Shown here piece by piece: positions 1 to 64,000 of a DNA stretch of 64,000 bases; the first letter of the stretch is position 1, and every line of letters starts with the position of its first letter. This stretch comes from Halorhabdus sp. CBA1104 (GTDB taxonomy: Archaea; Halobacteriota; Halobacteria; Halobacteriales; Haloarculaceae). The position numbers were made by a program, and so were the translations under genes. Location: assembly GCF_009690625.1 (NCBI RefSeq), contig NZ_CP033878.1:434001-498000 (forward strand). The letters run 5' to 3'. Below the pieces are notes generated by a model. The model searched no databases, was not told where the DNA came from, and saw only the letters and a list, made by a program, of their open reading frames with translations.

Positions 1-646
1 TGACGCTCTGTAGCGTCGGATCGGCGAAATACGACGAAACCAGGAAGAAGGCCATCCCCGTCGCGATACTGTTGAGCATGATCGTCGTGATCACCTCGTT
101 GGCGTCGGCGTAGGCCTTCAGTGCCCCCGGTATTGCCCCGTAGAGCCCGCCGACAATCGCGCCGACGAGAAGACCAAACGGGATCAACAGGACCGATCCG
201 ACCAGTCCACCCGGCACGAACGGTCCGACCCAGACGAGCGCGAGTGCGGCCGCGAGCCCGCCAAGGACGAGCTGACCCTGAACACCGATGTTGAAAAGGT
301 CACCTCGGAACGCCACGGCGACGGCGAGTCCGGAGAAGATCAACAGTGTCGTTTCTTTCAGAGTAGTCCCCATCGAGAAGTTGATCGGTGACCACCCTTC
401 GGTGAACAGCCGCGCTGAGTCGAGGTCGAACGGCGAGCCGAAAGCCCCGTTGACCAGCACAGCGAAGATCTCGAGGGGGTTGTACGCTTCCCCGGACAGA
501 TATCCTGCTACGAGAACGATGAGGCTGCTGACGATAACGGCCGTCATCAGCGCGGCGATGCTGATCAGGATCCGCTCGGCGACCGAATTGCCGACGAAAA
601 ACCGGAAGAACCGCTGTATCGGTTCGGGGTACTGGCGATCGCTCAT
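1..646 (-). CDS. BMP-family (nucleoside-type) ABC transporter permease, 3' part outside window
   Basis: This gene starts with ATG at 644-646 inside the stop of the ATPase gene (ATGA overlap) and runs off the left edge of the window, so only about 215 N-terminal residues are visible. The translation starts MSDRQYPEPIQRFF and continues into several long hydrophobic segments separated by short polar loops, with the stretch LFNIGVQGQLVLGG that is typical of inner-membrane permeases of the BPD_transp_2 family (RbsC/YufP-like). It would form one half of the membrane channel of an importer whose lipoprotein and ATPase are encoded just upstream on the same strand. A second permease is usual for this type and probably lies beyond the edge. 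Substrate by family and context: nucleosides, inferred from the adjacent uridine phosphorylase. Confidence 0.85.
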   Translation of the reverse strand, partial: MSDRQYPEPIQRFFRFFVGNSVAERILISIAALMTAVIVSSLIVLVAGYLSGEAYNPLEIFAVLVNGAFGSPFDLDSARLFTEGWSPINFSMGTTLKETTLLIFSGLAVAVAFRGDLFNIGVQGQLVLGGLAAALALVWVGPFVPGGLVGSVLLIPFGLLVGAIVGGLYGAIPGALKAYADANEVITTIMLNSIATGMAFFLVSSYFADPTLQSV

Positions 647-2232
647 TCCTCGCCACCTCCATACTCGTCGGGGACCTCACCGGCCATCAGCAGGCCGACG
701 TCACGGTCGGTCACTTCCTCTGGGTCGACGATATCCATGATCTCGCCCTCGTAGATGACGGCGAGGCGATCGGAGAGCTGCTGGACTTCGTCCAGCTTCG
801 AGGAGACCAGCAGGACGCCTTTGCCCTCGTCGCGAAGCTCGACCAACTGGTCGTGGATGAACTCGATACTCCCGACGTCGACCCCGCGGGTCGGGTGGGA
901 CGCGACGATCACGTCCGGATCCCGGAGGATCTCTCGGCCGACGATGACCTTCTGTTGATTCCCGCCCGAAAGGGACTCCGAGGCGGTATCAGCGCCCGGG
1001 GTCCGTACGTCGTATCGATCGATGATCGTCTCAGCGTGGTCGCGGGTCGCTTTCCAATCGACGCGAGGGCCGCTCGTGAAGTCGGGATCGTACTGGTTGC
1101 CAAGCAGCGCGTTCTCGACGAGATCGAAGTCCATTACGAGTCCACGCGCCTGGCGGTCCTCGGGGACGAACGACATCCCACGCTCGATATGCTTACGCCT
1201 GGAGATTTCGGTCACGTCCTCTCCGTTCAGCGTGACAGTGCCTTCGTCGGGTACTTCCAGGCCAACGACCGAGTCGACGAGTTGTGACTGGCCGTTGCCG
1301 TCGACGCCGGCGATCCCGAGAACTTCGCCCTCGTGGACCGTCAGATCGACCTCGTTTACCTGTCGCACTCCGTCGTCGTTCTCGACAACGAGGTCGGAGA
1401 TTCCCAGGGCAGACTCCCCTGGTTGACTGTCTTCTTTTTCGACTTCGAGCATCACTTGCCGGCCGACCATCAGCTCCGCGAGACTCTCTCGCGTCGCCGT
1501 CTCTGGGTCGACCGTCCCGACGTTTTCGCCGTCCCGGAGGACGGTGATGTCGTCGGAGATCTCCATCGCCTCGTCGAGTTTGTGCGTGATGAAGATTAGC
1601 GTCTTCCCCTGGGCGGTCAACTCGTCGACGATCCGGAACAGTTCGTCGACCTCCTGGGGCGTGAGTACGGCCGTCGGCTCGTCGAAGATCAACACGTCGG
1701 CTCCGCGATAGAGCGTCTTGAGGATCTCGACGCGCTGTTTCTCACCCACACTGATGTCTTCGATCTTTGCGGTCGGATCGAGATCGAAATTGTACGTATC
1801 ACTTAGTTCGCGGACTGCCTCGCGGGCGCTCTTTGCATCGTACGCAAGCCCATTCCACTTGCGTGGTTCGTTGCCGAGCGTGACGTTCTCGGCGACAGTC
1901 ATTGTATCGACCAGCATGAAGTGCTGGTGGATCATCCCGATCCCGGCGTCGATCGCGTCCTGGGGCGTCTGGAACGTCCGCTCCTGGCCGTTCAGGTAGA
2001 CCGTCCCCCCTTCCTGCTGGTAGAGCCCGTAGAGGACGTTCATCAGCGTGGACTTGCCCGCACCGTTCTCGCCCAACAGCGTGTGGACCGAGCCACGCTC
2101 CACCTCGAGGGTTACTTGATCGTTCGCGACGACGCCCGGGAATCGTTTGGTGATGTTCTCCAGCCTGACTGCCGGGCCCGGGTCTGTGCCTCCTCCGGTA
2201 TCGTCTTCCGGTGGTTGTTTCGTTTGTGCCAT
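643..2232 (-). CDS. ABC transporter ATP-binding protein, tandem ATPase (nucleoside/sugar type)
   Basis: A 529-residue protein with two ABC domains in one chain, as in the sugar/nucleoside importers of the RbsA/YufO type. The first domain has Walker A GENGAGKS near residue 55, signature ISVGEKQR and Walker B VLIFDEPTAVL. The second has a degenerate Walker A (GVDGNGQS), signature ESLSGGNQQK and an altered Walker B (VIVASHPTRGVD, with SH in place of the usual DE), so probably only the first site hydrolyses ATP efficiently, a known asymmetry of this family. It sits between the lipoprotein gene (42 nt upstream) and the permease (4 nt overlap), and would energise import of nucleosides at the cytoplasmic face. 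Confidence 0.93.
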   Translation of the reverse strand: MAQTKQPPEDDTGGGTDPGPAVRLENITKRFPGVVANDQVTLEVERGSVHTLLGENGAGKSTLMNVLYGLYQQEGGTVYLNGQERTFQTPQDAIDAGIGMIHQHFMLVDTMTVAENVTLGNEPRKWNGLAYDAKSAREAVRELSDTYNFDLDPTAKIEDISVGEKQRVEILKTLYRGADVLIFDEPTAVLTPQEVDELFRIVDELTAQGKTLIFITHKLDEAMEISDDITVLRDGENVGTVDPETATRESLAELMVGRQVMLEVEKEDSQPGESALGISDLVVENDDGVRQVNEVDLTVHEGEVLGIAGVDGNGQSQLVDSVVGLEVPDEGTVTLNGEDVTEISRRKHIERGMSFVPEDRQARGLVMDFDLVENALLGNQYDPDFTSGPRVDWKATRDHAETIIDRYDVRTPGADTASESLSGGNQQKVIVGREILRDPDVIVASHPTRGVDVGSIEFIHDQLVELRDEGKGVLLVSSKLDEVQQLSDRLAVIYEGEIMDIVDPEEVTDRDVGLLMAGEVPDEYGGGEE

Positions 2233-2273
2233 CGTATCAAATAATTTTCAACAGTCGGCGCGACCGGGTCAGA

Positions 2274-3401
2274 TCAGAGGTCGTCGGGGTGGGACGGCAC
2301 CGTCACGTCGCCGTCGACAACCGTCTGGCTCTGAGCCTCGATCTCGTCTTTGATTTCCTGCGGGATCTGATCGCCGATTTCCGTCCCGTACAGCAGCGCG
2401 ACGCCGTCGTCTTCGAGCCCGAGCGTGACCGTCTCGCCGCCACGGAACTCGCCGTTGATCGCGTTGTCGACCGAGGTAACGACTGCCTCGTCGACCTGCT
2501 TGACCATACTGCCGAGAATCGCTCCGTTGTATTCGGTAAGCGTCTTGGACTGGCGTGCGTCGACGCCGATTCCGAATACACCGCGCTCGTAGGCGGCCTG
2601 GAGGACGCCGACACCAGTTCCACCTGCGGCGTGGTAGAGCACGTCTGCGCCGTCGTCGATCATCGAGTTGGCGATCGACTGGCCTTTGCTCGGTTCGCTC
2701 CAGGAGCCCGAGTATGCCACGTTGATCTTGACGTCTTCGTTGACTCGCTTTGCGCCGAATCGGTAACCTGCCTCGAACTTCTTGATGAGTCCCGTCTCTT
2801 TCCCGCCGACGAACCCGATCCTGTTCGAGTCGGTCTTCGTCTCGCTCGGGCCAGCGGAGAACTCCTGGCTCGTCAGCATTCCGGCCAGGATACCAGCCTG
2901 GAAGGACCCTTCGTGCTCGTTGAAGACGTAGTTCGCGACGTTGTCGAGTTCTGTAACCGAGTCAATGAACGTGAACTTCATGTCCGGGAAGTTCGGCGCG
3001 ACCTCCTGAAGGGCGCTCTTTTGCGAGAACCCGATCGCAAAGATCTGATCGTATTCCGGATTCGAGGAGGTCGCGAACTGGCGCTGGAACGTACTGAACT
3101 CGCTCGGTGATTCCGGCTCGGCGTTCTGGAACTCGACGTTGTACTGCTCTTTGGCCGACTTGATGCCCCTGTTGGCCATGTCGTTGAAGGAGTTGTCGCC
3201 CAGGCCACCCGTCGAATACACCATGCCGACGTTGTGGGGGTCCCCACCAGACCCTTCGGTCGTGTCGTCCCCTTCCGCTGGCGTATCGTCGTTGTTGTTT
3301 GCTTCCGTGGTCTCGTTGCCACCACAGCCTGCGAGGGCGACCCCGACTCCGCTCGCAGCGATACCTTTAATGAATGCCCGCCGATCGTAGTTACGTGACA
3401 T
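2274..3401 (-). CDS. BMP-family substrate-binding lipoprotein (nucleoside ABC importer)
   Basis: A 375-residue secreted lipoprotein. The N-terminus has a twin-arginine signal (RRAFIK) followed by a hydrophobic stretch and the lipobox ALAGC near residues 23-27, then a Thr/Asp/Glu-rich linker usual for haloarchaeal lipoproteins. The mature part matches the basic membrane protein (BMP/PnrA/Med) family: VGMVYSTGGLGDNSFND at its start and GVGVLQAAYERGVFGIGVDARQ later. It would capture a nucleoside outside the cell and pass it to the permeases encoded downstream. First gene of the importer operon, divergent from uridine phosphorylase. Confidence 0.93.
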   Translation of the reverse strand: MSRNYDRRAFIKGIAASGVGVALAGCGGNETTEANNNDDTPAEGDDTTEGSGGDPHNVGMVYSTGGLGDNSFNDMANRGIKSAKEQYNVEFQNAEPESPSEFSTFQRQFATSSNPEYDQIFAIGFSQKSALQEVAPNFPDMKFTFIDSVTELDNVANYVFNEHEGSFQAGILAGMLTSQEFSAGPSETKTDSNRIGFVGGKETGLIKKFEAGYRFGAKRVNEDVKINVAYSGSWSEPSKGQSIANSMIDDGADVLYHAAGGTGVGVLQAAYERGVFGIGVDARQSKTLTEYNGAILGSMVKQVDEAVVTSVDNAINGEFRGGETVTLGLEDDGVALLYGTEIGDQIPQEIKDEIEAQSQTVVDGDVTVPSHPDDL

Positions 3402-3779
3402 TACAGTTCTGTATGGGGACTTGAATAGTGATAATAGTTTTGCTGCTTTCTTCTTTTTAATAGGGCAGGTTCACTTAAACTGGTCTCTCGGCGACCGTGT
3501 CACGGATATGTGGTACTGACCGCTCGCAACCGCTGTTCGAGCCATATTCTGGCTCTGATTTTCGAAGACAGCCATGCCTTGTAACCGAAGTGACTTGGCT
3601 ATTGGCGTCTACTCCCAACGCTGGCTCGGGCAGAACCACATTTGTCGACGCCCGTTTGACGGAACTCTCTTCGGCGAAAACGGCGTGAAGCGGATTTATA
3701 CGGTGTCACTGGCCACAATGACCCGGAACAATCCGAGGGCGAATATTATATAAAAATCCAGCTTAAAAAGGAAACCAGG
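3402..3779. other. Divergent intergenic region, BMP importer / uridine phosphorylase
   Basis: No convincing gene is present in these 378 bases. The region is AT-richer than its neighbours at both ends. On the minus side a TATA-like run lies near 3453-3463 (cctattaaaaag read on the minus strand), about 55 bases before the BMP start. On the plus side a strong TATA box lies at 3744-3755. A nucleoside-responsive regulator could act here on both units, but no clear palindrome was found. Confidence 0.6.
3744..3755 (+). promoter_or_regulatory. TATA box of the uridine phosphorylase gene
   Basis: The sequence attatataaaa sits about 30 bases before the ATG at 3780, the spacing expected for a leaderless haloarchaeal transcript starting at or just before the start codon. 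Confidence 0.6.
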
Positions 3780-4603
3780 ATGCCCGGAGACAGTGAAGAT
3801 CCAAACGACGACGAACAGTATCACCTCGCCGTAAGTTCCGAAGATGTCGCCGATACGGTTCTGCTACCGGGGAATCCGGAGCGCATCGAGAAGATCGTGC
3901 GGTTCTGGGACGACCACGAGGAGAAGGCCCACCACCGAGAGTACCGAACAGTCACTGGGACGTACGACGACGCCCCGATTTCGGTGACTTCGACGGGAAT
4001 CGGCTCGCCGGGAGCGGCAATTGCACTCGAAGAGCTCGCACGCGTGGGGCAGACACGTTCATCCGTGTGGGTTCGTGTGGCTCGATCCGCGAGGACGTAT
4101 CAGTCGGCGACCTCGTCATCACGACGGGGGCCGTCAGACAGGAAGGGACCAGCAAAGAGTACGTCCGGGAGGATTACCCGGCAACGGCTGATCACGAAGT
4201 CGTCAGTGCGTTGATGGCCGCGGCCGAGCGCCTCGACTACAATTATCACCTCGGGACGACGATGAGCGCGGACAGCTTCTACACGGGACAGGGCCGTCCC
4301 GGATTCGAGGGCTACGAAGCACCCATCACCGACGGGCTCGTCGAGGATCTCCAGGAGGCAAACGTCACCAATATCGAGATGGAGGCCAGTGCCATCTTGA
4401 CGATCGCCAACGTCTACGGCCTGCGAGCGGGTGCTGTCTGTGCTGTCTACGCGAATCGCGTGACCGGCGAGTTCCGCACCGAGAGCGACCAGCGTGCGTC
4501 GGAGGTCGCCTCGCTCGCGACCAAACTCCTCGCAAAGATGGATCGCGTGAAGGCCGAAGCCGGCGTCGACCACTGGCACCCCGGCCTCGAACTAACCGAA
4601 TAA
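3780..4603 (+). CDS. udp: Uridine phosphorylase (PNP/UDP family), interrupted by one-base frameshift
   Basis: Phosphorolysis of uridine to uracil and ribose 1-phosphate. Frame 3780-4047 gives the N-terminal half: phosphate-site LLPGNPERIEK near residue 30, then TGIGSPGAAIALEELARVG. The protein then continues, in another frame from about 4050, as GSCGSIREDVSVGDLVI and ends at 4603 with NIEMEASAILTIANVYGLRAG, the conserved Glu-Met-Glu nucleoside site. The break is at the G4 run 4046-4049; one extra G gives the expected junction RVGADTFIRVGSCGS and a 274-residue protein. I treat it as a real gene with a missing base, most likely a sequencing error. It is followed 15 bases later by a phosphohexomutase that could convert ribose 1-phosphate to ribose 5-phosphate. 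Confidence 0.85.
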
Positions 4604-4618
4604 TTACGAGGGATAGAT

Positions 4619-5980
4619 ATGACTATGGATCTCTTCGGGACGACCGGAATCAGAGGGCCAGTTGCGACGAAAGTGACCCCCGAACTCGCGCTGTCGGTCG
4701 GGCGTGCTGCCGGCGAGCACGGTGAGGAATTCGTGATCGCGCGAGACGGCCGGGAGACTGGAGTCGCCATCGCTGCCGCGCTCGAAGCCGGACTAGAGAG
4801 CGCTGGCGCAGACGTCGTTCGTGCTGGGATGCTCCCGACGCCGGCGCTTGGCTTTGCCTCTTACGGTCGCCACGGCGTGATGATCACTGCGAGCCACAAT
4901 CCATCCCCCGACAACGGAATCAAGTTCTTCGTCGACGGCGTCGAGTATACGACTGCCGACGAGGAGCGCATCGAGGAAGGCGTCGCCAACGACGTCGAAC
5001 CGGCGACCTGGAAAGAGTGGGGGCGCCAGACCAGTGAGGAGCCACTCGACGGGTACCTCGATGCTGTTGTCGAGTACGCGAGCGAGCACGGAGCCCCCCT
5101 CGAAGATATGACAATCGCTGTCGACGCTGGCAACGGCGTTTCCGCCCTCGGGACGCCGGAAGTGCTCCGGCGACTCGGTGCGACGGTCCACACGCTACAC
5201 GCCAACGTCACGGGACACTTCCCTGGCCGGCCGAGCAAGCCCACGCCGGAGAACATCGAGAATCTGATCCAGTACGTCCGCGAGCGTGAGGCTGTCGATC
5301 TTGGGATCGCTCACGACGGCGACGCCGATCGGATTGTCGTGGTCGATGCCGACGGGTCGATCGTCCACGAGGACACCATCTTGGCCGTGCTCTCGTCGTA
5401 CTTCGTCGAGCAGAGCGACGTCGCTGATCCGGTCGTCATGACGACGCCGAACGTTTCGGGCCGCGTCGACGAGCAGGTCCGGGCGGCGGGGGGCCGCGTC
5501 GAACGTACCGCACTTGGCCTCCTCCACGAGGGAATCGCCGAGGTCGAAGCCGAAGGCGAGCAGACGGCTGTCGCCTTCGCCGGCGAGCCCTGGAAGTGTA
5601 TCCATCCTGAACTGGGAATCTGGACGGACGGTATCGCGACGGCGGCCGTCCTGACGCGGCTCATCGCTGCGGAGGGACTGGGCACCTTGCTCGAACCCGT
5701 CACCGAACGACCCCTAGAGAAGAACCCGGTCGACTGCCCGGAAGAAGCGAAAGCCGACGCCATGGAGCGCCTCGAGACCACCCTGCCCGAGCAGTTCCCG
5801 GACGGCGAGGTCTCACTCGACTACGGCGTCCGGATCGAACTTCCCGACGCGTCGTGGTTCCTCGTCCGGCCAAGCGGGACTGAACCGTACATCCGCGTCT
5901 ACGCCGAGAGTGACGATGCGACGGCGCTGCTCGAAGACGTTCGAGAGACAGTCAAAGACGCGGTCGAAGCTGCCACCTGA
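4619..5980 (+). CDS. Phosphohexomutase-family enzyme (phosphoglucosamine/phosphopentomutase-like)
   Basis: A 453-residue alpha-D-phosphohexomutase. The phosphoserine loop ITASHNP near residue 85, the metal loop DGDADR near residue 237, a sugar-binding GEPWKCIHPE region and the C-terminal phosphate-binding RPSGTEPY loop are all present, so the enzyme should be active. Family members interconvert hexose or pentose 1- and 6(5)-phosphates. Its place directly behind uridine phosphorylase suggests a ribose 1-phosphate to ribose 5-phosphate role; GlmM or phosphomannomutase activity is the alternative. Two in-frame ATGs (4619 and 4625) fit; the earlier one follows a gaggg stretch. Confidence 0.88.
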   Translation: MTMDLFGTTGIRGPVATKVTPELALSVGRAAGEHGEEFVIARDGRETGVAIAAALEAGLESAGADVVRAGMLPTPALGFASYGRHGVMITASHNPSPDNGIKFFVDGVEYTTADEERIEEGVANDVEPATWKEWGRQTSEEPLDGYLDAVVEYASEHGAPLEDMTIAVDAGNGVSALGTPEVLRRLGATVHTLHANVTGHFPGRPSKPTPENIENLIQYVREREAVDLGIAHDGDADRIVVVDADGSIVHEDTILAVLSSYFVEQSDVADPVVMTTPNVSGRVDEQVRAAGGRVERTALGLLHEGIAEVEAEGEQTAVAFAGEPWKCIHPELGIWTDGIATAAVLTRLIAAEGLGTLLEPVTERPLEKNPVDCPEEAKADAMERLETTLPEQFPDGEVSLDYGVRIELPDASWFLVRPSGTEPYIRVYAESDDATALLEDVRETVKDAVEAAT

Positions 5981-6003
5981 GATCGTCCCGCAGCTTCTGT
6001 CGT

Positions 6004-6432
6004 CTACCTGATGACCGTCACGGGGACGGGCGAGCGCCGGACGACCGTCTCGGCGACGCTGCCGAGCAGGATTCGGGAGACGCCCGAGCGGCCGTGACTC
6101 CCCATGACGATCTGGTCGATGTCGTTGTTTTCGACGTACTCGACGATCACGTGGGTTGGCTTGCCGACCTCGATGACGCTCTCGACGTCGATCCCGCGTT
6201 CGTTCGCGTCGGCCTCGATTTCGTCGAAGCGCTCCTGGGCCTGTTGTTTCTGGCGCTCGTACCACTCTTCGGAGAACGTCGGAATCGACGCCTGGACGCT
6301 GTAACCCGCGTCTGCGGGGTTGATGACGTGCAACAGGACCAGGTCGGCTTCGGGAAATTCCTCGATCGCGAACTCACAAGCCGTTCGTGCCTGGTCGCTG
6401 CCGTCGACCGGAACAAGAATCTGCTTGCCCAT
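6004..6432 (-). CDS. UspA-family universal stress protein
   Basis: A 142-residue single-domain universal stress protein of the ATP-binding type. It starts MGKQILVPVDGSDQA (ATG at 6430-6432), which is the canonical first beta strand; an upstream in-frame ATG would add ten residues that do not resemble the family. The C-terminal nucleotide motif GSHGRSGVSRILLGSVAE is complete, followed by the usual last strand VPVTVIR. Convergent with the phosphohexomutase gene. Its specific stress role cannot be told from sequence. Confidence 0.9.
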   Translation of the reverse strand: MGKQILVPVDGSDQARTACEFAIEEFPEADLVLLHVINPADAGYSVQASIPTFSEEWYERQKQQAQERFDEIEADANERGIDVESVIEVGKPTHVIVEYVENNDIDQIVMGSHGRSGVSRILLGSVAETVVRRSPVPVTVIR

Positions 6433-6501
6433 ACGACAACGTTTCTCGCCATCCGGCATCAACGTTCGGTATGCTAGCGTGACACTCTCGAGGTCCCGCC
6501 G

Positions 6502-8385
6502 TTACCCTTGGCCGTGTCGGGTCACGCATTCCGGGAGGCCGATCAACTCGACGGGCTCTGAGTTGTCCGGTGAGTAGACGACCATCTGGCCTTGCTCCAT
6601 GTAGGGTACTTTCGCCTCCAGATGGCGGGGGATGTTCACCGCCGAGATGGCGTCTTCGTCGCCGAGATTGAGGACGACCGTCGTGTTGATCTGCTTGAAG
6701 ACGGGATCGGCGATATCCTGTGGGTCCTGGGTGATGAGGAAGAGTCCGAGCCGTTCTTTCCGGCCCTGCTTTGCGGCGTCGGTGAACTTTCCGATGACTT
6801 GCCGGGCCTGGACGCTGTCGGCGTCGGTCAGGAAGTTGTGGGCCTCGTCCATCCCGACGACCAGCGGCGTCTCTTCGATCCGCTCGAAGGTCGGGTCGTT
6901 CGAGAGCTTCTCGTCGACGAGCAACGACGCCAGCGCGAGCACCACTGTTTCCGTGGCCCGCGTATCGTTGATGTGGTAGGTCGGGACGACTGTCAGCCCG
7001 CCCGGACGGACGAACTCGTGAACGAGATCGGTGATCGGCCGGGCGTCCTGGTCGAAGACGGTTCCGAAACCCACTGCACGTCGGCTGACGGCATCGAAGG
7101 TCTTCTCGTGGACTTTTCCCGACTCGTCGAGTTCTTCCCGCAACGCAGGATCGTCGAGGAACGACGTGAACTGGTCGTAGGTCCCCTCTCGGCCGTACTG
7201 CTCTTTGAACCGCTTGAGGAGGACGTTTACAAGCGCATTGTACTGGTTGTCGTTGAGGCCGCTGCCGGCGATCAGCCAGGGGTTGTCATAGACCATCGAG
7301 AACGGGATCGTGAACGCCACTTGCTCGGCGCGATGGCCCTCTGCCGCGTAGGTCGCGCCGCCGACTTTCGGGACGAACGCGATCGTGTCGTCGTGGCCGC
7401 CACAGGCGATTCCCTCGCGCTCACAGCGCTCGCGGAACGCCGCCGAGAGGTCACCGTCGTCGTGCATCTGGGCGTACTCGTCTTGGGGGTCGAACTGGAC
7501 GACGGCGGGCTGGATCGTCCGGTCACTCCCTGTCGCAACCGGGTAGGTCCGGTCTTCCGCCAGGAACTGCCGGAGAACGTTCTTCGCGAGGTGGGTCTTC
7601 CCCGAACCCGTTCCGCCGGCGACGAGAGTGTGCCGGAAGACAAGCGGGTCGCCGGCGTCGTAAGCGTCCTTGAGTCGGTAGTCGATCGTCGGTGGTTGGG
7701 CGGCTGTCTCGACCGTCTGGCCACCGACCGAGAGATGGCCCAGGAAGACCCCATCCTCGGGGATTTTCAGGCCGGTCTTGATCGCGGACCGTTCCTCGGC
7801 GTGGCTGACGATCGTCTCCGGTTTCGGGACGCGATCGGTCATCCGCCGCTGGAGATCGCCGTCGTCGCTGTCTCGCGGCTCCGCCACTGGACTATCCGGG
7901 GCACTCGGCGCCTCACTATACAGAATCGCGACCGGTTCGAGTTCCGCGATGAACTTGAAGTCTTGCTCGTCGATCCCACTGGACCGCATCGCCCGCCGAG
8001 CGTGGATCTCGGTCGCGTCGTCGGCCCGGAACTCCCGGGCGTATTCCAGGGCGGTAATCCGACAGAACAGCCGCTCGTCGGTCGCACTGTCGGGATACGG
8101 CGCGAGTAGATACGTCCCAATCCGGACGTCTGCGCGGTTCCCGACGGTGACGTAGGCTCGCAGACGCGTGTCTTCGCCATCCTCGCTGATGGTCAGGCCC
8201 TGGGCCGCCGAGAGGACGCCGATGCCACGCTCCCCGCCGGCCGGTGATACCGAGACGGATTCGAAGTCGTCGGTCACTGCGCCCGCGTCCGTTGGCTGGC
8301 CGTCGGTCTGATCGGACGGTCGATCGGCCCGCCCGTCGTCCTCGCGGTCGCCGTCGAATTCAGTGAAGTCCCCGAGATCGGACAT
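6502..8385 (-). CDS. HerA-type ATPase (HAS-barrel plus FtsK/HerA motor)
   Basis: A 627-residue protein. After an acidic, probably disordered N-terminus comes a beta-rich HAS-barrel-like region, then a RecA-type motor with Walker A GGTGSGKT near residues 258-265, Walker B LVVGMDEAH near residue 510, and a conserved late segment FLITQDPQDIADPVFKQ. This is the architecture of HerA/DUF87 hexameric DNA-pumping ATPases, which usually act with the NurA nuclease in end resection; no NurA is encoded in this window. Start at 8385 (MSDLGDF) is preferred over an in-frame ATG nine codons earlier. Standalone gene. Confidence 0.85.
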   Translation of the reverse strand: MSDLGDFTEFDGDREDDGRADRPSDQTDGQPTDAGAVTDDFESVSVSPAGGERGIGVLSAAQGLTISEDGEDTRLRAYVTVGNRADVRIGTYLLAPYPDSATDERLFCRITALEYAREFRADDATEIHARRAMRSSGIDEQDFKFIAELEPVAILYSEAPSAPDSPVAEPRDSDDGDLQRRMTDRVPKPETIVSHAEERSAIKTGLKIPEDGVFLGHLSVGGQTVETAAQPPTIDYRLKDAYDAGDPLVFRHTLVAGGTGSGKTHLAKNVLRQFLAEDRTYPVATGSDRTIQPAVVQFDPQDEYAQMHDDGDLSAAFRERCEREGIACGGHDDTIAFVPKVGGATYAAEGHRAEQVAFTIPFSMVYDNPWLIAGSGLNDNQYNALVNVLLKRFKEQYGREGTYDQFTSFLDDPALREELDESGKVHEKTFDAVSRRAVGFGTVFDQDARPITDLVHEFVRPGGLTVVPTYHINDTRATETVVLALASLLVDEKLSNDPTFERIEETPLVVGMDEAHNFLTDADSVQARQVIGKFTDAAKQGRKERLGLFLITQDPQDIADPVFKQINTTVVLNLGDEDAISAVNIPRHLEAKVPYMEQGQMVVYSPDNSEPVELIGLPECVTRHGQG

Positions 8386-8495
8386 AGCCAAAGCCTGGTG
8401 GTCGAGGCCCAAACCGGTTTCCCCACGCTATCGCACTCGGTACTCGCTCGTCCAAGTCAGAAACGTCCTTACGCTGGCCCGAGAAACCCCGTGTA

Positions 8496-9314
8496 ATGTC
8501 CGACTGGCTACGGGCCATGTCCTACAACGTCCGGTACGATACGTCCGAGGACGGCAAACACGCCTGGGAACACCGGCGAGATCGCGTGGCGGGGACGATC
8601 CGTTTTCACGCCCCCGACGTGATCGGCTTGCAGGAGCCACTCGACCACCAGCTCGCGGACATCGCCGAGCGTGTCCCGGAATTGGAGTGGGTCGGCGTTG
8701 GCCGCTCAGATGGCGCCAGCGGCGGCGAGTTCTCGCCGATCGGCTACCGGACCGATCGCCTCGAGTGTGAGGACACGGATACGCTCTGGCTCTCAGAAAC
8801 GCCCGGGCAATCAGGGAGTGTCGGCTGGGACGCCAGCTATCCCCGGATCGTCACCTGGGCGCGCCTCCGTGATCGACAGACTGGGACGCGGTTCCTCCAG
8901 GCGAACACACACTTCTCCCACGACGGCCCGAAGGCACGCCGAGAGAGTGCCTGGCTGTTGCTGGACCGTCTCCCCCACATTGCCGACGGCGATCCGATCG
9001 TCTTGACCGGGGACTTCAATGTCGTCGTGGGCGAGCCGGCCCACGAGATCCTTGCAGAAGGGACCGACTCCGTCTCGCCGCTCTCGAACGCCATGGATCG
9101 GTCTCCCCAGCCCCACCACGGGCCCAAGACGTCTCGGACTGACTTCGAGACGCTGCTGCCGGATCGCAAGATCGATCACGTGTTCGTCAGCGACGACGTT
9201 GCGGTCGGGCAACACGGTGTCTGTACCGACTTCGACGACAGTGGGGCATTCCCATCTGATCATCTCCCGGTGCTGGTCGACGTCGATCCCGCTGGCTCTG
9301 CTCGCGGGGTGTGA
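8496..9314 (+). CDS. Endonuclease/exonuclease/phosphatase (EEP) family protein
   Basis: A 272-residue EEP-fold hydrolase. Visible catalytic motifs are YNVRYD at the start, LQEP (metal-binding Glu) near residue 48, TGDFN near residue 171, and the C-terminal KIDHVFVS and SDHLPV with the general-base His. These cover the complete metal and catalytic set, so it should be an active phosphodiesterase or phosphatase. Substrate is not predictable; closest functional classes are secreted or cytoplasmic nucleases and sugar-phosphate or lipid phosphatases. There is no signal peptide. The gene is divergent from the HerA-type gene. Confidence 0.85.
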   Translation: MSDWLRAMSYNVRYDTSEDGKHAWEHRRDRVAGTIRFHAPDVIGLQEPLDHQLADIAERVPELEWVGVGRSDGASGGEFSPIGYRTDRLECEDTDTLWLSETPGQSGSVGWDASYPRIVTWARLRDRQTGTRFLQANTHFSHDGPKARRESAWLLLDRLPHIADGDPIVLTGDFNVVVGEPAHEILAEGTDSVSPLSNAMDRSPQPHHGPKTSRTDFETLLPDRKIDHVFVSDDVAVGQHGVCTDFDDSGAFPSDHLPVLVDVDPAGSARGV

Positions 9315-9350
9315 CCGCTGGCTTTTGTTGCTGGCGGACGTAGTATTGCT

Positions 9351-9728
9351 ATGTTACTCATCCGTGGCCGGGCCGGCGGGACCGCACTGACGGGGACGCT
9401 GTACGAACCCGGCGAGACGCCTCCGAGTTACGAGGGGGCTCCCGACGCGGACGCGCCGTACGTCTGGGTCTGTGATGCCTTCTACGAGGTCGTGAGTGGC
9501 GGGGTCGTCCAGCAGATCGACGATCGCGAGGTCAACGTCGCCTTCGAGACGCCCGCCCCGCGAGGGTTCGAAGACCGTGCTCGAGCGATCGAGGCGGCAA
9601 AGGACCACCTCCGAACGCAGTTCAGCCGCATCGGGGTCGCCGAGTCGGCCGTCGCGATCGAACGTGAATCTGTCGCCGATGCGGGCAGTGCTGTCGACGA
9701 GCGATCCCGTTCAGGACCGATCGGGTAG
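9351..9728 (+). CDS. Conserved haloarchaeal hypothetical protein
   Basis: A 125-residue soluble, acidic protein starting MLLIRGRAGGTALTGTLYEPGE. It has no transmembrane segment or known catalytic motif. Codon usage is typical of the neighbours, with high GC in third positions, and the composition supports a real gene. The central part, AFYEVVSGGVVQQIDDREVNVAFE, suggests a small beta-rich fold followed by a helix (residues 85-105). I do not recognise a function. It is 37 bases downstream of the EEP hydrolase gene and could be cotranscribed. Confidence 0.7.
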   Translation: MLLIRGRAGGTALTGTLYEPGETPPSYEGAPDADAPYVWVCDAFYEVVSGGVVQQIDDREVNVAFETPAPRGFEDRARAIEAAKDHLRTQFSRIGVAESAVAIERESVADAGSAVDERSRSGPIG

Positions 9729-9891
9729 TTGGAAACGGGACTGCGCGCGGTCCAATCGACCGCGAGGCCCGATGCTAGCCAGCGACGAGCAGTAGCGGTC
9801 CCTCGATGCTACGTGTCGATCGAGCATGCCGTCTCTCGGTTCGTTCAGCCAGGTAGCAAACCTTATTGTGCGCGCTCGCCCGCCGGTGCAT

Positions 9892-10380
9892 ATGAACAGT
9901 CGCGACGAACTCCTGGAGCTGTTGAGAGAAAACGCCCGCTACTCGACGGCCGAACTCGCGCGGTTGGCCGACATGGAGGAACCACGCGTCGAGGAAGCAC
10001 TCGAAGATCTCGAAGCCGCTGGGGCTCTCCGAGGCTACCAGGCTGTCGTCGACTGGGACGAACTCGATCGTGAGCGCGTGCGAGCGACGGTCGAGCTCAA
10101 CGTGACGCTGGACCGCGAGACCAGCTACGGCGACATCGCCGACCGGATCGCGAAGTTCCCGGAGGTAACGACCCTCCGGCTGATGAGCGGTGACTACGAT
10201 TTCCTCATGGAAGTCGAGGGCGACTCGATGAGCGAGGTGTCGTGGTTCATCAGCGAGAAGGTCGCGCCGATCCCCGAGATCACCCAGACGGTTACCCATT
10301 ACGTGATGGACTCTTACAAGGAGAACGGCATCGAATTCGGTGACGGCGACGAGGACGATCGGCTCTCGATCTCACCATGA
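9892..10380 (+). CDS. Lrp/AsnC-family transcriptional regulator
   Basis: A 162-residue one-component regulator: an N-terminal winged helix-turn-helix (residues 3-60, DELLELLRENARYSTAELARLADMEEPRVEEALE) followed by a RAM/ACT ligand-binding domain (about 70-145). It starts at ATG 9892; earlier in-frame ATG at 9826 would overlap the probable TATA element cttatt at 9861-9866, which sits about 28 bases upstream. Its stop overlaps the start of the aminotransferase gene (ATGA), so the regulator and the enzyme are translationally coupled and the regulator probably senses the aminotransferase's amino acid. Confidence 0.9.
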   Translation: MNSRDELLELLRENARYSTAELARLADMEEPRVEEALEDLEAAGALRGYQAVVDWDELDRERVRATVELNVTLDRETSYGDIADRIAKFPEVTTLRLMSGDYDFLMEVEGDSMSEVSWFISEKVAPIPEITQTVTHYVMDSYKENGIEFGDGDEDDRLSISP

Positions 10381-11522
10381 CCATCGAGCCGAGCGAGCGC
10401 GTCGAGCAAGTCCCGCCGTCGGGAATCCGCCGGTTTTTCGAACTCGCCGAACAACAGGACGACATCATCTCGCTTGGTGTCGGCGAGCCCGACTTTTCGG
10501 CTCCCTGGAGTGCCCGCGAAGCGGCGATCGCCTCTTTAGAGGCCGGCAAGACGTCGTATACGGCAAATCGGGGCAAACTCGAACTTCGGGAACGGATCGC
10601 CGCGGATGTCGACCAGCGATACGATCTGGATTACGATCCCGCCCAAGAGGTGCTGGTGACGACCGGCGTCAGCGAGGGGGTCGATCTCGCCCTCCGAGCG
10701 ATCGTCGATCCGGATGATACTGTCGCGATAGCCCAGCCAGCGTACGTCTCGTACAAACCAGGCGTGATCTTCGCTGGCGGCGACCCACTGGCGGTGGCGA
10801 CCAGACGTGAAGACGAGTTCAAGCTTACGCGTGAAGTGCTAGCAGCGAGCGGCGCGGCTGGGGCCGACGCGCTGGTGATGAACTACCCGAACAACCCGAC
10901 GGGCGCGACCATGACCGAAGACGAACTGCGTGAGGTCGCAGCCTTCGCACGGGAGAACGATCTCGTCGTATTGAGCGACGAGGTGTACTCGGAGTTGAGT
11001 TACGAACACGAGCACACCTCGATCGCGACGCTACCCGGGATGCGTGAGCGAACGATCGTCTTCAACGGCTTCTCGAAAGCCTACGCCATGACTGGCCTGC
11101 GGCTGGGCTACGCGATGGGGCCGCCGGAAGTGATCACGGCCATGAACCGCATCCACCAGTACACGATGCTGTCGGCCCCGACGACGCCACAGCACGCCGC
11201 TATCGAGGCTCTGGACCGGTGTGCCGACGACGTCGCGGAGATGCGCAACCAGTACAACCGGCGACGGCGCTTTGTGCTCTCACGGTTCGAGGAGATGGGT
11301 GTCGACTGTTTCCCGGCCAGTGGAGCCTTCTATGCGTTCCCCGAATCACCCTGGGACGACAGCGAAGCCTTCGCCGAGGCACTCCTCGAATCCGAGGGCG
11401 TCGCCGTCGTGCCCGGGACTGCCTTCGGTGACGGCGGTAGCGGCCATCTCCGAGTCTCCTATGCGACTGGGCTCAGTGACCTCAAAGAAGCACTGGCGCG
11501 GTTCGAATCGTTCATCTCGTAA
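10377..11522 (+). CDS. PLP-dependent class I/II aminotransferase
   Basis: A 381-residue fold-type I aminotransferase. Key features are NYPNNPTG (substrate/PLP contact) near residue 168, SDEVYSEL with the PLP-nitrogen Asp near residue 200, and the PLP lysine in NGFSKAYAMTGLRLGY near residue 230, with the final carboxylate-binding Arg in LRVSYA. It resembles the archaeal AspC/alanine or aromatic aminotransferase group. Coupled by a four-base overlap to the Lrp regulator. The exact amino acid substrate is unresolved. Confidence 0.9.
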   Translation: MTIEPSERVEQVPPSGIRRFFELAEQQDDIISLGVGEPDFSAPWSAREAAIASLEAGKTSYTANRGKLELRERIAADVDQRYDLDYDPAQEVLVTTGVSEGVDLALRAIVDPDDTVAIAQPAYVSYKPGVIFAGGDPLAVATRREDEFKLTREVLAASGAAGADALVMNYPNNPTGATMTEDELREVAAFARENDLVVLSDEVYSELSYEHEHTSIATLPGMRERTIVFNGFSKAYAMTGLRLGYAMGPPEVITAMNRIHQYTMLSAPTTPQHAAIEALDRCADDVAEMRNQYNRRRRFVLSRFEEMGVDCFPASGAFYAFPESPWDDSEAFAEALLESEGVAVVPGTAFGDGGSGHLRVSYATGLSDLKEALARFESFIS

Positions 11523-11624
11523 TCTCGACCCAGAGTGCAGTACTGTCTCTTGGGTTGCCGTCGGTGATAGAATGGTCGCAGTCGACGACTTTACGATCGT
11601 CTGACGTAACCTTTTTTCGCTTGA

Positions 11625-14192
11625 ATGAATGATGCTACACCAATGGCAATTGATGATAAAGAGGGTGGCGACGAGGGTTCGCTCCGGTCGCGGGCGAGTT
11701 CCTTATTCGACGGGGATAGCGATCCAGAGGGAGGTGACGACGACGAACCCGACGGATACACGTGGATCGATTTTCGGCGTGAATTTCACGAGGGTGGACA
11801 GTTTGACCGAAGCGAATATCTCGGATTCGACCCACAGCGCACCGAGCAGTTGCTCGGGGAGTGTTCGAGCAACGCACGCCAACTCGACGACTATTTTCAG
11901 GATTTTATCGACCCCGCAACGACGCCCGTCCGTAAAGGTGAGTATCGGTGGGAGCACTTCAAACAGGAGTTTTACTACGATGGGGACGGCTCGCCACCGC
12001 GTGAGGACGACGGGACAAAGATCCCGTTCGATCGGGCCGCCCATCTCGGATTCGATCCCGACGAGACTGAAAGACGACTGAGCCACGGCCAAGACAAAGC
12101 GGAGGCACTGGTGGATCTCGTCGATCAGCGGACGGTCGACGTCAACCCGGAACTGGACGAAGACGAGTTCTTCTCGACGGTCGAGGGCCACACGACGATC
12201 GTCAATCGATACGATCTGGAGAAAGCCGTCCCGATGGAGAAAAAGCGCCACTTCGAGGAAGTCGAGCGCTACTGGGTCAACAAACCCTACGCTTGTGTCA
12301 TCTTGTTCCATTCGATAAAGGAGAACGAGCGTAAGTACTACGTCGTCGAGCCGACGCTGAACGCGCTCGAACTCGAGCTCAAGGACTTTCTCGGCAGTAA
12401 ACTCAAGACGGCGATCAAATACGCCGAAGAGGGCGTGGCTGTTGGCGACGACGCCGAGGGTCGGGCGGCGGTCATCGAGCGCGAAGCCCAGGCGCTCCTC
12501 AAACGGTACGATATCTACGACGAACCGAACACGGATCGTGTGGGCCAAACGACGGGTGACTGGGTAAAACAGCTGCTCGGCCTGGGCGAGGAGTCCGCCG
12601 AACCCGACCAGCTCGATCAGTCCACCGAACTCGACGGGATCGCGGCCCGACCGGAGCCGGCAATCCTCGAAGAAGACGCAGATACTCTGACCGAATACCA
12701 GGTCGAGAAACTGCTGTACCTGTTGAAGCGGGACTACATCGGCTACGGCAAGATCGATCCGATCAAACACGACATCAACGTCGAGGATATCTCCTGTGAC
12801 GGGTACAACTCCCGGGTGTTCGTCTATCACACCGACTACGAGCAGACGATCTCGAACGTCGAACACGGGGAGAGTGATCTGGACGACTTCGTCGTCAAAC
12901 TCGCCCAGCGCTCGGGCAAAGGGATCTCCAAACGGCAGCCACAGGTCGACGCGACCCTCCCCGATGGGTCGCGCGCACAGTTGACTCTCGGCACGGAAGT
13001 CTCCGATCACGGGACCAACTACACGATCCGGCAGTTCAAAGACGTCCCCTTTACGCCGATCGACCTGATCAACTGGAACACCTTCTCGCTGGACGAGATG
13101 GCGTTCCTCTGGTTGGCGATCGAGAACAACAAGTCGATGATCTTCGCCGGCGGGACGGCCTCGGGGAAGACGACCAGCCTGAACGCGATTTCGCTGTTCA
13201 TCCCCAGCAACTCCAAGATCGTCTCCATCGAGGACACCCGTGAGGTCGAGCTGCCACAGCGAAACTGGGTGGCTAGCGTGACCCGGCCTTCCTTTGGTGA
13301 CGACGAGAAAGGCGACATCGACGAGTTCGATCTGTTGGAGGCCGCACTCCGCCAGCGCCCGGACTACATCGTCATGGGCGAGGTTCGTGGGGAAGAGGGG
13401 CGTGACCTGTTCCAGGTCATGTCCACCGGCCACACCGGATACTCGACGTTCCACGCCGACACCGTCGGCGAGGTGATCAAGCGATTCACGACCGACCCGA
13501 TCAACGTCTCGAAGACGCTGTTTACGGCGCTGGATCTCGTCTCGATCCAGACCCAAACGCGCGTCCAGGGTCGGAAGGTTCGCCGGAACAAGACGTTGAC
13601 CGAGATCAACGAGTACACCCCGGAGAACGACGAGATCAACGTCAGGGACGTCTACCAGTGGCAGGCCGAGTCCGACCAGTTCCTGCAGATGGGTTCCTCA
13701 TCAACGCTCGAAGACATCAAGTTCGACCGTGGGTGGGACCAGGACACGTTGGACGAAGAACTGTTCATGCGCAAGGTCGTCCTCGCACATCTCATCGAGC
13801 AGGGGCTGAACACCTACACCGAGGTTGCCGCGACGGTCCAGGCGTTCATCAACGATCCCGAGACGATCATGACGTTGATCGCCAACGGCCAACTCGAACG
13901 GAGTCTCGAAGACCTCCGAGAGATGGAATCAGTTCAGATCACCGTCGATCCGGCCAAAGAGGAGATGGTGCCACGACCGGATCCACCCGACGAGTTGGCC
14001 GAGGAAGCCCAAGGCGTCATCGACAACGCCCAGCCGTTGTTCGACCGATACAAGGACCAGGCCAGATCTGACATCGTAAACGCACTTGCGGACGTGAGTG
14101 GCGACGAGTTGACCGAAGACGAAGACGACGGGACCGTCGACTTCGGTCAGTTCGTGCCCAAAGCGGGTGTCGAGGGACCTGAGAACGAATGA
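11625..14192 (+). CDS. pilB: Type IV pilus assembly ATPase PilB (GspE/TadA/FlaI family)
   Basis: An 855-residue secretion ATPase that powers pilus assembly at the cytoplasmic membrane. An acidic N-terminal region of roughly 330 residues precedes the motor. Walker A GGTASGKTTS lies near residue 509, the Asp box IVSIEDTREVELP near 535, Walker B YIVMGEVRGEE near 580 and the His box STGHTGYSTFHAD near 600. It ends in a four-base overlap with pilC. A second in-frame ATG at 11643 (MAIDDKEGG) fits the TATA-like aaccttttt near 11609-11617 better and could be the real start. Haloarchaeal archaellum ATPases are shorter and sit in arl operons, so this is a pilus locus. It leads an operon reaching to 20575. 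Confidence 0.93.
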   Translation: MNDATPMAIDDKEGGDEGSLRSRASSLFDGDSDPEGGDDDEPDGYTWIDFRREFHEGGQFDRSEYLGFDPQRTEQLLGECSSNARQLDDYFQDFIDPATTPVRKGEYRWEHFKQEFYYDGDGSPPREDDGTKIPFDRAAHLGFDPDETERRLSHGQDKAEALVDLVDQRTVDVNPELDEDEFFSTVEGHTTIVNRYDLEKAVPMEKKRHFEEVERYWVNKPYACVILFHSIKENERKYYVVEPTLNALELELKDFLGSKLKTAIKYAEEGVAVGDDAEGRAAVIEREAQALLKRYDIYDEPNTDRVGQTTGDWVKQLLGLGEESAEPDQLDQSTELDGIAARPEPAILEEDADTLTEYQVEKLLYLLKRDYIGYGKIDPIKHDINVEDISCDGYNSRVFVYHTDYEQTISNVEHGESDLDDFVVKLAQRSGKGISKRQPQVDATLPDGSRAQLTLGTEVSDHGTNYTIRQFKDVPFTPIDLINWNTFSLDEMAFLWLAIENNKSMIFAGGTASGKTTSLNAISLFIPSNSKIVSIEDTREVELPQRNWVASVTRPSFGDDEKGDIDEFDLLEAALRQRPDYIVMGEVRGEEGRDLFQVMSTGHTGYSTFHADTVGEVIKRFTTDPINVSKTLFTALDLVSIQTQTRVQGRKVRRNKTLTEINEYTPENDEINVRDVYQWQAESDQFLQMGSSSTLEDIKFDRGWDQDTLDEELFMRKVVLAHLIEQGLNTYTEVAATVQAFINDPETIMTLIANGQLERSLEDLREMESVQITVDPAKEEMVPRPDPPDELAEEAQGVIDNAQPLFDRYKDQARSDIVNALADVSGDELTEDEDDGTVDFGQFVPKAGVEGPENE

Positions 14193-14905
14193 GCCTCGAA
14201 CGACGCCAATCCGGCTCGCGGATCGGTGAGGCCGGGAGCCTCGGGGATACCTTCTACCCACTGTTCCGCCGGCTGTTCGACGAAGACGGGGACTTCGTTG
14301 CCAACGTCGAGACGAAACTGGGCGAGTCGCGGATGGCCGACAACGTCGAGATGTTCCTCTCGCGGGCGCTTGCCGTCGGGACGATCGCCGGGACGTCGCT
14401 CTGGCTGGTCGGCATGTTGCTCGGCTACCTGCTCGTGACGACGTTGTTTGCCGGTGGCGCACCGTCGTTTCTCGGACTCGGTCTTCCCGAAAGCATCCTC
14501 CCGATCGTCCAGGCACTGAAACTGCCGTTTCTCGTGTTCGTCTCTGGGCTCGTGTTCGGGACGATCGGCTTTCTGGTCGGGTTCGGTTCGCTGGTGTCGA
14601 TCCCGTACTTTCGGGCCAGCGCCCGGGAACGGGAGATCAACGTCATGCTTTCCGATGCCGTCTCGTTCATGTACGCGCTGTCGGTTGGCGGCCTCAATCA
14701 ACTGGACATTCTCGAATCGATCGCCGATGCCGACGACACCTACGGCGAAGTAGCAAAGGAATTCCAAAGTATCGTCCTCGAAACAGAGTATTTCGATACG
14801 GACTATCGGACGGCGATCCGTAACCAGGCGATCCGGACGCCCAGCGACGAGTTGAGCCAGTTCCTGACGGACATGCTCTCGATCGTCGACTCCGGGGGAA
14901 CATGA
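14189..14905 (+). CDS. pilC: PilC/TadC-like pilus platform protein, N-terminal part of a split gene
   Basis: This 238-residue reading frame holds the first half of an archaeal pilus platform (type II secretion F family) protein: a soluble N-terminus, two membrane segments near residues 75-95 and 105-130, and the first cytoplasmic T2SSF domain (SDAVSFMYALSVGGLNQLDILES). It stops at DSGGT inside an ATGA overlap with the next frame. Adding one G to the G5 run at 14894-14898 gives DSGGNMTDF and fuses both frames into one protein of 678 residues, the usual size for haloarchaeal PilC. The split is therefore probably a one-base sequence error, although a genuine two-subunit platform with coupled translation cannot be excluded. 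Confidence 0.85.
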   Translation: MSLERRQSGSRIGEAGSLGDTFYPLFRRLFDEDGDFVANVETKLGESRMADNVEMFLSRALAVGTIAGTSLWLVGMLLGYLLVTTLFAGGAPSFLGLGLPESILPIVQALKLPFLVFVSGLVFGTIGFLVGFGSLVSIPYFRASAREREINVMLSDAVSFMYALSVGGLNQLDILESIADADDTYGEVAKEFQSIVLETEYFDTDYRTAIRNQAIRTPSDELSQFLTDMLSIVDSGGT

Positions 14906-16224
14906 CGGACTTCCTCGAGGATCAGAAGGACAAGTACATGCGCACCAGCAAACAGGAGCAACAGCGCATGCTCGAGACTCTGGAGTTGTTCGGCGAGATG
15001 TACATGACGCTCTCGCTGTTTCCCCTCTTGCTCATCATCATCCTCGTCGTGATGTCGATGATGGGCAACGCGAGTACGCAGTTGATGTATATCACGGTTT
15101 ACGGGCTGATTCCGTTGATCAACGTCGCCTTCCTGGTGCTGGTGTCGACGGTCACGTCCGACGAGAGTTCGAGTGGGTACTTACAGCCGGACGACCCCGA
15201 GAAAGAGGCCTTGATCGAGGGCCAGACCAACCTCTTCGATCTCGGCTTGATCGAACGGTACAAGGGCGAGTACAGCGTTTTCGACCGGATTAACGACCGT
15301 GAAGGGACCCATCAAGCCCTCGAGATCATGCGGTCTCCGCACATCTTCTTCCGGGACAACCCACTGTACGTGCTCGCGTTGACTGTCCCGGCGACACTGA
15401 CGGCCCTGGTGATCTCCGTCCTGATGGGGTGGGCACCGACGTCCCTAGAAGGGATGATGAGCGATCCACTACAGGGAACGTTCTTCTGGCTGTACGTTCC
15501 GGCCTACATCAATTTCATTCCGCTTGCGATCTTCCACGAGTGGAACGTCCGTCATCGGAAGGCGATCATCGGCAAACTCTCCGAGAACCTCCGGAAACTC
15601 TCTAGTGCCAACGAGACTGGGATGACGCTGCTCGAATCGTTGAAAGTCGTCGCCAACACCTCGTCGGGCCGACTGGCCGATGAGTTCACGATCATGAACC
15701 GGAAAGTCCAGTACGGCACGAGTCTCAAACAGGCCCTGCGGGAGTTCAACAACAAGTATCACGTTCCGCGACTCGCCCGGACAGTCAAGCTTGTCAGCGA
15801 GGCTCAGGAAGCCTCGAACCAGATTCAGGACGTCCTCTCGACGGCCGCACAGGCAAGCGAAAATCAGGACGACATCGATCGTGACCGGAAATCCCGGACG
15901 CGGATGCAAGTCGTGATCGTGATTATGACGTTCCTGACGCTGTTGGGTGTGATCGCGATGCTGAAAGTGCAGTTCTTCGAGACGATGGCTGGACTCTCTC
16001 AGCAGGCCTCGAGTGCGGACGGGGGCAGTTCCGTCCAGAGTATCGGCTCTGACATGCCCGGTCCCGATCTCCTCTCGATGCTGTTCCTGCACGCCGTGAC
16101 ACTGCAGGCCATCTCCTCGGCCATCATTGCCGGCTACATTCGGAACGTGAGTCTCGTTGCCGGCCTCAAATATGCCGTTGCATTGTTGACAGTGACGCTC
16201 AGTGTCTGGATCGTTGTGAGTTGA
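14902..16224 (+). CDS. pilC: PilC/TadC-like pilus platform protein, C-terminal part of a split gene
   Basis: A 440-residue frame starting MTDFLEDQKDKYM, continuing the platform protein. It has two membrane segments near residues 35-80, another pair near 155-230, the second T2SSF domain around 245-320 (SENLRKLSSANETGMTLLESLKVVANTSSGRLADEF) and a C-terminal group of membrane helices. The T2SSF domains contact the PilB motor and turn ATP hydrolysis into pilin extraction and assembly. The missing N-terminal half is encoded directly upstream in another frame. Next gene follows after four bases. Confidence 0.88.
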   Translation: MTDFLEDQKDKYMRTSKQEQQRMLETLELFGEMYMTLSLFPLLLIIILVVMSMMGNASTQLMYITVYGLIPLINVAFLVLVSTVTSDESSSGYLQPDDPEKEALIEGQTNLFDLGLIERYKGEYSVFDRINDREGTHQALEIMRSPHIFFRDNPLYVLALTVPATLTALVISVLMGWAPTSLEGMMSDPLQGTFFWLYVPAYINFIPLAIFHEWNVRHRKAIIGKLSENLRKLSSANETGMTLLESLKVVANTSSGRLADEFTIMNRKVQYGTSLKQALREFNNKYHVPRLARTVKLVSEAQEASNQIQDVLSTAAQASENQDDIDRDRKSRTRMQVVIVIMTFLTLLGVIAMLKVQFFETMAGLSQQASSADGGSSVQSIGSDMPGPDLLSMLFLHAVTLQAISSAIIAGYIRNVSLVAGLKYAVALLTVTLSVWIVVS

Positions 16225-16228
16225 GCCA

Positions 16229-16732
16229 ATGATACGTCGGGATTCGAAGGACGCGAACGAGAAGGGTTGGCGAGAGGCCGACCAGCAGGACCGTGCCCAG
16301 ACGATGCAAGATTTCGTTCTGGGAATTAGCATCTTCATGATTGGCTTCATGTTCGTGTTGGCGCTGTTTCCGGGGTTGTTGACGCCGTTTGAATCGTCGC
16401 TCGACGGCAATACTGAGGCCGCAGCCGATCGCGTCACCGCCGAGATCGTCTCGAACTTCTCGAAGCCCGCCGAGCCAAACGTCCTGAACGCCACACGACT
16501 GAACCAGACGGTATTCAACGATTCTCGGTCGGTTGCGGACCTCAAGTCGCAATTTGGACTCCCGAGTGATACAGGACTCAACATAACATTACAGCGACTG
16601 GATGGGATGGCACATCTCAACGCGTCCGGCAATCCAGTCACGAACGATCGGACTGCCATCTCGGTGCGGATTGTCGATACCGGGTTCTCTGGCTGTGATC
16701 CGGGTTGTCGACTCGTCGTACGGACGTGGTAA
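16229..16732 (+). CDS. Pilus-locus membrane protein, pilin-like N-terminus
   Basis: A 167-residue protein with a charged N-terminus, then DRAQTMQDFVLGISIFMIGFMFVLALFPGL (a 20-residue hydrophobic helix preceded by a class III signal-like polar stretch) and a Thr/Asn/Asp-rich outside domain with several NxT/NxS sequons and a Cys pair near its end (GCDPGC). The layout fits a minor pilin or pseudopilin. Equivalent small proteins follow pilBC in many haloarchaea and belong to a DUF family of unknown function (DUF7287 from memory). Four bases after pilC and two before the next start. Confidence 0.8.
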   Translation: MIRRDSKDANEKGWREADQQDRAQTMQDFVLGISIFMIGFMFVLALFPGLLTPFESSLDGNTEAAADRVTAEIVSNFSKPAEPNVLNATRLNQTVFNDSRSVADLKSQFGLPSDTGLNITLQRLDGMAHLNASGNPVTNDRTAISVRIVDTGFSGCDPGCRLVVRTW

Positions 16733-16733
16733 C

Positions 16734-17399
16734 ATGAGACAGGAACGAACGCGTACATTGGGAACGGGGGACGATGACCGCGGACAGGCATTTACACTCG
16801 AAGGGCTCGTCGGTGCAATTCTCATTCTGACGGCACTGTGGTACGCGATGCAGGTCGTCATCATCACGCCGACGACTGGCGGCACTGTCGACCCGGCAGT
16901 CCGGGCAGACCTCCGCCAGCAAGCCGATGACACGTTGATGGTGGCTTCACAGTCCGAACGGGAGCGTCTGTCGACGCTCGTCCGAAACTGGTCACAGCAA
17001 AGTCGGACTTTCGCAGGCGCTGTCAATCCGGATGTCGGCTATGGGACCCAACGCATACCGGGTTCATTTGGAGATTTGCTGGTCGAGAATTTCGCTACCA
17101 GGGGCCGGCTGTACAACGTCGAGATGACGTATCTGGAAGGGGATCCGTCGAACGGAACGGGTGCCGTCACGGTCGCCTCACAGGGAACGCCCTCGGAGAG
17201 TGCCGTCGTAGCGACCCATCGGGTCGTCCTCTATGACAATATGACTCTTACGTCGCCGTCGGCTGGAGCGGCGGAATTGTGGGAGTACGATACCCACCCG
17301 ACGCGTAACCCGGGCAACAAGAGTGGGTACTACCCGGTGCCCAATGCCGTCGACGGTCCTGTCTACAACGTTTTGGAGGTGCGACTGATCGTATGGTGA
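16734..17399 (+). CDS. Pilus-locus membrane protein, pilin-like (second)
   Basis: A 221-residue protein starting MRQERTRTLGTGDDDRG (ATG 16734, just after the preceding stop; a longer in-frame start would overlap the previous gene). A single hydrophobic helix (AFTLEGLVGAILILTALWYAMQVV, residues 18-42) is preceded by a short basic/acidic tail, as in class III signal peptides. The remaining outer domain is Thr/Ser/Gly-rich. Likely a minor pilin or pilus-assembly accessory factor (DUF7288-type from memory). It overlaps the next gene by seven bases. Confidence 0.8.
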   Translation: MRQERTRTLGTGDDDRGQAFTLEGLVGAILILTALWYAMQVVIITPTTGGTVDPAVRADLRQQADDTLMVASQSERERLSTLVRNWSQQSRTFAGAVNPDVGYGTQRIPGSFGDLLVENFATRGRLYNVEMTYLEGDPSNGTGAVTVASQGTPSESAVVATHRVVLYDNMTLTSPSAGAAELWEYDTHPTRNPGNKSGYYPVPNAVDGPVYNVLEVRLIVW

Positions 17400-18445
17400 C
17401 TGATCGAATCGGGCCACGGGGCGAGCGCTTCGAGGCGGCCAGCCGTGGGCAGATGCTCTTGATCGGCGCAGTGCTTATCGCCGTCACGATTGTCGCCCTG
17501 GCACTGGTCATCAACACTGTACTGTACACTGCAAACGTCGGCTCAGCGCAGGAAGCGACCCAGATCAACGACGTCGACGAATTCACCTACGAAGCCACCC
17601 GCAATGCTCGCTCGATCATGCTCCGGGTGAACCACGTCCAGCGCAACCGGTCGATCTCAGACGTCAACGCCAACACGACACGGGCTCTCATGGAGTACAG
17701 CGACGGCCTGTCTCGTTCGTTCGCGACGACGGGAACAGTCTACGCGAACGTTACCTACAGTGGAACTGTGGTAAATGGCACGCGAATCGTCCAGTGGCAA
17801 GACCGGAACTTCTCGGAACCAGGTAACCCGACCAATGGGGACTGGGGAGTTGTACCCGGTTCAACGAGCGACATCGGTTGGTTCCTACTGAACGTGAACG
17901 TTCGAGACACGTCGACGACCGAGTCGACGATTTCTGTCACTCACGGGAGTGAGACGCTCAACTACACACTGAACCAATCAGCCAATGATAATCTCAGTGT
18001 CATTGTGACTGACGGCTCCGGATCCGTGCTGGACGCTGTGTCGTGCCAGTCGACCGGGGGGCGCGCTCTTGTAGATCTCTATGGTGGGTCGAGCCCAACC
18101 GGCGAGTGTACGTTCCCTGGCATCGAGGAGACACTCAACGCGCCCATGACCGTCGATGTCCACAACGGGACTGAAATCACTGGCCAGTACGCGATCGTGA
18201 CCAATCGAACCTGGGACGGGACTCCCTGGAACGGTCTTCCGACGTGCACTGCTTCTGGGGGAGAACGATGTCTCACACCAGCGGTCTGGCAAGGTTCGAT
18301 CGATCTCACTTATTTGAGTGAGACTGTCCAACTCAGCCAGCAACGTAACGTCAGCGTCTACGGGGGACCTCATGAACGACCACCAGCAAGACACACAGAT
18401 ATCGCACCGATCAGATTCGAACTGCCATCACCGCCTGGATACTGA
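17393..18445 (+). CDS. Pilus-locus membrane protein (DUF7261-type); real end probably 18375
   Basis: As read, a 350-residue protein with N-terminal helix QMLLIGAVLIAVTIVALALVINTVLY (residues 20-45) and a long outer domain rich in Asn-X-Thr/Ser. The last 25 or so residues (PHERPPARHTDIAPIRF) are unlike the rest and overlap the next gene by 74 bases. If one G is added to the G5 run 18362-18366, the reading ends instead as YGGTS with a TGA at 18373-18375 that overlaps the next ATG at 18372. This gives a 327-residue protein and the ATGA junction used elsewhere in the operon. I therefore consider the tail an artefact of a missing base. Role: probable minor pilin or accessory pilus protein. Confidence 0.78.
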   Translation: MVTDRIGPRGERFEAASRGQMLLIGAVLIAVTIVALALVINTVLYTANVGSAQEATQINDVDEFTYEATRNARSIMLRVNHVQRNRSISDVNANTTRALMEYSDGLSRSFATTGTVYANVTYSGTVVNGTRIVQWQDRNFSEPGNPTNGDWGVVPGSTSDIGWFLLNVNVRDTSTTESTISVTHGSETLNYTLNQSANDNLSVIVTDGSGSVLDAVSCQSTGGRALVDLYGGSSPTGECTFPGIEETLNAPMTVDVHNGTEITGQYAIVTNRTWDGTPWNGLPTCTASGGERCLTPAVWQGSIDLTYLSETVQLSQQRNVSVYGGPHERPPARHTDIAPIRFELPSPPGY

Positions 18446-19739
18446 CAGAGCACTTTCGACACCGATCACGCACACTCTCTCCCTCGGGATCACGACAGTA
18501 CTCGTCGTGGGGTTGTTGATCGCCGCCAACGGCTATCTGGCAGACCAAAAGCAGTACGCTTCCGATACCGTGATCGAGAGTGTCGGCACTGAACTGGCGA
18601 CAGAACTGGAAACCGTCGGCAGACTGGCCCGCAATAGCCAGCAAGCCTCGTTGCAGAGCAGCCAGCCACGAGATATCGTCTCGAACGCCTACTCCGTGGA
18701 GCTACGATCGCCAGGTGAGTGCACGCTCGGCATGGCGGCGAATGCGTGTCTGGTGGTGGAGATTACCCGAACTGGTGAGAACACGGTGCGTGAGTTTGCC
18801 GTTCAAAATCGCTCTGACGTCCGGCTCTCGATCGATCGCGTCGATCAATCTACGTTCGGCGTCTCGGCGACCAAGACGACGGGCGTGACGACTGACGCTG
18901 CCGTCGTCCCAGTCGAACAGGACCTACGTGTTGGCGTGGGAGCCGATGTCGGTCGATCCGGTGGCCAGAATATCACCAATCTACAACAGGAGGCGCCGAT
19001 CATCGAGAACTTCACCATCTCTCCGGGGTTTCCCACCAGCAACGAGACCGTCACATTCAGCGCAAACACGACAGACCCGGATGGAACTGTTGTGAACCAT
19101 ACGTGGTATATCGACGGCACGCCCCATCCCAACGAGGGCAATACTTTCACGACGACGTCTCCACTTCCCCCCGGTGAACACAATGTGACGCTCAAAGTTA
19201 CTGATAACGATGGACTAACGGCATCGAAACGGCCACGAGGAGAAAACGTCACGACATCCGGATTGACCGGGACGATCGTTGATTCAGGATCGGGATCAAG
19301 TGGAGATTACGTCGAATTAGAGCTAACAAATCACTGGCCAAAAGATGTTGTGTTGGGGGGATTAAACGTCGATGCCGGTTCAGGGTACGATTACATTCAC
19401 TATATCGAAGGGTCAGTAGATGGCGACGAAGATTGTAGATTTTTTGGATGTTCACCAGACACGCCAGATCCAGAGATCAAGATTGATTATACCGACGATG
19501 GGAGCTGGAACCACCCGCAAGAATTGAACGGTGCCGACCCAGCAACCCTCACTGATGGTGAGCGATACATCACTATCACGTCAACTGATATGATAGACCG
19601 ATCAGACACGGCGACGGTCCGCATTCGTGGCCTTCGTGGAGGGGGGGATCCAGCTGACACGACATTCCGCGTCGAATACTGGGTCACCATCGAGGGGGAA
19701 GATGTTGCAGTCTCGACGATCGTCAACGGAGGAAGCTAA
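18372..19739 (+). CDS. Pilus-locus membrane protein with PKD domain
   Basis: A 455-residue protein starting MNDHQQDTQISHRS. A pilin-like segment DRALSTPITHTLSLGITTVLVVGLLIAANGYLAD gives one membrane helix at about 35-56. Residues 60-200 form the domain shared with pilus-cluster proteins of the DUF7266 type. Residues 208-284 are a PKD domain (APIIENFTISP, then FSANTTDPDGTVVNHTWYIDG and LKVTDNDG). The last 170 residues are an acidic domain I do not recognise, with two Cys (CRFFGC), encoded by clearly AT-richer DNA (about 19260-19600) than the rest of the operon. The extra C-terminal modules look like an added surface-exposed region. Extended family members normally end near the PKD start, so an insertion or fusion is likely. 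Confidence 0.78.
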   Translation: MNDHQQDTQISHRSDSNCHHRLDTDRALSTPITHTLSLGITTVLVVGLLIAANGYLADQKQYASDTVIESVGTELATELETVGRLARNSQQASLQSSQPRDIVSNAYSVELRSPGECTLGMAANACLVVEITRTGENTVREFAVQNRSDVRLSIDRVDQSTFGVSATKTTGVTTDAAVVPVEQDLRVGVGADVGRSGGQNITNLQQEAPIIENFTISPGFPTSNETVTFSANTTDPDGTVVNHTWYIDGTPHPNEGNTFTTTSPLPPGEHNVTLKVTDNDGLTASKRPRGENVTTSGLTGTIVDSGSGSSGDYVELELTNHWPKDVVLGGLNVDAGSGYDYIHYIEGSVDGDEDCRFFGCSPDTPDPEIKIDYTDDGSWNHPQELNGADPATLTDGERYITITSTDMIDRSDTATVRIRGLRGGGDPADTTFRVEYWVTIEGEDVAVSTIVNGGS

Positions 19740-19741
19740 CT

Positions 19742-20575
19742 GTGAGACCGGATCTCTCTCGCGAGGGAACGACACCCGGCCAAGACAACGCCGACACGTT
19801 CCATAGCTCGGTGACATCCAAGGCACAGAGTGACCGGGCTGTCTCTGATCTGGTTGGGTTCATTCTCACGTTTTCTATCATCATGACGTCGGTCGTCCTG
19901 GTCTCAACAGTTGGCTTCGCCCAGCTCGACGATTTCAAAACGAACCAGCAACTCGACAATGCTGAGAGTGCCTTCGAGATTTTCGCCAACTCCTTCGATT
20001 CGATCGAAGAGGGCGGAGCTATCATTCGCCAGGAATCACTGGATCTCTACCAGGGAACCATCGGTATCGAGCGAGGGTCGACGGCGACGGTGACGCTCAA
20101 TCGAGCGAGCGGCGCCGATCGCTCTTTGACAGTCCCGCTGCACGCATTGGTGTATTCGAAAGGTTCAACGAACATTTCTTACGAGAGTGGCGCGACCTTT
20201 CGCGGGCGAGAAGATGGCGGAACGATCAACCAGCAGCCAGGCTTCGTCTGTACAGATAATGTGGCTGTGTTGTCGTTCGTGACGCTCCAGTCGCCAGAGA
20301 CATCCGCGAGCGGTGGCGGCGCACTGGAAGTGACAGCGGCAGCGAACGGAACTGACCTCCTGTATCCGATCAATCAATCCGGTCGGGGGTCTGTGAGTGA
20401 CGTTACTTCGATTTCAGTCTCGTTTGCCTCTGCGCGTGAAGATGCGTGGCTCGATCACTTCGACGAGGCAGCAAACTGGACGGTCTCGGGGCCAACAGCA
20501 CAGTGTGGGGCTTCAGACTCGCTCGATCGAGTCTTCGTTCGGCGACAGAACGTGACGATCGAGTTTGATCGGTGA
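19742..20575 (+). CDS. Pilin-like membrane protein (DUF7289-type), last gene of the pilus operon
   Basis: A 277-residue protein with a GTG start two bases after the preceding stop. The segment SDRAVSDLVGFILTFSIIMTSVVLVSTVGFAQLDDF (about residues 30-65) is a pilin/archaellin-type N-terminal helix with the polar residues that precede prepilin peptidase cleavage. The outer domain (TNISYESGATFRGREDGG and similar) is beta-rich with two Cys. This family is common at the end of haloarchaeal pilBC clusters. The N-terminal motif is nearly the same as that of the VWA protein encoded convergently only 40 bases away. Confidence 0.8.
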   Translation: MRPDLSREGTTPGQDNADTFHSSVTSKAQSDRAVSDLVGFILTFSIIMTSVVLVSTVGFAQLDDFKTNQQLDNAESAFEIFANSFDSIEEGGAIIRQESLDLYQGTIGIERGSTATVTLNRASGADRSLTVPLHALVYSKGSTNISYESGATFRGREDGGTINQQPGFVCTDNVAVLSFVTLQSPETSASGGGALEVTAAANGTDLLYPINQSGRGSVSDVTSISVSFASAREDAWLDHFDEAANWTVSGPTAQCGASDSLDRVFVRRQNVTIEFDR

Positions 20576-20614
20576 CAGCCGAATCAGGCGTTTGGCTTGG
20601 GTTCTCCCGCCACT

Positions 20615-22915
20615 TCACCCCTCAATTCTGACATTATTGATATCGATGTCAACAATGCCGCTCGGTTTGGCGCTCTCCTCGCTCAGGCCAACCGTGTATA
20701 GCATCAACATGATATTGTCTGTCTCGCTATCGGCCTCCTGGGGAAAGTCGTAGGCGACAATCACTTGGTTACTTTCGAGCGTCAACCCGTTGGTCCTATT
20801 GTATAGGCCTCTATTTTTCATCACCGTGGTGAGGTTCGTTTGCCATTCAGACGTTTTCCAGTTGTTCGTCAGGTTATCTTCCAATAGGGTCGCATCCTCA
20901 CTCGTAAACACAGTCACCTCATCCTCGCCCAATTCTTTCAATCCAGACTTGTTCATCCGCGCACATCGAGTCACTGGCGCTGACTCTGTCCCATCCGTAC
21001 CATTGATGGCTGTCGTTTGACCTGTTGACACCCAATTATCACAACCCCAATCCGGGGGCTGTCCTGTCATCGCACTAAAGTTCACCATGTCTCCCTCGGA
21101 GACTGTGAACGCGTGGCTGAACGTCGACGGGGCGGTGGGATCATTGACGTTGAGGAACGTATTATTGCCCGTCGTGACGTTCGCGATGTCGTCGACGTTT
21201 CCGGTAATCTGTGGCGGATAGGCGGCTGTTTTACTCGATAGGTTCGTAGAGAGTGGGAGGTGTCCGACCTGTTTTGTACTCGTTATCTGTTGGCTGAGTG
21301 ATTCAAATGCCGATTCTAACGCACTGGCATTTGCGGCGTAGTAGTATTCTCCGCCCCCGTTGAGTGCGGTTTGGTTGAGAAAGCCGGGATTGAGGTCACT
21401 CTCGCTCGATCCGAATCCGATCGTGAACACCGTCGTCCCGGAATTGTGTGCAAGTGTTGCGATTCGTTTCGTCGCATCATCAGGGCCATTTTTTATATTT
21501 CCATTAATATAGAAATCTTGATTCTGGTTATAGCCCTCATTTTTCCCATCAGTCAACATGACGATATACTTGTTACGAGAGGCGTTCGACCGCGTATTCA
21601 GGATCTCGTTCGCTCGCCTCATCCCCGTTGCCGTATACGTGTTCGAATTGTATGTTGTCTTATTTGTGGTCGAGTGAAATTTACCGAAGTCACCAGTTAA
21701 TATACGACCATTCGATCGAAACGTGTGTGCCCTATACGGCCTGTTATACCCAGTACCCCTAAATCCAACGAGGCCAACCCGATCGCCGTCATCGAGATAG
21801 GTCGTGAAAGTTCGCATCGCCTGTCTGGCGTCTTCGTACTTTCGATCTCCGCCCGTGCCTGGTGAGGGATCTGCCATCGACCCGGACTCGTCGACGACGA
21901 ACACCACGTCGAGTGGCGGTCGCGTTATGTTCTCAGCACTGGATATTTTCTGCACGGATCCGATCTCGATGTCGTCGGCAACCGGTTCCGCGTAGACTGT
22001 GTATGAGTTATTTGCGTCCTTGCTAACGGAGATCCCGTCACTCGTCACCGTCACATCGTCCATGTAGCTGGCATTGGTCACGTCGACGACGTTGTTCTTT
22101 GCGTCGTTCGTTCGCTCGGGTAACGCGCTTTGGTTCAGGCGGATCGTCGCCGTTTCGGTGCCATCGTTGACAACGAGGTAACTTCCACTCCCGGCTGGCG
22201 GCGACGATCGAGTATCGTACCCTGTTTCGCCCGCCAGATGTTCGCCCCACGCCTGGTACATATCGCTCTGGATCCGCACTGTGACGTTGTCGGGCCGCTG
22301 ACAATCTCCCTGCAACAACTGGTTCATCGCTGTGGTCGAATCGGCCGCTGACGAAGTTGCGTTCAAGATAGCCTGGTTGTCCTCGGCGGCAACGCTACCG
22401 GTCATATTCGTCAGCGAGAGACTAACCTGTCCGTCCTGGACCGAGACAGTCGGTGGCGTTACGATCGACGCTGCCCCATTTTCCGAGAGCCGCCAGACGC
22501 CACCCGCTTCGTAGACGATCGTCGTCCCGGCCTCGTCTTCTAGCCGAATTGAATCGAGAGAGACGTTCGCTGAACAGGTTCCGTTGCCGTTGACTGTGAC
22601 GTTCACGTATCCGCTGTCCGTGACAAGATCGGGCGATCGCTGGACCGTCTGGTCTGTTTCGGCGAACGAAAAGCCGACCGCGCGCGATTCGCTTGCGGTC
22701 GAGAGCGTTGCCAACCGGGAGTCGACCTCCTGCATCATCGTCTGGGTCGCCTCCGCATCCTGTTGTTCCTGCAGCCCGCCGATTGCAGACGCCCCAAATA
22801 TCACGATCGCAACGGCCCCAGTCATGACGATGCCGACCAACAGGACGTAGCCGAGTAACTCGGACACACCCCGATCTGCACCCACATTCGACGCTATCAG
22901 CCCCCGGCGATTCAT
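20615..22915 (-). CDS. Pilin-like protein with von Willebrand factor A domain (candidate pilus adhesin)
   Basis: A 766-residue protein. Residues 14-48 form a pilin-like segment: DRGVSELLGYVLLVGIVMTGAVAIVIFGAS. Residues 50-330 are a beta-rich domain like that of the DUF7289 pilus proteins. Residues about 336-545 form a VWA domain with a complete metal-ion-dependent adhesion site: VVDESGSM (DxSxS, near 341), YTATGM (Thr) and MLTDGKNEG (Asp). About 200 further residues with four or more Cys follow. The start at 22915 is chosen because a TATA box (22947-22957) lies about 28-40 bases upstream; longer starts would precede the predicted transcript start. DNA for the VWA part is AT-richer than its surroundings. 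Bacterial TadG has a similar combination of pilus-type N-terminus and VWA domain, which suggests adhesion or pilus-tip function. Confidence 0.85.
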   Translation of the reverse strand: MNRRGLIASNVGADRGVSELLGYVLLVGIVMTGAVAIVIFGASAIGGLQEQQDAEATQTMMQEVDSRLATLSTASESRAVGFSFAETDQTVQRSPDLVTDSGYVNVTVNGNGTCSANVSLDSIRLEDEAGTTIVYEAGGVWRLSENGAASIVTPPTVSVQDGQVSLSLTNMTGSVAAEDNQAILNATSSAADSTTAMNQLLQGDCQRPDNVTVRIQSDMYQAWGEHLAGETGYDTRSSPPAGSGSYLVVNDGTETATIRLNQSALPERTNDAKNNVVDVTNASYMDDVTVTSDGISVSKDANNSYTVYAEPVADDIEIGSVQKISSAENITRPPLDVVFVVDESGSMADPSPGTGGDRKYEDARQAMRTFTTYLDDGDRVGLVGFRGTGYNRPYRAHTFRSNGRILTGDFGKFHSTTNKTTYNSNTYTATGMRRANEILNTRSNASRNKYIVMLTDGKNEGYNQNQDFYINGNIKNGPDDATKRIATLAHNSGTTVFTIGFGSSESDLNPGFLNQTALNGGGEYYYAANASALESAFESLSQQITSTKQVGHLPLSTNLSSKTAAYPPQITGNVDDIANVTTGNNTFLNVNDPTAPSTFSHAFTVSEGDMVNFSAMTGQPPDWGCDNWVSTGQTTAINGTDGTESAPVTRCARMNKSGLKELGEDEVTVFTSEDATLLEDNLTNNWKTSEWQTNLTTVMKNRGLYNRTNGLTLESNQVIVAYDFPQEADSETDNIMLMLYTVGLSEESAKPSGIVDIDINNVRIEG

Positions 22916-22946
22916 TGGTAGTGTACACATGGATCGCGTCGTAGAA

Positions 22947-22957
22947 GTATAAATGTA
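22947..22957 (-). promoter_or_regulatory. TATA box of the VWA-pilin gene
   Basis: Read on the minus strand the sequence is acatttatact, about 30 bases before the ATG at 22915. The spacing supports that start codon and a nearly leaderless message. Confidence 0.55.
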
Positions 22958-23024
22958 TTCGAGACTGGCTAACGAGCCCACTGATCGTTCCGCTGCCACG
23001 CTTCGGTACTGTGTTGGGTACGTC

Positions 23025-23792
23025 TCAGTCAGCGCCAGCGGATTGGTCCGGCCGGCACCGCACTTGTGTGACGTACGTTTGTGTCAATTCGACCAGGGCA
23101 GACCGAAACTCACTCTCAGTCGGATCAGTCGAGAGGTCTCGAAATTGCTCTCGAAAGTACTCGAACCCGAGGTTTGGCGCATCTGTGGCGGCCGCCTGTG
23201 CCAAATCGTAGATCCGATGGTCCGGGTCGGCCAGTCCGTGACGCTCGACCAGTGCTACCGCAAACGCTGCGTTGACAGCGGTGATCTCGGGATCGTCGCT
23301 ACCGCTCGACCGTTCCCACCCGACAGGCTCGCTGGGTCGGTCGATTAGTGCCCCCGCAAGCCCGGATTCGAAGAACCTCGCTAGCTTCGCTGTCGGCGAT
23401 ACGTCGATCCACACGTCGTCAGCGTAGATGTCTCGGGCGTGATTGATGATCTGATAGCACTGGGTGAGCGTTCGTCGCTCGACGCTTCGACCCGCAAGCG
23501 CGAGGAAGATAATTTCGTCCGTCGAAAGCGTATGTGATGGATGTCGCTGCTCGTGTTGGTGCATGTGGGCAAACTCGTGTAGCGTCAGCTCCCGTGCCAT
23601 CACACTGGTCGCTGCCTGCTGGGAGATACTCAGGATGTGGCCATCCGAACCGTGACTGACGCGCGTCCGCTCGTCGGGATCTCGGTGAATCGACACGGAC
23701 ACGGGCTGGTTGAGGCCGTATTCGCTCTCAAAGATGTCTCGCGCCCCGTAGAACGGTTCGGCTGGGCCGGGACCTTCGACCACCAATTCCAT
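23025..23792 (-). CDS. DUF5781-type protein with HExxH-like zinc site
   Basis: A 255-residue soluble protein. The segment [17 protein letters not shown] (about residues 69-85) has the HEFAH zinc-protease core followed by several further His residues, and a downstream helix contains HARDIYADD with a possible third metal ligand. I recognise it as the haloarchaeal DUF5781 family; no function is established that I know of. It has no signal peptide, so any peptidase action would be cytoplasmic. It is upstream of the VWA-pilin gene on the same strand with a 109-base gap, so it could be a separate unit. Confidence 0.78.
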
Positions 23793-24045
23793 GTGTATTG
23801 TTCACATGTTTTTGCGGCGTATGACTCTTCTGGCTCCGGCAGCGGCCGGTAGCGAGTTCCGTACCGCTCACCGATTCACTCTGATGTCCTGGCACTGTTG
23901 TTACGGTCGGTATTTCCTCTGTTTCGCCGTTCGCGCGTCTTCGATATGCTATCGGCCGAAATCCCGTTGGAAGGTCTTTACCGGTCGTCGTCTATCGAGC
24001 GTCCGTGTTCGTCTGTTATTCGCACGCTCACACGGAAACACTACC

Positions 24046-24054
24046 CTTTTACCG
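24046..24054 (+). promoter_or_regulatory. Probable TATA box of the EF-2 gene
   Basis: The sequence cccttttac lies 25-33 bases before the EF-2 ATG at 24079, consistent with a leaderless transcript. The rest of the 286-base gap upstream holds no gene. Confidence 0.45.
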
Positions 24055-24078
24055 CACCTACCGGTAGAGACCGATATC

Positions 24079-26268
24079 ATGGGCCGACGCAAGAAAATCG
24101 TACAGGAATGTGAGACGCTGATGGACAAACCGGAGCACATCCGGAACATCGCCATCGCGGCTCACGTTGACCACGGGAAGACGACACTCACTGACAATCT
24201 CCTCGCTGGCGCGGGCATGATCTCCGACGAGACGGCCGGCGAACAGCTCGCGATGGACACCGAAGAGGACGAGCAGGAACGTGGGATCACCATCGACGCG
24301 GCAAACGTCTCGATGACCCACGAGTACGAGGGAACCAACCACCTCATCAATCTCATCGACACGCCGGGCCACGTCGACTTCGGCGGGGACGTCACCCGCG
24401 CGATGCGTGCCGTTGACGGTGCGCTGGTGGTCGTCGACGCCGTCGAGGGCGCGATGCCCCAGACCGAGACCGTCCTCCGGCAGGCACTCCGGGAGGGCGT
24501 CAAGCCGACCCTGTTCATCAACAAGGTCGACCGCCTCATTTCCGAACTGCAGGAAGGTCCCGAAGAGATGCAAGAGCGTCTGCTGGGCGTTATCCGGGAC
24601 GTCAACGAACTCATCCGCGGGATGACCGAGGAGATGGACGACATCGACGAGGACTGGACGGTCTCCGTCGAGGAGGGGACTGTCGGCTTCGGATCCGCAC
24701 TCTACAAGTGGGGCGTCTCGATGCCCTCGATGCAGCGCACCGGCATGGACTTCGGCGAGATTATGGAACTCGAACGGGCCGACAACCGCCAGGAACTCCA
24801 CGAACGGACGCCCCTCTCGAACGTCGTGCTCGACATGGTGTGTGAGCACTTCCCGAATCCCGTCGACGCCCAACCCCGTCGTATCCCCCGGATCTGGCGT
24901 GGTGACGCCGACAGCGAGGTTGCCGAGCAGATGCAGTTAGTCGACGAGGACGGCGACGTCGTCCTGATGGTCACCGACATCGGTGTCGACCCCCACGCTG
25001 GCGAGGTCGCCGCGGGTCGTGTCTTCTCCGGGACGATCGAGGAAGGCCAAGAGCTGTACGTCTCCGGGACGGTTGGCAAGAACCGCGTCCAGAGCGTCGG
25101 GGTCTACATGGGCGGGGAGCGCGAGGAAGTTGAGGAAGTTCCCGCCGGCAACATCGCCGCCGTGACGGGCCTAAAAGACGCTATCGCTGGCTCGACAGTT
25201 TCCAGCACGGAGATGACGCCCTTCGAGTCGATCGAGCACATCTCCGAGCCGGTCATCACCAAGAGCGTCGAGGCCCAGCGCATGGACGACCTGCCGAAGC
25301 TCATCGAGACACTCCAGCAGGTCAGCAAGGAGGACCCGACGATCGAGATCGAGATCAACGAGGACACTGGCGAGCACCTCATCTCCGGGCAGGGCGAACT
25401 CCACCTCGAAGTCGTCACCCAGCGTATCGAGCGCAATCAGGGCATCCCGATCACGACCGGCGAACCGATCGTCGTCTTCCGGGAAGCGCCCCAGGAGGAG
25501 AGCCGCGAGGTCGAAGGCATCTCGCCGAACCGCCACAACCGTTTCTACATCACGGTTCACCCGCTCGATGAGGACATCGTCGATGCGATCCAGCTCGGCG
25601 AGGCTTCCATGGACATGCCCGAACTCGAACGCCGTGAAGCCCTGCAGGAAGCCGGCATGGACAAGGATACGTCCCAGAACGTCGAGCACATCCACGGCAC
25701 GAACGTGATCATCGACGACACGAAGGGGATCCAGCACTTGAACGAGACGATGGAACTCGTCCTCGAAGGGATGGAAGACGCCCTCAACGACGGGCCACTC
25801 GCGGCCGAGCCGGTCCAGGGCACGCTCATCCGTCTCCACGACGCGCGTCTCCACGAGGACGCCATCCACCGCGGCCCGGCCCAAGTCATCCCGGCAGTCC
25901 GCCAGGCCATCCACAATTCCCTGATCGACGCCGAAATCCGGCTGCTCGAACCGATTCAGGACGTCCGCATCGACGTGCCCAACGAGCACATGGGCGCGGC
26001 GAGTGGCGAGGTCCAGGGTCGGCGTGGCCGCGTCGACGATATGTACCAGGAAGGCGATCTGATGGTCGTCGAGGGTATCGCACCCGTCGAGGAGATGATC
26101 GGCTTCTCCTCAGACATTCGGAGCGCGACCGAGGGTCGGGCCTCCTGGAACACGGAGAACGCCGGTTTCCGCGTCATGGCCGACAATCTCCAGCCCGAGA
26201 AGATCACCGAGATCCGCGAGCGCAAGGGCATGAAGACCGAACTGCCAGAAGCGATCAACTACTTCTAG
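24079..26268 (+). CDS. fusA: Translation elongation factor EF-2
   Basis: A 729-residue GTPase that drives ribosome translocation. Start at ATG 24079 ([16 protein letters not shown]) is the usual archaeal EF-2 start; a much longer upstream reading is non-coding. The G domain shows [19 protein letters not shown] and NKVDR; the switch region QERGITID is intact. The diphthamide loop is present ([13 protein letters not shown], His near residue 600), so the factor is expected to carry diphthamide, the target of ADP-ribosylating toxins. Complete and typical. The stop is followed by a group of hairpins rather than a second gene. Confidence 0.98.
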
Positions 26269-26297
26269 AGACCACCTGGTTTCCACCTTTTTACTTC

Positions 26298-26393
26298 GGT
26301 GGGTTCGCTGCGCGAACCCACCTCGCAAAAATCTGGACCAAAAACTTCCGAGCGCCGAAGGCGCTCGCCGAAACGACGGCGCAAGCGCCGTCG
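26298..26393. repeat. Three consecutive perfect GC-rich stem-loops
   Basis: Three inverted repeats are packed in 96 bases downstream of EF-2: 26298-26308 with 26312-26322 (11 bp, ggtgggttcgc, 3-base loop), 26350-26356 with 26360-26366 (7 bp, gagcgcc, loop gaa) and 26374-26381 with 26386-26393 (8 bp, extendable to 9, cgacggcg). They are separated by A-rich stretches (gcaaaaatctgg, ccaaaaactt). The block looks like a dispersed intergenic element of haloarchaea and could also process or terminate the EF-2 transcript. No coding frame explains it. Confidence 0.75.
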
Positions 26394-26480
26394 TATGCTT
26401 GAGGACAGCCATTTCGTCCATTAAGCTGAAACTCGACCCTACCCCCACTGTCTGTCCCTGTCTCGCCCTTCACGCCAGTA

Positions 26481-26489
26481 GATATATTT
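26481..26489 (+). promoter_or_regulatory. TATA box of the aldo/keto reductase gene
   Basis: The sequence gatatattt is centred about 30 bases before the ATG at 26515 and supports that start over the upstream in-frame GTG at 26503. Confidence 0.5.
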
Positions 26490-26514
26490 CATCGGACGTC
26501 GTGTGTCGTATGGC

Positions 26515-27486
26515 ATGGAGTACACGACACTCGGTTCGACCGGGATGGAGGTTTCAAAGATCGCGCTGGGCTGTATGAGTTTCGGCAGCCAGGACGACTG
26601 GATGCTGGATGCGGAAGAGGGCAGGGAACTCGTCGAGCGGGCGATCGACCTGGGCATCAACTTCTTCGATACCGCAAACACCTACTCGTCGGGCGAGAGT
26701 GAGGAGATTCTCGGTGACGTCCTTGCTGATTACGACCGTGACGAACAGGTCGTCGCAACGAAGGTCCGGTTCTCTGGAGCCAAAGACCACCGGAATGCGG
26801 CGGGACTCTCTCGGAAGACCATCGAGCAGGAGTTAGACCACTCGCTGGATCGGCTGGGTATGGATACCGTCGACCTCTATCAGATCCACCGCTGGGATTA
26901 CGACACACCCATCGAAACGACGCTGCGGGCACTGGACGATGCGGTCCGACGGGGGCAGATTCGACACATCGGGGCCTCCTCGATGTGGGCCCACCAGTTC
27001 CAGCGTGCGCTCCATATCTCAGACCGTGAAGGGCTGGCTCGCTTCGAGACGATGCAGGATCTCTATCACCTGACCTATCGGGAGGAAGAACGCGAGATGT
27101 ACCCGATCACGAACCGCGAGAACATCGGGGTCATTCCCTGGTCGCCACTCGCAGCCGGGTATCTCACCCGTCCGCACGACGAGTTTACCGAGACCGCGCG
27201 CGGCGAGCACGAGATCGATTACGGAACGCCCTATCACGAAGGCCCGGGCAGCGAGGAGATCAACAACCGCGTTGAGGAGCTTGCCGACGAGAAGGGCGTC
27301 TCGATGGCCCAGATCGCCCTGGCGTGGCAGTTCCAGAACGAGTACGTCGACGCGCCGATCGTCGGCGTCTCCAGCATCGACCATCTCGAAGACGCAGTTG
27401 AGGCCTTAGACATTACGCTGAGTGACTCAGATATCGAATACCTCGAAGAGCCGTACGAGCCGGTGCCGGTGTTCGGCCACGAGTGA
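26515..27486 (+). CDS. Aldo/keto reductase (AKR superfamily, Tas/YghZ-like)
   Basis: A 323-residue NAD(P)H-dependent oxidoreductase. The catalytic tetrad is visible: Asp and Tyr in FDTANTYSSGESE (about residues 49-60), Lys in VATKVRFSG (near 83) and His in LYQIHRWD (near 124). The cofactor region NIGVIPWSPLAAGYL and the C-terminal GVSSIDHLEDAVEAL are typical of the AKR12/AKR11-like branch. Substrate is unknown; carbonyl or sugar aldehyde reduction is likely. Standalone, convergent with the next gene. Confidence 0.9.
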   Translation: MEYTTLGSTGMEVSKIALGCMSFGSQDDWMLDAEEGRELVERAIDLGINFFDTANTYSSGESEEILGDVLADYDRDEQVVATKVRFSGAKDHRNAAGLSRKTIEQELDHSLDRLGMDTVDLYQIHRWDYDTPIETTLRALDDAVRRGQIRHIGASSMWAHQFQRALHISDREGLARFETMQDLYHLTYREEEREMYPITNRENIGVIPWSPLAAGYLTRPHDEFTETARGEHEIDYGTPYHEGPGSEEINNRVEELADEKGVSMAQIALAWQFQNEYVDAPIVGVSSIDHLEDAVEALDITLSDSDIEYLEEPYEPVPVFGHE

Positions 27487-27509
27487 CCAAGCGGCTGGAT
27501 GAAACCGGA

Positions 27510-28354
27510 TCACAGCAACGAGCGTACTTTTGCGGCAATTGAACCTCTCAGCGAGCGCTGTTCGCTGAAAAACTGTGCCCGGGAACGGCGCCACAGGTAG
27601 GCCCCCACGATACCCAGATTGTAGAACGGAAGGGCGGACAAGGTTGCCCACACTGACGGCACGCCGTCCCAGTCGCTGTGAGTCTTGACGTATCGAGCAT
27701 CCGTATAGACGAAATACGGAAAGATTCCGATCGTCATGAGGACGAAAAGCGGCCAGGCTATCGTTTCCACACTCGGGACGGTCGCCAGGATTCCGATGCA
27801 CCCGGTAATGATGCCTACCCCACCGAGTATCTCCGCTCGGCGATCACTCCCGAGGGGCGTCTCCTCGGGTGTGACAACCACAGCGTGAACGCCCTGTCGT
27901 TCGACAAAGACTGTCTCGCCATAGAGGTTCGGTAACTCGATGTCGAGTGTGTCGAGCAACCTGGACAGCCCTGTCTCGCTATCGCCGGTGGGCCAGGCAA
28001 GATAGGCGGTGGCTGTTTCCATCCCGAAATCAAGTGTCAGGGCAATTGCCGTCGACGGGTCTCCTTCGAGGGGGTATGTCTCGGGAACCTCCCCGGCCTC
28101 GACGTGCTTTGCGTCGGTAACGACTGCGCGTCGCGGTTCGTCAGACGAGCCGCCAGGTGGGCGCTCGAAGTCCTCGTCCAATTCGTGGAATCGTGAAATG
28201 GCATCATCAGCTTCTGACTCGCCTTTCGTGGGGCTGGTCGGGCTTTCGAATTCCGTTCGTTCGGTAGTAGCACTGTCGACCGTAGTTGCGGAGGTAGAGT
28301 CGCCGCTGTGGGGGTTTCTGCCGGCACTTCGACGGTCTGTTCGTCTTCTGCCAC
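27510..28354 (-). CDS. Haloarchaeal membrane protein, frameshifted near the N-terminus
   Basis: The C-terminal body encodes an acidic soluble region (about 90-180) followed by membrane helices (ILGGVGIITGCIGILAT, IAWPLFVLMTIGIFPYFVYTDARYV and PFYNLGIVGAYLWRRSR). In its own frame the N-terminus is a basic, unlikely MTSNKHCGRRRTDRRS. In the neighbouring frame a GTG at 28352-28354 begins MAEDEQTVEVPAETP, a typical acidic start. One extra C (minus strand) in the run 28310-28314 joins the frames as AETPHSGDSTS, giving a 281-residue protein. The corrected start lies about 26 bases after a TATA-like element near 28380. Function unknown; possibly a membrane sensor. The frameshift is probably a sequence error. 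Confidence 0.72.
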
Positions 28355-28521
28355 AGTGTTTATTCGATGTCATATGTGTAAATTCTGTCGATGAACCGAA
28401 AGAGTCACCGTGAACGTGATCGAGCAGTCGTGTTCAAGAGATACTTATACCTCCCCGCCTGTGAATCGGATACGATGTACGCGCCCAGACACGCGTCTTC
28501 GCCAGTCGAGGTGAGTCTCAG

Positions 28522-29052
28522 ATGAGCGATCCCCAGGACGAAGTCCGGGCGTACACAGTTCGGCTCGAACTCGTCGACGAACCCGGAGAACTCCTCCGGG
28601 CGCTGTCGCCCATCGCCGAACACGGCGGGAATCTCCTCAGCATCTACCACGAGCGCGGGAACCTCACCCCGCGTGGGCATATCCCCGTCGAGGTCGATCT
28701 GGAAGCGACGCCCGATCGGTTCGACGGGATCGTCGATGCTCTGCGGGACGCCGGTGTGAACGTTATCGAGGCCGGCCAAGAGCGTTACAGCGAGGAACTG
28801 ACGGTCCTGTTGGTCGGTCACCTCGTCGACACCGACCTCTCAGATACGCTCTCCCAACTCCGGGCTGAGAACGGTGCCGTGGCCGACCTCTCGCTGTCCG
28901 CGCCGGAGGGCGTCGAGGAAGCTTCGAGCGCGCGACTCCGGTTACAGACCGAACAGGGGGCTGTCGAGGATACCCTCAATGCGGTGCGATCCGTCGCCGA
29001 GGAGAAGGATTTGCGCGTCGTCGAGCCCCTCGCACCCGGGGGTGAGGCCTGA
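28522..29052 (+). CDS. Tandem ACT-domain protein, probable regulator of homoserine dehydrogenase
   Basis: A 176-residue protein with two ACT-like halves: residues 8-80 (YTVRLELVDEPGELLRALSPIAEHGGNLLSIYHERG) and residues 90-165 (LTVLLVGHLVDTDLSDTLSQL). ACT domains bind amino acids, here most likely threonine or methionine. The stop overlaps the homoserine dehydrogenase ATG (TGATG), so the two are translated together and the ACT protein may supply, in trans, the feedback domain that the short dehydrogenase lacks. This pairing is common in archaea. Confidence 0.87.
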   Translation: MSDPQDEVRAYTVRLELVDEPGELLRALSPIAEHGGNLLSIYHERGNLTPRGHIPVEVDLEATPDRFDGIVDALRDAGVNVIEAGQERYSEELTVLLVGHLVDTDLSDTLSQLRAENGAVADLSLSAPEGVEEASSARLRLQTEQGAVEDTLNAVRSVAEEKDLRVVEPLAPGGEA

Positions 29053-30005
29053 TGGACCTCGCGATTATGGGGACCGGCACGGTCGGTAGTTCCGTCGCCG
29101 AACTCGCCGCCGAGTACGGCCACACGGTCACTGCGATGGCCAACGTCGATGCCGCAACCATCGACCCCGACGGCGTGGACGTCACCGCGGCACTCGATCG
29201 CCAGCGGACCGATGGGATGGCCCACCTTGGCGACGGCGATCCCGACGAGCTGCTGGCGGCCGAGTACGACGCCCTGATCGAGGTGACGCCTGTCACGCTA
29301 GGCGACGCCGAACCCGGATTTAGCCACGTCGAAGCCGCTCTCGAGCAGGACAACCACGTCGTGCTGGCCAACAAGGGGCCGATGGCCGAACGGTACGCCG
29401 ACGTGCGCGCCCTCGAACGGCAAAGCGCGGGCAGCGTCCGCTTCGAGGCGACCGTCGCCGGCGCGATCCCAGTTCTCTCGACCATCGAGGATTACGGGCC
29501 TGGCACGATGACGGCCGTCCGGGGGATCCTCAACGGAACGGCGAACTTCATCCTCTCGCGGATGGCCGCCGAGGGGCTGGACTACGAGCACGTCCTCGCC
29601 GAGGCCCAAGATCTTGGCGTCGCCGAGACGGACCCCTCCTTCGACGTCGAGGGGACTGACGCCGCGCTGAAGTGCGTGATCCTGGCGAACGTCCTCGCGC
29701 AGGGCGACCGAGCGTACACGCTCGAGGATGCAACTGTCGAGGGTATCAAAGACGTCCCAGGGAGCGCGCTCGAACTCGCCCGCGAGGACGGCCGGACGAT
29801 CCGGCTCGTCGGCGAAGTGGCCGACGGCGAGGTCCGCGTTGGCCCGCGACTCGTCCCAGAGCACAGCGAACTCGCGGTGACGGGCACGACGAATATCGTC
29901 CAACTCGAGACCGAAAACGCAGGCCGGCTCAACCTCTCGGGCCGTGGCGCGGGCGGTCCCGAGACAGCGACTGCCATTCTCTCGGACGTCGGCCGGCTCG
30001 AGTGA
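29052..30005 (+). CDS. hom: Homoserine dehydrogenase
   Basis: A 317-residue enzyme reducing aspartate semialdehyde to homoserine in threonine and methionine synthesis. It has the Rossmann start [19 protein letters not shown], the NAD(P) turn VLANKGPMA near residue 99, the catalytic core [18 protein letters not shown] and [17 protein letters not shown] with the metal and lysine residues. There is no C-terminal ACT extension; that function is probably provided by the coupled upstream protein. Confidence 0.95.
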
Positions 30006-30166
30006 ACACGCTCGATAGAGGACGATCATCGATATCATCAGAAGACACTCATTTGCTTCAGACGGGGCCACCGGCTCGAACAGACCAACGACTGTGGCCC
30101 GTACCGTGGGACGCGTTCGCAAACTACCCGACACAATCGGGTCGCGATTTGTGGCGTATCGAAACC

Positions 30167-30176
30167 GTTTTAATTA
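30167..30176 (+). promoter_or_regulatory. Probable TATA box of the EF-1A/uS10 operon
   Basis: The sequence gttttaatta lies about 50 bases before the EF-1A ATG at 30224, predicting a short 5' leader of about 25 bases. It is the only clear TATA-like element in the 218-base gap after homoserine dehydrogenase. Confidence 0.5.
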
Positions 30177-30223
30177 CTTCTGCCGAACGATTGCGACACA
30201 GCGCCTCTGCGCGTGAGATTACA

Positions 30224-31495
30224 ATGAGTGAGGACATAGCGCACCAGAACCTCGCCATCATCGGACACGTCGACCACGGGAAGTCCACTCTCGTCGGTCG
30301 CCTCCTGTTCGAGACCGGCAGTGTTCCGGAGCACGTCATCGAGCAGCATCGAGAAGAAGCCGAAGAGAAGGGCAAAGGCGGCTTCGAGTTCGCCTACGTG
30401 ATGGACAACCTCGCCGAGGAGCGCGAGCGCGGGGTCACCATCGACATCGCCCACCAAGAGTTCGACACTGACAAGTACAACTTCACGATCGTCGACTGTC
30501 CCGGCCACCGGGACTTCGTGAAGAACATGATCACGGGCGCGTCCCAGGCCGACAACGCCGTGCTCGTGGTCGCCGCCGACGACGGCGTCCAGCCCCAGAC
30601 CCAGGAGCACGTCTTCCTGGCCCGTACGCTGGGCATCGACGAGCTCATCGTCGCCGTCAACAAGATGGACCTCGTCGACTACGAGGAATCCCGCTACCGG
30701 GAGACCGTCGAAGAGGTTACGCAGCTGCTCAAGCAGGTCCAGTTCAACACGGACAACGCCAGCTTCATCCCGACGTCGGCCTTCGAGGGCGACAACGTCG
30801 AGACCCTCAGCGACAATACGCCGTGGTACGACGGGCCGACGATTCTGGAGTCCCTCAACGACCTCCCCGAACCCCAGCCGCCGACGGATGCGCCGCTGCG
30901 GCTGCCGATCCAGGACGTCTACACCATCTCGGGCATCGGGACTGTCCCGGTCGGTCGAATCGAGACCGGCGAGATGTTCCCCGGTGACGACGTGACCTTC
31001 CAGCCCAGCGACGTGGGCGGCGAGGTCAAGACCGTCGAGATGCACCACGAGGAAGTCGACAGTGCGGGCCCCGGCGACAACGTCGGATTCAACGTTCGTG
31101 GCATCGGTAAGGACGACATCCGTCGCGGCGACGTCTGTGGCCCGGCTGAGGAGCCGCCGTCGGTCGCCGAGACCTTCCAGGCGCAGGTCGTCGTCATGCA
31201 GCACCCGAGCGTGATTACCGCCGGCTATACGCCGGTCTTCCACGCTCACACGGCACAGGTTGCTTGTACGATCGAGTCTATCGACAAGAAGATCGATCCC
31301 TCCTCCGGCGAAGTCGCCGAGGAGAACCCCGACTTCATCCAGTCGGGTGATGCGGCGGTCGTCACTGTTCGACCGCAAAAGCCACTCAGCATCGAGCCGT
31401 CGAGCGAGATTCCCGAGCTCGGCAGCTTCGCCATCCGTGACATGGGCCAGACCATCGCGGCTGGCAAAGTGCTCAGCGTCGACGAGCGCGAATAA
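30224..31495 (+). CDS. tuf: Translation elongation factor EF-1A
   Basis: A 423-residue GTPase that brings aminoacyl-tRNA to the ribosome. GTP motifs are complete: GHVDHGKST (residues 14-22), DCPGHRDF and NKMDLVD. The archaeal insert [27 protein letters not shown] and domains 2 and 3 follow. A much longer open frame upstream is non-coding; the ATG at 30224 gives the family start [14 protein letters not shown]. The TAA stop overlaps the uS10 ATG by one base, forming the widespread archaeal tuf-rpsJ pair. Confidence 0.98.
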
Positions 31496-31803
31496 TGCAG
31501 CAGGCACGCGTCCGTCTGGCGGGGACGAGTCCCGAGGATCTCGATGCCATCTGCGATGAAGTTGGCGAAATCGCGAACAAGACTGGCGTCGAGCTTTCCG
31601 GTCCCGTCCCGCTACCGACGAAGACGCTTGAGGTTCCCGCGCGGAAGTCACCTGACGGCGAGGGGACTGCGACGTGGGAGCACTGGGAGATGCGCGTCCA
31701 CAAACGGCTGATCGACATCGACGCCGACGAGCGCGCACTCCGTCAGCTGATGCGTATTCAGGTCCCCAACGACGTCAGCATCGAGATCGTCCTCGAAGAC
31801 TGA
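31495..31803 (+). CDS. rpsJ: 30S ribosomal protein uS10 (S10)
   Basis: A 102-residue ribosomal protein, [20 protein letters not shown], with the conserved [36 protein letters not shown] loop region. The family is normally 100-105 residues, so it is complete. The start codon overlaps the EF-1A stop. Confidence 0.98.
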
Positions 31804-31913
31804 CTGCGATCCGGCACCATCGGCGTAGTCGGCCCGTCGTGAGGACGTCAATCGCTCTCACGCGTACGCGGGATCGTCGCATTCAACTATCCCCGTCCGC
31901 GAACTCTCAGCGC

Positions 31914-31985
31914 GGGCTCGTAGATCAGTGGCAGATCGCTTCCTTCGCAAGGAAGAGGCCCCGGGTTCAAATCCCGGCGAGTCCA
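31914..31985 (+). tRNA. tRNA-Ala (anticodon CGC)
   Basis: A 72-base cloverleaf. The acceptor stem GGGCTCG pairs with CGAGTCC and includes the G3-U70 wobble pair that marks alanine tRNAs. The anticodon arm is CTTCC-TTCGCAA-GGAAG with anticodon CGC; a five-base variable loop is followed by the T arm CCGGG-TTCAAAT-CCCGG, and the discriminator is A. The 3' CCA is not encoded (next bases are tgac). No intron is seen. Confidence 0.96.
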
Positions 31986-32364
31986 TGACGCCCTTTCATC
32001 CTGGCGAACTATTGTGATCGGTTTACCTAGCGAACGACGGAGTTATCCCAATCAGCGCCACTGCTCCCGAAGTCGGATACCTTCTCTAATCGACCAGCCT
32101 CGTCTACAGAAGGCACCCAAGATTGCCTATCGTTGTATATCGGCCGCGAAGCATTACTGAGCGGAGTTGGACGTTCATCTCCGATGATGCGAGTGGGATG
32201 AGGCCAAGTGGACGGTAAATGGTGGCATTGCCGCGAATCGACAGTTTCCAGGTCGCTTATCGCTGATGGGAATTCGGTTGGGTTCGTCGATACGCTGGAG
32301 ACTGAACAGTTGCATCGAATCTACCACTACCGAGGAGTGGCCCAAGCGAGACCGTCCGTGCTCT
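31986..32364. other. Intergenic region after tRNA-Ala
   Basis: No supported gene in these 379 bases. The short frames present have a composition unlike the acidic proteins around them. The base composition is more even than in neighbouring genes. No repeat of the tRNA 3' end was found, so there is no evidence here for an integrated element, although a tRNA flank is a typical insertion site. Confidence 0.5.
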
Positions 32365-32553
32365 TTAGGCGGCCAGCACAGGGAGACCGATCGTCAACAC
32401 GAGGCCGACGATAGCGACTGCCCATCCCATTGCGACCTGGCTCGTCGTGTACGCACTCTGGGGGGCAGTACTCCTGTACGGTGGCTCTTGTGCCGGGGGC
32501 GTGGGGTTGTTCGGGTCGTACGCCGGGCGGTCTCCGTCGTGGTCGTCGGCCAT
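32365..32553 (-). CDS. Small single-helix membrane protein (DUF7550-like)
   Basis: A 62-residue protein starting [20 protein letters not shown], an acidic, proline-rich cytoplasmic or outer tail, then [28 protein letters not shown], one membrane helix ending at the C-terminus. Such proteins are common in haloarchaea; I think this is the DUF7550 group. Function unknown. Divergent from hisF with a 161-base gap. Confidence 0.78.
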
Positions 32554-32678
32554 ACGTTTGCGTTCGCGTAGCGAGCACTTCGACTTACCGGAACGAGCAA
32601 CGTCGGGATGGTTTCTTCGTCGTGAGCAATCGGATGTCGTGTGAACCTATTCAGACCGAGCTGAGGGCGTTCGTGCGG

Positions 32679-32687
32679 ATTACTTTT
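32679..32687 (+). promoter_or_regulatory. TATA box of hisF
   Basis: The sequence attactttt is centred about 32 bases before the hisF ATG at 32715, the usual haloarchaeal leaderless spacing. Confidence 0.5.
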
Positions 32688-32714
32688 GACCGTGCCCCGT
32701 ATAACACGAGCCAG

Positions 32715-33530
32715 ATGACGCTCACCAAACGGATCATTCCGTGTATCGATGTCGACCTCGACGAGGACGGCAATGCAGCCGTCTATACGGGTGTGAACTT
32801 CGAAGACCTCCAGTATACGGGCGATCCCGTCGAGATGGCCAAGCGGTACAACGAGGCGGGTGCCGACGAGTTCGTCTTTCTGGACATCACCGCCAGTGCC
32901 GAGGGGCGGGCGACGATGCTCGAAACCGTCGAGCACGTCGCCGACGAAGTGTTCATCCCCTTGACCGTCGGCGGAGGGATTCGGACTCGTGGGGACATCA
33001 AAGAGACGCTGCGGGCCGGCGCGGACAAGGTATCGATCAACACCGGTGCGATCGAGAACCCGGGTCTCATCGAGGAAGGGGCGACCGCTTTTGGCAACCA
33101 GTGCATCGTCATCTCCGTCGATGCCAGGCGGCGCTACGACGAACAGGGCGAACACTACGAGCGAGTCGATGGGGAGTCCGTCTGGTTCGAGGCCACTGTC
33201 AAGGGCGGCCGCGAGGGGACGGGAATCGATGTTATCGAGTGGGCCAGGGAAGCCGAACAACGCGGTGCAGGTGAGCTATTCGTCAACTCGATCGACGCCG
33301 ATGGGACCAAGGACGGCTACGACATCCCGCTGACGCAGGCGGTCTGTGACGCCGTCGACACGCCGGTGATCGCGTCTTCGGGCTGTGGTGGACCCGAAGA
33401 CATGTACGAGGTATTCACTGAGGCCGGCGCAGATGCGGGACTCGCGGCTTCGATCTTTCACTTTGGCGAATACTCGATCGAGGAAACCAAACAGTACCTC
33501 GACGAGCACGAGGTACCGGTCCGGCTGTGA
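32715..33530 (+). CDS. hisF: Imidazole glycerol phosphate synthase cyclase subunit HisF
   Basis: A 271-residue TIM barrel that joins ammonia (from HisH) with PRFAR to form imidazole glycerol phosphate and AICAR in histidine synthesis. It has RIIPCIDVD with catalytic Asp11, LTVGGGIRT phosphate site, [10 protein letters not shown], and [14 protein letters not shown] with the second catalytic Asp, then IASSGCGG. It is slightly longer than bacterial HisF (about 255) because of a haloarchaeal loop near residue 145. No other his gene is nearby. Confidence 0.97.
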
Positions 33531-33607
33531 ACGAGTGGCTCGACAGACAGGGTGGTGCTGGGGTGGAAGTCACGAGAGTTTTGTACGTGTAAGTCGGCCG
33601 TACGGAC

Positions 33608-34429
33608 ATGAAGTGGCGCTGTCCGCAGTGTGGCAAACCACACGAGCGGAACGATCCGCCGTGTGATAACTGCGGACATCACAATTTCGAGCGGGCCGTG
33701 GTCCCCGAGGCACCGAACAGCGACCGGGAATCGTTTGTCTGGGTCTGTGCGGAATGTGGCCGACAGCACCAGCGTAACAACCCACCGTGTGCCCGCTGTG
33801 GACACGGGATATTCGAGAAACAGCCCCTCGAAGCCGAGGAGATCAATCTGTCGACGCGTGGCTACCTCGATCTGATCGGCCGGGTGGAACTAGCAGCCAT
33901 TGGCGTGCTGATCGGATTACTCGCCGTCGGCGCGCTTGCGATCACCGGAGTCGTGACGGTGCCCGGACTCACGCCCCAGGGGCCGCCGACCGTCGAGAAC
34001 GTACCCGGCAACGCCACTGCGGCTGACGGACTGTCTCTGGGGGACGTCGAGACTGCGTATCTGGCGGGACTCAACGACCGCCGTGGGGCCGCTGGGAGTA
34101 CCCCGCTCGAGCGGGCCGCGACGCTCGATGCGGTCGCCACGTACTACAACCAGCACCGGGTCAAGTCCGTCTACGGGGACGGCACGCTACCCGCACGTGA
34201 CGAACTCGAGGCAAACTTCGCTGTCCAGTGTCGGGCAAGCATCTACTCCCTCGGACCGGTCCAACCGAACTGGACGTCCGTCGATTCGCCGGCAGCACTC
34301 GGTGAAACGCTGGCTACCGACCGACTGGTAGATGAAGCTGGCACCGTCCAGCGAACAGCGAGTCGGACGGGTATCGACATGCATCGCGCGCCGGATGGCA
34401 CGCTCTTCGTTACCCAGGTTATCTGTTAA
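33608..34429 (+). CDS. Zinc-ribbon, membrane helix and CAP-like outer domain protein
   Basis: A 273-residue protein with three parts. Two short zinc ribbons at residues 4-25 (CPQCGKPHERNDPPCDNCG) and 47-68 (CAECGRQHQRNNPPCARCG) are near-duplicates with the same CxxC-x9-10-CxxC spacing. One membrane helix follows near residues 97-117 (AAIGVLIGLLAVGALAIT). An outer domain (about 150-273) begins LAGLNDRRGAAGSTPLERAATLDAVATYY, which resembles the start of CAP/SCP (PR-1) domains. The cytoplasmic zinc ribbons joined to an outside CAP-like domain suggest signalling or anchoring. The CAP assignment is moderate. Confidence 0.75.
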   Translation: MKWRCPQCGKPHERNDPPCDNCGHHNFERAVVPEAPNSDRESFVWVCAECGRQHQRNNPPCARCGHGIFEKQPLEAEEINLSTRGYLDLIGRVELAAIGVLIGLLAVGALAITGVVTVPGLTPQGPPTVENVPGNATAADGLSLGDVETAYLAGLNDRRGAAGSTPLERAATLDAVATYYNQHRVKSVYGDGTLPARDELEANFAVQCRASIYSLGPVQPNWTSVDSPAALGETLATDRLVDEAGTVQRTASRTGIDMHRAPDGTLFVTQVIC

Positions 34430-34541
34430 CCAGTCATCGAAGTCACACGCAAAAACTAGCAATACATATAACTGGTCAATCGGCTGACCGAGTGCAAACG
34501 AATAGAAACATCCATACAATACTTCGGAAAACGTTGCCTGA

Positions 34542-36026
34542 ATGCCGTCGTTATCTTACGAACCGGTCACGTACGAGGAACTGTCGCCCGATCGACGACC
34601 CACTCTCACCCAGGCGCTCGTCCCGATCGGCGTCATGCTGGGATTACTCACGCTGTGGATGGTTTTCCTCCCGATCGAAGAGCCCAGTCCGCACATGCCG
34701 CTGCTGTGGAGTGGCACGTTTACTGGCCTGATCGGGTGGTACTGGTTCGACCGCAGTTGGGAGGAACTCTACGAGGGGATCATCGACGGCCTCCAGATGG
34801 GTATGCAGGCAATCTTGATCCTGATGATCGTCTACATGCTCATCGCATCCTGGATCGCAGCGGGGACGATCCCGACACTGATCGTCTACGGGTTAGAAGT
34901 GCTCACTCCGTCGGTGTTTTTGCCTGTCGCGGCCGTGCTGGCCTTCGGAACTGCGTTTACGGTCGGCTCGTCTTGGACGACCGCTGGGACACTCGGGGTG
35001 GCCTTCATCGGGATCGGGACCGGGCTGGGTATCCCGGAACCGATGACGGCTGGGGCCGTTCTCAGTGGGGCCTACACTGGCGATAAGATTTCGCCGCTGT
35101 CGGATACGACGAACCTCGCGGCGGCCGTAACTAACACCGATCTCATGGACCACGTCAGCGCGATGCGTGTCGGGACCGGGGTCGCATTCGGCCTCTCGGT
35201 ACTCGCTTATGCCGTGCTGGGCCTGCAAGCAGGGGGTGAGATCCCAGTCGGGCAACTCGAGACGATCATCACGGGACTCGAAGGCTCGTATACGATTTCT
35301 GCGCTGACGTTCGTCCCCTTCGTCGTCGCGTTTGCACTCGCATTGCGTGGCCATCCGGCGATCCCCGCGCTGTTGGCTGGTGTCTTCGTCGGTGCTGGGA
35401 CGGCCGTGGTCGTGCAGGGACTCGCGCCGGTCGAGGCCTGGCAGACGATCCACTTCGGGACTGAACCCGCGACCGGCGTCGAGTCGATCGACAAGCGGCT
35501 CGCAGTTGACGGCCTCTCGGGGGCGATGTGGGTCATTTCACTGGTGATGATTGCACTGTCGCTGGGTGGCATCTTCGAACGGACCGGCATCTTGGCAGTC
35601 CTCGCCCACGGGCTCGCACGAACGATCCGCGGGGTCGGGAGCCTCACGATCGGGACGGCCGTCTCTGCGTTCTCGATGAACGTGCTGGCGGCCGAACAGT
35701 ACATGAGTATCGTCGTCCCGGGATTGACGCTGCGAAACCTCTACGACGAGTACAACTTGGACAGTTCGAACCTCTCCCGGGCGATCGAGGCGGCCGGCAC
35801 GACGACCAGCGCACTGATCCCGTGGACGACCGGGGGTATCTATATGGCTGGCGTGCTCGGCGTCCCGACGCTCGAATACGCGCCGTACTATCTGCTCGGC
35901 TTTCTCTCACCGCTCGTGTTGATCGTGATGGGCCTGACTGGCTGGCAGATTCGATTCCAAGAACACGCCGGAGAATCTGCTGGGCCGTCAGTAGCCGACG
36001 TCCAGCCGAACGTCGACGACAATTGA
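34542..36026 (+). CDS. nhaC: Na+/H+ antiporter of the NhaC family
   Basis: A 494-residue protein with about eleven membrane helices. Typical NhaC segments are present: FGTAFTVGSSWTTAGTLGVAFIGIG, GAVLSGAYTGDKISPLSDTTNLAAA (Asp residues of the ion path) and the late SALIPWTTGGIYMAGVLGV. It would exchange sodium for protons, supporting ion and pH homeostasis in a high-salt organism. A TATA-like atacatataact lies about 34458-34470. Standalone, convergent with rpo11 after one base. Confidence 0.93.
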   Translation: MPSLSYEPVTYEELSPDRRPTLTQALVPIGVMLGLLTLWMVFLPIEEPSPHMPLLWSGTFTGLIGWYWFDRSWEELYEGIIDGLQMGMQAILILMIVYMLIASWIAAGTIPTLIVYGLEVLTPSVFLPVAAVLAFGTAFTVGSSWTTAGTLGVAFIGIGTGLGIPEPMTAGAVLSGAYTGDKISPLSDTTNLAAAVTNTDLMDHVSAMRVGTGVAFGLSVLAYAVLGLQAGGEIPVGQLETIITGLEGSYTISALTFVPFVVAFALALRGHPAIPALLAGVFVGAGTAVVVQGLAPVEAWQTIHFGTEPATGVESIDKRLAVDGLSGAMWVISLVMIALSLGGIFERTGILAVLAHGLARTIRGVGSLTIGTAVSAFSMNVLAAEQYMSIVVPGLTLRNLYDEYNLDSSNLSRAIEAAGTTTSALIPWTTGGIYMAGVLGVPTLEYAPYYLLGFLSPLVLIVMGLTGWQIRFQEHAGESAGPSVADVQPNVDDN

Positions 36027-36027
36027 A

Positions 36028-36312
36028 TTACGCTGCAGTGTCGTAGGCCGTTTCGAGGGCGTCGGCTTTCTCGACGACGCGTTCGGCCCCCGTCTCGAGG
36101 GCGTCCAGGGCATCGGTGTCGTCGTCGGTCTTGATCGTGAGAATGGGATCGGTCTGTCCACCGGACTGCTCGGGATTCATGTCGTAGGTCGCGGCGGCAA
36201 CGCCGTCGGTTTCGAGCAACGCGCCTTTCAGTACGTTCATGAAGGTGTGATCCTCGCCTGCGACCTCGATCGATAGGGAGGTGTCGCCCTTTTCGATGAC
36301 CCGTAGTTCCAT
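36028..36312 (-). CDS. rpo11: DNA-directed RNA polymerase subunit Rpo11 (L)
   Basis: A 94-residue homologue of eukaryotic Rpb11, which pairs with Rpo3 in the assembly platform of archaeal RNA polymerase. The conserved core [43 protein letters not shown] (residues 20-62) is intact. It ends just one base after the stop of the convergent nhaC gene. Confidence 0.93.
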
Positions 36313-36460
36313 GCCCGAACCTACGGCCTCGCGCGCATCAACGTTACGCTACAGGACCGAATGCTGACCCGATGCGGGCGGTTCGACGGCCCGGGAGAGC
36401 CTTCCAGGGGATCGAGACGGCTTGGTAAGGGTTAAACGTCGGGACCGGAAACAGGACGGT

Positions 36461-36640
36461 ATGAGCGAGAGCCAACAGAAACGGACGCAGAAGTGTGTCT
36501 CCTGCGGGATCAACATCTCGGGGACCAACGCCGCTGCGTTCGACTGTCCCGACTGCGGACGCCGCATCTACCGGTGTCCGACCTGTCGCAAGCAGAGTAC
36601 GCTGTACGAATGTCCCGAATGCGGGTTCACGGGCCCGTAA
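36461..36640 (+). CDS. Small four-CxxC zinc finger protein (HVO_2753-like)
   Basis: A 59-residue protein starting [16 protein letters not shown]. It has four CPxCG-type elements (CVSCG, CPDCG, CPTCR, CPECG), enough for two zinc sites. I recognise the pattern of the haloarchaeal HVO_2753 group, for which a structure with two zinc ions and a motility/biofilm effect has been reported in Haloferax. The conserved place just before EF-1beta is typical in haloarchaea. An upstream TTG-initiated reading is not needed. Confidence 0.88.
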
Positions 36641-36676
36641 CGACACGCACATAACTACCTACCGCAAGTCATACCC

Positions 36677-36943
36677 ATGGGAAAAGTAGCAGCCGCGATC
36701 AAGGTGATGCCGGAAAGTCCCGAAATCGATTTGGACGCCCTCGAGGACCGCCTCGAACAGTCCCTCCCCGAAGGCGCAAAGATCAACGGGTTCGACCGCG
36801 ACGACGTCGCGTTCGGCCTCGTCGCGCTCATCCCGACGGTCGTCGTCCCTGACGACGCTGGCGGGACCGAGGCCGTCGAGGAGGCCTTCTCTGACGTCGA
36901 AGACGTCGAGAGTGTCTCCGTCGAGGACGTCGGCCGCCTGTAG
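36677..36943 (+). CDS. ef1b: Elongation factor 1-beta (aEF-1B)
   Basis: An 88-residue exchange factor that reloads EF-1A with GTP. It has [23 protein letters not shown] at the start and the hallmark [20 protein letters not shown] (residues 38-58). Complete for the family (about 88-90). It is 36 bases downstream of the zinc finger gene and may be cotranscribed. Confidence 0.95.
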
Positions 36944-36958
36944 GGCCGGAACGCACGT

Positions 36959-36965
36959 TTTATAA
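36959..36965 (+). promoter_or_regulatory. TATA box of the L21e-Rpo4 operon
   Basis: The sequence tttataa sits 28-34 bases before the L21e ATG at 36993, indicating a leaderless transcript. Confidence 0.6.
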
Positions 36966-36992
36966 GTCCAACCGGATTATCGAACTCCAAGA

Positions 36993-37289
36993 ATGCCCAG
37001 TTCGAACGGACCACTCGAAGGCACGCGTAACAAGCTCAAAAACGACCCGCGAGAGCGCGGCACCTCGCCGCCGGACCAGGCTGTCGAATCGTTCGACATC
37101 GGCCAGAAAGTCCACCTGGCGATCGACCCCAGCGTCGCTGACGGCCGATTCAACCCGCGATTCTCGGGCCATACCGGCGAAGTTACCGGTGAACAGGGGA
37201 AAGCCTACAAGGTGCAGATCAACGACGGCGGCAAGGACAAGACCATCATCGTCAAGCCCGCACACCTGCGCGCACAGACCGAGGACTGA
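36993..37289 (+). CDS. rpl21e: 50S ribosomal protein eL21 (L21e)
   Basis: A 98-residue archaeal/eukaryotic-type ribosomal protein starting [31 protein letters not shown], with the family's [31 protein letters not shown] region. Complete. First gene of a conserved archaeal operon with the Rpo4 gene, which starts three bases after its stop. Confidence 0.97.
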
Positions 37290-37292
37290 GGG

Positions 37293-37649
37293 ATGACGAT
37301 CTTCAAGGAGAAGCTCAACGAGGAGTTTCTCACCTTCGCCGAGGCGAAAGAACTCCTCGTAGACATCGAGCACGAGCGTGCGGCCGACGAAGACCGGGAG
37401 ATGCGCTACGAGCTGACCCGCGCGATCGAGCACGTCAACCGCTTTGCGACACTCGATCCCGAGGAGTCCCGAGAGTTCGCCGAGGAGTTGCTCGACCTAG
37501 AGAAAGTCGACGAGCCGACCGCCTACAAGATCGTCAACCTCCAGCCACGCGACCGGGACGAACTCCGTGCGATCTACGCCCAAGAGCGATACACGCTGGA
37601 CGGCGACGAACTCGACGCGATTCTCGACGTGGTCGCAAAGTACGTCTGA
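37293..37649 (+). CDS. rpo4: RNA polymerase subunit Rpo4 (F, Rpb4-like)
   Basis: A 118-residue subunit that forms the RNA polymerase stalk with Rpo7. The N-terminal part (LTFAEAKELLVDIEHERA) binds Rpo7 and the helical C-terminal HRDC-like part (residues 55-115, LEKVDEPTAYKIVNLQPRDRDELRAIYA) follows. The length and location after L21e match archaeal genomes generally. Confidence 0.93.
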   Translation: MTIFKEKLNEEFLTFAEAKELLVDIEHERAADEDREMRYELTRAIEHVNRFATLDPEESREFAEELLDLEKVDEPTAYKIVNLQPRDRDELRAIYAQERYTLDGDELDAILDVVAKYV

Positions 37650-37702
37650 TTCCCTGCCGGCAACGGGATCCGGCCGTCGCGATGCCCGGCAGGCCCGCGT
37701 GA

Positions 37703-37710
37703 TTTTAAGT
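37703..37710 (+). promoter_or_regulatory. TATA box of the DUF655-ksgA operon
   Basis: The sequence ttttaagt lies 25-32 bases before the ATG at 37735. Confidence 0.5.
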
Positions 37711-37734
37711 GCCCCCTCACCGTAGCGATGGGAC

Positions 37735-38301
37735 ATGAGTACCGACGGAAGCGACTCGGATCCTGGCCGGGCCGTGATTCTCGATCATCTCCCACACGGT
37801 CGTTCGGAAGACGACCGCCCCCAATACCAGAAACAACCCCTCGCCTACGCGGTAACTACCGAGAACTTCCGGCTGGTCGAGTTGACCTTGCTCGCAGACG
37901 CGAGCCTCTCGATCGGCGACCGAATTTCCATCGAGACGGATATGATCGACGTCATGCGGGACGTCGAGTACGAGGATCTCTCGGGTGGTGCACAGTCAGA
38001 ACTGGACTACGCCATCGAGGAAGTCATCGAGGACAACGAGCAGCGCTTCGTCGATTTCTTCAACGACGCCCAGCCGATCACGACCCGCCTTCACGCGCTG
38101 AACCTCCTGCCGGGGATCGGCAAGAAACTCCGGAACACGATCCTCGATGAACGAAAGCGCAAGCCATTCGAGAGCTTCGCGGAACTGGCAGACCGCGTTG
38201 GCGGTCTGCACAACCCACAGGAGGTACTTGCTGACCGGATCATGGACGAGATTCGTGAAGAAGACCTCAAATATCGGACGTTCGCCCGGCGCGAGGAATG
38301 A
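37735..38301 (+). CDS. DUF655-family RNA/DNA-binding protein
   Basis: A 188-residue archaeal protein. After a short acidic start, residues 40-70 form an OB/S1-like beta region (AYAVTTENFRLVELTLL) and residues 100-180 contain a helix-hairpin-helix type segment (ALNLLPGIGKKLRNTILDERKRKPFESFAEL and HNPQEVLADRIMDEI), known for nucleic-acid binding. The family always sits between Rpo4 and KsgA genes in archaea, which suggests a role in ribosome biogenesis or transcription. The stop overlaps ksgA by four bases. Confidence 0.93.
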   Translation: MSTDGSDSDPGRAVILDHLPHGRSEDDRPQYQKQPLAYAVTTENFRLVELTLLADASLSIGDRISIETDMIDVMRDVEYEDLSGGAQSELDYAIEEVIEDNEQRFVDFFNDAQPITTRLHALNLLPGIGKKLRNTILDERKRKPFESFAELADRVGGLHNPQEVLADRIMDEIREEDLKYRTFARREE

Positions 38302-39173
38302 ACGACGGTACCGAGAGCGATCCGACGGCAAGCGGACACCGAGATCCGGACGCGCTGCTCGCCCGCGCCGGGGCCGCTGGCAATCCCGACCGCGACCAGC
38401 ACTTCCTCGTCGACGATCGGGTCCTCGACCGGATTCCGACCTACGCGAGGGAGGCCGCTGTCGATTGCTCGCACGTGCTGGAGATCGGCGCCGGGAATGG
38501 CGCACTTACCGATCGACTACTCGCCGTCGCCGATCGTGTGACGGCAATCGAGCGCGACCCCGATCTGGCGACGTTTCTCCGCGAGGAGTTCGCCGACGCG
38601 ATCGGCGAGGGTCGGCTGACGGTCATCGAAGGCGACGCCCTCGAGGTCGAACTGCCCGCATACACTGCGTCGATCTCGAATCTGCCCTACGGTGCCTCCA
38701 GTGAGATCCTCTTCAGGCTGCTCCCGGACGGCAACCCACTGATCGCGATGGTCCAACAGGAGTTCGGAGAGCGGATGGCCGCCGCGCCGGGAACCGACGA
38801 GTACGGCCGACTGTCGGTGACGGCGGGCCACTACGCCGACGTCGAACTCGTCGAACCGGTCCCGCCAGAAGCATTCTCGCCGCCACCAGCCGTCGACAGC
38901 GCGATCGTTCGGGCACTCCCGGGCGAGCCCGACTACACCGTTCCCGACGACGCATTCTTCCTGGACTTCGTGAAGGCGGTGTTCACCCAGCGACGCAAGA
39001 CCGTCCGGAACGGGATCCGGAATACGGCCCACATTTCCGGGTTGGACGATCCCGGCGCGGTCGTCGAGGCCGCCGACGAGGAACTGCTGAGCAAACGGGC
39101 CGGCAAGCTCCCGCCTGCCGAGTTCGCCCAGTTGGCAACCCTGGCGTACGACGTCGGCCTTAACGATGACTGA
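38298..39173 (+). CDS. rsmA: 16S rRNA dimethyladenosine transferase KsgA/RsmA (Dim1)
   Basis: A 291-residue S-adenosylmethionine enzyme that dimethylates two adjacent adenines near the 16S rRNA 3' end, in late small-subunit assembly. Motifs: DQHFLVDDRVLDRI, VLEIGAGNGALTDRLL (SAM motif I), AIERDPDL (motif II) and the catalytic SISNLPYGASSEILF (NLPY, motif IV). A C-terminal helical domain with VKAVFTQRRKTVRNGI is complete. It overlaps both neighbours by a few bases in a tight operon. Confidence 0.97.
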   Translation: MNDGTESDPTASGHRDPDALLARAGAAGNPDRDQHFLVDDRVLDRIPTYAREAAVDCSHVLEIGAGNGALTDRLLAVADRVTAIERDPDLATFLREEFADAIGEGRLTVIEGDALEVELPAYTASISNLPYGASSEILFRLLPDGNPLIAMVQQEFGERMAAAPGTDEYGRLSVTAGHYADVELVEPVPPEAFSPPPAVDSAIVRALPGEPDYTVPDDAFFLDFVKAVFTQRRKTVRNGIRNTAHISGLDDPGAVVEAADEELLSKRAGKLPPAEFAQLATLAYDVGLNDD

Positions 39174-39777
39174 CGACGAGGCGTCGACCGAACGGGACGA
39201 CGATCGCCCGGCCCTGGCCGAACAGCGCAGCGTCGATTCGGTTTACGGGGCAAGCGAGGACTCCCACCTACTTGCGGAGGCCGTCGTCGAGGCGGTCGAA
39301 GCGGGCGAGCGCGCTCTGGATGTGGGGACTGGCTCGGGCTATGTCGCCGCTGCACTCGCCGAGGCTGGCGTCGACGTGGCTGGCACGGACCTGAACCCGG
39401 CAGCCTGTCAGCAGGCACGCGAAGTGGGGATTCCGGTCGCGCGCGCGAACCTGCTCGATCCGATCCCCGCCGATGCGGTGGATGTGGTGGCGTTCAACCC
39501 GCCGTATCTGCCGGCCGACCCCGACACGGACTGGGGCGACTGGATGCAAACGGCCCTCTCGGGTGGTGAAGACGGGCGTGCCGTGGTCGATCCATTCCTT
39601 ACAGATGTCGCACGGGTGCTTCGGGAGGGTGGACGGGCGTTCCTGCTCGTCAGCAGCCTCACCGGGATCGAGGAGGTTCGCGATTTTGCTAGAGAGCAGG
39701 GCCTCGGCTCGTCGATCGTCGCCGAGGACTCTTTCCCTTTCGAGCGGCTGGTCGTTTTGCGGTTGGCCCCCGATTGA
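39166..39777 (+). CDS. HemK2/Mtq2-type protein methyltransferase
   Basis: A 203-residue SAM methyltransferase: motif I ALDVGTGSGYVAAALAEAG (about residues 45-63), TDLNPAACQQARE, and the N5-glutamine methyltransferase signature VVAFNPPYLPADP (NPPY near residue 110). The archaeal/eukaryotic group modifies the GGQ glutamine of release factor aRF1. It overlaps the ksgA 3' end by eight bases and closes the informational operon. Confidence 0.92.
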   Translation: MTDDEASTERDDDRPALAEQRSVDSVYGASEDSHLLAEAVVEAVEAGERALDVGTGSGYVAAALAEAGVDVAGTDLNPAACQQAREVGIPVARANLLDPIPADAVDVVAFNPPYLPADPDTDWGDWMQTALSGGEDGRAVVDPFLTDVARVLREGGRAFLLVSSLTGIEEVRDFAREQGLGSSIVAEDSFPFERLVVLRLAPD

Positions 39778-39783
39778 CGCTCG

Positions 39784-40014
39784 TCACACCTCACATAGCT
39801 CGAACTCGATTCGCTCCACGTCAGCCCCCTTCGACAAGCGGTTCGTTCTCTCGATCGGGCCGTTCTCGGCCGTCCGGTCGACATGAGTCTCGCCACAGGG
39901 ACACATGTCGAAGTCAGCGGGCTCGAAGTCGATCCCGTGGTGACTGTCGTCGTGGTCCTTCAGGACATCGACGACCGTCGCCTCGAATGCCGTCATGTCG
40001 TCTGCATCTGGCAA
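39784..40014 (-). CDS. Small acidic haloarchaeal protein with CPCGETH motif
   Basis: A 76-residue (or 70-residue, from ATG at 39996) acidic protein. The segment DFEPADFDMCPCGETHVDRTAENG holds a compact Cys-x-Cys followed by His that could bind a metal. I do not recognise a family. High third-position GC and acidic composition support a real gene. It is convergent to the methyltransferase gene. Confidence 0.65.
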   Translation of the reverse strand: MPDADDMTAFEATVVDVLKDHDDSHHGIDFEPADFDMCPCGETHVDRTAENGPIERTNRLSKGADVERIEFELCEV

Positions 40015-40162
40015 AGCGCAGGTCGGTCAGACGGCCTGCTTCGGGAGGCCAACCTACAAACGTTCCCGCGGGTAAGTCTCCCATCGGTCGTCTAGGCCCG
40101 TTCTCACTTTGCGGGAGTGCGCCCGGGGACATGAATAGGCTGGCATGCAACGCCCGCTCACT

Positions 40163-41464
40163 ATGGGTTTACGAGCCTTTCTGAACGACGAAGAGCGGAC
40201 GACCCTCACTGAGCAAGTCGATCCACGGTTCGAACTCCCGGCGCTGGCTGTCCAGGAGGAATCCCAGCCGACCGTCTTCGATGACGTCGAGGGGTATCAG
40301 AACGTCCGCGCGGTGGCCAACACGCTTGGTTCCCGTGAGATGATCGGCCGGGCGCTCGACGTCGAGCCCTCGGCAATCGTCGACGCGATGGGCTCGGCGA
40401 TGGACGATCCGCTCTCCATCGAGGAGACGGCCGCCCCCTCGTTCGAGCACGTCGCGAGCGAGCCGACCATCGACGAACACGTGCCGATTCCGGTGTTCTA
40501 CGACGAGCACGAACGCCAGTACTTCGCTTCCTCGGTCGTGATCAGCGAGGATCCCGAGACTGGTGTCACCAACTGCTCGTTCCACCGAATGATGTTCGAG
40601 GAAGGGAATCGACTCGTCATGCGCCTGGTCGAGCGCCACCTCCACGACATCTACTCCCGAACCGAGGGCGGGCTCGACGTCGCGGTCGTGATGGGTGTCC
40701 ATCCGGCGGTCGAGTTGGCGGCCGCCACGTCGTTTGCGCCCGAGAAGAGCGAACTCGCGCTGGCCAATCGCCTGCTCGATGGCGACCTGGCGACCGCTGC
40801 GGTCGACGGGATCGAAGTGCCGGCCGACGCCGAGATCGTCATGCGGGCGACGATCACCGACGAGCGGGCCGAGGAAGGGCCGTTCGTGGATCTCTCCCGG
40901 ACGTGGGATCGCACGCGCTCTCAACCTGTCGTGACGGTCGCGGACCTCTACATGCGGCCCGACCCCTACGCGCGGATCATCGTCCCCGGCCGAACTGAGC
41001 ATGCTCACCTCATGGGTATCCCACAGGAGCCCCGGATCTACCGGATCGTCGAGAACACCGTCCCGACGGTCCAGAACGTCGTGTTGACGCCCGGTGGGTG
41101 TTCGTGGCTGCACGGGGTCGTCCAGCTCGAAAAGCGCAGCGAGGGGGATCCAAAGAACGCGGGGATGGCCGCGCTTGCGGCCCACCCCTCGATGAAGAAG
41201 GTCACGGTCGTCGACAGCGATATCGATCCGGCCGATCCGGCAGCCGTCGAGTGGGCGACTGCGACCCGGATGCAGCCCGACGAGGACATCACCGTGATCG
41301 AGAACGCCAAGGGATCGTCGCTCGATCCGTCACAGGACTACGATCGCGGAACGCTCGCGAAGTGGATCGTCGACGCGACGGTGCCAGGCAATCGTGACCG
41401 GGCGGACTTCGCCGAGGTGACGGTCCCTGGCGCTGAGGAGATCGATCTCGCCGACTATCAGTGA
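40163..41464 (+). CDS. UbiD-family decarboxylase, probable anhydromevalonate phosphate decarboxylase
   Basis: A 433-residue (439 from an earlier ATG at 40145) prenylated-FMN-dependent decarboxylase. Family segments include HIPIPVFYDEHE-like HVPIPVFYDE, VVMGVHPAVELAAATSF, the central EGPFVDLSRTWDRTRSQPVV and PGRTEHAHLMGIPQEPRIYR, with the Arg/Glu/Glu active-site pattern around 170-270. In archaea that use the aconitase X route, UbiD removes carbon dioxide from trans-anhydromevalonate 5-phosphate to give isopentenyl phosphate. Here it is followed by both aconitase X subunits and by UbiX, which makes its cofactor. I infer that role from context. Confidence 0.9.
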   Translation: MGLRAFLNDEERTTLTEQVDPRFELPALAVQEESQPTVFDDVEGYQNVRAVANTLGSREMIGRALDVEPSAIVDAMGSAMDDPLSIEETAAPSFEHVASEPTIDEHVPIPVFYDEHERQYFASSVVISEDPETGVTNCSFHRMMFEEGNRLVMRLVERHLHDIYSRTEGGLDVAVVMGVHPAVELAAATSFAPEKSELALANRLLDGDLATAAVDGIEVPADAEIVMRATITDERAEEGPFVDLSRTWDRTRSQPVVTVADLYMRPDPYARIIVPGRTEHAHLMGIPQEPRIYRIVENTVPTVQNVVLTPGGCSWLHGVVQLEKRSEGDPKNAGMAALAAHPSMKKVTVVDSDIDPADPAAVEWATATRMQPDEDITVIENAKGSSLDPSQDYDRGTLAKWIVDATVPGNRDRADFAEVTVPGAEEIDLADYQ

Positions 41465-41483
41465 CCTACCGGACAACACAACC

Positions 41484-42662
41484 ATGCATCTGACACAGCA
41501 CGAGGAAGACTTACTCGAATCGGACAACGACGCCGTCCGGAAGGCGATGGAACTGCTCGTCAAACTCGGGGATATCTACGGCGCCGAGGAGATGATCGAG
41601 ATCGAGTCCGCCCAGGCCTCGGGCATCTCCTACAAGTCGATCGGCGACCCCGGTGTCGAGTTTCTGGAGGGATTCGCCGAGGAGGGTGCCGAAACGTCGG
41701 TCCCGACGTTCGCCAACCCCGCCGGGATGGACTTCGAGCGCTGGGAGGAACTGGGCATCGACGAGGCTTTCGCCGACAAACAGCAGCGTATTCGTGACGC
41801 CCTCAAGGAGATGGGGATCGTCCTCTCGTTTACGTGTACGCCGTATCTCGCGGGCAACCTCCCGCGGCGCGGCCAGCACGTCGCGTGGGCCGAATCCTCG
41901 GCCGTCTCCTTCGTCAACAGCGTCGTGGGCGCCAAAACCAACCGCGAGGGCGGTCCCTCGGCGCTGGCCGCGGCGATCACCGGGCGGACACCGAAGTACG
42001 GTCTGCACCTGGAAGACAATCGCCAGCCGACTTATCGCATCGATGTCGAGGCCGACATCGAGAGCCAGGCCGACTTCGCAGCGCTTGGCTCCTGGACGGG
42101 CCGACTCGTCGAGGACGGCAAGCCGTACTTCACTGGGGTCGATTCGGGCGGGACGGACGATCTGAAGGCCCTGGGTGCGGCGATGGCCGCCACCGGCGCG
42201 GTCGCGCTGCACTTCCTCGAGGGCGTGACGACCGAAATGGAGCCCCCGGAGAACGTCGAGACAGTGACCTTCGGCGAGGGCGAACTCACCGAGGAGTACG
42301 CGGAACTCACGACCGCGGACGATCCGGAGCTTGTGGTCATCGGGTGTCCACACTGCTCGCCCGAGGAGATTCAGGACGTCGCGGCGACCGTCGAGGGCAA
42401 GAGCCTCACGAGCGATCTGTGGGTCTGTACGAGCGCCTCGGTCAAGACCTGGGCCGACCGGAATGGGCTGACCGAGACGATCGAAGCGGCCGGTGGGAAA
42501 GTGCTTGCCGACACCTGCAACGTCGTCTCGCCGATCGAGGAACTGGGCTATGAATCCAGCGCAACCGACTCCGCGAAGGCCGCGACGTATCTGCCCGGCT
42601 TTTGCAACCAGGACGTAGCGTTCAACGACAAGGAGACGCTGCTCGCGGAGGTGACCGAGTGA
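41484..42662 (+). CDS. Aconitase X large subunit (phosphomevalonate dehydratase large subunit)
   Basis: A 392-residue catalytic subunit of the aconitase X family (DUF521). Cys residues likely to hold the iron-sulfur cluster occur in LSFTCTPYLAG (near 114), VIGCPHCSPEE (near 290) and LADTCNVVSPI (near 345). Conserved SAVSFVNSVVGAKTNREGGPSALAAAITGR (about 155-180) binds substrate. In the archaeal mevalonate pathway this enzyme dehydrates mevalonate 5-phosphate to trans-anhydromevalonate 5-phosphate; other aconitase X enzymes act on cis-3-hydroxyproline. The UbiD/UbiX neighbours favour the mevalonate role. The stop overlaps the small subunit start (TGATG). Confidence 0.92.
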   Translation: MHLTQHEEDLLESDNDAVRKAMELLVKLGDIYGAEEMIEIESAQASGISYKSIGDPGVEFLEGFAEEGAETSVPTFANPAGMDFERWEELGIDEAFADKQQRIRDALKEMGIVLSFTCTPYLAGNLPRRGQHVAWAESSAVSFVNSVVGAKTNREGGPSALAAAITGRTPKYGLHLEDNRQPTYRIDVEADIESQADFAALGSWTGRLVEDGKPYFTGVDSGGTDDLKALGAAMAATGAVALHFLEGVTTEMEPPENVETVTFGEGELTEEYAELTTADDPELVVIGCPHCSPEEIQDVAATVEGKSLTSDLWVCTSASVKTWADRNGLTETIEAAGGKVLADTCNVVSPIEELGYESSATDSAKAATYLPGFCNQDVAFNDKETLLAEVTE

Positions 42663-43090
42663 TGACAGCAGAATCGACCAACGGGACGGCAGACGGTGCG
42701 ATCGACGCCGAACCGATCACTGAAGGAATCGGCCGTGGTGAAGTCCTCCGTTCGCCCGTCCCGATCAGTTTCTACGGCGCGGTCGAACCCGACACCGGTG
42801 AGTTCATCGAGGATGGCCACCCGCTTGAGGGTGAGAACATTGCGGGGAAAGTGCTGGTCTTCCCGCGCGGAAAGGGTTCGACGGTCGGCTCCTACGTCCT
42901 CTACGGGCTGGCGAACAACGGCTGTGGGCCCGCTGCGATCGTCAACGAGGAGACCGAGACCATCGTCGCCACGGGCGCGATCCTCGGGGAGATTCCCTGT
43001 CTGGACTCGCCTGAGGTGGCCCTCGAAACGCTCGAAGACGACGAGACAGTCGAGGTCGACGCCGATGCGGGCGAGATACGTCGACAATGA
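42662..43090 (+). CDS. Aconitase X swivel-domain small subunit (DUF126)
   Basis: A 142-residue swivelling domain that completes the active site of aconitase X. The signature Ser loop PRGKGSTVGSYVLYGLANNG (about residues 65-84) is intact; early segment SFYGAVEPDTGEFIEDGHPLEGENIAGKV is typical. It is encoded separately from the large subunit, as in most archaea. Overlaps its neighbours by TGATG on the 5' side and ATGA on the 3' side. Confidence 0.93.
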   Translation: MTAESTNGTADGAIDAEPITEGIGRGEVLRSPVPISFYGAVEPDTGEFIEDGHPLEGENIAGKVLVFPRGKGSTVGSYVLYGLANNGCGPAAIVNEETETIVATGAILGEIPCLDSPEVALETLEDDETVEVDADAGEIRRQ

Positions 43091-43659
43091 CCGAGACGCG
43101 CTTCGTCGTCGGCGTGACGGGTGCTTCGGGCATCCCGATCGCCGTCCGGACCGTCGAGGCTCTGGCTGAACACGGCGCGGTTCACACCGTCGTGACCGAG
43201 GCTGCCGAGTCGGTGATGGCTCAGGAGTCGGGGTCCCGCGAGGCGACGATGGGGCGGCTGCGAGCGGCCTCGGAGCAACTCTACGGGGAGAGCGAAGTGG
43301 GGGCGCCGATCGCTTCGGGCTCGTTCGATACCGACGGGATGGTGGTCGTCCCGGCCTCGATGAACACTGTCGCGGCCGTCGCGACCGGTCGTTCGGACTC
43401 GCTGGTGACACGGGCGGCCGACGTGACGCTGAAGGAACGCCGTCGACTCGTCGTCGTGCCTCGGGAGACGCCGCTGAGCCAGCGCCATCTGGAGAACCTG
43501 ACGAAACTCGCGGAGCTTGGCGTCGACGTCGTGCCCCCCGTGTTGGGATTTTACTTCGATCCACAGGAGCCAGCCGACTTCCTCGATCACGTCGTCGGGA
43601 AGGTCCTCGAACGCTTCGACCTCGACCACGACTGCTACGACGCCTGGACCCCCGAGTGA
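43087..43659 (+). CDS. ubiX: UbiX-family flavin prenyltransferase
   Basis: A 190-residue flavoprotein that joins a dimethylallyl group to FMN, making prenylated FMN for UbiD. Motifs: VVGVTGASGIPIAVRTVEAL at the start, MVVVPASMNTVAAVATGRSDSLVTRAADVTLKERRRLVVVPRETPLS, the classic UbiX signature (about 85-135), and GVDVVPPVLGFYFDPQEPADFLDHVVGKVL at the end. Its presence at the end of this operon supports that the UbiD enzyme is a real decarboxylase. Confidence 0.95.
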   Translation: MTETRFVVGVTGASGIPIAVRTVEALAEHGAVHTVVTEAAESVMAQESGSREATMGRLRAASEQLYGESEVGAPIASGSFDTDGMVVVPASMNTVAAVATGRSDSLVTRAADVTLKERRRLVVVPRETPLSQRHLENLTKLAELGVDVVPPVLGFYFDPQEPADFLDHVVGKVLERFDLDHDCYDAWTPE

Positions 43660-43750
43660 GGGGCCAAACGGCCAGCGACGGGTCTGTGGTGCGACTTACG
43701 TCGCCTCTAACTGGCAAGGCCCAAGCGTCTTCGTCGTCGAGTGCTGTTCG

Positions 43751-44659
43751 ATGGACGTGCTGACCCGGCTCGTCGTGATGATCGGGCTGCTTGCAGTCGG
43801 TGTGGGATTGCGAACAGGTGACATTTTGACCGCGAGACGCGTCGGGTGGCTCAACAGTGTCGCCTTCTACGTCGTCCTCCCAGCGCTGGTGTTCGATTCG
43901 ACCCACGACGAACCCCTGGGCGAAATCATCTCGGTGCGACTGCTAGTCGGCGTGGTCGCCCTCGTGGCGGTGACGGCGGTGATTGCGATGGTGGTCCATC
44001 GACGACTCGAATCGCCATCCGCACGAGCGGCGGCCACAGTCCAGTCCTATCACACCAATTTGGGCTACATTGGCCTCCCGGTCGTGGCGAGTGCGCTCGG
44101 CGAGCGGGCGGCGGCTATCGGCAGTGTCGTCCTCGGGATCGGTGCCCTGGTCCAGATTCCGCTGACGGTCATGCTCCTCGTCCGGATCACTGGCGCTGGG
44201 ACGAACGTCCGGGATGAACTCGGGCGACTGGTAACGAACCCAGTCTTGATCGCGTTGCTCGTCGGACTCGCAGTCTCGCAAGCACCCTTCGCCGTCACTG
44301 GCCGGCCTGCCGCGGGTATCGCGTTGGTTGCCGAGGCGGCCCTGCCCATCGCGCTCCTCTGTGTCGGGGGCTCGATCGAACTCGAATCGATCGACTTCGA
44401 TCGCTCGATCGTCGGGCGCGTCTTGGCGCTGAAACTGCTCGCCATGCCTGCCATCGCTTGGTTGGTCTTGCTCGCCGTCGGGGCCACACCTGCCACACTC
44501 CGGACGGTAGTCGTCATGTTCGGTGCGCCGACGGCCGTCTCGACGTTCATTTACGTCACTGAGATGGGTGGCGATCGTCGTCTGGCTTCGGTGAACGTCT
44601 TTCTCACGACAGTGGCCTCGGCGATCACACTTTCGGCGTTGATCGCACTCGCACCCTGA
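43751..44659 (+). CDS. AEC-family (auxin efflux carrier-like) transporter
   Basis: A 302-residue membrane protein with about ten helices; start ATG 43751 (MDVLTRLVVMIGLLAVGVG). Longer in-frame starts would run into ubiX. Characteristic AEC segments are SYHTNLGYIGLPVVASALGE (near residues 95-115) with the crossed-helix glycine, and the C-terminal FGAPTAVSTFIYVTEMGGD. The family exports or imports small organic acids such as malate; substrate here is unknown. It follows ubiX by 91 bases and may be in another transcript. Confidence 0.85.
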   Translation: MDVLTRLVVMIGLLAVGVGLRTGDILTARRVGWLNSVAFYVVLPALVFDSTHDEPLGEIISVRLLVGVVALVAVTAVIAMVVHRRLESPSARAAATVQSYHTNLGYIGLPVVASALGERAAAIGSVVLGIGALVQIPLTVMLLVRITGAGTNVRDELGRLVTNPVLIALLVGLAVSQAPFAVTGRPAAGIALVAEAALPIALLCVGGSIELESIDFDRSIVGRVLALKLLAMPAIAWLVLLAVGATPATLRTVVVMFGAPTAVSTFIYVTEMGGDRRLASVNVFLTTVASAITLSALIALAP

Positions 44660-44749
44660 GCTATCGGTCGATTCGACCGTCGGCCCCGCGGCCGAACGTG
44701 TTCTGTCGCCGCCCTCGTCGTTCCCAGTCGCTGGGAGCGAACGCTTTCC

Positions 44750-44759
44750 ATTTATATGT
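44750..44759 (+). promoter_or_regulatory. TATA box of the ferritin-like protein gene
   Basis: The sequence atttatatgt is centred about 28 bases before the ATG at 44782, a strong leaderless promoter. Confidence 0.6.
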
Positions 44760-44781
44760 GCTCGACCTGTTTTCTACCTGT

Positions 44782-45228
44782 ATGTCAGACGACGTTGTCG
44801 ACCTGCTGCGAAAAGCGTACGTAGACGAGATCGAGACCGCGATGAACTACCTGGCCAACGGGACCTATCTCGAGACGGTCCGTGGTGAGATCGTCGCCGA
44901 ATCGCTCAAAGAGGACGTCGAAGAGGAACTCCATCACGCCGAAGAACTCGGCTACCGGCTCCGATACTACGGCGAAGTGCCGCCGGCATCGGCCGATTTC
45001 GAGGCCAACCAGGACTCCCTTCAGCCCCCGGCCGAAGGGAGCGACGTCCTGACGGTCATCGACGGCGTTATCGAAGCCGAGGAAGATGCCATCGAGACCT
45101 ACGAAGCACTGATCGAGGCCGCCGAAGCAGCCAACGACCCCGTTACAGAGGACCTGGCAACGGAACTGCTCGCGGACGAACAGGCCCACCGGGCGGAATT
45201 CCTTAGCTACCGGCAGGACTTCGCCTGA
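44782..45228 (+). CDS. Ferritin-like domain protein
   Basis: A 148-residue four-helix protein. Two helix pairs carry di-iron-type Glu and ExxH patterns: YVDEIETAMNYLAN (residues 13-26) with EELHHAEELGY, and GVIEAEEDAIETYEALIEAAE with LLADEQAHRAEFLS. These match the rubrerythrin/bacterioferritin-like ferritin superfamily. A role in iron handling or peroxide defence is likely but not shown. The gene stands alone between the AEC transporter and transketolase genes. Confidence 0.85.
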   Translation: MSDDVVDLLRKAYVDEIETAMNYLANGTYLETVRGEIVAESLKEDVEEELHHAEELGYRLRYYGEVPPASADFEANQDSLQPPAEGSDVLTVIDGVIEAEEDAIETYEALIEAAEAANDPVTEDLATELLADEQAHRAEFLSYRQDFA

Positions 45229-45265
45229 ATCGACCCGGGGCCGATCGGACAGGCTGTAAAGGGAA

Positions 45266-45274
45266 GATTTTACT
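45266..45274 (+). promoter_or_regulatory. TATA box of the transketolase operon
   Basis: The sequence gattttact is centred 29 bases before the GTG at 45299, supporting that codon as the start of the transketolase N-terminal subunit. Confidence 0.55.
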
Positions 45275-45298
45275 CCGGAGAGTGGCAATCCGGTACCG

Positions 45299-46177
45299 GT
45301 GAATACCGTGTCTATTGATCAAGCGCCTGACGGCGATCTTGCCGACCGAATCGAGTCGTATCGCCAGACGGCACCGGCCGTCCGCAAGGACATCATCGAG
45401 ATGGTCTATGCGGCCCAGTCGGGCCATCCTGGCGGGTCGCTGTCGGCCGTCGAGTTTCTACTCTGGTTGTACAACGAAGAACTGAACGTCGACCCCGAGC
45501 AGCCGGACGACCCGGACCGAGATCGGCTCGTCTACAGCAAAGGCCACGCCTGCCCCGTGCTGTACGCGCTGCTGGATCGCTACGACTTCATCGATTGTGA
45601 CCCTAACGAGGAGTTTCGCCGCCTTGGTGGCGAACTGCCGGGACACTCCTCACCGAAAGTGCCGGGTGTCGAGTTCCCCTCTGGATCGCTCGGTCAGGGC
45701 CTCTCGTACGCGAACGGGCAGGCCTTGGGTGCGGAGTACGACGACGACGATTTCGATGTCTACGTCGTACTCGGCGACGGTGAAGTCCAGGAAGGCAACA
45801 TCTGGGAAGCTGCGATGTCCGCCGGCGAGAAGGAACTGGACGTCGTCGCGATCGTCGACCGCAACAAGAAGCAAAACGACCTCCCCGTCGCCGAGACGAT
45901 GGAGATCGACCCGCTGGCCGAGAAGTTCGAGTCCTTCCGGTGGGACACCTGGGAAGTCGACGGTCACGACTTCGAGGAGATCGCCGCGGCCTTCGAAGAG
46001 ATCAACGAGACTGATGGTCCGCGAGTGTTGATCGCCAACACGGTCAAAGGCCACCCGATCGACTTCATGGAGGCCCAGCCCAACGGCTATCACGCCGGTG
46101 CGATCACCGACGATGAACTCGAGGAGGCGATGGACGAGCTTGGGTTCGACGCTGCCGATGTGGAGGTGGACCAATGA
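45299..46177 (+). CDS. tktA: Transketolase, N-terminal (ThDP-binding) subunit
   Basis: A 292-residue subunit of a split transketolase. It has the first transketolase signature QSGHPGGSLSAVEFLLWLY near residue 39, YSKGHACPVLYALL, GSLGQGLSYANGQALG and the thiamine diphosphate motif GDGEVQEGNIWEAAMSAG (about 158-175) ending in VAIVDRNKKQ. With the coupled C-terminal subunit it transfers two-carbon units between sugar phosphates in the non-oxidative pentose phosphate pathway and supplies erythrose 4-phosphate or pentoses. GTG start; an alternative GTG is at 45308. Four-base overlap with the next gene. Confidence 0.95.
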   Translation: MNTVSIDQAPDGDLADRIESYRQTAPAVRKDIIEMVYAAQSGHPGGSLSAVEFLLWLYNEELNVDPEQPDDPDRDRLVYSKGHACPVLYALLDRYDFIDCDPNEEFRRLGGELPGHSSPKVPGVEFPSGSLGQGLSYANGQALGAEYDDDDFDVYVVLGDGEVQEGNIWEAAMSAGEKELDVVAIVDRNKKQNDLPVAETMEIDPLAEKFESFRWDTWEVDGHDFEEIAAAFEEINETDGPRVLIANTVKGHPIDFMEAQPNGYHAGAITDDELEEAMDELGFDAADVEVDQ

Positions 46178-47106
46178 GTGAGAAGATTTCGACCCGGAAC
46201 GGCTTCGGGAACGGCTTGTTGCGTGAGGCTGAGGAACGCGAGGACTTCATCGTCATGGACGCCGACCTGGCAAAGTCCACGCGTGGGGGCTGGTTCCGCG
46301 ACGAGTACCCCGAACGCTGGATCAACGTCGGCATCTCAGAACAGGACCTCTTTGCCACTGCTGCGGGGATCGCCGAGACGGGGCATCCGGTCTTTGCCAA
46401 CACGTTCGCGATTTTCTCACAGCGTGGCTTCGAGCAAGTCCGCCAGCAGATCGCCCGTCCGAAACAGAACGTGACGGTCGTTGGTAGCCACGCCGGCGTC
46501 ATCACCGGCGAAGACGGCCCGAGCGCCCAGACGGTCGAAGACATTTCGGCGTATCGTGCGCTCCCGAATCTGCGTGTCATCTCGCCCGCGGACGCCGTCG
46601 AGGCGAACGCGCTCGTCACCGCACTCGCCGACGACGACGACCCTGCCTATCTCCGACTGGTTCGTGAGTCGATCCCCGTCATCCACGACGAAGACGACTA
46701 CGAACCGCAAATCGGCAAAGGCGAGGTACTGCGAGACGGTGGAGATATCACGCTCATCGCCCACGGCGCGATGGTCCACGTCGTCCAGGAGGCCGCCGAT
46801 ATCCTGGCCGAGGCTGGCATCGACGCTCGTGTGATCAACATGTCGACGATCAAGCCCCTGGACGAACAGCTGGTCGTCGAATCCGCCAAACAGACCGGCG
46901 CAGTCCTGACCGCCGAGGACCACAGCGTCATCGGTGGGCTGGGCAGTGCTGTTGCGGAAGTACTGGCCGAGCAACAGCCGACGAAGATGACCCGCGTCGG
47001 CATCGACGACGAGTTCGGGACCTCGGGCAACGGGCTCGATCTCTACGAACACTTCGGCTTCACTGGCGACGCGATCGCCGAAGAAGCCAAAGAGCTGCTG
47101 GCCTGA
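46174..47106 (+). CDS. tktB: Transketolase, C-terminal subunit
   Basis: A 310-residue partner of the N-terminal subunit. It shows RWINVGISEQDLFATAAGIAETGHPVFANTFAIFSQRGFEQVR (residues 47-90), with the Glu that activates ThDP in the ISEQ segment, and a C-terminal transketolase domain (YEPQIGKGEVLRDGGDITLIAHGAMVHVV and MSTIKPLDEQLVVESAKQTGAVLTAEDH). Complete. The split in two genes is usual in archaea and many Firmicutes. Confidence 0.95.
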   Translation: MSEKISTRNGFGNGLLREAEEREDFIVMDADLAKSTRGGWFRDEYPERWINVGISEQDLFATAAGIAETGHPVFANTFAIFSQRGFEQVRQQIARPKQNVTVVGSHAGVITGEDGPSAQTVEDISAYRALPNLRVISPADAVEANALVTALADDDDPAYLRLVRESIPVIHDEDDYEPQIGKGEVLRDGGDITLIAHGAMVHVVQEAADILAEAGIDARVINMSTIKPLDEQLVVESAKQTGAVLTAEDHSVIGGLGSAVAEVLAEQQPTKMTRVGIDDEFGTSGNGLDLYEHFGFTGDAIAEEAKELLA

Positions 47107-47151
47107 ACGTCGAAAGGCCTTTTTGTGGCAGTCGCCTAATAAAGGATACCT

Positions 47152-47808
47152 ATGCGTACGTACATCGATTCGGCGTTCGTTGACGAGGTACGAGAAGCCG
47201 ACGAGCTGGGACTGGTCGACGGGGTAACGACGAACCCGTCGCTGGTGTCTTCGACCGATCGCCAGTACCGTGACATCATCGACGAGCTCGACGAGTTCGT
47301 CGACGGGCCGATCAGCGTCGAAGTGATCGCCACGGACTATGAAGGCATGCTCGAAGAAGCCCGAGAATACGATACCTGGGGCGACAATATCGCCGTCAAG
47401 TTGCCGATGACCCGCGACGGCATGATGGCCTTGCAGACGCTGACGGCGGAAGGCGTCCAGACCAACATCACGCTGGTGTTCTCGGTCAACCAGGCGTTGA
47501 TCGCTGCGAAGAACGGCGCGACGATGGTCTCGCCGTTCATCGGCCGGCTAGACGACAACGGCCACGACGGCGTCGGCCTCATCGAGGACATTCGGACTGT
47601 CTACGACAACTACGGCTTCGAGACCGACATCCTCGCAGCCTCGATCCGGAACCCCCGCCACGTCCAAGCGGTCGCCAAGGCGGGCTCGGATATCGTGACG
47701 CTGCCGCCGGATGTCGCCGACGCGATGTTCGATCACCCCCGCACCGACAGCGGCCTCGAGGCCTTCCTCGACGACTGGGGCGACCGCGAGAGTCCCGCCC
47801 TGAAGTAG
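47152..47808 (+). CDS. tal: Transaldolase (TalC/fructose-6-phosphate aldolase type)
   Basis: A 218-residue TIM barrel of the short transaldolase group. Features: YIDSAFVDEVREADELGLVDGVTTNPSLV (residues 3-30), the Schiff-base lysine in NIAVKLPMTRDGM (near 85), VQTNITLVFSVNQALIAAKNGATMVSPFIGRLDD (about 105-140) and SIRNPRHVQAVAKAGSDIVTLPP. Short enzymes of this type are either transaldolases or fructose-6-phosphate aldolases; the transketolase operon 45 bases upstream favours transaldolase. A TATA-like ctttttgt near 47118 suggests its own promoter. Confidence 0.93.
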   Translation: MRTYIDSAFVDEVREADELGLVDGVTTNPSLVSSTDRQYRDIIDELDEFVDGPISVEVIATDYEGMLEEAREYDTWGDNIAVKLPMTRDGMMALQTLTAEGVQTNITLVFSVNQALIAAKNGATMVSPFIGRLDDNGHDGVGLIEDIRTVYDNYGFETDILAASIRNPRHVQAVAKAGSDIVTLPPDVADAMFDHPRTDSGLEAFLDDWGDRESPALK

Positions 47809-47978
47809 ACCCGTCTGACTCTCTGTTGCCGTCTCGGCTTGCTGTGCCGTTTTCTCGACCGTCCGATGATCCGCTGATCTGACTCCCGTATATCGATCGT
47901 GTCGGGTTTCCGATCCCGGCATATAGGCGAGGGTCTCGCACGGTCTTTTTACTGGGTGCCACTAACGCACTGTCGCCT

Positions 47979-48203
47979 GTGGTGGCAGACGAATCGGCAC
48001 CGAGAAACGTTTTGGACGCTGACGATTCGAGTCTGGCGGCGCTGGTCGCCGATATGCTCGAACGCGAGAGTGACGTCGCCGTCGAGACGATCGCCGACGC
48101 TTACGGCCGGGCTGTGGAAGTACTCAACGGAGCGGACGGCGGCGCGCGCTTTGGCTTCGTCGAAATCGGCGTGATTGGGAGGGAATCTGTGCCCAGTGGC
48201 TGC
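47979..48203 (+). pseudogene. Possible truncated response-regulator receiver fragment
   Basis: A GTG-started reading gives MVADESAPRNVLDADDSSLAALVADMLERESDVAVETIADAYGRAVEVL over about 70 residues, with high third-position GC. The pattern DADDSSLAALVADML followed by AVET resembles the first beta-alpha-beta of haloarchaeal receiver domains. After about residue 70 the frame runs antisense through the aldo/keto reductase gene and loses this character, and no phosphoacceptor Asp segment follows. I regard it as a decayed or cut-off gene end, but it may be a small intact protein. Low confidence. Confidence 0.35.
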
Positions 48204-49043
48204 TCACTCTGCCATGCCCCAGACGTCGTCGTCCCAGGAGCGGGCTCGGTCGTCGTAGACTGGCTCGTCACGGTCGAGGTCGTCGATACGGGCGTGATCG
48301 GCCGCTTCGAGTTCGAACTCGAAGAGAGCGATGTTTTCCTCGATGTGTTCCCGAGATTTCGAACGCGGCAAGACGACGACGTCTTTCTCGACTGCCCACC
48401 GAAGCACGATCTGGGCGGGCGTCCGCTCGTATTTCTCGGCGAGTTCTTGAATCGTCGGGTCGTCGAGCACGTCGGTCCGGGCGAGGGGGGCCGCAGCCTC
48501 GATGACGATATCGTTGTCTCGGCAGTACTCGACAAGGTCGGGCCGCTGGAAGTAGGGGTGAAACTCGATCTGGTTGACGGCGATCGGCACCGAGCTGACG
48601 TGCTGGGCCGCGCTGAGTTGATACCGATCGAAGTTCGAAACGCCGACATTGCGGACGAGCCCCTGTGATTTCAACGTCGCCATCGCGTCCATCGTCTCTC
48701 GGACGGAGATCGCCGGGTTCGGCCAGTGAATCAGGTACAGGTCCAGATAGTCCGTCCCCAGGTCGGCCAGCGTCGACTTCGCTGCCTCGATCACCGACTC
48801 GTAGTTGAGATGTTTGGGGAGGACTTTCGAGGTGAGGAAGATATCACCACGGTCGTGGTCGGTGAGGACCTCGCCCAGAGATGCCTCGTTCATGTATCCC
48901 TCGGCGGTATCGACGTGGGTATACCCAGTCTCGAGGGCGGTTTCGACCGGCGTTTTGACCGCATCGCTCTCTAACTCGTAGGTTCCTTTGCCGACGACTG
49001 GTAGCTCGTCGCCGCTCGGGAGCGTGGTGGTCGGGATCGACAT
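48204..49043 (-). CDS. Aldo/keto reductase (AKR superfamily, 2,5-diketogluconate reductase-like)
   Basis: A 279-residue NADPH-dependent reductase distinct from the one at 26.5 kb. Tetrad residues: Asp and Tyr in HVDTAEGYMNEASLG (about 43-57), Lys in FLTSKVLPKHL (near 74) and His in LYLIHWPNP (near 107). The signature GVSNFDRYQLSAA and the C-terminal cofactor motif VLPRSKSREHIEENIALFEFEL are typical of the AKR5 group. Likely substrates are aldehydes or keto sugars. It is near, but on the opposite strand to, the pentose phosphate genes. Confidence 0.92.
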   Translation of the reverse strand: MSIPTTTLPSGDELPVVGKGTYELESDAVKTPVETALETGYTHVDTAEGYMNEASLGEVLTDHDRGDIFLTSKVLPKHLNYESVIEAAKSTLADLGTDYLDLYLIHWPNPAISVRETMDAMATLKSQGLVRNVGVSNFDRYQLSAAQHVSSVPIAVNQIEFHPYFQRPDLVEYCRDNDIVIEAAAPLARTDVLDDPTIQELAEKYERTPAQIVLRWAVEKDVVVLPRSKSREHIEENIALFEFELEAADHARIDDLDRDEPVYDDRARSWDDDVWGMAE

Positions 49044-49115
49044 AATCGGGCTGGATTTTCGAGCGGGCCGGCCTTAACGTGCCCGCTCGACTGCGACGGC
49101 CTCCGGCACGCCGGT

Positions 49116-49799
49116 TCACTGTTCGGCCACGGCCGCTCCGATCGCTCGGAGGACCGAACCAGGGTTCTCGGCGGTCGCGATCGCCGACGCCGCGCCGACC
49201 GCATCAACGCCCAGATCGAAAGCGCGGCTAACGTCCGTGGCGGATGTGATCCCACCGCCGATCCGGACGGCCGTCTCGGGGGCGTTTGCGTCCCGCATGT
49301 CGAGAAACGCCTTGACCCGTTCCGGGTGAGTCTGCGTGATCGGGGCTTGCCCCCCGATGTCATCGGGACGCTCGAAGAGGAATTGGTCGGGGTCGAACGG
49401 GGCAACGGCGCGGCCGGCTTCGACGCTGTCGACACAGACGATCGCATCGAGCCCCGCGTCTCGACAGCGCTCGACTTTCCGCTGGATGTCCGCGATCGTA
49501 TCGCGGTTCTCGGCGTGGTTGATCACGGCGCCGACTGCGCCCCCATCCGAAAGCGTCTCCGGGAGGATTTTCCCCATGCCGCGTCCTGGATCGACGGGAT
49601 CGACCGCTGGGGCGATGACCGGTAGCTCCGTCTCCCGTGCCAGCAGGCGTACGTCGGGGAGCTGGGGCGTGAGGACGAACGTCCCGCCGGTCTCGGTGGC
49701 GATCCGTTCGATCATCCCCGCGAGTTCGAGACCATCGGACCCGCCCGTGCCCGGATAGAGCTTGTAGTTGACCTGGAAATGTGGATAGGGCAACCTCAT
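49116..49799 (-). CDS. Triosephosphate isomerase-like protein (TIM family)
   Basis: A 227-residue TIM-family isomerase close in length to archaeal triosephosphate isomerases (about 215-230). Catalytic candidates are present: Lys in NYKLYPGTGG (residue 12), His in AVINHAENRD (near 92) and Glu in FLFERPDDIGGQAPIT (near 141), with the phosphate loop RIGGGITSATD and final GVDAVGAASAIATAE. The segment around the Glu and the loops differ from the usual archaeal YEPPELIGTG, so it could be a paralogue for another three- or four-carbon sugar phosphate. It is close to PRPP synthetase, transaldolase and the epimerase. Confidence 0.82.
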   Translation of the reverse strand: MRLPYPHFQVNYKLYPGTGGSDGLELAGMIERIATETGGTFVLTPQLPDVRLLARETELPVIAPAVDPVDPGRGMGKILPETLSDGGAVGAVINHAENRDTIADIQRKVERCRDAGLDAIVCVDSVEAGRAVAPFDPDQFLFERPDDIGGQAPITQTHPERVKAFLDMRDANAPETAVRIGGGITSATDVSRAFDLGVDAVGAASAIATAENPGSVLRAIGAAVAEQ

Positions 49800-49915
49800 A
49801 CGCCCGGGCTTCCCGGGTGAGGGACAAAACGGTTTCTACGGGACAGTCGGCAAAACCGCTGGTCGACGGGTCGAACCGAAATGTCTTATTGCCCCTCCGG
49901 ACAAGGGTCAGATAC

Positions 49916-50763
49916 ATGATCACGGGTACGTCGACTGCGCAGGCGATCGCGACGGGTGTCTCGGACGAGCTGGGCGAACCGCTGGTCGACCTCGAGGACG
50001 ACGGGACGGCTGTGACGGGCGACGGCGTGACCGTCGAGGACGACGACCGGATCGTCGTGGTCGGCTCGACGACCACTGCGCGTGCCCATCTCGAACTGAT
50101 GGAACTCCAGGAGCGAGCCAACGCTTTCGAGCCAGCCGAGGTTGTGACGGTGATCCCCTATCTCGGGTACGCCCGCCAGGACAAGCTGTTCGAGCCGGGG
50201 CAAGCCATCTCGGCACGGGCGGTCGCACGCGCCATCAACGCCAGCACCGACCGAGTCTACTCGGTCAACCCGCACAACATCTCCGTACTGGAGTACTTCG
50301 ACGTACCCTCGGCACCCATCGACGCCGCCCCGCAGCTGGCCGAACCCCTGCCGGCGGACCTCGCCGATCCTGTCTTTCTCGGTCCCGACGAGGACGCTGA
50401 ATGGCTCGCAAACTCCGTCCGGGACACCTACGGCGACGGCCACGTCGAGAACTTCGAGAAGATTCGTCACTCTGCGACGGAAGTCGAGATGACGGCCGAA
50501 GGCAAGGACTTCTCGGGCAGCGATGTCGTCCTCGTCGACGACATGATCGCGACCGGCGGGACGATGAGCGAGGCAGTCAACATCCTCGACAACCAGGATA
50601 CCGGTCGCGTCTACGTCACCTGTATCCACCCCTGCTCGTCGAAAACGCGCTCAGTAGACTCCACCGGGCTGGTGTCCAGTCGCTGTACGCGACCGACACG
50701 ATCGACCGCTCGATCAGTCAGGTCAGCGCTGCCAAACCCATCGCTGACGCACTGGCAGAATAA
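49916..50763 (+). CDS. prs: Ribose-phosphate diphosphokinase (PRPP synthetase), interrupted by one-base frameshift
   Basis: Makes PRPP from ribose 5-phosphate and ATP. The ATG at 49916 (MITGTSTAQAIAT) starts a protein with ATP-site RQDKLFEPGQAISARAVARAI (about residues 85-105), the VNPHNISVLEYF region and the PRPP loop DVVLVDDMIATGGTMSEA (about 205-222). After TCIHP near 50628 the frame leaves the family and runs on to 50881, but the neighbouring frame continues correctly as LLVENALSRLHRAGVQSLYATDTIDRSISQVSAAKPIADALAE, ending at 50763. One extra C in the C4 run 50629-50632 restores a 282-residue enzyme. Probable sequence error. A TATA-like cttatt lies near 49885. Confidence 0.88.
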
Positions 50764-50806
50764 TCAGTTTCTGACGCTCCTGTATACGACGCCCCCGGAA
50801 GACTGC

Positions 50807-51448
50807 TCACTCGGCGTCGATGCCGATCGCCGCGCGCAGTTCCGCCAGCGCTGCCGGGACGTCTTCGCGGCCGAACAGTGACGAGCCGATGACGAAAGTA
50901 TCGGCCCCCGCGGTGGCACATTCTGGCCCCGTCTCGCTGTCGACGCCACCGTCGACTTCGATCTCGACGTCGCTGAGTGCGGCCAGTCGCTCGACTTTCT
51001 CGACGGTTTCGTGCATGAACGACTGCCCCCCGAATCCGGGTTGGACGGTCATCACCAGCGCCAGGTCGATGTCGTCAAGGAGGGGCTCGATCGTCTCGAC
51101 CGGCGTGTCTGGATTGATCGCGACGCCGGCGTCCAGATCGGCGTCGTGGATCTGGTCGACGACGGCCGCCGTGTCCTCACAGGCTTCGGCGTGGACAGTC
51201 AGCCTGTCGGCACCGGCCGTCGCGAACGCGTCGACGTAGCGATCGGGCTGTTCGATCATGAGGTGGGTGTCGAAATAGACGTCCGTCCGAGACCGGAGCG
51301 ATTCGATGACCGGCGGCCCAAAGGAGATGTTCGGCACGAAGTGGCCGTCCATGACGTCTAAGTGCAACAGTTCGACTGAATCGACTGCTTCGACCGCGCC
51401 GGACAGATCGGCGAAGTCGGCCGCGAGGATCGACGGTGCGATACGCAT
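50807..51448 (-). CDS. rpe: Ribulose-phosphate 3-epimerase
   Basis: A 213-residue TIM-barrel enzyme that interconverts ribulose and xylulose 5-phosphate. Metal and catalytic residues are intact: APSILAADF at the start, LHLDVMDGHFVPNISFGP (residues 29-46), DTHLMIEQP (about 60-68), VQPGFGGQSF (about 131-140) and EVDGGVD (about 160). A longer reading upstream would precede a good start at 51448 (MRIAPSILAADF) and is non-coding. Its presence with transketolase and transaldolase is unusual for haloarchaea in general. Confidence 0.95.
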   Translation of the reverse strand: MRIAPSILAADFADLSGAVEAVDSVELLHLDVMDGHFVPNISFGPPVIESLRSRTDVYFDTHLMIEQPDRYVDAFATAGADRLTVHAEACEDTAAVVDQIHDADLDAGVAINPDTPVETIEPLLDDIDLALVMTVQPGFGGQSFMHETVEKVERLAALSDVEIEVDGGVDSETGPECATAGADTFVIGSSLFGREDVPAALAELRAAIGIDAE

Positions 51449-51528
51449 GGTACTTCGGGATTGCAAACGAGGCAGTAAAACGGTATCTATCGTGGTAGGG
51501 TCCCTCTCGGGTCGTATCGAATCCCGAA

Positions 51529-51536
51529 GCTTAAGT
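51529..51536 (+). promoter_or_regulatory. TATA box of the TFS gene
   Basis: The sequence gcttaagt sits 24-31 bases before the ATG at 51560, a leaderless arrangement. Confidence 0.5.
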
Positions 51537-51559
51537 CCGTCTGTTGGCATACGCCGGAC

Positions 51560-51880
51560 ATGGAATTTTGCGACGACTGCGGCTCGATGATGAAAACCGA
51601 GGGTGATCGGTGGGTCTGTGGCAGTTGCGGTGCCGAGAAGACCCGCAAACAGGACACGGAAGATGGCATGGTCACGACCCAAGGCCAGCAGGAAGGCGAA
51701 ATTGTCGACCTCAGCGAGAGCGAAGAGGACGCCCGCCCCTCGACAGACGCCCACTGCCCGGAATGTGGCAACGATCGGGCGTTCTGGGAGATGAAACAGA
51801 TCCGGGCCGCAGACGAGTCCGAAACCCGGTTTTTCACCTGCACCGAGTGCGACCACAAGTGGCGCGAAGACGACCATTGA
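51560..51880 (+). CDS. tfs: Transcription factor S (TFIIS/Rpb9-like)
   Basis: A 106-residue RNA polymerase cleavage-stimulating factor. Two zinc ribbons are present: CDDCGSMM with CGSCGAEK (residues 4-29) and CPECGNDRAFWEMKQIRAADESETRFFTCTECDHKW (about 65-100). The second contains the acidic pair (ADE) that reaches the polymerase active site and the final CTECDHKWRE. Complete. Confidence 0.96.
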   Translation: MEFCDDCGSMMKTEGDRWVCGSCGAEKTRKQDTEDGMVTTQGQQEGEIVDLSESEEDARPSTDAHCPECGNDRAFWEMKQIRAADESETRFFTCTECDHKWREDDH

Positions 51881-51883
51881 CCC

Positions 51884-52507
51884 GTGTCTGAGGAAACATC
51901 AGACGTCGACGCGCAGTATCCGACGGTTCCACTAGAGCGCCTCGAGAACAGTGGCTGGGCGCTTCGCGACGAGCGCCTCGAGGTCCGGGCCCGCGTCATG
52001 GGCGTCACCGTCCACGCACACGAACGGCGATTCGAGGACGATGGGCTCCGTGAGCGCGTTCGGGCTGGTGGTGGGCCGGATCACCTCTGGCGGCTGTTCT
52101 ACGCGACGCGACTGACCTTCAGCCCGTCGCTGCCCCCCGCGTTCGGCCCCGCGATGGCCCTGCCAAAGGTCCGCAGTGCTGCCTGCGAGGAGTTCGCCGA
52201 CCAACTCCGCGACGAAGGACTGACCGACGTCGAACAAGGCGACGACGAGCGTATCGAGACCGACTCCGGCGCGCAGGCGAAAGTGACACGCTACGACGCA
52301 ACGCTCCCGGTCGAAACGGATAACGACCAGTGTGAGGTGCCCATGGAAGGCTGGATCGGTATCTGGAACGACGACGCGATGCTTCTCGCCGGTGGGTTGT
52401 ATCCGACGGAATCGCTAGCTGAGGCGCTATCGATTCCGGACGTGGATTACGATCCGGAAGGGAGTCACGAAGAGTTGCGAGCGTTGATCCGCCAGGTGAA
52501 CGCGTGA
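51884..52507 (+). CDS. Haloarchaeal hypothetical protein
   Basis: A 207-residue soluble acidic protein with a GTG start four bases after the TFS stop. It has no membrane segment. Segments ERRFEDDGLRERVRAGGGPDHLWRLFYATRLTFSPSLPPAFGPAMALPKV and WIGIWNDDAMLLAGGLYPTESLAEAL are distinctive, and FGPAMALPK may form an active or binding loop. I do not recognise a function. Tight linkage to TFS suggests cotranscription. Confidence 0.75.
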   Translation: MSEETSDVDAQYPTVPLERLENSGWALRDERLEVRARVMGVTVHAHERRFEDDGLRERVRAGGGPDHLWRLFYATRLTFSPSLPPAFGPAMALPKVRSAACEEFADQLRDEGLTDVEQGDDERIETDSGAQAKVTRYDATLPVETDNDQCEVPMEGWIGIWNDDAMLLAGGLYPTESLAEALSIPDVDYDPEGSHEELRALIRQVNA

Positions 52508-52561
52508 CGTCGCAGGAACGAACAGCCACGAGAGTTAATACGTCGGCCGTTCGTTCACCGA

Positions 52562-52969
52562 ATGGACACGATGCACGGGATCAGCTCTGATGAGAAGCGT
52601 GGCGTAATCTCGGTTCTGGGCATTCTGCTGATGCTGTTTGGCGCAATTGCCGGGTCGTTCGTCATCGGCATGGGTGACACCCAGCAGCGAGGGACAGCAC
52701 CACCACAGGTACAGTTCGAGTTCGAATCGGACGAGACGGGAGCGGTGACGATCACTCACACGGGTGGTGATATGGTTCCCCGATCGGAAGTCGAAATACA
52801 GAGTCCCGGCAGTGCCGGTGAGTGGACGACCTCGGGATCCGACGGCGAGATCGCCGCCGGTGACGAGATCACTGTCACGGGGCTCGAACGTGGGGATACA
52901 GTCCGTATCGTCTGGGAATCGCCCGAAAGCGACGCGTCTGCCGTGCTCGCGACTTACGACGTTCCCTGA
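52562..52969 (+). CDS. Archaeal type IV pilin (pilin_N/DUF1628-type)
   Basis: A 135-residue pilin-type protein. The N-terminus SSDEKRGVISVLGILLMLFGAIAGSFVIGMG has a charged leader followed by the class III signal-like Arg-Gly-Val-Ile junction and a hydrophobic helix. The outer domain contains the family segment VQFEFESDETGAVTITHTGGDMVPRSEVEI and a beta-rich end. It may be a major or minor pilin that uses the distant pilBC machinery, or part of a different surface structure. The end overlaps the dihydrofolate reductase gene by 16 bases tail to tail. Confidence 0.88.
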   Translation: MDTMHGISSDEKRGVISVLGILLMLFGAIAGSFVIGMGDTQQRGTAPPQVQFEFESDETGAVTITHTGGDMVPRSEVEIQSPGSAGEWTTSGSDGEIAAGDEITVTGLERGDTVRIVWESPESDASAVLATYDVP

Positions 52970-53523
52970 TTCAGGTCTTCTGGGGCCGCTCGCTCGTAGG
53001 TCACGAACGCTAGTTCCTCGGTCCGCCGCCGGTCGCGGACCGTCCAGGCTTCCTGTTCCCATTCGGGGAAATACGCGTCACCCGCCGGCGTCTCCGGGAC
53101 CTCGGTGATGAGCATCCGGTCAGCCACCGGGAGGAACTGCTCGTACACTGTCGTTCCGCCGGCGACGTAGGCGACATTCGACCCGGTTTCAGCCGCGACG
53201 TCGATCGCCGTGTCGATGTCTGCGGCGATCCGGACACTCGTATCTTCATCCGGGCCTGTGTCGTCCGGCACAAATCCGGACCGTGAGAGGACGATATTCG
53301 TCCGTCCGGGAAGTGGCCCGTCTAGTCGCTCGGCGATGGACTCGTAGGTCCGCCGGCCCATGATCACGGGTTTGCCCATCGTCGTCTCCTTGAAGTGGGC
53401 CAAGTCCTCCGGGTAGTACCACGGGATCTCCCCGTCACTGCCGATGACCCCGTTCTCGGCGACGGCGGCCAGGATGACGAGTTGAGTATCGCGTCCGCGC
53501 TTGTCTGATGTTTCGTCCACCAT
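52954..53523 (-). CDS. folA: Dihydrofolate reductase
   Basis: A 189-residue NADPH-dependent enzyme that regenerates tetrahydrofolate. Family signatures: VILAAVAENGVIGSDGEIPWYYPEDLAHFKETTMGKPVIMGRRTYESI (about 15-62), and VAYVAGGTTVYEQFLPVADRMLITEV (about 118-143). A longer charged N-terminus is a haloarchaeal feature. It starts four bases after the thymidylate synthase stop on the same strand and so forms the thyA-folA operon that supplies dTMP. Confidence 0.95.
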   Translation of the reverse strand: MVDETSDKRGRDTQLVILAAVAENGVIGSDGEIPWYYPEDLAHFKETTMGKPVIMGRRTYESIAERLDGPLPGRTNIVLSRSGFVPDDTGPDEDTSVRIAADIDTAIDVAAETGSNVAYVAGGTTVYEQFLPVADRMLITEVPETPAGDAYFPEWEQEAWTVRDRRRTEELAFVTYERAAPEDLNQGTS

Positions 53524-53526
53524 CGG

Positions 53527-54528
53527 TCACTCCGCGACAGCAAATTCGAGCCCCGGTGCCGACTCGTAGCCCCGAAGCTGGATGTCCTCGAATTCGAGGT
53601 CCGGGAGTGGTTTTTTGGCGACGTCGATGGTCGGCCGCTCGCGGGGCTCGCGAGTCAGTTGCTCCAGCAGGTTTGGCACGTGATCGGCGTGCTCCGCACC
53701 GGGTTCGGGTGGCGCTTCCGCCTCGATCCAGTCTTTGACGGCACCGTACTCGCTCCGGTCTTCGACCGCCTGGACGCGCTCGCGCAGTTCTGTGCGGTTG
53801 TCCCGGTACCACTGGCCGCGCTCGCCACCGCCACAGTAGATGTGGGCGTCGACGACCGTGTGAGAGAACCGGCCGACCTCGAAGCCAGTCCGATCGGCGA
53901 CGACGTGAGCCAGCAGCGCGTAGGCGGCGATGTTGAACGGGATGCCCAGCGCCACGTCGCCCGAGCGCTGGGTGAGATGGACGTTCAACTGGTCGCCCTG
54001 GACGTTGAAGACGAAGGTGTAGTGACACGGCGGAAGCGTGCTCACCGCCGCGTTCGCGGGATGCCAGGCGTTGACGACGAGCCGGCGGGACTGGGGGTTC
54101 TCCTGAAGTTGGTCCATGACGTACTGTAACTGGTCGAAGGTTCCCTCGTCGGTGACCCAGCGGTGGCTGTCGTCGGGCCAAGACTCGCCGGGGAGTCGGT
54201 CATCGCCCTCGGGAATGGGGTACCGTCGCCAGAAGCGCCCGTAGGCTGTATCGAGGTGGCCGTCCTCGTCGGCCCAGTCGTTCCAGATTCCCGTCTCCTC
54301 GCGGAGATTGCGAATGTGTTCTTCGCCCGAAAGGTACCACAGCACCTCGTGGAGCATCGAGTTCCAGCGAAAGCCGTCCATCTGCTTGGTCGTGAGCAGG
54401 GGATAGCCCTCCTGGAGGTCGACTTCGTAGCTGTATCCAAAGGCCGAGAGCGTGTCCACACCGGTCCGGTTGGGCTTGTACGTCCCCTCCGTCAAAACGT
54501 GTTCGACGAGATCGAGATACTGCTGCAT
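53527..54528 (-). CDS. thyA: Thymidylate synthase ThyA
   Basis: A 333-residue enzyme that methylates dUMP with methylenetetrahydrofolate. The catalytic Cys is in LPPCHYTFVF (near residue 171), with the nucleotide-binding QRSGDVALGIPFNIAAYALL (about 187-206) and the folate-site HIYCGG. An insertion of acidic residues around 235-265 makes it longer than the E. coli enzyme (264). The downstream DHFR recycles the dihydrofolate produced. Confidence 0.96.
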   Translation of the reverse strand: MQQYLDLVEHVLTEGTYKPNRTGVDTLSAFGYSYEVDLQEGYPLLTTKQMDGFRWNSMLHEVLWYLSGEEHIRNLREETGIWNDWADEDGHLDTAYGRFWRRYPIPEGDDRLPGESWPDDSHRWVTDEGTFDQLQYVMDQLQENPQSRRLVVNAWHPANAAVSTLPPCHYTFVFNVQGDQLNVHLTQRSGDVALGIPFNIAAYALLAHVVADRTGFEVGRFSHTVVDAHIYCGGGERGQWYRDNRTELRERVQAVEDRSEYGAVKDWIEAEAPPEPGAEHADHVPNLLEQLTREPRERPTIDVAKKPLPDLEFEDIQLRGYESAPGLEFAVAE

Positions 54529-54598
54529 TCTTGAACGAAGTCACGCGCCGCGAGCGTTAATAGCTGGCTACTCCGATCCGCAGACTGTCCCGCTATCC

Positions 54599-55297
54599 TC
54601 ACGCTCGCGTACAGACGAACACGGTCCGGTCGTCTTCCGGGCCATAGCCACCGACGGTTTCGACGGTGAGGCCCGCTTCGCGGAGGGCCTCGGCGATCGT
54701 GGCGTCCTCGAACGGCGTCATGGGGCGCGAATCGACGAAAAACTCGCCGTCGGGCGTCACTGTCATCGATCGCCAGTCGAGTCGCCCATCACAGGCGACG
54801 TGCTGTGAGAGGCGTGCATAATCACCGTGTTCTGTCGTCCCCACATCGAGGGCCGGGTGGTTCCCGTCGGGTGGGAGCGGCGAATTGTCGAAAACGAGGA
54901 TTCCATCGGACGCGAGGCGTGTCTCGATGGCGTCGATAGCGGGCTGGAGATCGTCGGGAACGAGGTGATTGACGACGCCCCGGATCATGACGATCGCGTC
55001 GAAGGCGCCATCCACGGTGAGATCGGGGAGTGTTTCCTGTCGGAAGTCGACCTCGTATTTCTCCCGGGCGACCTTGAGCATCCCGTCGTACTTGTCGATC
55101 GCCGTCACATCGAATCCCGCGGCGGCGAACCGCCTCGTGTGCTCGCCGGTCCCACAGCCGATCTCCAGCAGTCGCTCCCCGTCGACATCGAAGCGATCGA
55201 TCACGTCAGTGACGAAGGAGACGTCCCTGTCGTAGTCCCACTCGGACTGGATGGCGTCGTACAGTTCCGGGTGATCGGTGTACAATCGCTCGGGCAT
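54599..55297 (-). CDS. Class I SAM-dependent methyltransferase
   Basis: A 232-residue methyltransferase starting MPERLYTDHPELYDAIQSEWDY (ATG at 55297; an alternative in-frame ATG is four codons earlier). Motif I is LLEIGCGTGEHTRRFAAAG (about 43-61), followed by TAIDKYDGML (motif II) and DAIVMIRGVVNHL (motif IV). It resembles methyltransferases of the glycine/sarcosine or ubiquinone-biosynthesis groups but the substrate is not predictable. Start/stop spacing shows it is independent of thyA. Confidence 0.85.
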   Translation of the reverse strand: MPERLYTDHPELYDAIQSEWDYDRDVSFVTDVIDRFDVDGERLLEIGCGTGEHTRRFAAAGFDVTAIDKYDGMLKVAREKYEVDFRQETLPDLTVDGAFDAIVMIRGVVNHLVPDDLQPAIDAIETRLASDGILVFDNSPLPPDGNHPALDVGTTEHGDYARLSQHVACDGRLDWRSMTVTPDGEFFVDSRPMTPFEDATIAEALREAGLTVETVGGYGPEDDRTVFVCTRA

Positions 55298-55352
55298 GCC
55301 GCGTTCCACGGACGGCCCCGAGGAATTGATTTCGGCTCGGGCTGGGGCAGGC

Positions 55353-56084
55353 TCAAACCAGTCGCGCGAACGTCAGATACCCCGTATGCCCGACGCCGGC
55401 CGTCGACGGTCGCGACCCACGCGAATCGAAGTCCATCTCTCGCTGGATCGTCTCCAAGGTCTCGATTTCTGACAGCCCGACCTCGCGAGCTGTCTCGACG
55501 ACTGCCTTAGAGCTCTCGACGAACGGCGAATAGACCGCCACGAAACCGCCGTCGGCCAACAGGTCTGGGGCATGCTCGACAAGTTCCGGGGCGTCTCCCG
55601 TATCGAGCGTCAACACGTCGAATGGGGCATCGTCCCGGAGTTCGTCCAGCTGTTCGGTCCCATCGCCCGTCCGCACGTCGACGGCCTCGCTAACCCCAGC
55701 CAGCGCCATGTTCTCGCGGGCCACCTCGGCAAACTCGCCGTCCTGTTCGTAGGTAACGACCGACGCGCCCATGCGGCCCATGTATCCGGCGAGCACGCCC
55801 GTGCCCGTGCCGACGTCGAGGACACGATCGCCGCCAGCGACGCCGGTGTGGCCGACAATCAGGCCCACATCCCGGGGCATCATCGGCGCGCCGGTCCGCT
55901 CGAAGTGCTCGAACAGATCCGGGCCGCGCAGTGCCCGCACGTCGAAGGCGGTGCCGAGATGGGTCTCCAAGGTGTCTCCTGGCTGGGCGTCCGCCGGGAT
56001 TTCCAGCACCCCCAGATCGGTCTCTAAGGTCTCGCCACGTTCGCGGAGGTACTCTCGTCCCTCCCCGACGAGCAGGACGCTCAC
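55353..56084 (-). CDS. trmI: tRNA (adenine-N1)-methyltransferase TrmI
   Basis: A 243-residue enzyme that methylates adenine N1 in the tRNA T loop (A57/58 in archaea). The family segment [51 protein letters not shown] (about 56-105) includes SAM motif [17 protein letters not shown] and [13 protein letters not shown] follow. An N-terminal beta barrel (residues 1-50) binds tRNA. The start overlaps the upstream NAC gene stop (ATGA), a conserved archaeal pairing. Confidence 0.94.
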
Positions 56085-56461
56085 TCGAGGTTGGCGACCG
56101 CTGCCGCGAGGTCGCCGTCAGCTTCTTCGAGGGCTTGGCGGGCCGTCGCTTCGTCGACGCCGGCTCGCTGGACGACGATATCGACGTCAGCCTGCGGGAT
56201 CCCTGCCTCAGCGTCGTCGGCTGCCGTGTCGGCGTCCTCGCTCGCGCCACCGTCACGGCGCTCGGGTTCGCCGACGATCTGGTAGGTCTTCTGGCCTTGT
56301 GCCTCCATCAGTTGGACCTCGGCGTCGTCGAAGACAAGATCGCCGTCGGGCGTTTTGATGATGACCTCCTCGGCATCGATGTCTTCCATGTCGATTCCCA
56401 TCTGTTCCATCATCTGCTTCATCTTCTGCGGATTCAGACCGCCGCCGCCTCCTCCAAACAT
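56081..56461 (-). CDS. nac: Nascent polypeptide-associated complex (NAC) protein
   Basis: A 126-residue ribosome-associated chaperone. It starts [30 protein letters not shown], followed by the NAC beta-barrel ([35 protein letters not shown], about 31-65), an acidic linker and a C-terminal UBA domain (residues 88-126, [35 protein letters not shown]). It is complete and upstream of trmI in a four-base overlap. Confidence 0.96.
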
Positions 56462-56524
56462 ACACTGGCGTCCGCTATGCGTAATAAAAAGCCTGGCGAC
56501 GTCAGGTTCGCTTCTCTCTCGGTG

Positions 56525-56986
56525 TCAGTCGTCGGCCCCGTCCCGGACGGCGACAGCCATCCCGGTCTCGAAGTCCGCCATCGCCGTTGCCGGCAGTTCC
56601 GCTCGCCCGACCGCGAGCAACTGATCGTCCGCCCGGACGACGAGTACCTCGTCGTCCTCGCGGATCGACGGGTCCGCGTCAGTGACGAACTTCGCGAAGG
56701 CATTGCGACCATCACGGACGTACGGATCGCTCTCCTCGCCGACGACGACGCGATTGCGTGGCTCGGCAAGCGCGGCCGTGAGTCGCTGCCCCCCAGCGTA
56801 GCCAAGCGTGAACCGGCCATCGAGACCCAGGGTGACGAGCCGTCCGTCGGGGCCATGAATTTGGCGTGGCCGGCCCGATTTCGACCGGGAGACAGACAGC
56901 GCTTCCCGATCGGCAAACAGTGCTTCACCGGCACCGCTGCCGAACTGATACTCGGCGATCCGCGAGAGGCGACGCCATTCGGTCAT
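56525..56986 (-). CDS. PUA-domain RNA-binding protein
   Basis: A 153-residue protein. The C-terminal half (residues 75-153) is a PUA domain: NRVVVGEESDPYVRDGRNAFAKFVTDADPSIREDDEVLVVRADDQLLAVGRAELPATAMADFETGMAVAVRDG. The N-terminal half resembles the archaeal tRNA-guanine transglycosylase (ArcTGT) C-terminal domain C2. It likely binds tRNA or another RNA. It precedes NAC and trmI on the same strand by 63 bases. Confidence 0.88.
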   Translation of the reverse strand: MTEWRRLSRIAEYQFGSGAGEALFADREALSVSRSKSGRPRQIHGPDGRLVTLGLDGRFTLGYAGGQRLTAALAEPRNRVVVGEESDPYVRDGRNAFAKFVTDADPSIREDDEVLVVRADDQLLAVGRAELPATAMADFETGMAVAVRDGADD

Positions 56987-57089
56987 GGTCCGTTCGTTGT
57001 CGACGCGACGGTTTAACCGCTGCTATCAGCCACGGCAAGCGAGACCGGGTAGTGCTCGATTTATGCGGCCGGGGGTGATACCGGTGAGT

Positions 57090-57269
57090 ATGGCTGTCGA
57101 CTCACAGAAACAACTCCTCGGGTTCGTGTTACTGGTCGTTTCGAGCGCTGTCATGCTCGCCGGTGGTGTGTCCGATATCGTTCCGGCCGTGGCTGGCGCA
57201 CCGGCCGCTCTGGGTCTGGCCGCGGGCGCACTCCTCGTCGGAACGGCAGCCCAAGGCCGGCCAGTCTAG
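57090..57269 (+). CDS. Small two-helix membrane protein
   Basis: A 59-residue protein MAVDSQKQLLGFVLLVVSSAVMLAGGVSDIVPAVAGAPAALGLAAGALLVGTAAQGRPV with two hydrophobic segments (about 8-26 and 33-53). A GTG six bases earlier (57084) or an ATG at 57063 are alternative starts. Composition supports a real gene; I cannot assign a function. Confidence 0.65.
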   Translation: MAVDSQKQLLGFVLLVVSSAVMLAGGVSDIVPAVAGAPAALGLAAGALLVGTAAQGRPV

Positions 57270-57279
57270 GCGAGCCCAC

Positions 57280-57777
57280 TCACAGCAGGAACCGATCCGT
57301 GTCCTCGCTGAGGTCGGTGAACGACTCCGCACGGTCGATCAACTCCTCGGAAGTCGATTCGCCGAATGCGAACACTTCCACTTTGACGCCCTCGTGTCTG
57401 ACGTGTGAGACCAGCCGCGAGAAGTCACCGTCCCCGGTACAGAGAACGAGTGTATCGACGTGCGGGGCCAGCGACACCGCGTCGAGACTCATTCCGACGT
57501 CCCAATCGGCCTTCTTCGAGCCGTCCGCGAACGTTTTGAGATCCTTGATCTTCGTCTCGAAGCCGATGTCGATCAGTGCTTCGAAGAACCGCTGTTCGTC
57601 GTCGGCGTTGGCCCGAATGACGTACGCGATCGCTCGCGTCAGCCGCCGGTCTGCGACCGCTGCCGAGAGGAGCGATTCGTAATCGATGTTCTGGGAGTAC
57701 AGGCTCTGAGCCGTGTGATAGAGATTCTGGGAATCCGCCAGTACGCCGACCCGCTGGTCGGGATGGATATCGGTCAT
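57280..57777 (-). CDS. NYN-domain (LabA/PIN-like) protein
   Basis: A 165-residue protein of the LabA/DUF88 NYN group, related to PIN nucleases. Acidic metal-site residues occur in VLADSQNLYHTAQSLY (Asp near 15), KKADWDVGMSLDAV (about 88-101) and LVLCTGDGDFSRLVSHVRHEG (about 110-130). It may act as an RNase or regulator of RNA. It is convergent with the small membrane gene and divergent from the DUF5786 gene. Confidence 0.9.
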   Translation of the reverse strand: MTDIHPDQRVGVLADSQNLYHTAQSLYSQNIDYESLLSAAVADRRLTRAIAYVIRANADDEQRFFEALIDIGFETKIKDLKTFADGSKKADWDVGMSLDAVSLAPHVDTLVLCTGDGDFSRLVSHVRHEGVKVEVFAFGESTSEELIDRAESFTDLSEDTDRFLL

Positions 57778-57915
57778 TGGTCACTCTCCGACCGGTGGCC
57801 GCAAAGGGTTTGTGGCGACTCCGTGCCCCGGTGTCCCGAGCCATGCGTGCTATTGAATGTCGTGGCAACCGTTACATTGATGAGGGAATATCGTGAATGT
57901 TCGGTGTGGTACACA

Positions 57916-58089
57916 ATGTCGATGGGCTCTTACGACGATGAGGAACACGAGCGCCGTGAGCGAAAGAACAGTTCGGTCGATGCCAGTTTCGACGACGACC
58001 GGACTGTCTACCACGGGAGCGTCGAGTACGAGACCGATGACTCGACGGAAGAGCTCCTCGAGACGTACAAGGAGATCCAGTCCGACTGA
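57916..58089 (+). CDS. DUF5786-family small protein
   Basis: A 57-residue, very charged protein, MSMGSYDDEEHERRERKNSSVDASFDDDRTVYHGSVEYETDDSTEELLETYKEIQSD. The start MS(M/F)GSYD and the GSVEYE(T) element are those of the haloarchaeal DUF5786 group. Function unknown. An ATG at 57922 is the alternative start. Confidence 0.82.
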   Translation: MSMGSYDDEEHERRERKNSSVDASFDDDRTVYHGSVEYETDDSTEELLETYKEIQSD

Positions 58090-58137
58090 TCGAGTCTCGT
58101 TCGCTGTGGCCCAGCGTCGGCGGGATATCCCCGACGA

Positions 58138-59028
58138 TCATTCGGTAGTCCCTTCCCAGCCAGCCGGCTGCGGTGCTCCACGTGGCGCTTCGATCGATTC
58201 GGCCAGAGCCGGATCGGCCGTCTCGGTACGTGCCCGTCGTTGCCAGTCGTCGATGGCGCCTCCAACCCAGGAGTCGGTGGTCTGGATCCGCTCACGCGTC
58301 CGTTCGTAATAGCTTTCCTCGATTTCGACAGTCCCCGGACTCGCCGCCGCGGCGACAGCCACGAACTCGGCCCGATCTCGGGCCGTCGCTTCGCCGTCAC
58401 GGATCCGAGCCACGGCTGCCTCGATGCGGTCCGGCTCCGGGTGAGCGAACACGCGGGTCCCTACCGCTCCCGGTCCCAACATCGGCTCGGCGTCCGGCGG
58501 TGCTTCGGTGTCCAGTAACCGATGGCCGCCGTGTTCGCGTTCGACCCGCTCGCACTCGGTTTCGGCCCCAAGCAGCAGATTCGACCCGGGATACGTCTGG
58601 CACGTCTCGGGATAGCTTTCGGCGTCGTGGATCCGACACTGGAGGGAGTCGGGATCGAGGAATACACACGTCGACAGCCAGGTCGGCTCCGCTCCGAACG
58701 GCCCGACCGGCTTGGGGACGTGTCGAAGCCCGATCAAGAACGTCGGTCGTCTGTCGATCGCGGCCAGCTCGACGCCGCCGACAGTGACGCTATCGCCGTC
58801 TCCCGTCCACAAGCGCGGCGTCAACGCGTCTCCTTGCCCTCCCTCGACGAACCGCCGGATTTCCTCGCGACGGAGCGAGACCAGGTTGTAGGCGTCGTCG
58901 AGTGGCTCGTACGGCCCGCGACGTTCGTGTTCGAGCGCCCCATCGGCGAGTGGGCGCCAATCGATACAACAGCCGGCACACCCCTCGCAGTCGACCTCCA
59001 TGCATGTAGGTGGGTAACACGGGCTCAA
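58138..59028 (-). CDS. YkgJ-family cysteine cluster protein
   Basis: A 296-residue protein. The conserved cysteines are CEGCAGCC near residues 14-21 and STCVFLDPDSLQCRIHDAESYPETCQTYPG near 120-148, the zinc/iron-binding pattern of the YkgJ (CxxCxxCC) group. A DUF of unknown role; some members are linked to iron-sulfur or metal handling. An alternative start (MEVDCEG) lies 9 codons in. The extra C-terminal region (180-296) is acidic and unassigned. Confidence 0.87.
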   Translation of the reverse strand: MSPCYPPTCMEVDCEGCAGCCIDWRPLADGALEHERRGPYEPLDDAYNLVSLRREEIRRFVEGGQGDALTPRLWTGDGDSVTVGGVELAAIDRRPTFLIGLRHVPKPVGPFGAEPTWLSTCVFLDPDSLQCRIHDAESYPETCQTYPGSNLLLGAETECERVEREHGGHRLLDTEAPPDAEPMLGPGAVGTRVFAHPEPDRIEAAVARIRDGEATARDRAEFVAVAAAASPGTVEIEESYYERTRERIQTTDSWVGGAIDDWQRRARTETADPALAESIEAPRGAPQPAGWEGTTE

Positions 59029-59070
59029 AAATCGTCGGCCCCCGGTGACACGGCGAGTAGTTGGTTCCTC

Positions 59071-60270
59071 TCAGACTTCGAAGGTTGCGAGTGTCCGGCC
59101 CGCGCGCTCACAGACGGGGTGGTACGTGAGTTCTACCGTCGCCCCGGCCTCGAGGGCTACCGTGACCGTATCCCCAGGCGCGACTGCACCCATCGATCCC
59201 GACGTTTCGCCGGCCCAGCGGCCTGGCTCGTCTTGATCGAGTGACTCGTCAGTCCGGAACCCCTCCCCGCACAGATAGAGCCGCGTTCCCGGGATCGCAT
59301 CGCCACCGGCGTGTACGATCGTGGCTGCCCGCTTGTCGGGACCGTCGGTCACCTCGAAGCGTACCGCGGGTGTCGTTCGCACGGCCCGTTCGAGCGCGGG
59401 GAGTGGGGTCAACGTGTCCTGTGTGAGTGTCGATATCGTCGCTGTGACCACGCCGACGCGCCCTCGATGTCCGACGTCGACGCCGTCGTATTCGGAGAGT
59501 GGCCCGGCGGTAGCCAGCCGGTCGATTTCGTCGGTCGGCACGTTCGAACCTGGCGGGAAGACGAACCCGAAGGTGACCTTCGCCAGCTGCTCGTTGAACC
59601 GCCAAGCTGCGCCGGTCGCCTGAACGTTCGTCAGTGGGACCCTCCCCCCGCCCGTCTGGCCGACGATGATATCACCATCGCCCAGCACCTTCATCAGATC
59701 GGCGAACGTATCGTCTACCGCCCGATAGCGGGATCGATCGCCGTCTTTTGCGTCGATCACTGTCTCGACGATACCCGCACCGTCAACAACACCGGGTCCG
59801 AACAGGATCGCTTCGTCCGACACCGCGACGTGCGTACTCTCGTCTGGAGAGACGTACAGGCTGTAGCCGTCGTACTCGCCCGTCGCCTGGAAGCCCGCAG
59901 CGCGGAGCTTCTCTGCAGCTCGCTCAGCTGTACTGGTGTGTTCGAGAACAGCAGCGAAGTGACCGATCCGATAGACCCCGGATAGATCCGTAAACGACAT
60001 CCCGAGGACGTCGACAGCGCGGGCAATGCTCGCAGCGAACCCGTTTTGAACGTCCGGGGCGACGGCGTTGGATCGCTTCAGTGCCGTCGGCGTCATCAGC
60101 AAGAGGTTGAACTGCTCGATCGTCCCCAGTGTCTCCGGTGATGGGACCCACGAGAGTGTGTTCGTCCCCATCACTCCCGACAGGCCCTCGTCGAGACAGC
60201 CAGCCAGCAGTGGCGTAGCCGCGACGCTGGCCACGCCAACGCTTCGGAGCACGTCTCGACGTCGCCACAT
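59071..60270 (-). CDS. Haloarchaeal Tat lipoprotein, function unknown
   Basis: A 399-residue protein. ATG at 60268-60270 gives MWRRRDVLRSVGVASVAATPLLAGC, a twin-arginine signal and lipobox (Cys near residue 25). The mature region is predicted to be outside the cell, with mixed alpha/beta composition (LDVLGMSFTDLSGVYRIGHFAAVLE, FQATGEYDGYSLYVSPDESTHVAVSDEAILFGPGV), and a C-terminal beta domain VTDGPDKRAATIVHAGGDAIPGTRLYLCGEG resembling the archaeal pilin/DUF1628 outer domain fold. Longer upstream starts would be non-coding. I do not recognise a family. Confidence 0.8.
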   Translation of the reverse strand: MWRRRDVLRSVGVASVAATPLLAGCLDEGLSGVMGTNTLSWVPSPETLGTIEQFNLLLMTPTALKRSNAVAPDVQNGFAASIARAVDVLGMSFTDLSGVYRIGHFAAVLEHTSTAERAAEKLRAAGFQATGEYDGYSLYVSPDESTHVAVSDEAILFGPGVVDGAGIVETVIDAKDGDRSRYRAVDDTFADLMKVLGDGDIIVGQTGGGRVPLTNVQATGAAWRFNEQLAKVTFGFVFPPGSNVPTDEIDRLATAGPLSEYDGVDVGHRGRVGVVTATISTLTQDTLTPLPALERAVRTTPAVRFEVTDGPDKRAATIVHAGGDAIPGTRLYLCGEGFRTDESLDQDEPGRWAGETSGSMGAVAPGDTVTVALEAGATVELTYHPVCERAGRTLATFEV

Positions 60271-60427
60271 ATCTATCTCCTCAACCCCCACAGAAGTGAA
60301 ACTTTTGGAGCCGGCTAGCTTACAGTTGGCCTTCGATGCGTGAGGCCACTGAGACCGCGGCACACAGATCAGGTCCGCGTGCGTGCCGATCGGTAGGGTT
60401 AACCGCGATCATGGGTTGGCCACTATC

Positions 60428-62188
60428 GTGGATCCGTCTCGCATCGTCGATGCGTTCCCTGCTCCCGAATACCGGGGTAATCAGGCCGCTGCGCTCGATC
60501 GTATTCGCGACGCCTTCGACAGCGGCAAGGATGTCGTCCTCGTTCGCGCGCCCACCGGCAGCGGCAAGTCGCTACTTGCCCGCGCGATCGCTGGCTGTGC
60601 CCGGCCGGGCAGCCAAGCCAGCGCAACTGAGGCGATCGGTGCCTACTACACGACCCCGCAGGTGTCTCAACTAGACGACGTTGCCGCCGATTCGCTGCTC
60701 TCGGATCTGGCGATCGTTCGTGGCAAGTCAAACTACAAGTGCATCCTGCCGGGTGAGACCGACACACCCGTCAACGGTGCGCCGTGCGTCCGCGAGCGGG
60801 AGTTCAACTGCGAGGTCAAACACCGGTGTCCGTACTTCTCGGACCGAGAGATCGCTGCCAATCAGTCGATCGCGGCGATGACCCTCGCGTATTTCATGCA
60901 GACGGCCGGCTCGGATGTCTTTGGCACGCGTGATGTCGTCGTCATCGACGAGGCCCACGGCCTGGGTGAGTGGGCCGAAATGTACGCCAGTATCGAGTTG
61001 TCGCCCGACACAGTGCCGGTGTTCGACGAGCGACCGCCGCCGGCGATCGACGATCTCGACACGGCAGCCGACTACGCTGCGGGCCTGGCCCGGACGTGTG
61101 ATCGACGCCTGACTGACCTCCGCTCACAGGCCGAACTCGATCCCGACGAGGCCCAGGAACGCGATCGACTCACGGAGCTGCAGTCGGATCTGTCGTGGTT
61201 TCGCGAGGAGTATCGCGACCCTGAGAGTCCGACCACCTGGGTCCTCGATCAGCCGGACGGTGAGGGAACTCGCGTCACGATCAAGCCCCTCAATCCGGAG
61301 CGGTACCTGACTCACACCGTCTGGGACCGCGGGAACAAGTTTGCGCTGCTTTCGGCGACGATCCTGAACAAGGAGGCCTTCTGTGCCAGTGTCGGCTTAG
61401 ATCCCGACCGCGTGGCGCTGGTCTCGCTCGATCACACGTTCCCGGTCGAGAACCGTCCGTTGTTCGACGTCACGCAGGGCAAGATGACCTACGAGCACCG
61501 CGAGACGACGACTCCGATGGTCGCCGAGACCCTCCTCGCCCTCATGGGGCGCCACCCCAAGGAGAAGGGCCTCGTCCACTGTCACTCCTATGCGATCCAA
61601 AACGAGCTGGCCGACCACCTCGACTCTCTCGGCGTGGACCGACGGGTGCGCAGCCACGACAGCGAGGACCGGGACGGCCAACTCGCTGCCTGGAAGCGTA
61701 GCGACGACCCCGAAGTGTTCCTCTCGGTGAAAATGGAGGAAGCGCTGGATCTCGAAGGCGATCTCTGCCGGTGGCAACTACTCTGTAAAGCGCCGTATCC
61801 GAACACGCGTGATTCTCGCGTCGCCCGCCGACTCGAAGACGGGGCCTGGGCCTGGTACTACCGGACCGCTCTCCGGACGGTGATCCAAGCTTGCGGACGG
61901 ATCATCCGTGCCCCCGACGATCATGGGGCGACGTACCTGGCGGACTCGAGTCTGCTGGATCTCTTCGAGCGCGCTCGCAGCGACATGCCCGGCTGGTTCC
62001 AAGAGCAGGTCGACCGCATGGGACATCCCACTCTGCCAGACCCCGATCCCGACGCGGCACTGTCTGGCCTGGGCGTCAACGGTTCGAGTGGTGGGGGCGG
62101 CCGATCGGGTTCGAGCGGGTCCCGCCGCTCGCGACGCAATTCCCGGTCGGGATCGAACCCTGTCGCGGACGTCTGGGACACCGAGTGA
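60428..62188 (+). CDS. XPD/DinG-type ATP-dependent DNA helicase with iron-sulfur cysteines
   Basis: A 586-residue SF2 helicase (601 from an in-frame ATG at 60383). Walker A is RAPTGSGKSLLARAI near residue 36; the DEAH box is VVIDEAHGLGEW near 175. Four cysteines (YKCILPGE, GAPCVRE, FNCEVK, HRCPYF, about residues 100-140) form the 4Fe-4S cluster of the XPD/Rad3 family. Motif VI QACGRIIRAPDDHG near 500 and the ATLSATIL-like LLSATILN segment are present. It ends in a glycine/serine/arginine tail. Likely repair or replication helicase. GTG 60428 is chosen because ATG 60411 is out of frame. Confidence 0.92.
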   Translation: MDPSRIVDAFPAPEYRGNQAAALDRIRDAFDSGKDVVLVRAPTGSGKSLLARAIAGCARPGSQASATEAIGAYYTTPQVSQLDDVAADSLLSDLAIVRGKSNYKCILPGETDTPVNGAPCVREREFNCEVKHRCPYFSDREIAANQSIAAMTLAYFMQTAGSDVFGTRDVVVIDEAHGLGEWAEMYASIELSPDTVPVFDERPPPAIDDLDTAADYAAGLARTCDRRLTDLRSQAELDPDEAQERDRLTELQSDLSWFREEYRDPESPTTWVLDQPDGEGTRVTIKPLNPERYLTHTVWDRGNKFALLSATILNKEAFCASVGLDPDRVALVSLDHTFPVENRPLFDVTQGKMTYEHRETTTPMVAETLLALMGRHPKEKGLVHCHSYAIQNELADHLDSLGVDRRVRSHDSEDRDGQLAAWKRSDDPEVFLSVKMEEALDLEGDLCRWQLLCKAPYPNTRDSRVARRLEDGAWAWYYRTALRTVIQACGRIIRAPDDHGATYLADSSLLDLFERARSDMPGWFQEQVDRMGHPTLPDPDPDAALSGLGVNGSSGGGGRSGSSGSRRSRRNSRSGSNPVADVWDTE

Positions 62189-62230
62189 GGGCCACGAACA
62201 GACCGTGAGAGCCGTCGGCACGATCACACC

Positions 62231-62257
62231 CTTTTTATACTAATCCGGTATAAAAAG
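62231..62257. promoter_or_regulatory. Perfect 10-bp palindrome over the PNP promoter
   Basis: The sequence ctttttatac-taatccg-gtataaaaag is a perfect inverted repeat of 10-bp arms (62231-62240 and 62248-62257) with a 7-base spacer. The left arm doubles as a TATA box about 27 bases before the ATG at 62263, so a dimeric regulator bound to this site would block transcription directly. The symmetry also creates a TATA-like box on the minus strand. Confidence 0.7.
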
Positions 62258-62262
62258 AACGT

Positions 62263-63084
62263 ATGACGACACCCGACGACTACCTCCGAGAACAGCTTGC
62301 GGAAAACGACCTCTCGACCCCCGACACTGCGATGGTGCTCGGGTCCGGGCTCGGCGGTATGACCGCAGAGATGGATATCGCGCTGTCGATCCCCTACGAG
62401 GAAGTCCCGACGCTCGAAGCTTCGACCGTCGAAGGCCACGTGGGCCGGTTCGTCGTCGGGACGGTTGGCGACGTCGACGTTCTGGCGATGGACGGCCGCG
62501 TCCACTATTATGAGTCCGGTGACATGGCACCGATCGTGGCCCCGATCCAGACGCTCGGTGAACTCGGCTGTGAACGGCTCGTCATCACGAACGCCGCCGG
62601 CGGGGTCAACGCTGACTTCGAGCCCGGCGACATCATGCTCATCGAGGATCATCTCAACATGATGGGGACCAACCCACTGCTCGGCCGGGCGGGACTGGGC
62701 GACGGACCGATGTTCCCGGACATGACCAACGCCTACAGCCCGGACCTGCTCGCGGAGGCTCGGGACCTGGCTGATGAATCCGACTTGACCATCTACGACG
62801 GTGGCGTCTATGCGGGCATGATGGGGCCGAGCTACGAGACGCCGGCCGAGATCGAGATGCTCGACACCCTCGGTGCGGACGCCGTCGGCATGTCGACGGT
62901 GCCCGAGACGATCGTCGCCAATCAGGTGGGGATGGACGTCGTTGGGATGTCCACCATCACGAACTACGCCGCCGGGGTCGTCGGCGACCCGCTCTCCCAC
63001 GAGGAAGTCGTCGAAACGATCGACGAAATCGAGGACAACCTCCGGACGTACGTCGCGACGCTGCTAGAGCGAATCGACGAGTAA
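62263..63084 (+). CDS. Purine-nucleoside phosphorylase (PNP/MTAP family)
   Basis: A 273-residue enzyme that splits purine nucleosides with phosphate to base and ribose 1-phosphate. Family segments: MVLGSGLGGMTAEMD (phosphate-binding, residues 24-38), GRVHYYESGDM (His/Tyr, about 79-89), VITNAAGGVNADFEPGDIMLIEDHLN (about 107-132) and YAGMMGPSYETPAEIEMLDTLGADAVGMSTVPETIVA (about 186-222) with the purine-site Glu. It probably joins uridine phosphorylase (at 3.8 kb) and the nucleoside importer in nucleoside catabolism. Confidence 0.95.
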   Translation: MTTPDDYLREQLAENDLSTPDTAMVLGSGLGGMTAEMDIALSIPYEEVPTLEASTVEGHVGRFVVGTVGDVDVLAMDGRVHYYESGDMAPIVAPIQTLGELGCERLVITNAAGGVNADFEPGDIMLIEDHLNMMGTNPLLGRAGLGDGPMFPDMTNAYSPDLLAEARDLADESDLTIYDGGVYAGMMGPSYETPAEIEMLDTLGADAVGMSTVPETIVANQVGMDVVGMSTITNYAAGVVGDPLSHEEVVETIDEIEDNLRTYVATLLERIDE

Positions 63085-63110
63085 CGTTCGAGCGACAGCG
63101 GCACCACTTT

Positions 63111-63197
63111 TTAGATGATGCTGATGGCAGCGTAGCCGACCGACGATCCGATCATCAACACGACGAGGAATACTGCGAGCATCTGCTGGCGATCCAT
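63111..63197 (-). CDS. 28-residue single-helix membrane peptide
   Basis: A tiny gene below normal ORF size limits: MDRQQMLAVFLVVLMIGSSVGYAAISII. It has an N-terminal charged start and one hydrophobic helix that fills almost the whole peptide. Haloarchaea have many conserved micro-membrane proteins of this form. It lies between the PNP and Taw2-type genes, 52 bases from the latter's stop. The support is composition and the good start, not homology. Confidence 0.6.
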   Translation of the reverse strand: MDRQQMLAVFLVVLMIGSSVGYAAISII

Positions 63198-63249
63198 ACC
63201 CGCCAGTCGTGACTCCGCGGAGAAAGGTGTTATCCTCGCCGCCGGCGCG

Positions 63250-64000
63250 TCAGTCTACCCGTGCGTCGATCACGACGTGGGCGACTCCTTCGCTGTAGGT
63301 CTTTATCTCGTTGGTGTCGAGAATCTCGACGGTCCGACCACGCTCGGATGCGGCCGTTCGCAGGCGCTCGATCGGTCGTTCGAAGACCAGGCGCTGTGGT
63401 GTGGCTTCGTGGAGGTGGACGACTCCACCGGGTTCGAGTGCCTCGAGTGCGGCGTCGAGATACTCGTAGGCGTCGTAGTAACCCATGACCACACGCTCGG
63501 CATCGACCCGCTCGACGACGTCCCGACAATCCGCTCGGTAGGGCCGCACGTGATCGGTCACGTCGTTGAGGCGCGCGTTCTCGAGTAAGTACTGGAAGGC
63601 CGTGGGATTACGCTCGACGGCCGTCACGTCCGCGCCCGCCCGGGCCATCGGGAGCGTGAAGTAGCCGATCCCGGCGAACATGTCCAGCACTGACTCGTCC
63701 GCGTCGCCCTCGACATCGCTGCTTGCGGCTTTGGCGCTCGCTCGATCCGTCGTCTCGCTTTGCTCGACGACGCGCCCCATCCGAGCGCGTTCCTCCTTGT
63801 TGCCGGGCGAGAACATAACCTCGCTGAGATCGAGCGCGTAACGCGTGCCGTGTTCTGTGTGGATCGTTTCTGTATCGCCCTCGCCAGCGATCACCTCGAC
63901 ATCGGGCTCGCGATGCTCACCGGCGATGCCACCGCGATCGAGAACGGTGTCGGCCTCGCCGTGGATCGATAGTAACGCCTCGCCGAGTTCGTGTGGGCGA
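63250..64000 (-). CDS. Trm5/Taw2-family tRNA methyl- or aminocarboxypropyl-transferase, 5' part outside window
   Basis: The window holds the last 249 or so residues of a gene continuing past the right edge. Segments: ALDLSEVMFSPGNKEERARMGR, motif I LDMFAGIGYFTLPMARAGADVTAVERNPTAFQYLLENARLNDV, and MGYYDAYEYLDAALEALEPGGVVHLHEATP. Trm5 methylates guanosine-37 of tRNA; Taw2 makes the side chain of wyosine in tRNA-Phe. The MGYYD region, in place of Trm5's NLP element, favours Taw2. Active in the cytoplasm on tRNA. Confidence 0.85.
   Translation of the reverse strand, partial: RPHELGEALLSIHGEADTVLDRGGIAGEHREPDVEVIAGEGDTETIHTEHGTRYALDLSEVMFSPGNKEERARMGRVVEQSETTDRASAKAASSDVEGDADESVLDMFAGIGYFTLPMARAGADVTAVERNPTAFQYLLENARLNDVTDHVRPYRADCRDVVERVDAERVVMGYYDAYEYLDAALEALEPGGVVHLHEATPQRLVFERPIERLRTAASERGRTVEILDTNEIKTYSEGVAHVVIDARVD

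Follow-up and report, generated by a model that had tools for sequence, protein, structure and literature searches.

Which role may be assigned to a haloarchaeal protein that joins a pilin-type N-terminus to a von Willebrand A (VWA) domain and is encoded beside the genes of a type IV pilus? The question is raised by a gene detected in a 64,000-nucleotide stretch of the genome of Halorhabdus sp. CBA1104, hereafter referred to as the window, whose product we call the VWA-pilin. In the literature found, hardly anything is described about tip adhesins on type IV pili of archaea, and pilus-linked archaeal VWA proteins have been treated as regulators.

Domain architecture of the VWA-pilin and its locus

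The initial annotation, made from the DNA sequence, had proposed that a pilin-type N-terminus, a DUF7289 domain and a VWA domain with a full MIDAS metal site occur in one protein, and this composition was confirmed by Pfam and by the motif residues (Table 1). The match to DUF7289 (PF23960) scored 76.8 bits against a curated cut-off of 27; the archaeal Pilin_N family matched residues 15-61 weakly (Pfam E 0.015), and a hydrophobic stretch follows the prepilin motif in the alignment. Besides the ATG at 22915, from which the reading frame extends to the stop codon at 20615, a second in-frame ATG is located at 22930. A scan for bacterial-type promoters and terminators yielded nothing useful.

Table 1. 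Features of the VWA-pilin gene and the convergent pil operon (positions in the window).
Feature	Position	Strand	Basis
PilB-type assembly ATPase, 855 aa	11625..14192	+	T2SSE E 1.5e-31; weak PilB3 N/C domains
PilC platform protein, two overlapping ORFs (238 and 440 aa)	14189..16224	+	T2SSF matches; single ORF of ~680 aa in relatives
Minor pilin DUF7287	16229..16732	+	Pfam
Minor pilin DUF7288	16734..17399	+	Pfam
Minor pilin DUF7261	17393..18445	+	Pfam
Modular minor pilin DUF7266: PKD and variable C-terminal beta-sandwich	18372..19739	+	Pfam, model
Short DUF7289 minor pilin, convergent with the VWA-pilin	19742..20575	+	Pfam
VWA-pilin (DUF7289 head, VWA, beta-rich tail; 766 aa)	20615..22915	-	ORF, Pfam, orthologue alignment, AlphaFold model
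Class III signal peptide leader up to the predicted cleavage, R15-[G/A]16	22868..22915	-	Conservation; cleavage predicted
DUF7289 pilin head, residues 15-258	22142..22873	-	Pfam E 2.5e-21
VWA domain, residues 336-537	21305..21910	-	Pfam E 3.7e-15; Foldseek
MIDAS DxSxS (D342, S344, S346)	21878..21892	-	Invariant in 25/25 complete orthologues
MIDAS T426	21638-21640	-	Invariant in 25/25
MIDAS D456	21548-21550	-	Invariant in 25/25
Exchanged segment, residues about 347-544	21284..21877	-	Limits mapped in a Halosimplex pair, transferred by alignment
C-terminal beta-rich tail, residues 549-766	20618..21271	-	No Pfam name; also in VWA-less relatives L111 and L112
TATA-like element TTTATA, 5' of the VWA-pilin gene	22948..22953	-	Sequence reading; putative function

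The gene lies tail to tail with a pil operon whose last gene encodes another DUF7289-type protein, as had been described, the stop codons being separated by 39 bp. The N-terminal motifs of the two proteins (DRAVSDLVGF and DRGVSELLGY) are alike, and a profile comparison with hhalign shows homology between the large and the short DUF7289 families (E 3.5e-19 over 216 columns). A prepilin peptidase is encoded in the genome of Halorhabdus sp. CBA1104.

The two PilC reading frames overlap at an ATGA and are separated by a difference of one base from relatives, both halves being otherwise close to H. salina, and the split may represent a frameshift, a coupled split gene or a sequencing error. An internal stop has been reported in pilC2 of the Halobacterium salinarum pil-2 locus (PMC4292770). 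On the other side of the VWA-pilin gene, between it and the EF-2 gene, a DUF5781 gene with a HEFAH (HExxH) motif was found (23025-23792), which takes this position only in the nearest relatives (loci L037-L040).

Conserved linkage to a minor-pilin cassette

Orthologues were searched for with the protein in 146 genomes of the family and with a profile in 391 genomes of the class, with one genome per species in the sample. Fewer than 30 were obtained: the VWA-pilin occurs in 25 further haloarchaeal genomes, 19 of the same family and six of another one. In a draft genome the orthologue is broken into two ORFs (L050, 11985-14278) and was left out of the motif counts, which thus refer to 25 complete proteins.

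In all 26 loci the VWA-pilin gene adjoins a five-gene minor-pilin cassette (DUF7287-7288-7261-7266-7289), in 16 of them also pilBC. The conservation of the pair in related genomes, which the initial annotation had put forward as a check, was thereby established, and since every VWA-pilin stands beside a minor-pilin cassette, the protein is not one that occurs only far from pil genes. The ten loci without pilBC nearby belong to genomes in which a PilB of this type is located at another place (66-80% identity for the best matches), which fits the published view (PMC4858521) that sets of pilins may act in trans in archaea.

The VWA-pilin gene is convergent to the cassette in 23 loci and codirectional in three, where it is located directly downstream of the short DUF7289 gene (L044 and L099) or directly upstream of the DUF7287 gene (L055); one of these three overlaps the next cassette gene. 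Taken together, the prepilin motif and the linkage to pil genes support the assignment of the VWA-pilin as a putative archaeal type IV minor pilin with a class III signal peptide.

Invariant MIDAS residues and structural relatives

Although identity to the window protein drops to 31% among the orthologues, the residues of both motifs are invariant: R15 and a G or A at position 16 of the prepilin motif as well as all five MIDAS residues (D342, S344, S346, T426 and D456) were found in 25 of the 25 complete proteins. The VWA domain is at the same time the most variable domain of the protein. Its largest length changes fall into three loops (residues 347-359, 384-406 and 459-486), the first and the third of which come directly after MIDAS residues in the sequence.

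MIDAS-bearing VWA domains are also present in non-adhesive proteins. The best profile matches of the VWA domain in the PDB include the group B Streptococcus pilus adhesin, Mfa5, RrgA and PilB of Streptococcus sanguinis, and a Foldseek search with the AlphaFold model retrieved SpaC, PitA, Mfa5, RrgA and PilB among other VWA proteins. The structure prediction suggested earlier for the VWA and N-terminal parts of the protein thus matched its VWA domain to those of pilus adhesins, among others. The model has a mean pLDDT of 78, and residues 1-50 are of low confidence, so that the pilin helix is poorly modelled. Two arms flank the MIDAS of both S. sanguinis PilB and RrgA (PMC8179133), and the variable loops of the VWA-pilin are presumably equivalent to these arms.

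Exchange of the VWA segment

In some pairs of closely related proteins, divergence is concentrated in the VWA segment. Two Halosimplex orthologues, L047 and L048, share 94% identity in the head and 97% in the tail as opposed to 48% in the VWA domain, and the corresponding dS values are 0.14, 0.15 and 1.25. Their codons match near-perfectly through the DESGSM (DxSxSM) motif, diverge beyond it and come back into agreement at about residue 545, four-fold sites being identical at 249 of 278 positions outside this segment and at 15 of 44 inside (p 9e-15). The window protein and its closest relative from H. salina (L037) show amino-acid identities of 85% in the head, 47% in the VWA domain and 65% in the tail. 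Smaller divergence jumps were detected in the pairs L045/L046 and L041/L043, none in L038/L039 and L042/L043.

The phylogenies of the parts disagree accordingly. Both the pair of the window protein with L037 and the pair L047+L048 have 100% support in the head-plus-tail tree, whereas the VWA data reject them (AU p 0.0008 and 0.013, respectively). Conversely, the pairs of the VWA tree, L037+L040 and L048+L049, are rejected by the head and tail data (p < 1e-4); the join of L048 and L049 in the VWA tree has modest support (90/79).

These comparisons indicate that in some lineages the VWA segment alone is replaced by recombination, which is newly found here. Its boundaries are placed within conserved stretches, and homologous recombination is accordingly the probable mechanism. 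Fast divergence in place, for example under pressure to evade viruses with the tip as their receptor, would account for the pairs L038/L039 and L042/L043 without a jump in synonymous divergence. However, it is a very unlikely explanation, since synonymous sites jump together with the amino acids in L047/L048 and the VWA tree joins other partners than head and tail do. Virus pressure could nevertheless drive the exchange itself.

Silent VWA copies were detected neither in the Halorhabdus sp. CBA1104 genome, where the best hit was a 42% match within an unrelated 1,536-aa open frame, nor in the Halosimplex genomes searched. Due to this lack of copies, antigenic variation within one genome by means of silent VWA cassettes was rejected for these genomes, and the donors were probably other lineages.

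Age of the VWA domain and alternative architectures

The initial annotation had taken the AT-richer composition of the VWA half as a sign that this half was gained. The drop in GC itself was recovered (59.7% in the head, 50.1% in the VWA and 52.0% in the tail coding region), with the correction that the AT-rich half comprises the VWA domain plus the beta-rich tail. A recent gain in Halorhabdus sp. CBA1104 was rejected: the domain is present throughout a 26-member clade that spans two families, to which it is ancestral, and a VWA with a GC content below that of the head is seen in 18 of the 19 orthologues compared, so that it is no sign of a recent gain in this species.

In a tree of the DUF7288 pilins, the loci with a VWA domain group into a single clade (support 97/91), next to which L111 and L112 branch as sister pair. 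The latter encode, at the same place beside the cassette, a protein of head and tail without VWA domain, in which about 60 residues lie between head and tail (hhalign E 2e-9 for the tail). According to this tree the VWA domain was added once, or lost once in the sister, before the two families split. The recent event is the replacement of the VWA segment in some lineages and not the gain of the domain.

A large DUF7289 protein of some kind flanks 51 of the 52 cassettes examined, with or without a VWA domain, which indicates that the head has a function for which the VWA is dispensable. The head is followed by VWA and tail in 26 loci and otherwise by the tail only, by CARDB/Ig-like repeats, by DUF7308 or by DUF7305, and the assumption that every large DUF7289 protein carries a VWA domain was consequently rejected. 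The version with CARDB/Ig-like repeats has about 1,300 aa and was found beside the cassette in other genera (L155, 10501-14634; L164, L165 and L153); we read these proteins as putative stalk-like alternatives to the VWA-pilin.

The presence of a large DUF7289 protein at 51 of 52 cassettes is also what one would expect if this pilin were mainly an assembly initiator that starts or caps the filament with the small pilins, the VWA domain keeping the minor-pilin complex together by a metal-dependent contact, and the head-plus-tail proteins in the same position likewise agree with this explanation. It predicts, however, neither a swap of the VWA while head and tail keep 94-97% identity nor the large variation of the VWA loops, and we regard it as rather unlikely.

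Further DUF7289-VWA proteins of about 800-1,370 aa are encoded away from the cassette (L103, L113, L114, L115, L104-L108), some of them arranged in tandem with a DUF7289 protein of 500 aa; these are perhaps independent acquisitions of a VWA domain. Another VWA domain occurs in a 1,535-aa protein in which no DUF7289 head was detected (L116, 6893-11500; G000:C1, about 2.6 Mb). The Halorhabdus sp. CBA1104 genome moreover carries the five-pilin cassette in a second version (L036, 9276-14340; G000:C1, about 1.819-1.824 Mb) with a convergent 560-aa DUF7289-DUF7308 paralogue and no pilBC within the 19 kb covered. It possibly provides an alternative tip for the same pilus machine.

The modular DUF7266 partner pilin

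The DUF7266 pilin of the cassette is long in all 26 loci with a VWA-pilin and in one of the 25 loci without (Fisher 1e-13), the other 24 having a short version of about 150 aa. We rejected this co-occurrence as proof of a functional linkage, since the tree reduces it to one evolutionary event and the Fisher p-value is thereby invalid as linkage evidence.

Among the 24 partner pilins of VWA loci scanned with Pfam, a PKD domain was recognised in each, and up to 12 have a lectin-type family in the C-terminal part (LamG/ConA-like in nine, malectin in two, ricin-B in one). These lectin-type domains are interchangeable between species, which is likewise new here. For the DUF7266 pilin of the window, in which the PKD is accompanied by a beta-sandwich without Pfam name, no lectin family was recognised. 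Its model comprises a long pilin helix, a beta domain, the PKD and a further beta-sandwich, and the best Foldseek match was the carbohydrate-binding-module structure 2c26, to which the PKD is also matched by sequence; TM-scores were low because of the multi-domain layout. The C-terminal part is hypervariable in comparison with H. salina (22-45%).

Variable VWA and lectin domains might also serve to recognise neighbouring cells for mating, aggregation or antagonism, as a self/non-self or prey recognition tip similar to the Kil tips of Myxococcus. The exchange of the VWA segment agrees with this, as does the excess of cassettes over pilBC loci, which is expected for interchangeable tips and is exemplified by the two cassettes and the single window-type PilB of Halorhabdus sp. 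CBA1104. Since no gene for an effector or a toxin was noticed next to the cassette, we consider such a function unlikely.

Proposed function

The VWA-pilin is, in our view, rather likely to be a modular type IV minor pilin that acts as a metal-dependent tip adhesin. By analogy to S. sanguinis PilB/PilC and Caulobacter CpaL, we infer that prepilin peptidase cuts the leader, whereupon the N-terminal helix would pack against the adjacent cassette's short pilins and the resulting complex would start or cap the pilus built by PilB/PilC. Due to its bulk the VWA-pilin would be placed at the tip with the VWA domain exposed. The MIDAS would bind Mg2+ or Mn2+, and the domain would hold a ligand that belongs to another cell or to a surface polymer, with the DUF7266 pilin providing a second, often lectin-like, binding domain. 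Binding specificity would shift whenever homologous recombination via the conserved head and tail swaps only the VWA segment. The architecture and linkage, the invariant MIDAS and prepilin motif, the VWA exchange and the lectin domains of the relatives' partner pilins are the features of this proposal that are read directly from sequence. The ten loci without pilBC nearby, the poorly modelled pilin helix and the occurrence of MIDAS-bearing VWA domains in proteins that are not adhesins weigh against it.

A more far-reaching version is plausible though tentative: two swappable tip modules, VWA and lectin, on two pilins, with specificity evolving by exchange of VWA cassettes between lineages via the pilin scaffold, would constitute an archaeal module-exchange system for the recognition of cells or polymers. 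A VWA swap among relatives is what one would predict for the adhesive pilus end that determines specificity. The comparison offers a named candidate adhesin with its partner, relatives without VWA as a natural control, natural chimaeras whose differences lie mainly in the VWA, and conserved MIDAS residues to mutate. The targets of archaeal pili and changes in their specificity thereby become directly testable in cultured Halorhabdus, Halosimplex, Halapricum and Halorientalis.

Comparison with known systems

No description of an archaeal VWA pilin was found in open-licence full text, nor is DUF7289 named in any paper there. Makarova et al. 2016 (PMC4858521) describe the minor pilin arCOG02911 of PilB3/PilB4-type loci, variable in length (about 250-550 aa), as duplication-prone and common to both euryarchaeal systems, and this is possibly the same family as DUF7289. 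In the passages covered, VWA domains are named for regulatory ArnB/MoxR-associated proteins and for bacterial TadG, not for a fusion to a pilin.

The initial annotation had seen a parallel to TadG and to VWA-containing pilus-tip adhesins, which holds for the architecture and for the VWA relatives among tip adhesins, TadG itself being an analogy only. PF13400 (Tad domain) had no match in the Halorhabdus sp. CBA1104 genome, whereas Caulobacter, included as control, gave one, and the Pfam scan showed no Tad family up to E 0.1. As the Tad/TadE-like pilin domain was not found in the genome, membership in TadG was rejected.

In the VWA-pilin as in TadG/CpaL a pilin N-terminus is joined to a MIDAS VWA, a shared architecture that does not imply common ancestry. 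Caulobacter CpaL and Aggregatibacter TadG also resemble it in the DxSxS...T...D MIDAS, in a locus with small pilins and in the predicted tip position (PMC12607857). The VWA domain of CpaL is interrupted by a beta domain (PMC12607857), whereas that of the VWA-pilin is contiguous and followed by the beta-rich tail. As proposed for PilY1 and CpaL, a tip VWA could act as a tension or surface sensor that changes shape on contact and signals via retraction or the assembly state, adhesion being secondary. CpaL, which is built similarly, has an effect on surface sensing in Caulobacter (PMC12607857), but since neither a retraction ATPase nor a signalling gene was recognised in the haloarchaeal locus, such a role appears highly improbable for the VWA-pilin.

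The Kil Tad pilus of Myxococcus (PMC12075869) is similar in combining several minor-pilin complexes and variable exposed domains with one machine. It is, however, a predatory bacterial Tad system, and a change of the tip by intragenic VWA exchange is not described for it in the passages covered.

S. sanguinis PilB and PilC combine a MIDAS VWA on a type IV pilin with a ConA-like lectin pilin from the same locus (PMC8179133, PMC9934059). The haloarchaeal counterpart would be the DUF7289-VWA protein together with the DUF7266-PKD pilin, LamG/ConA-like in nine of 24 loci. In contrast to S. sanguinis, the pilin heads are of DUF families without a match to bacterial pilins in our scans, and unlike PilB the VWA-pilin has a C-terminal tail after the VWA, is associated with archaeal machinery and exchanges its VWA between species. 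Bacteria and archaea may have arrived at the same type of tip with two adhesins, starting from different pilin heads. The VWA-pilin is best read as a DUF7289 modular pilin that would work like PilB/PilC and CpaL, by analogy of architecture, without being one of them.
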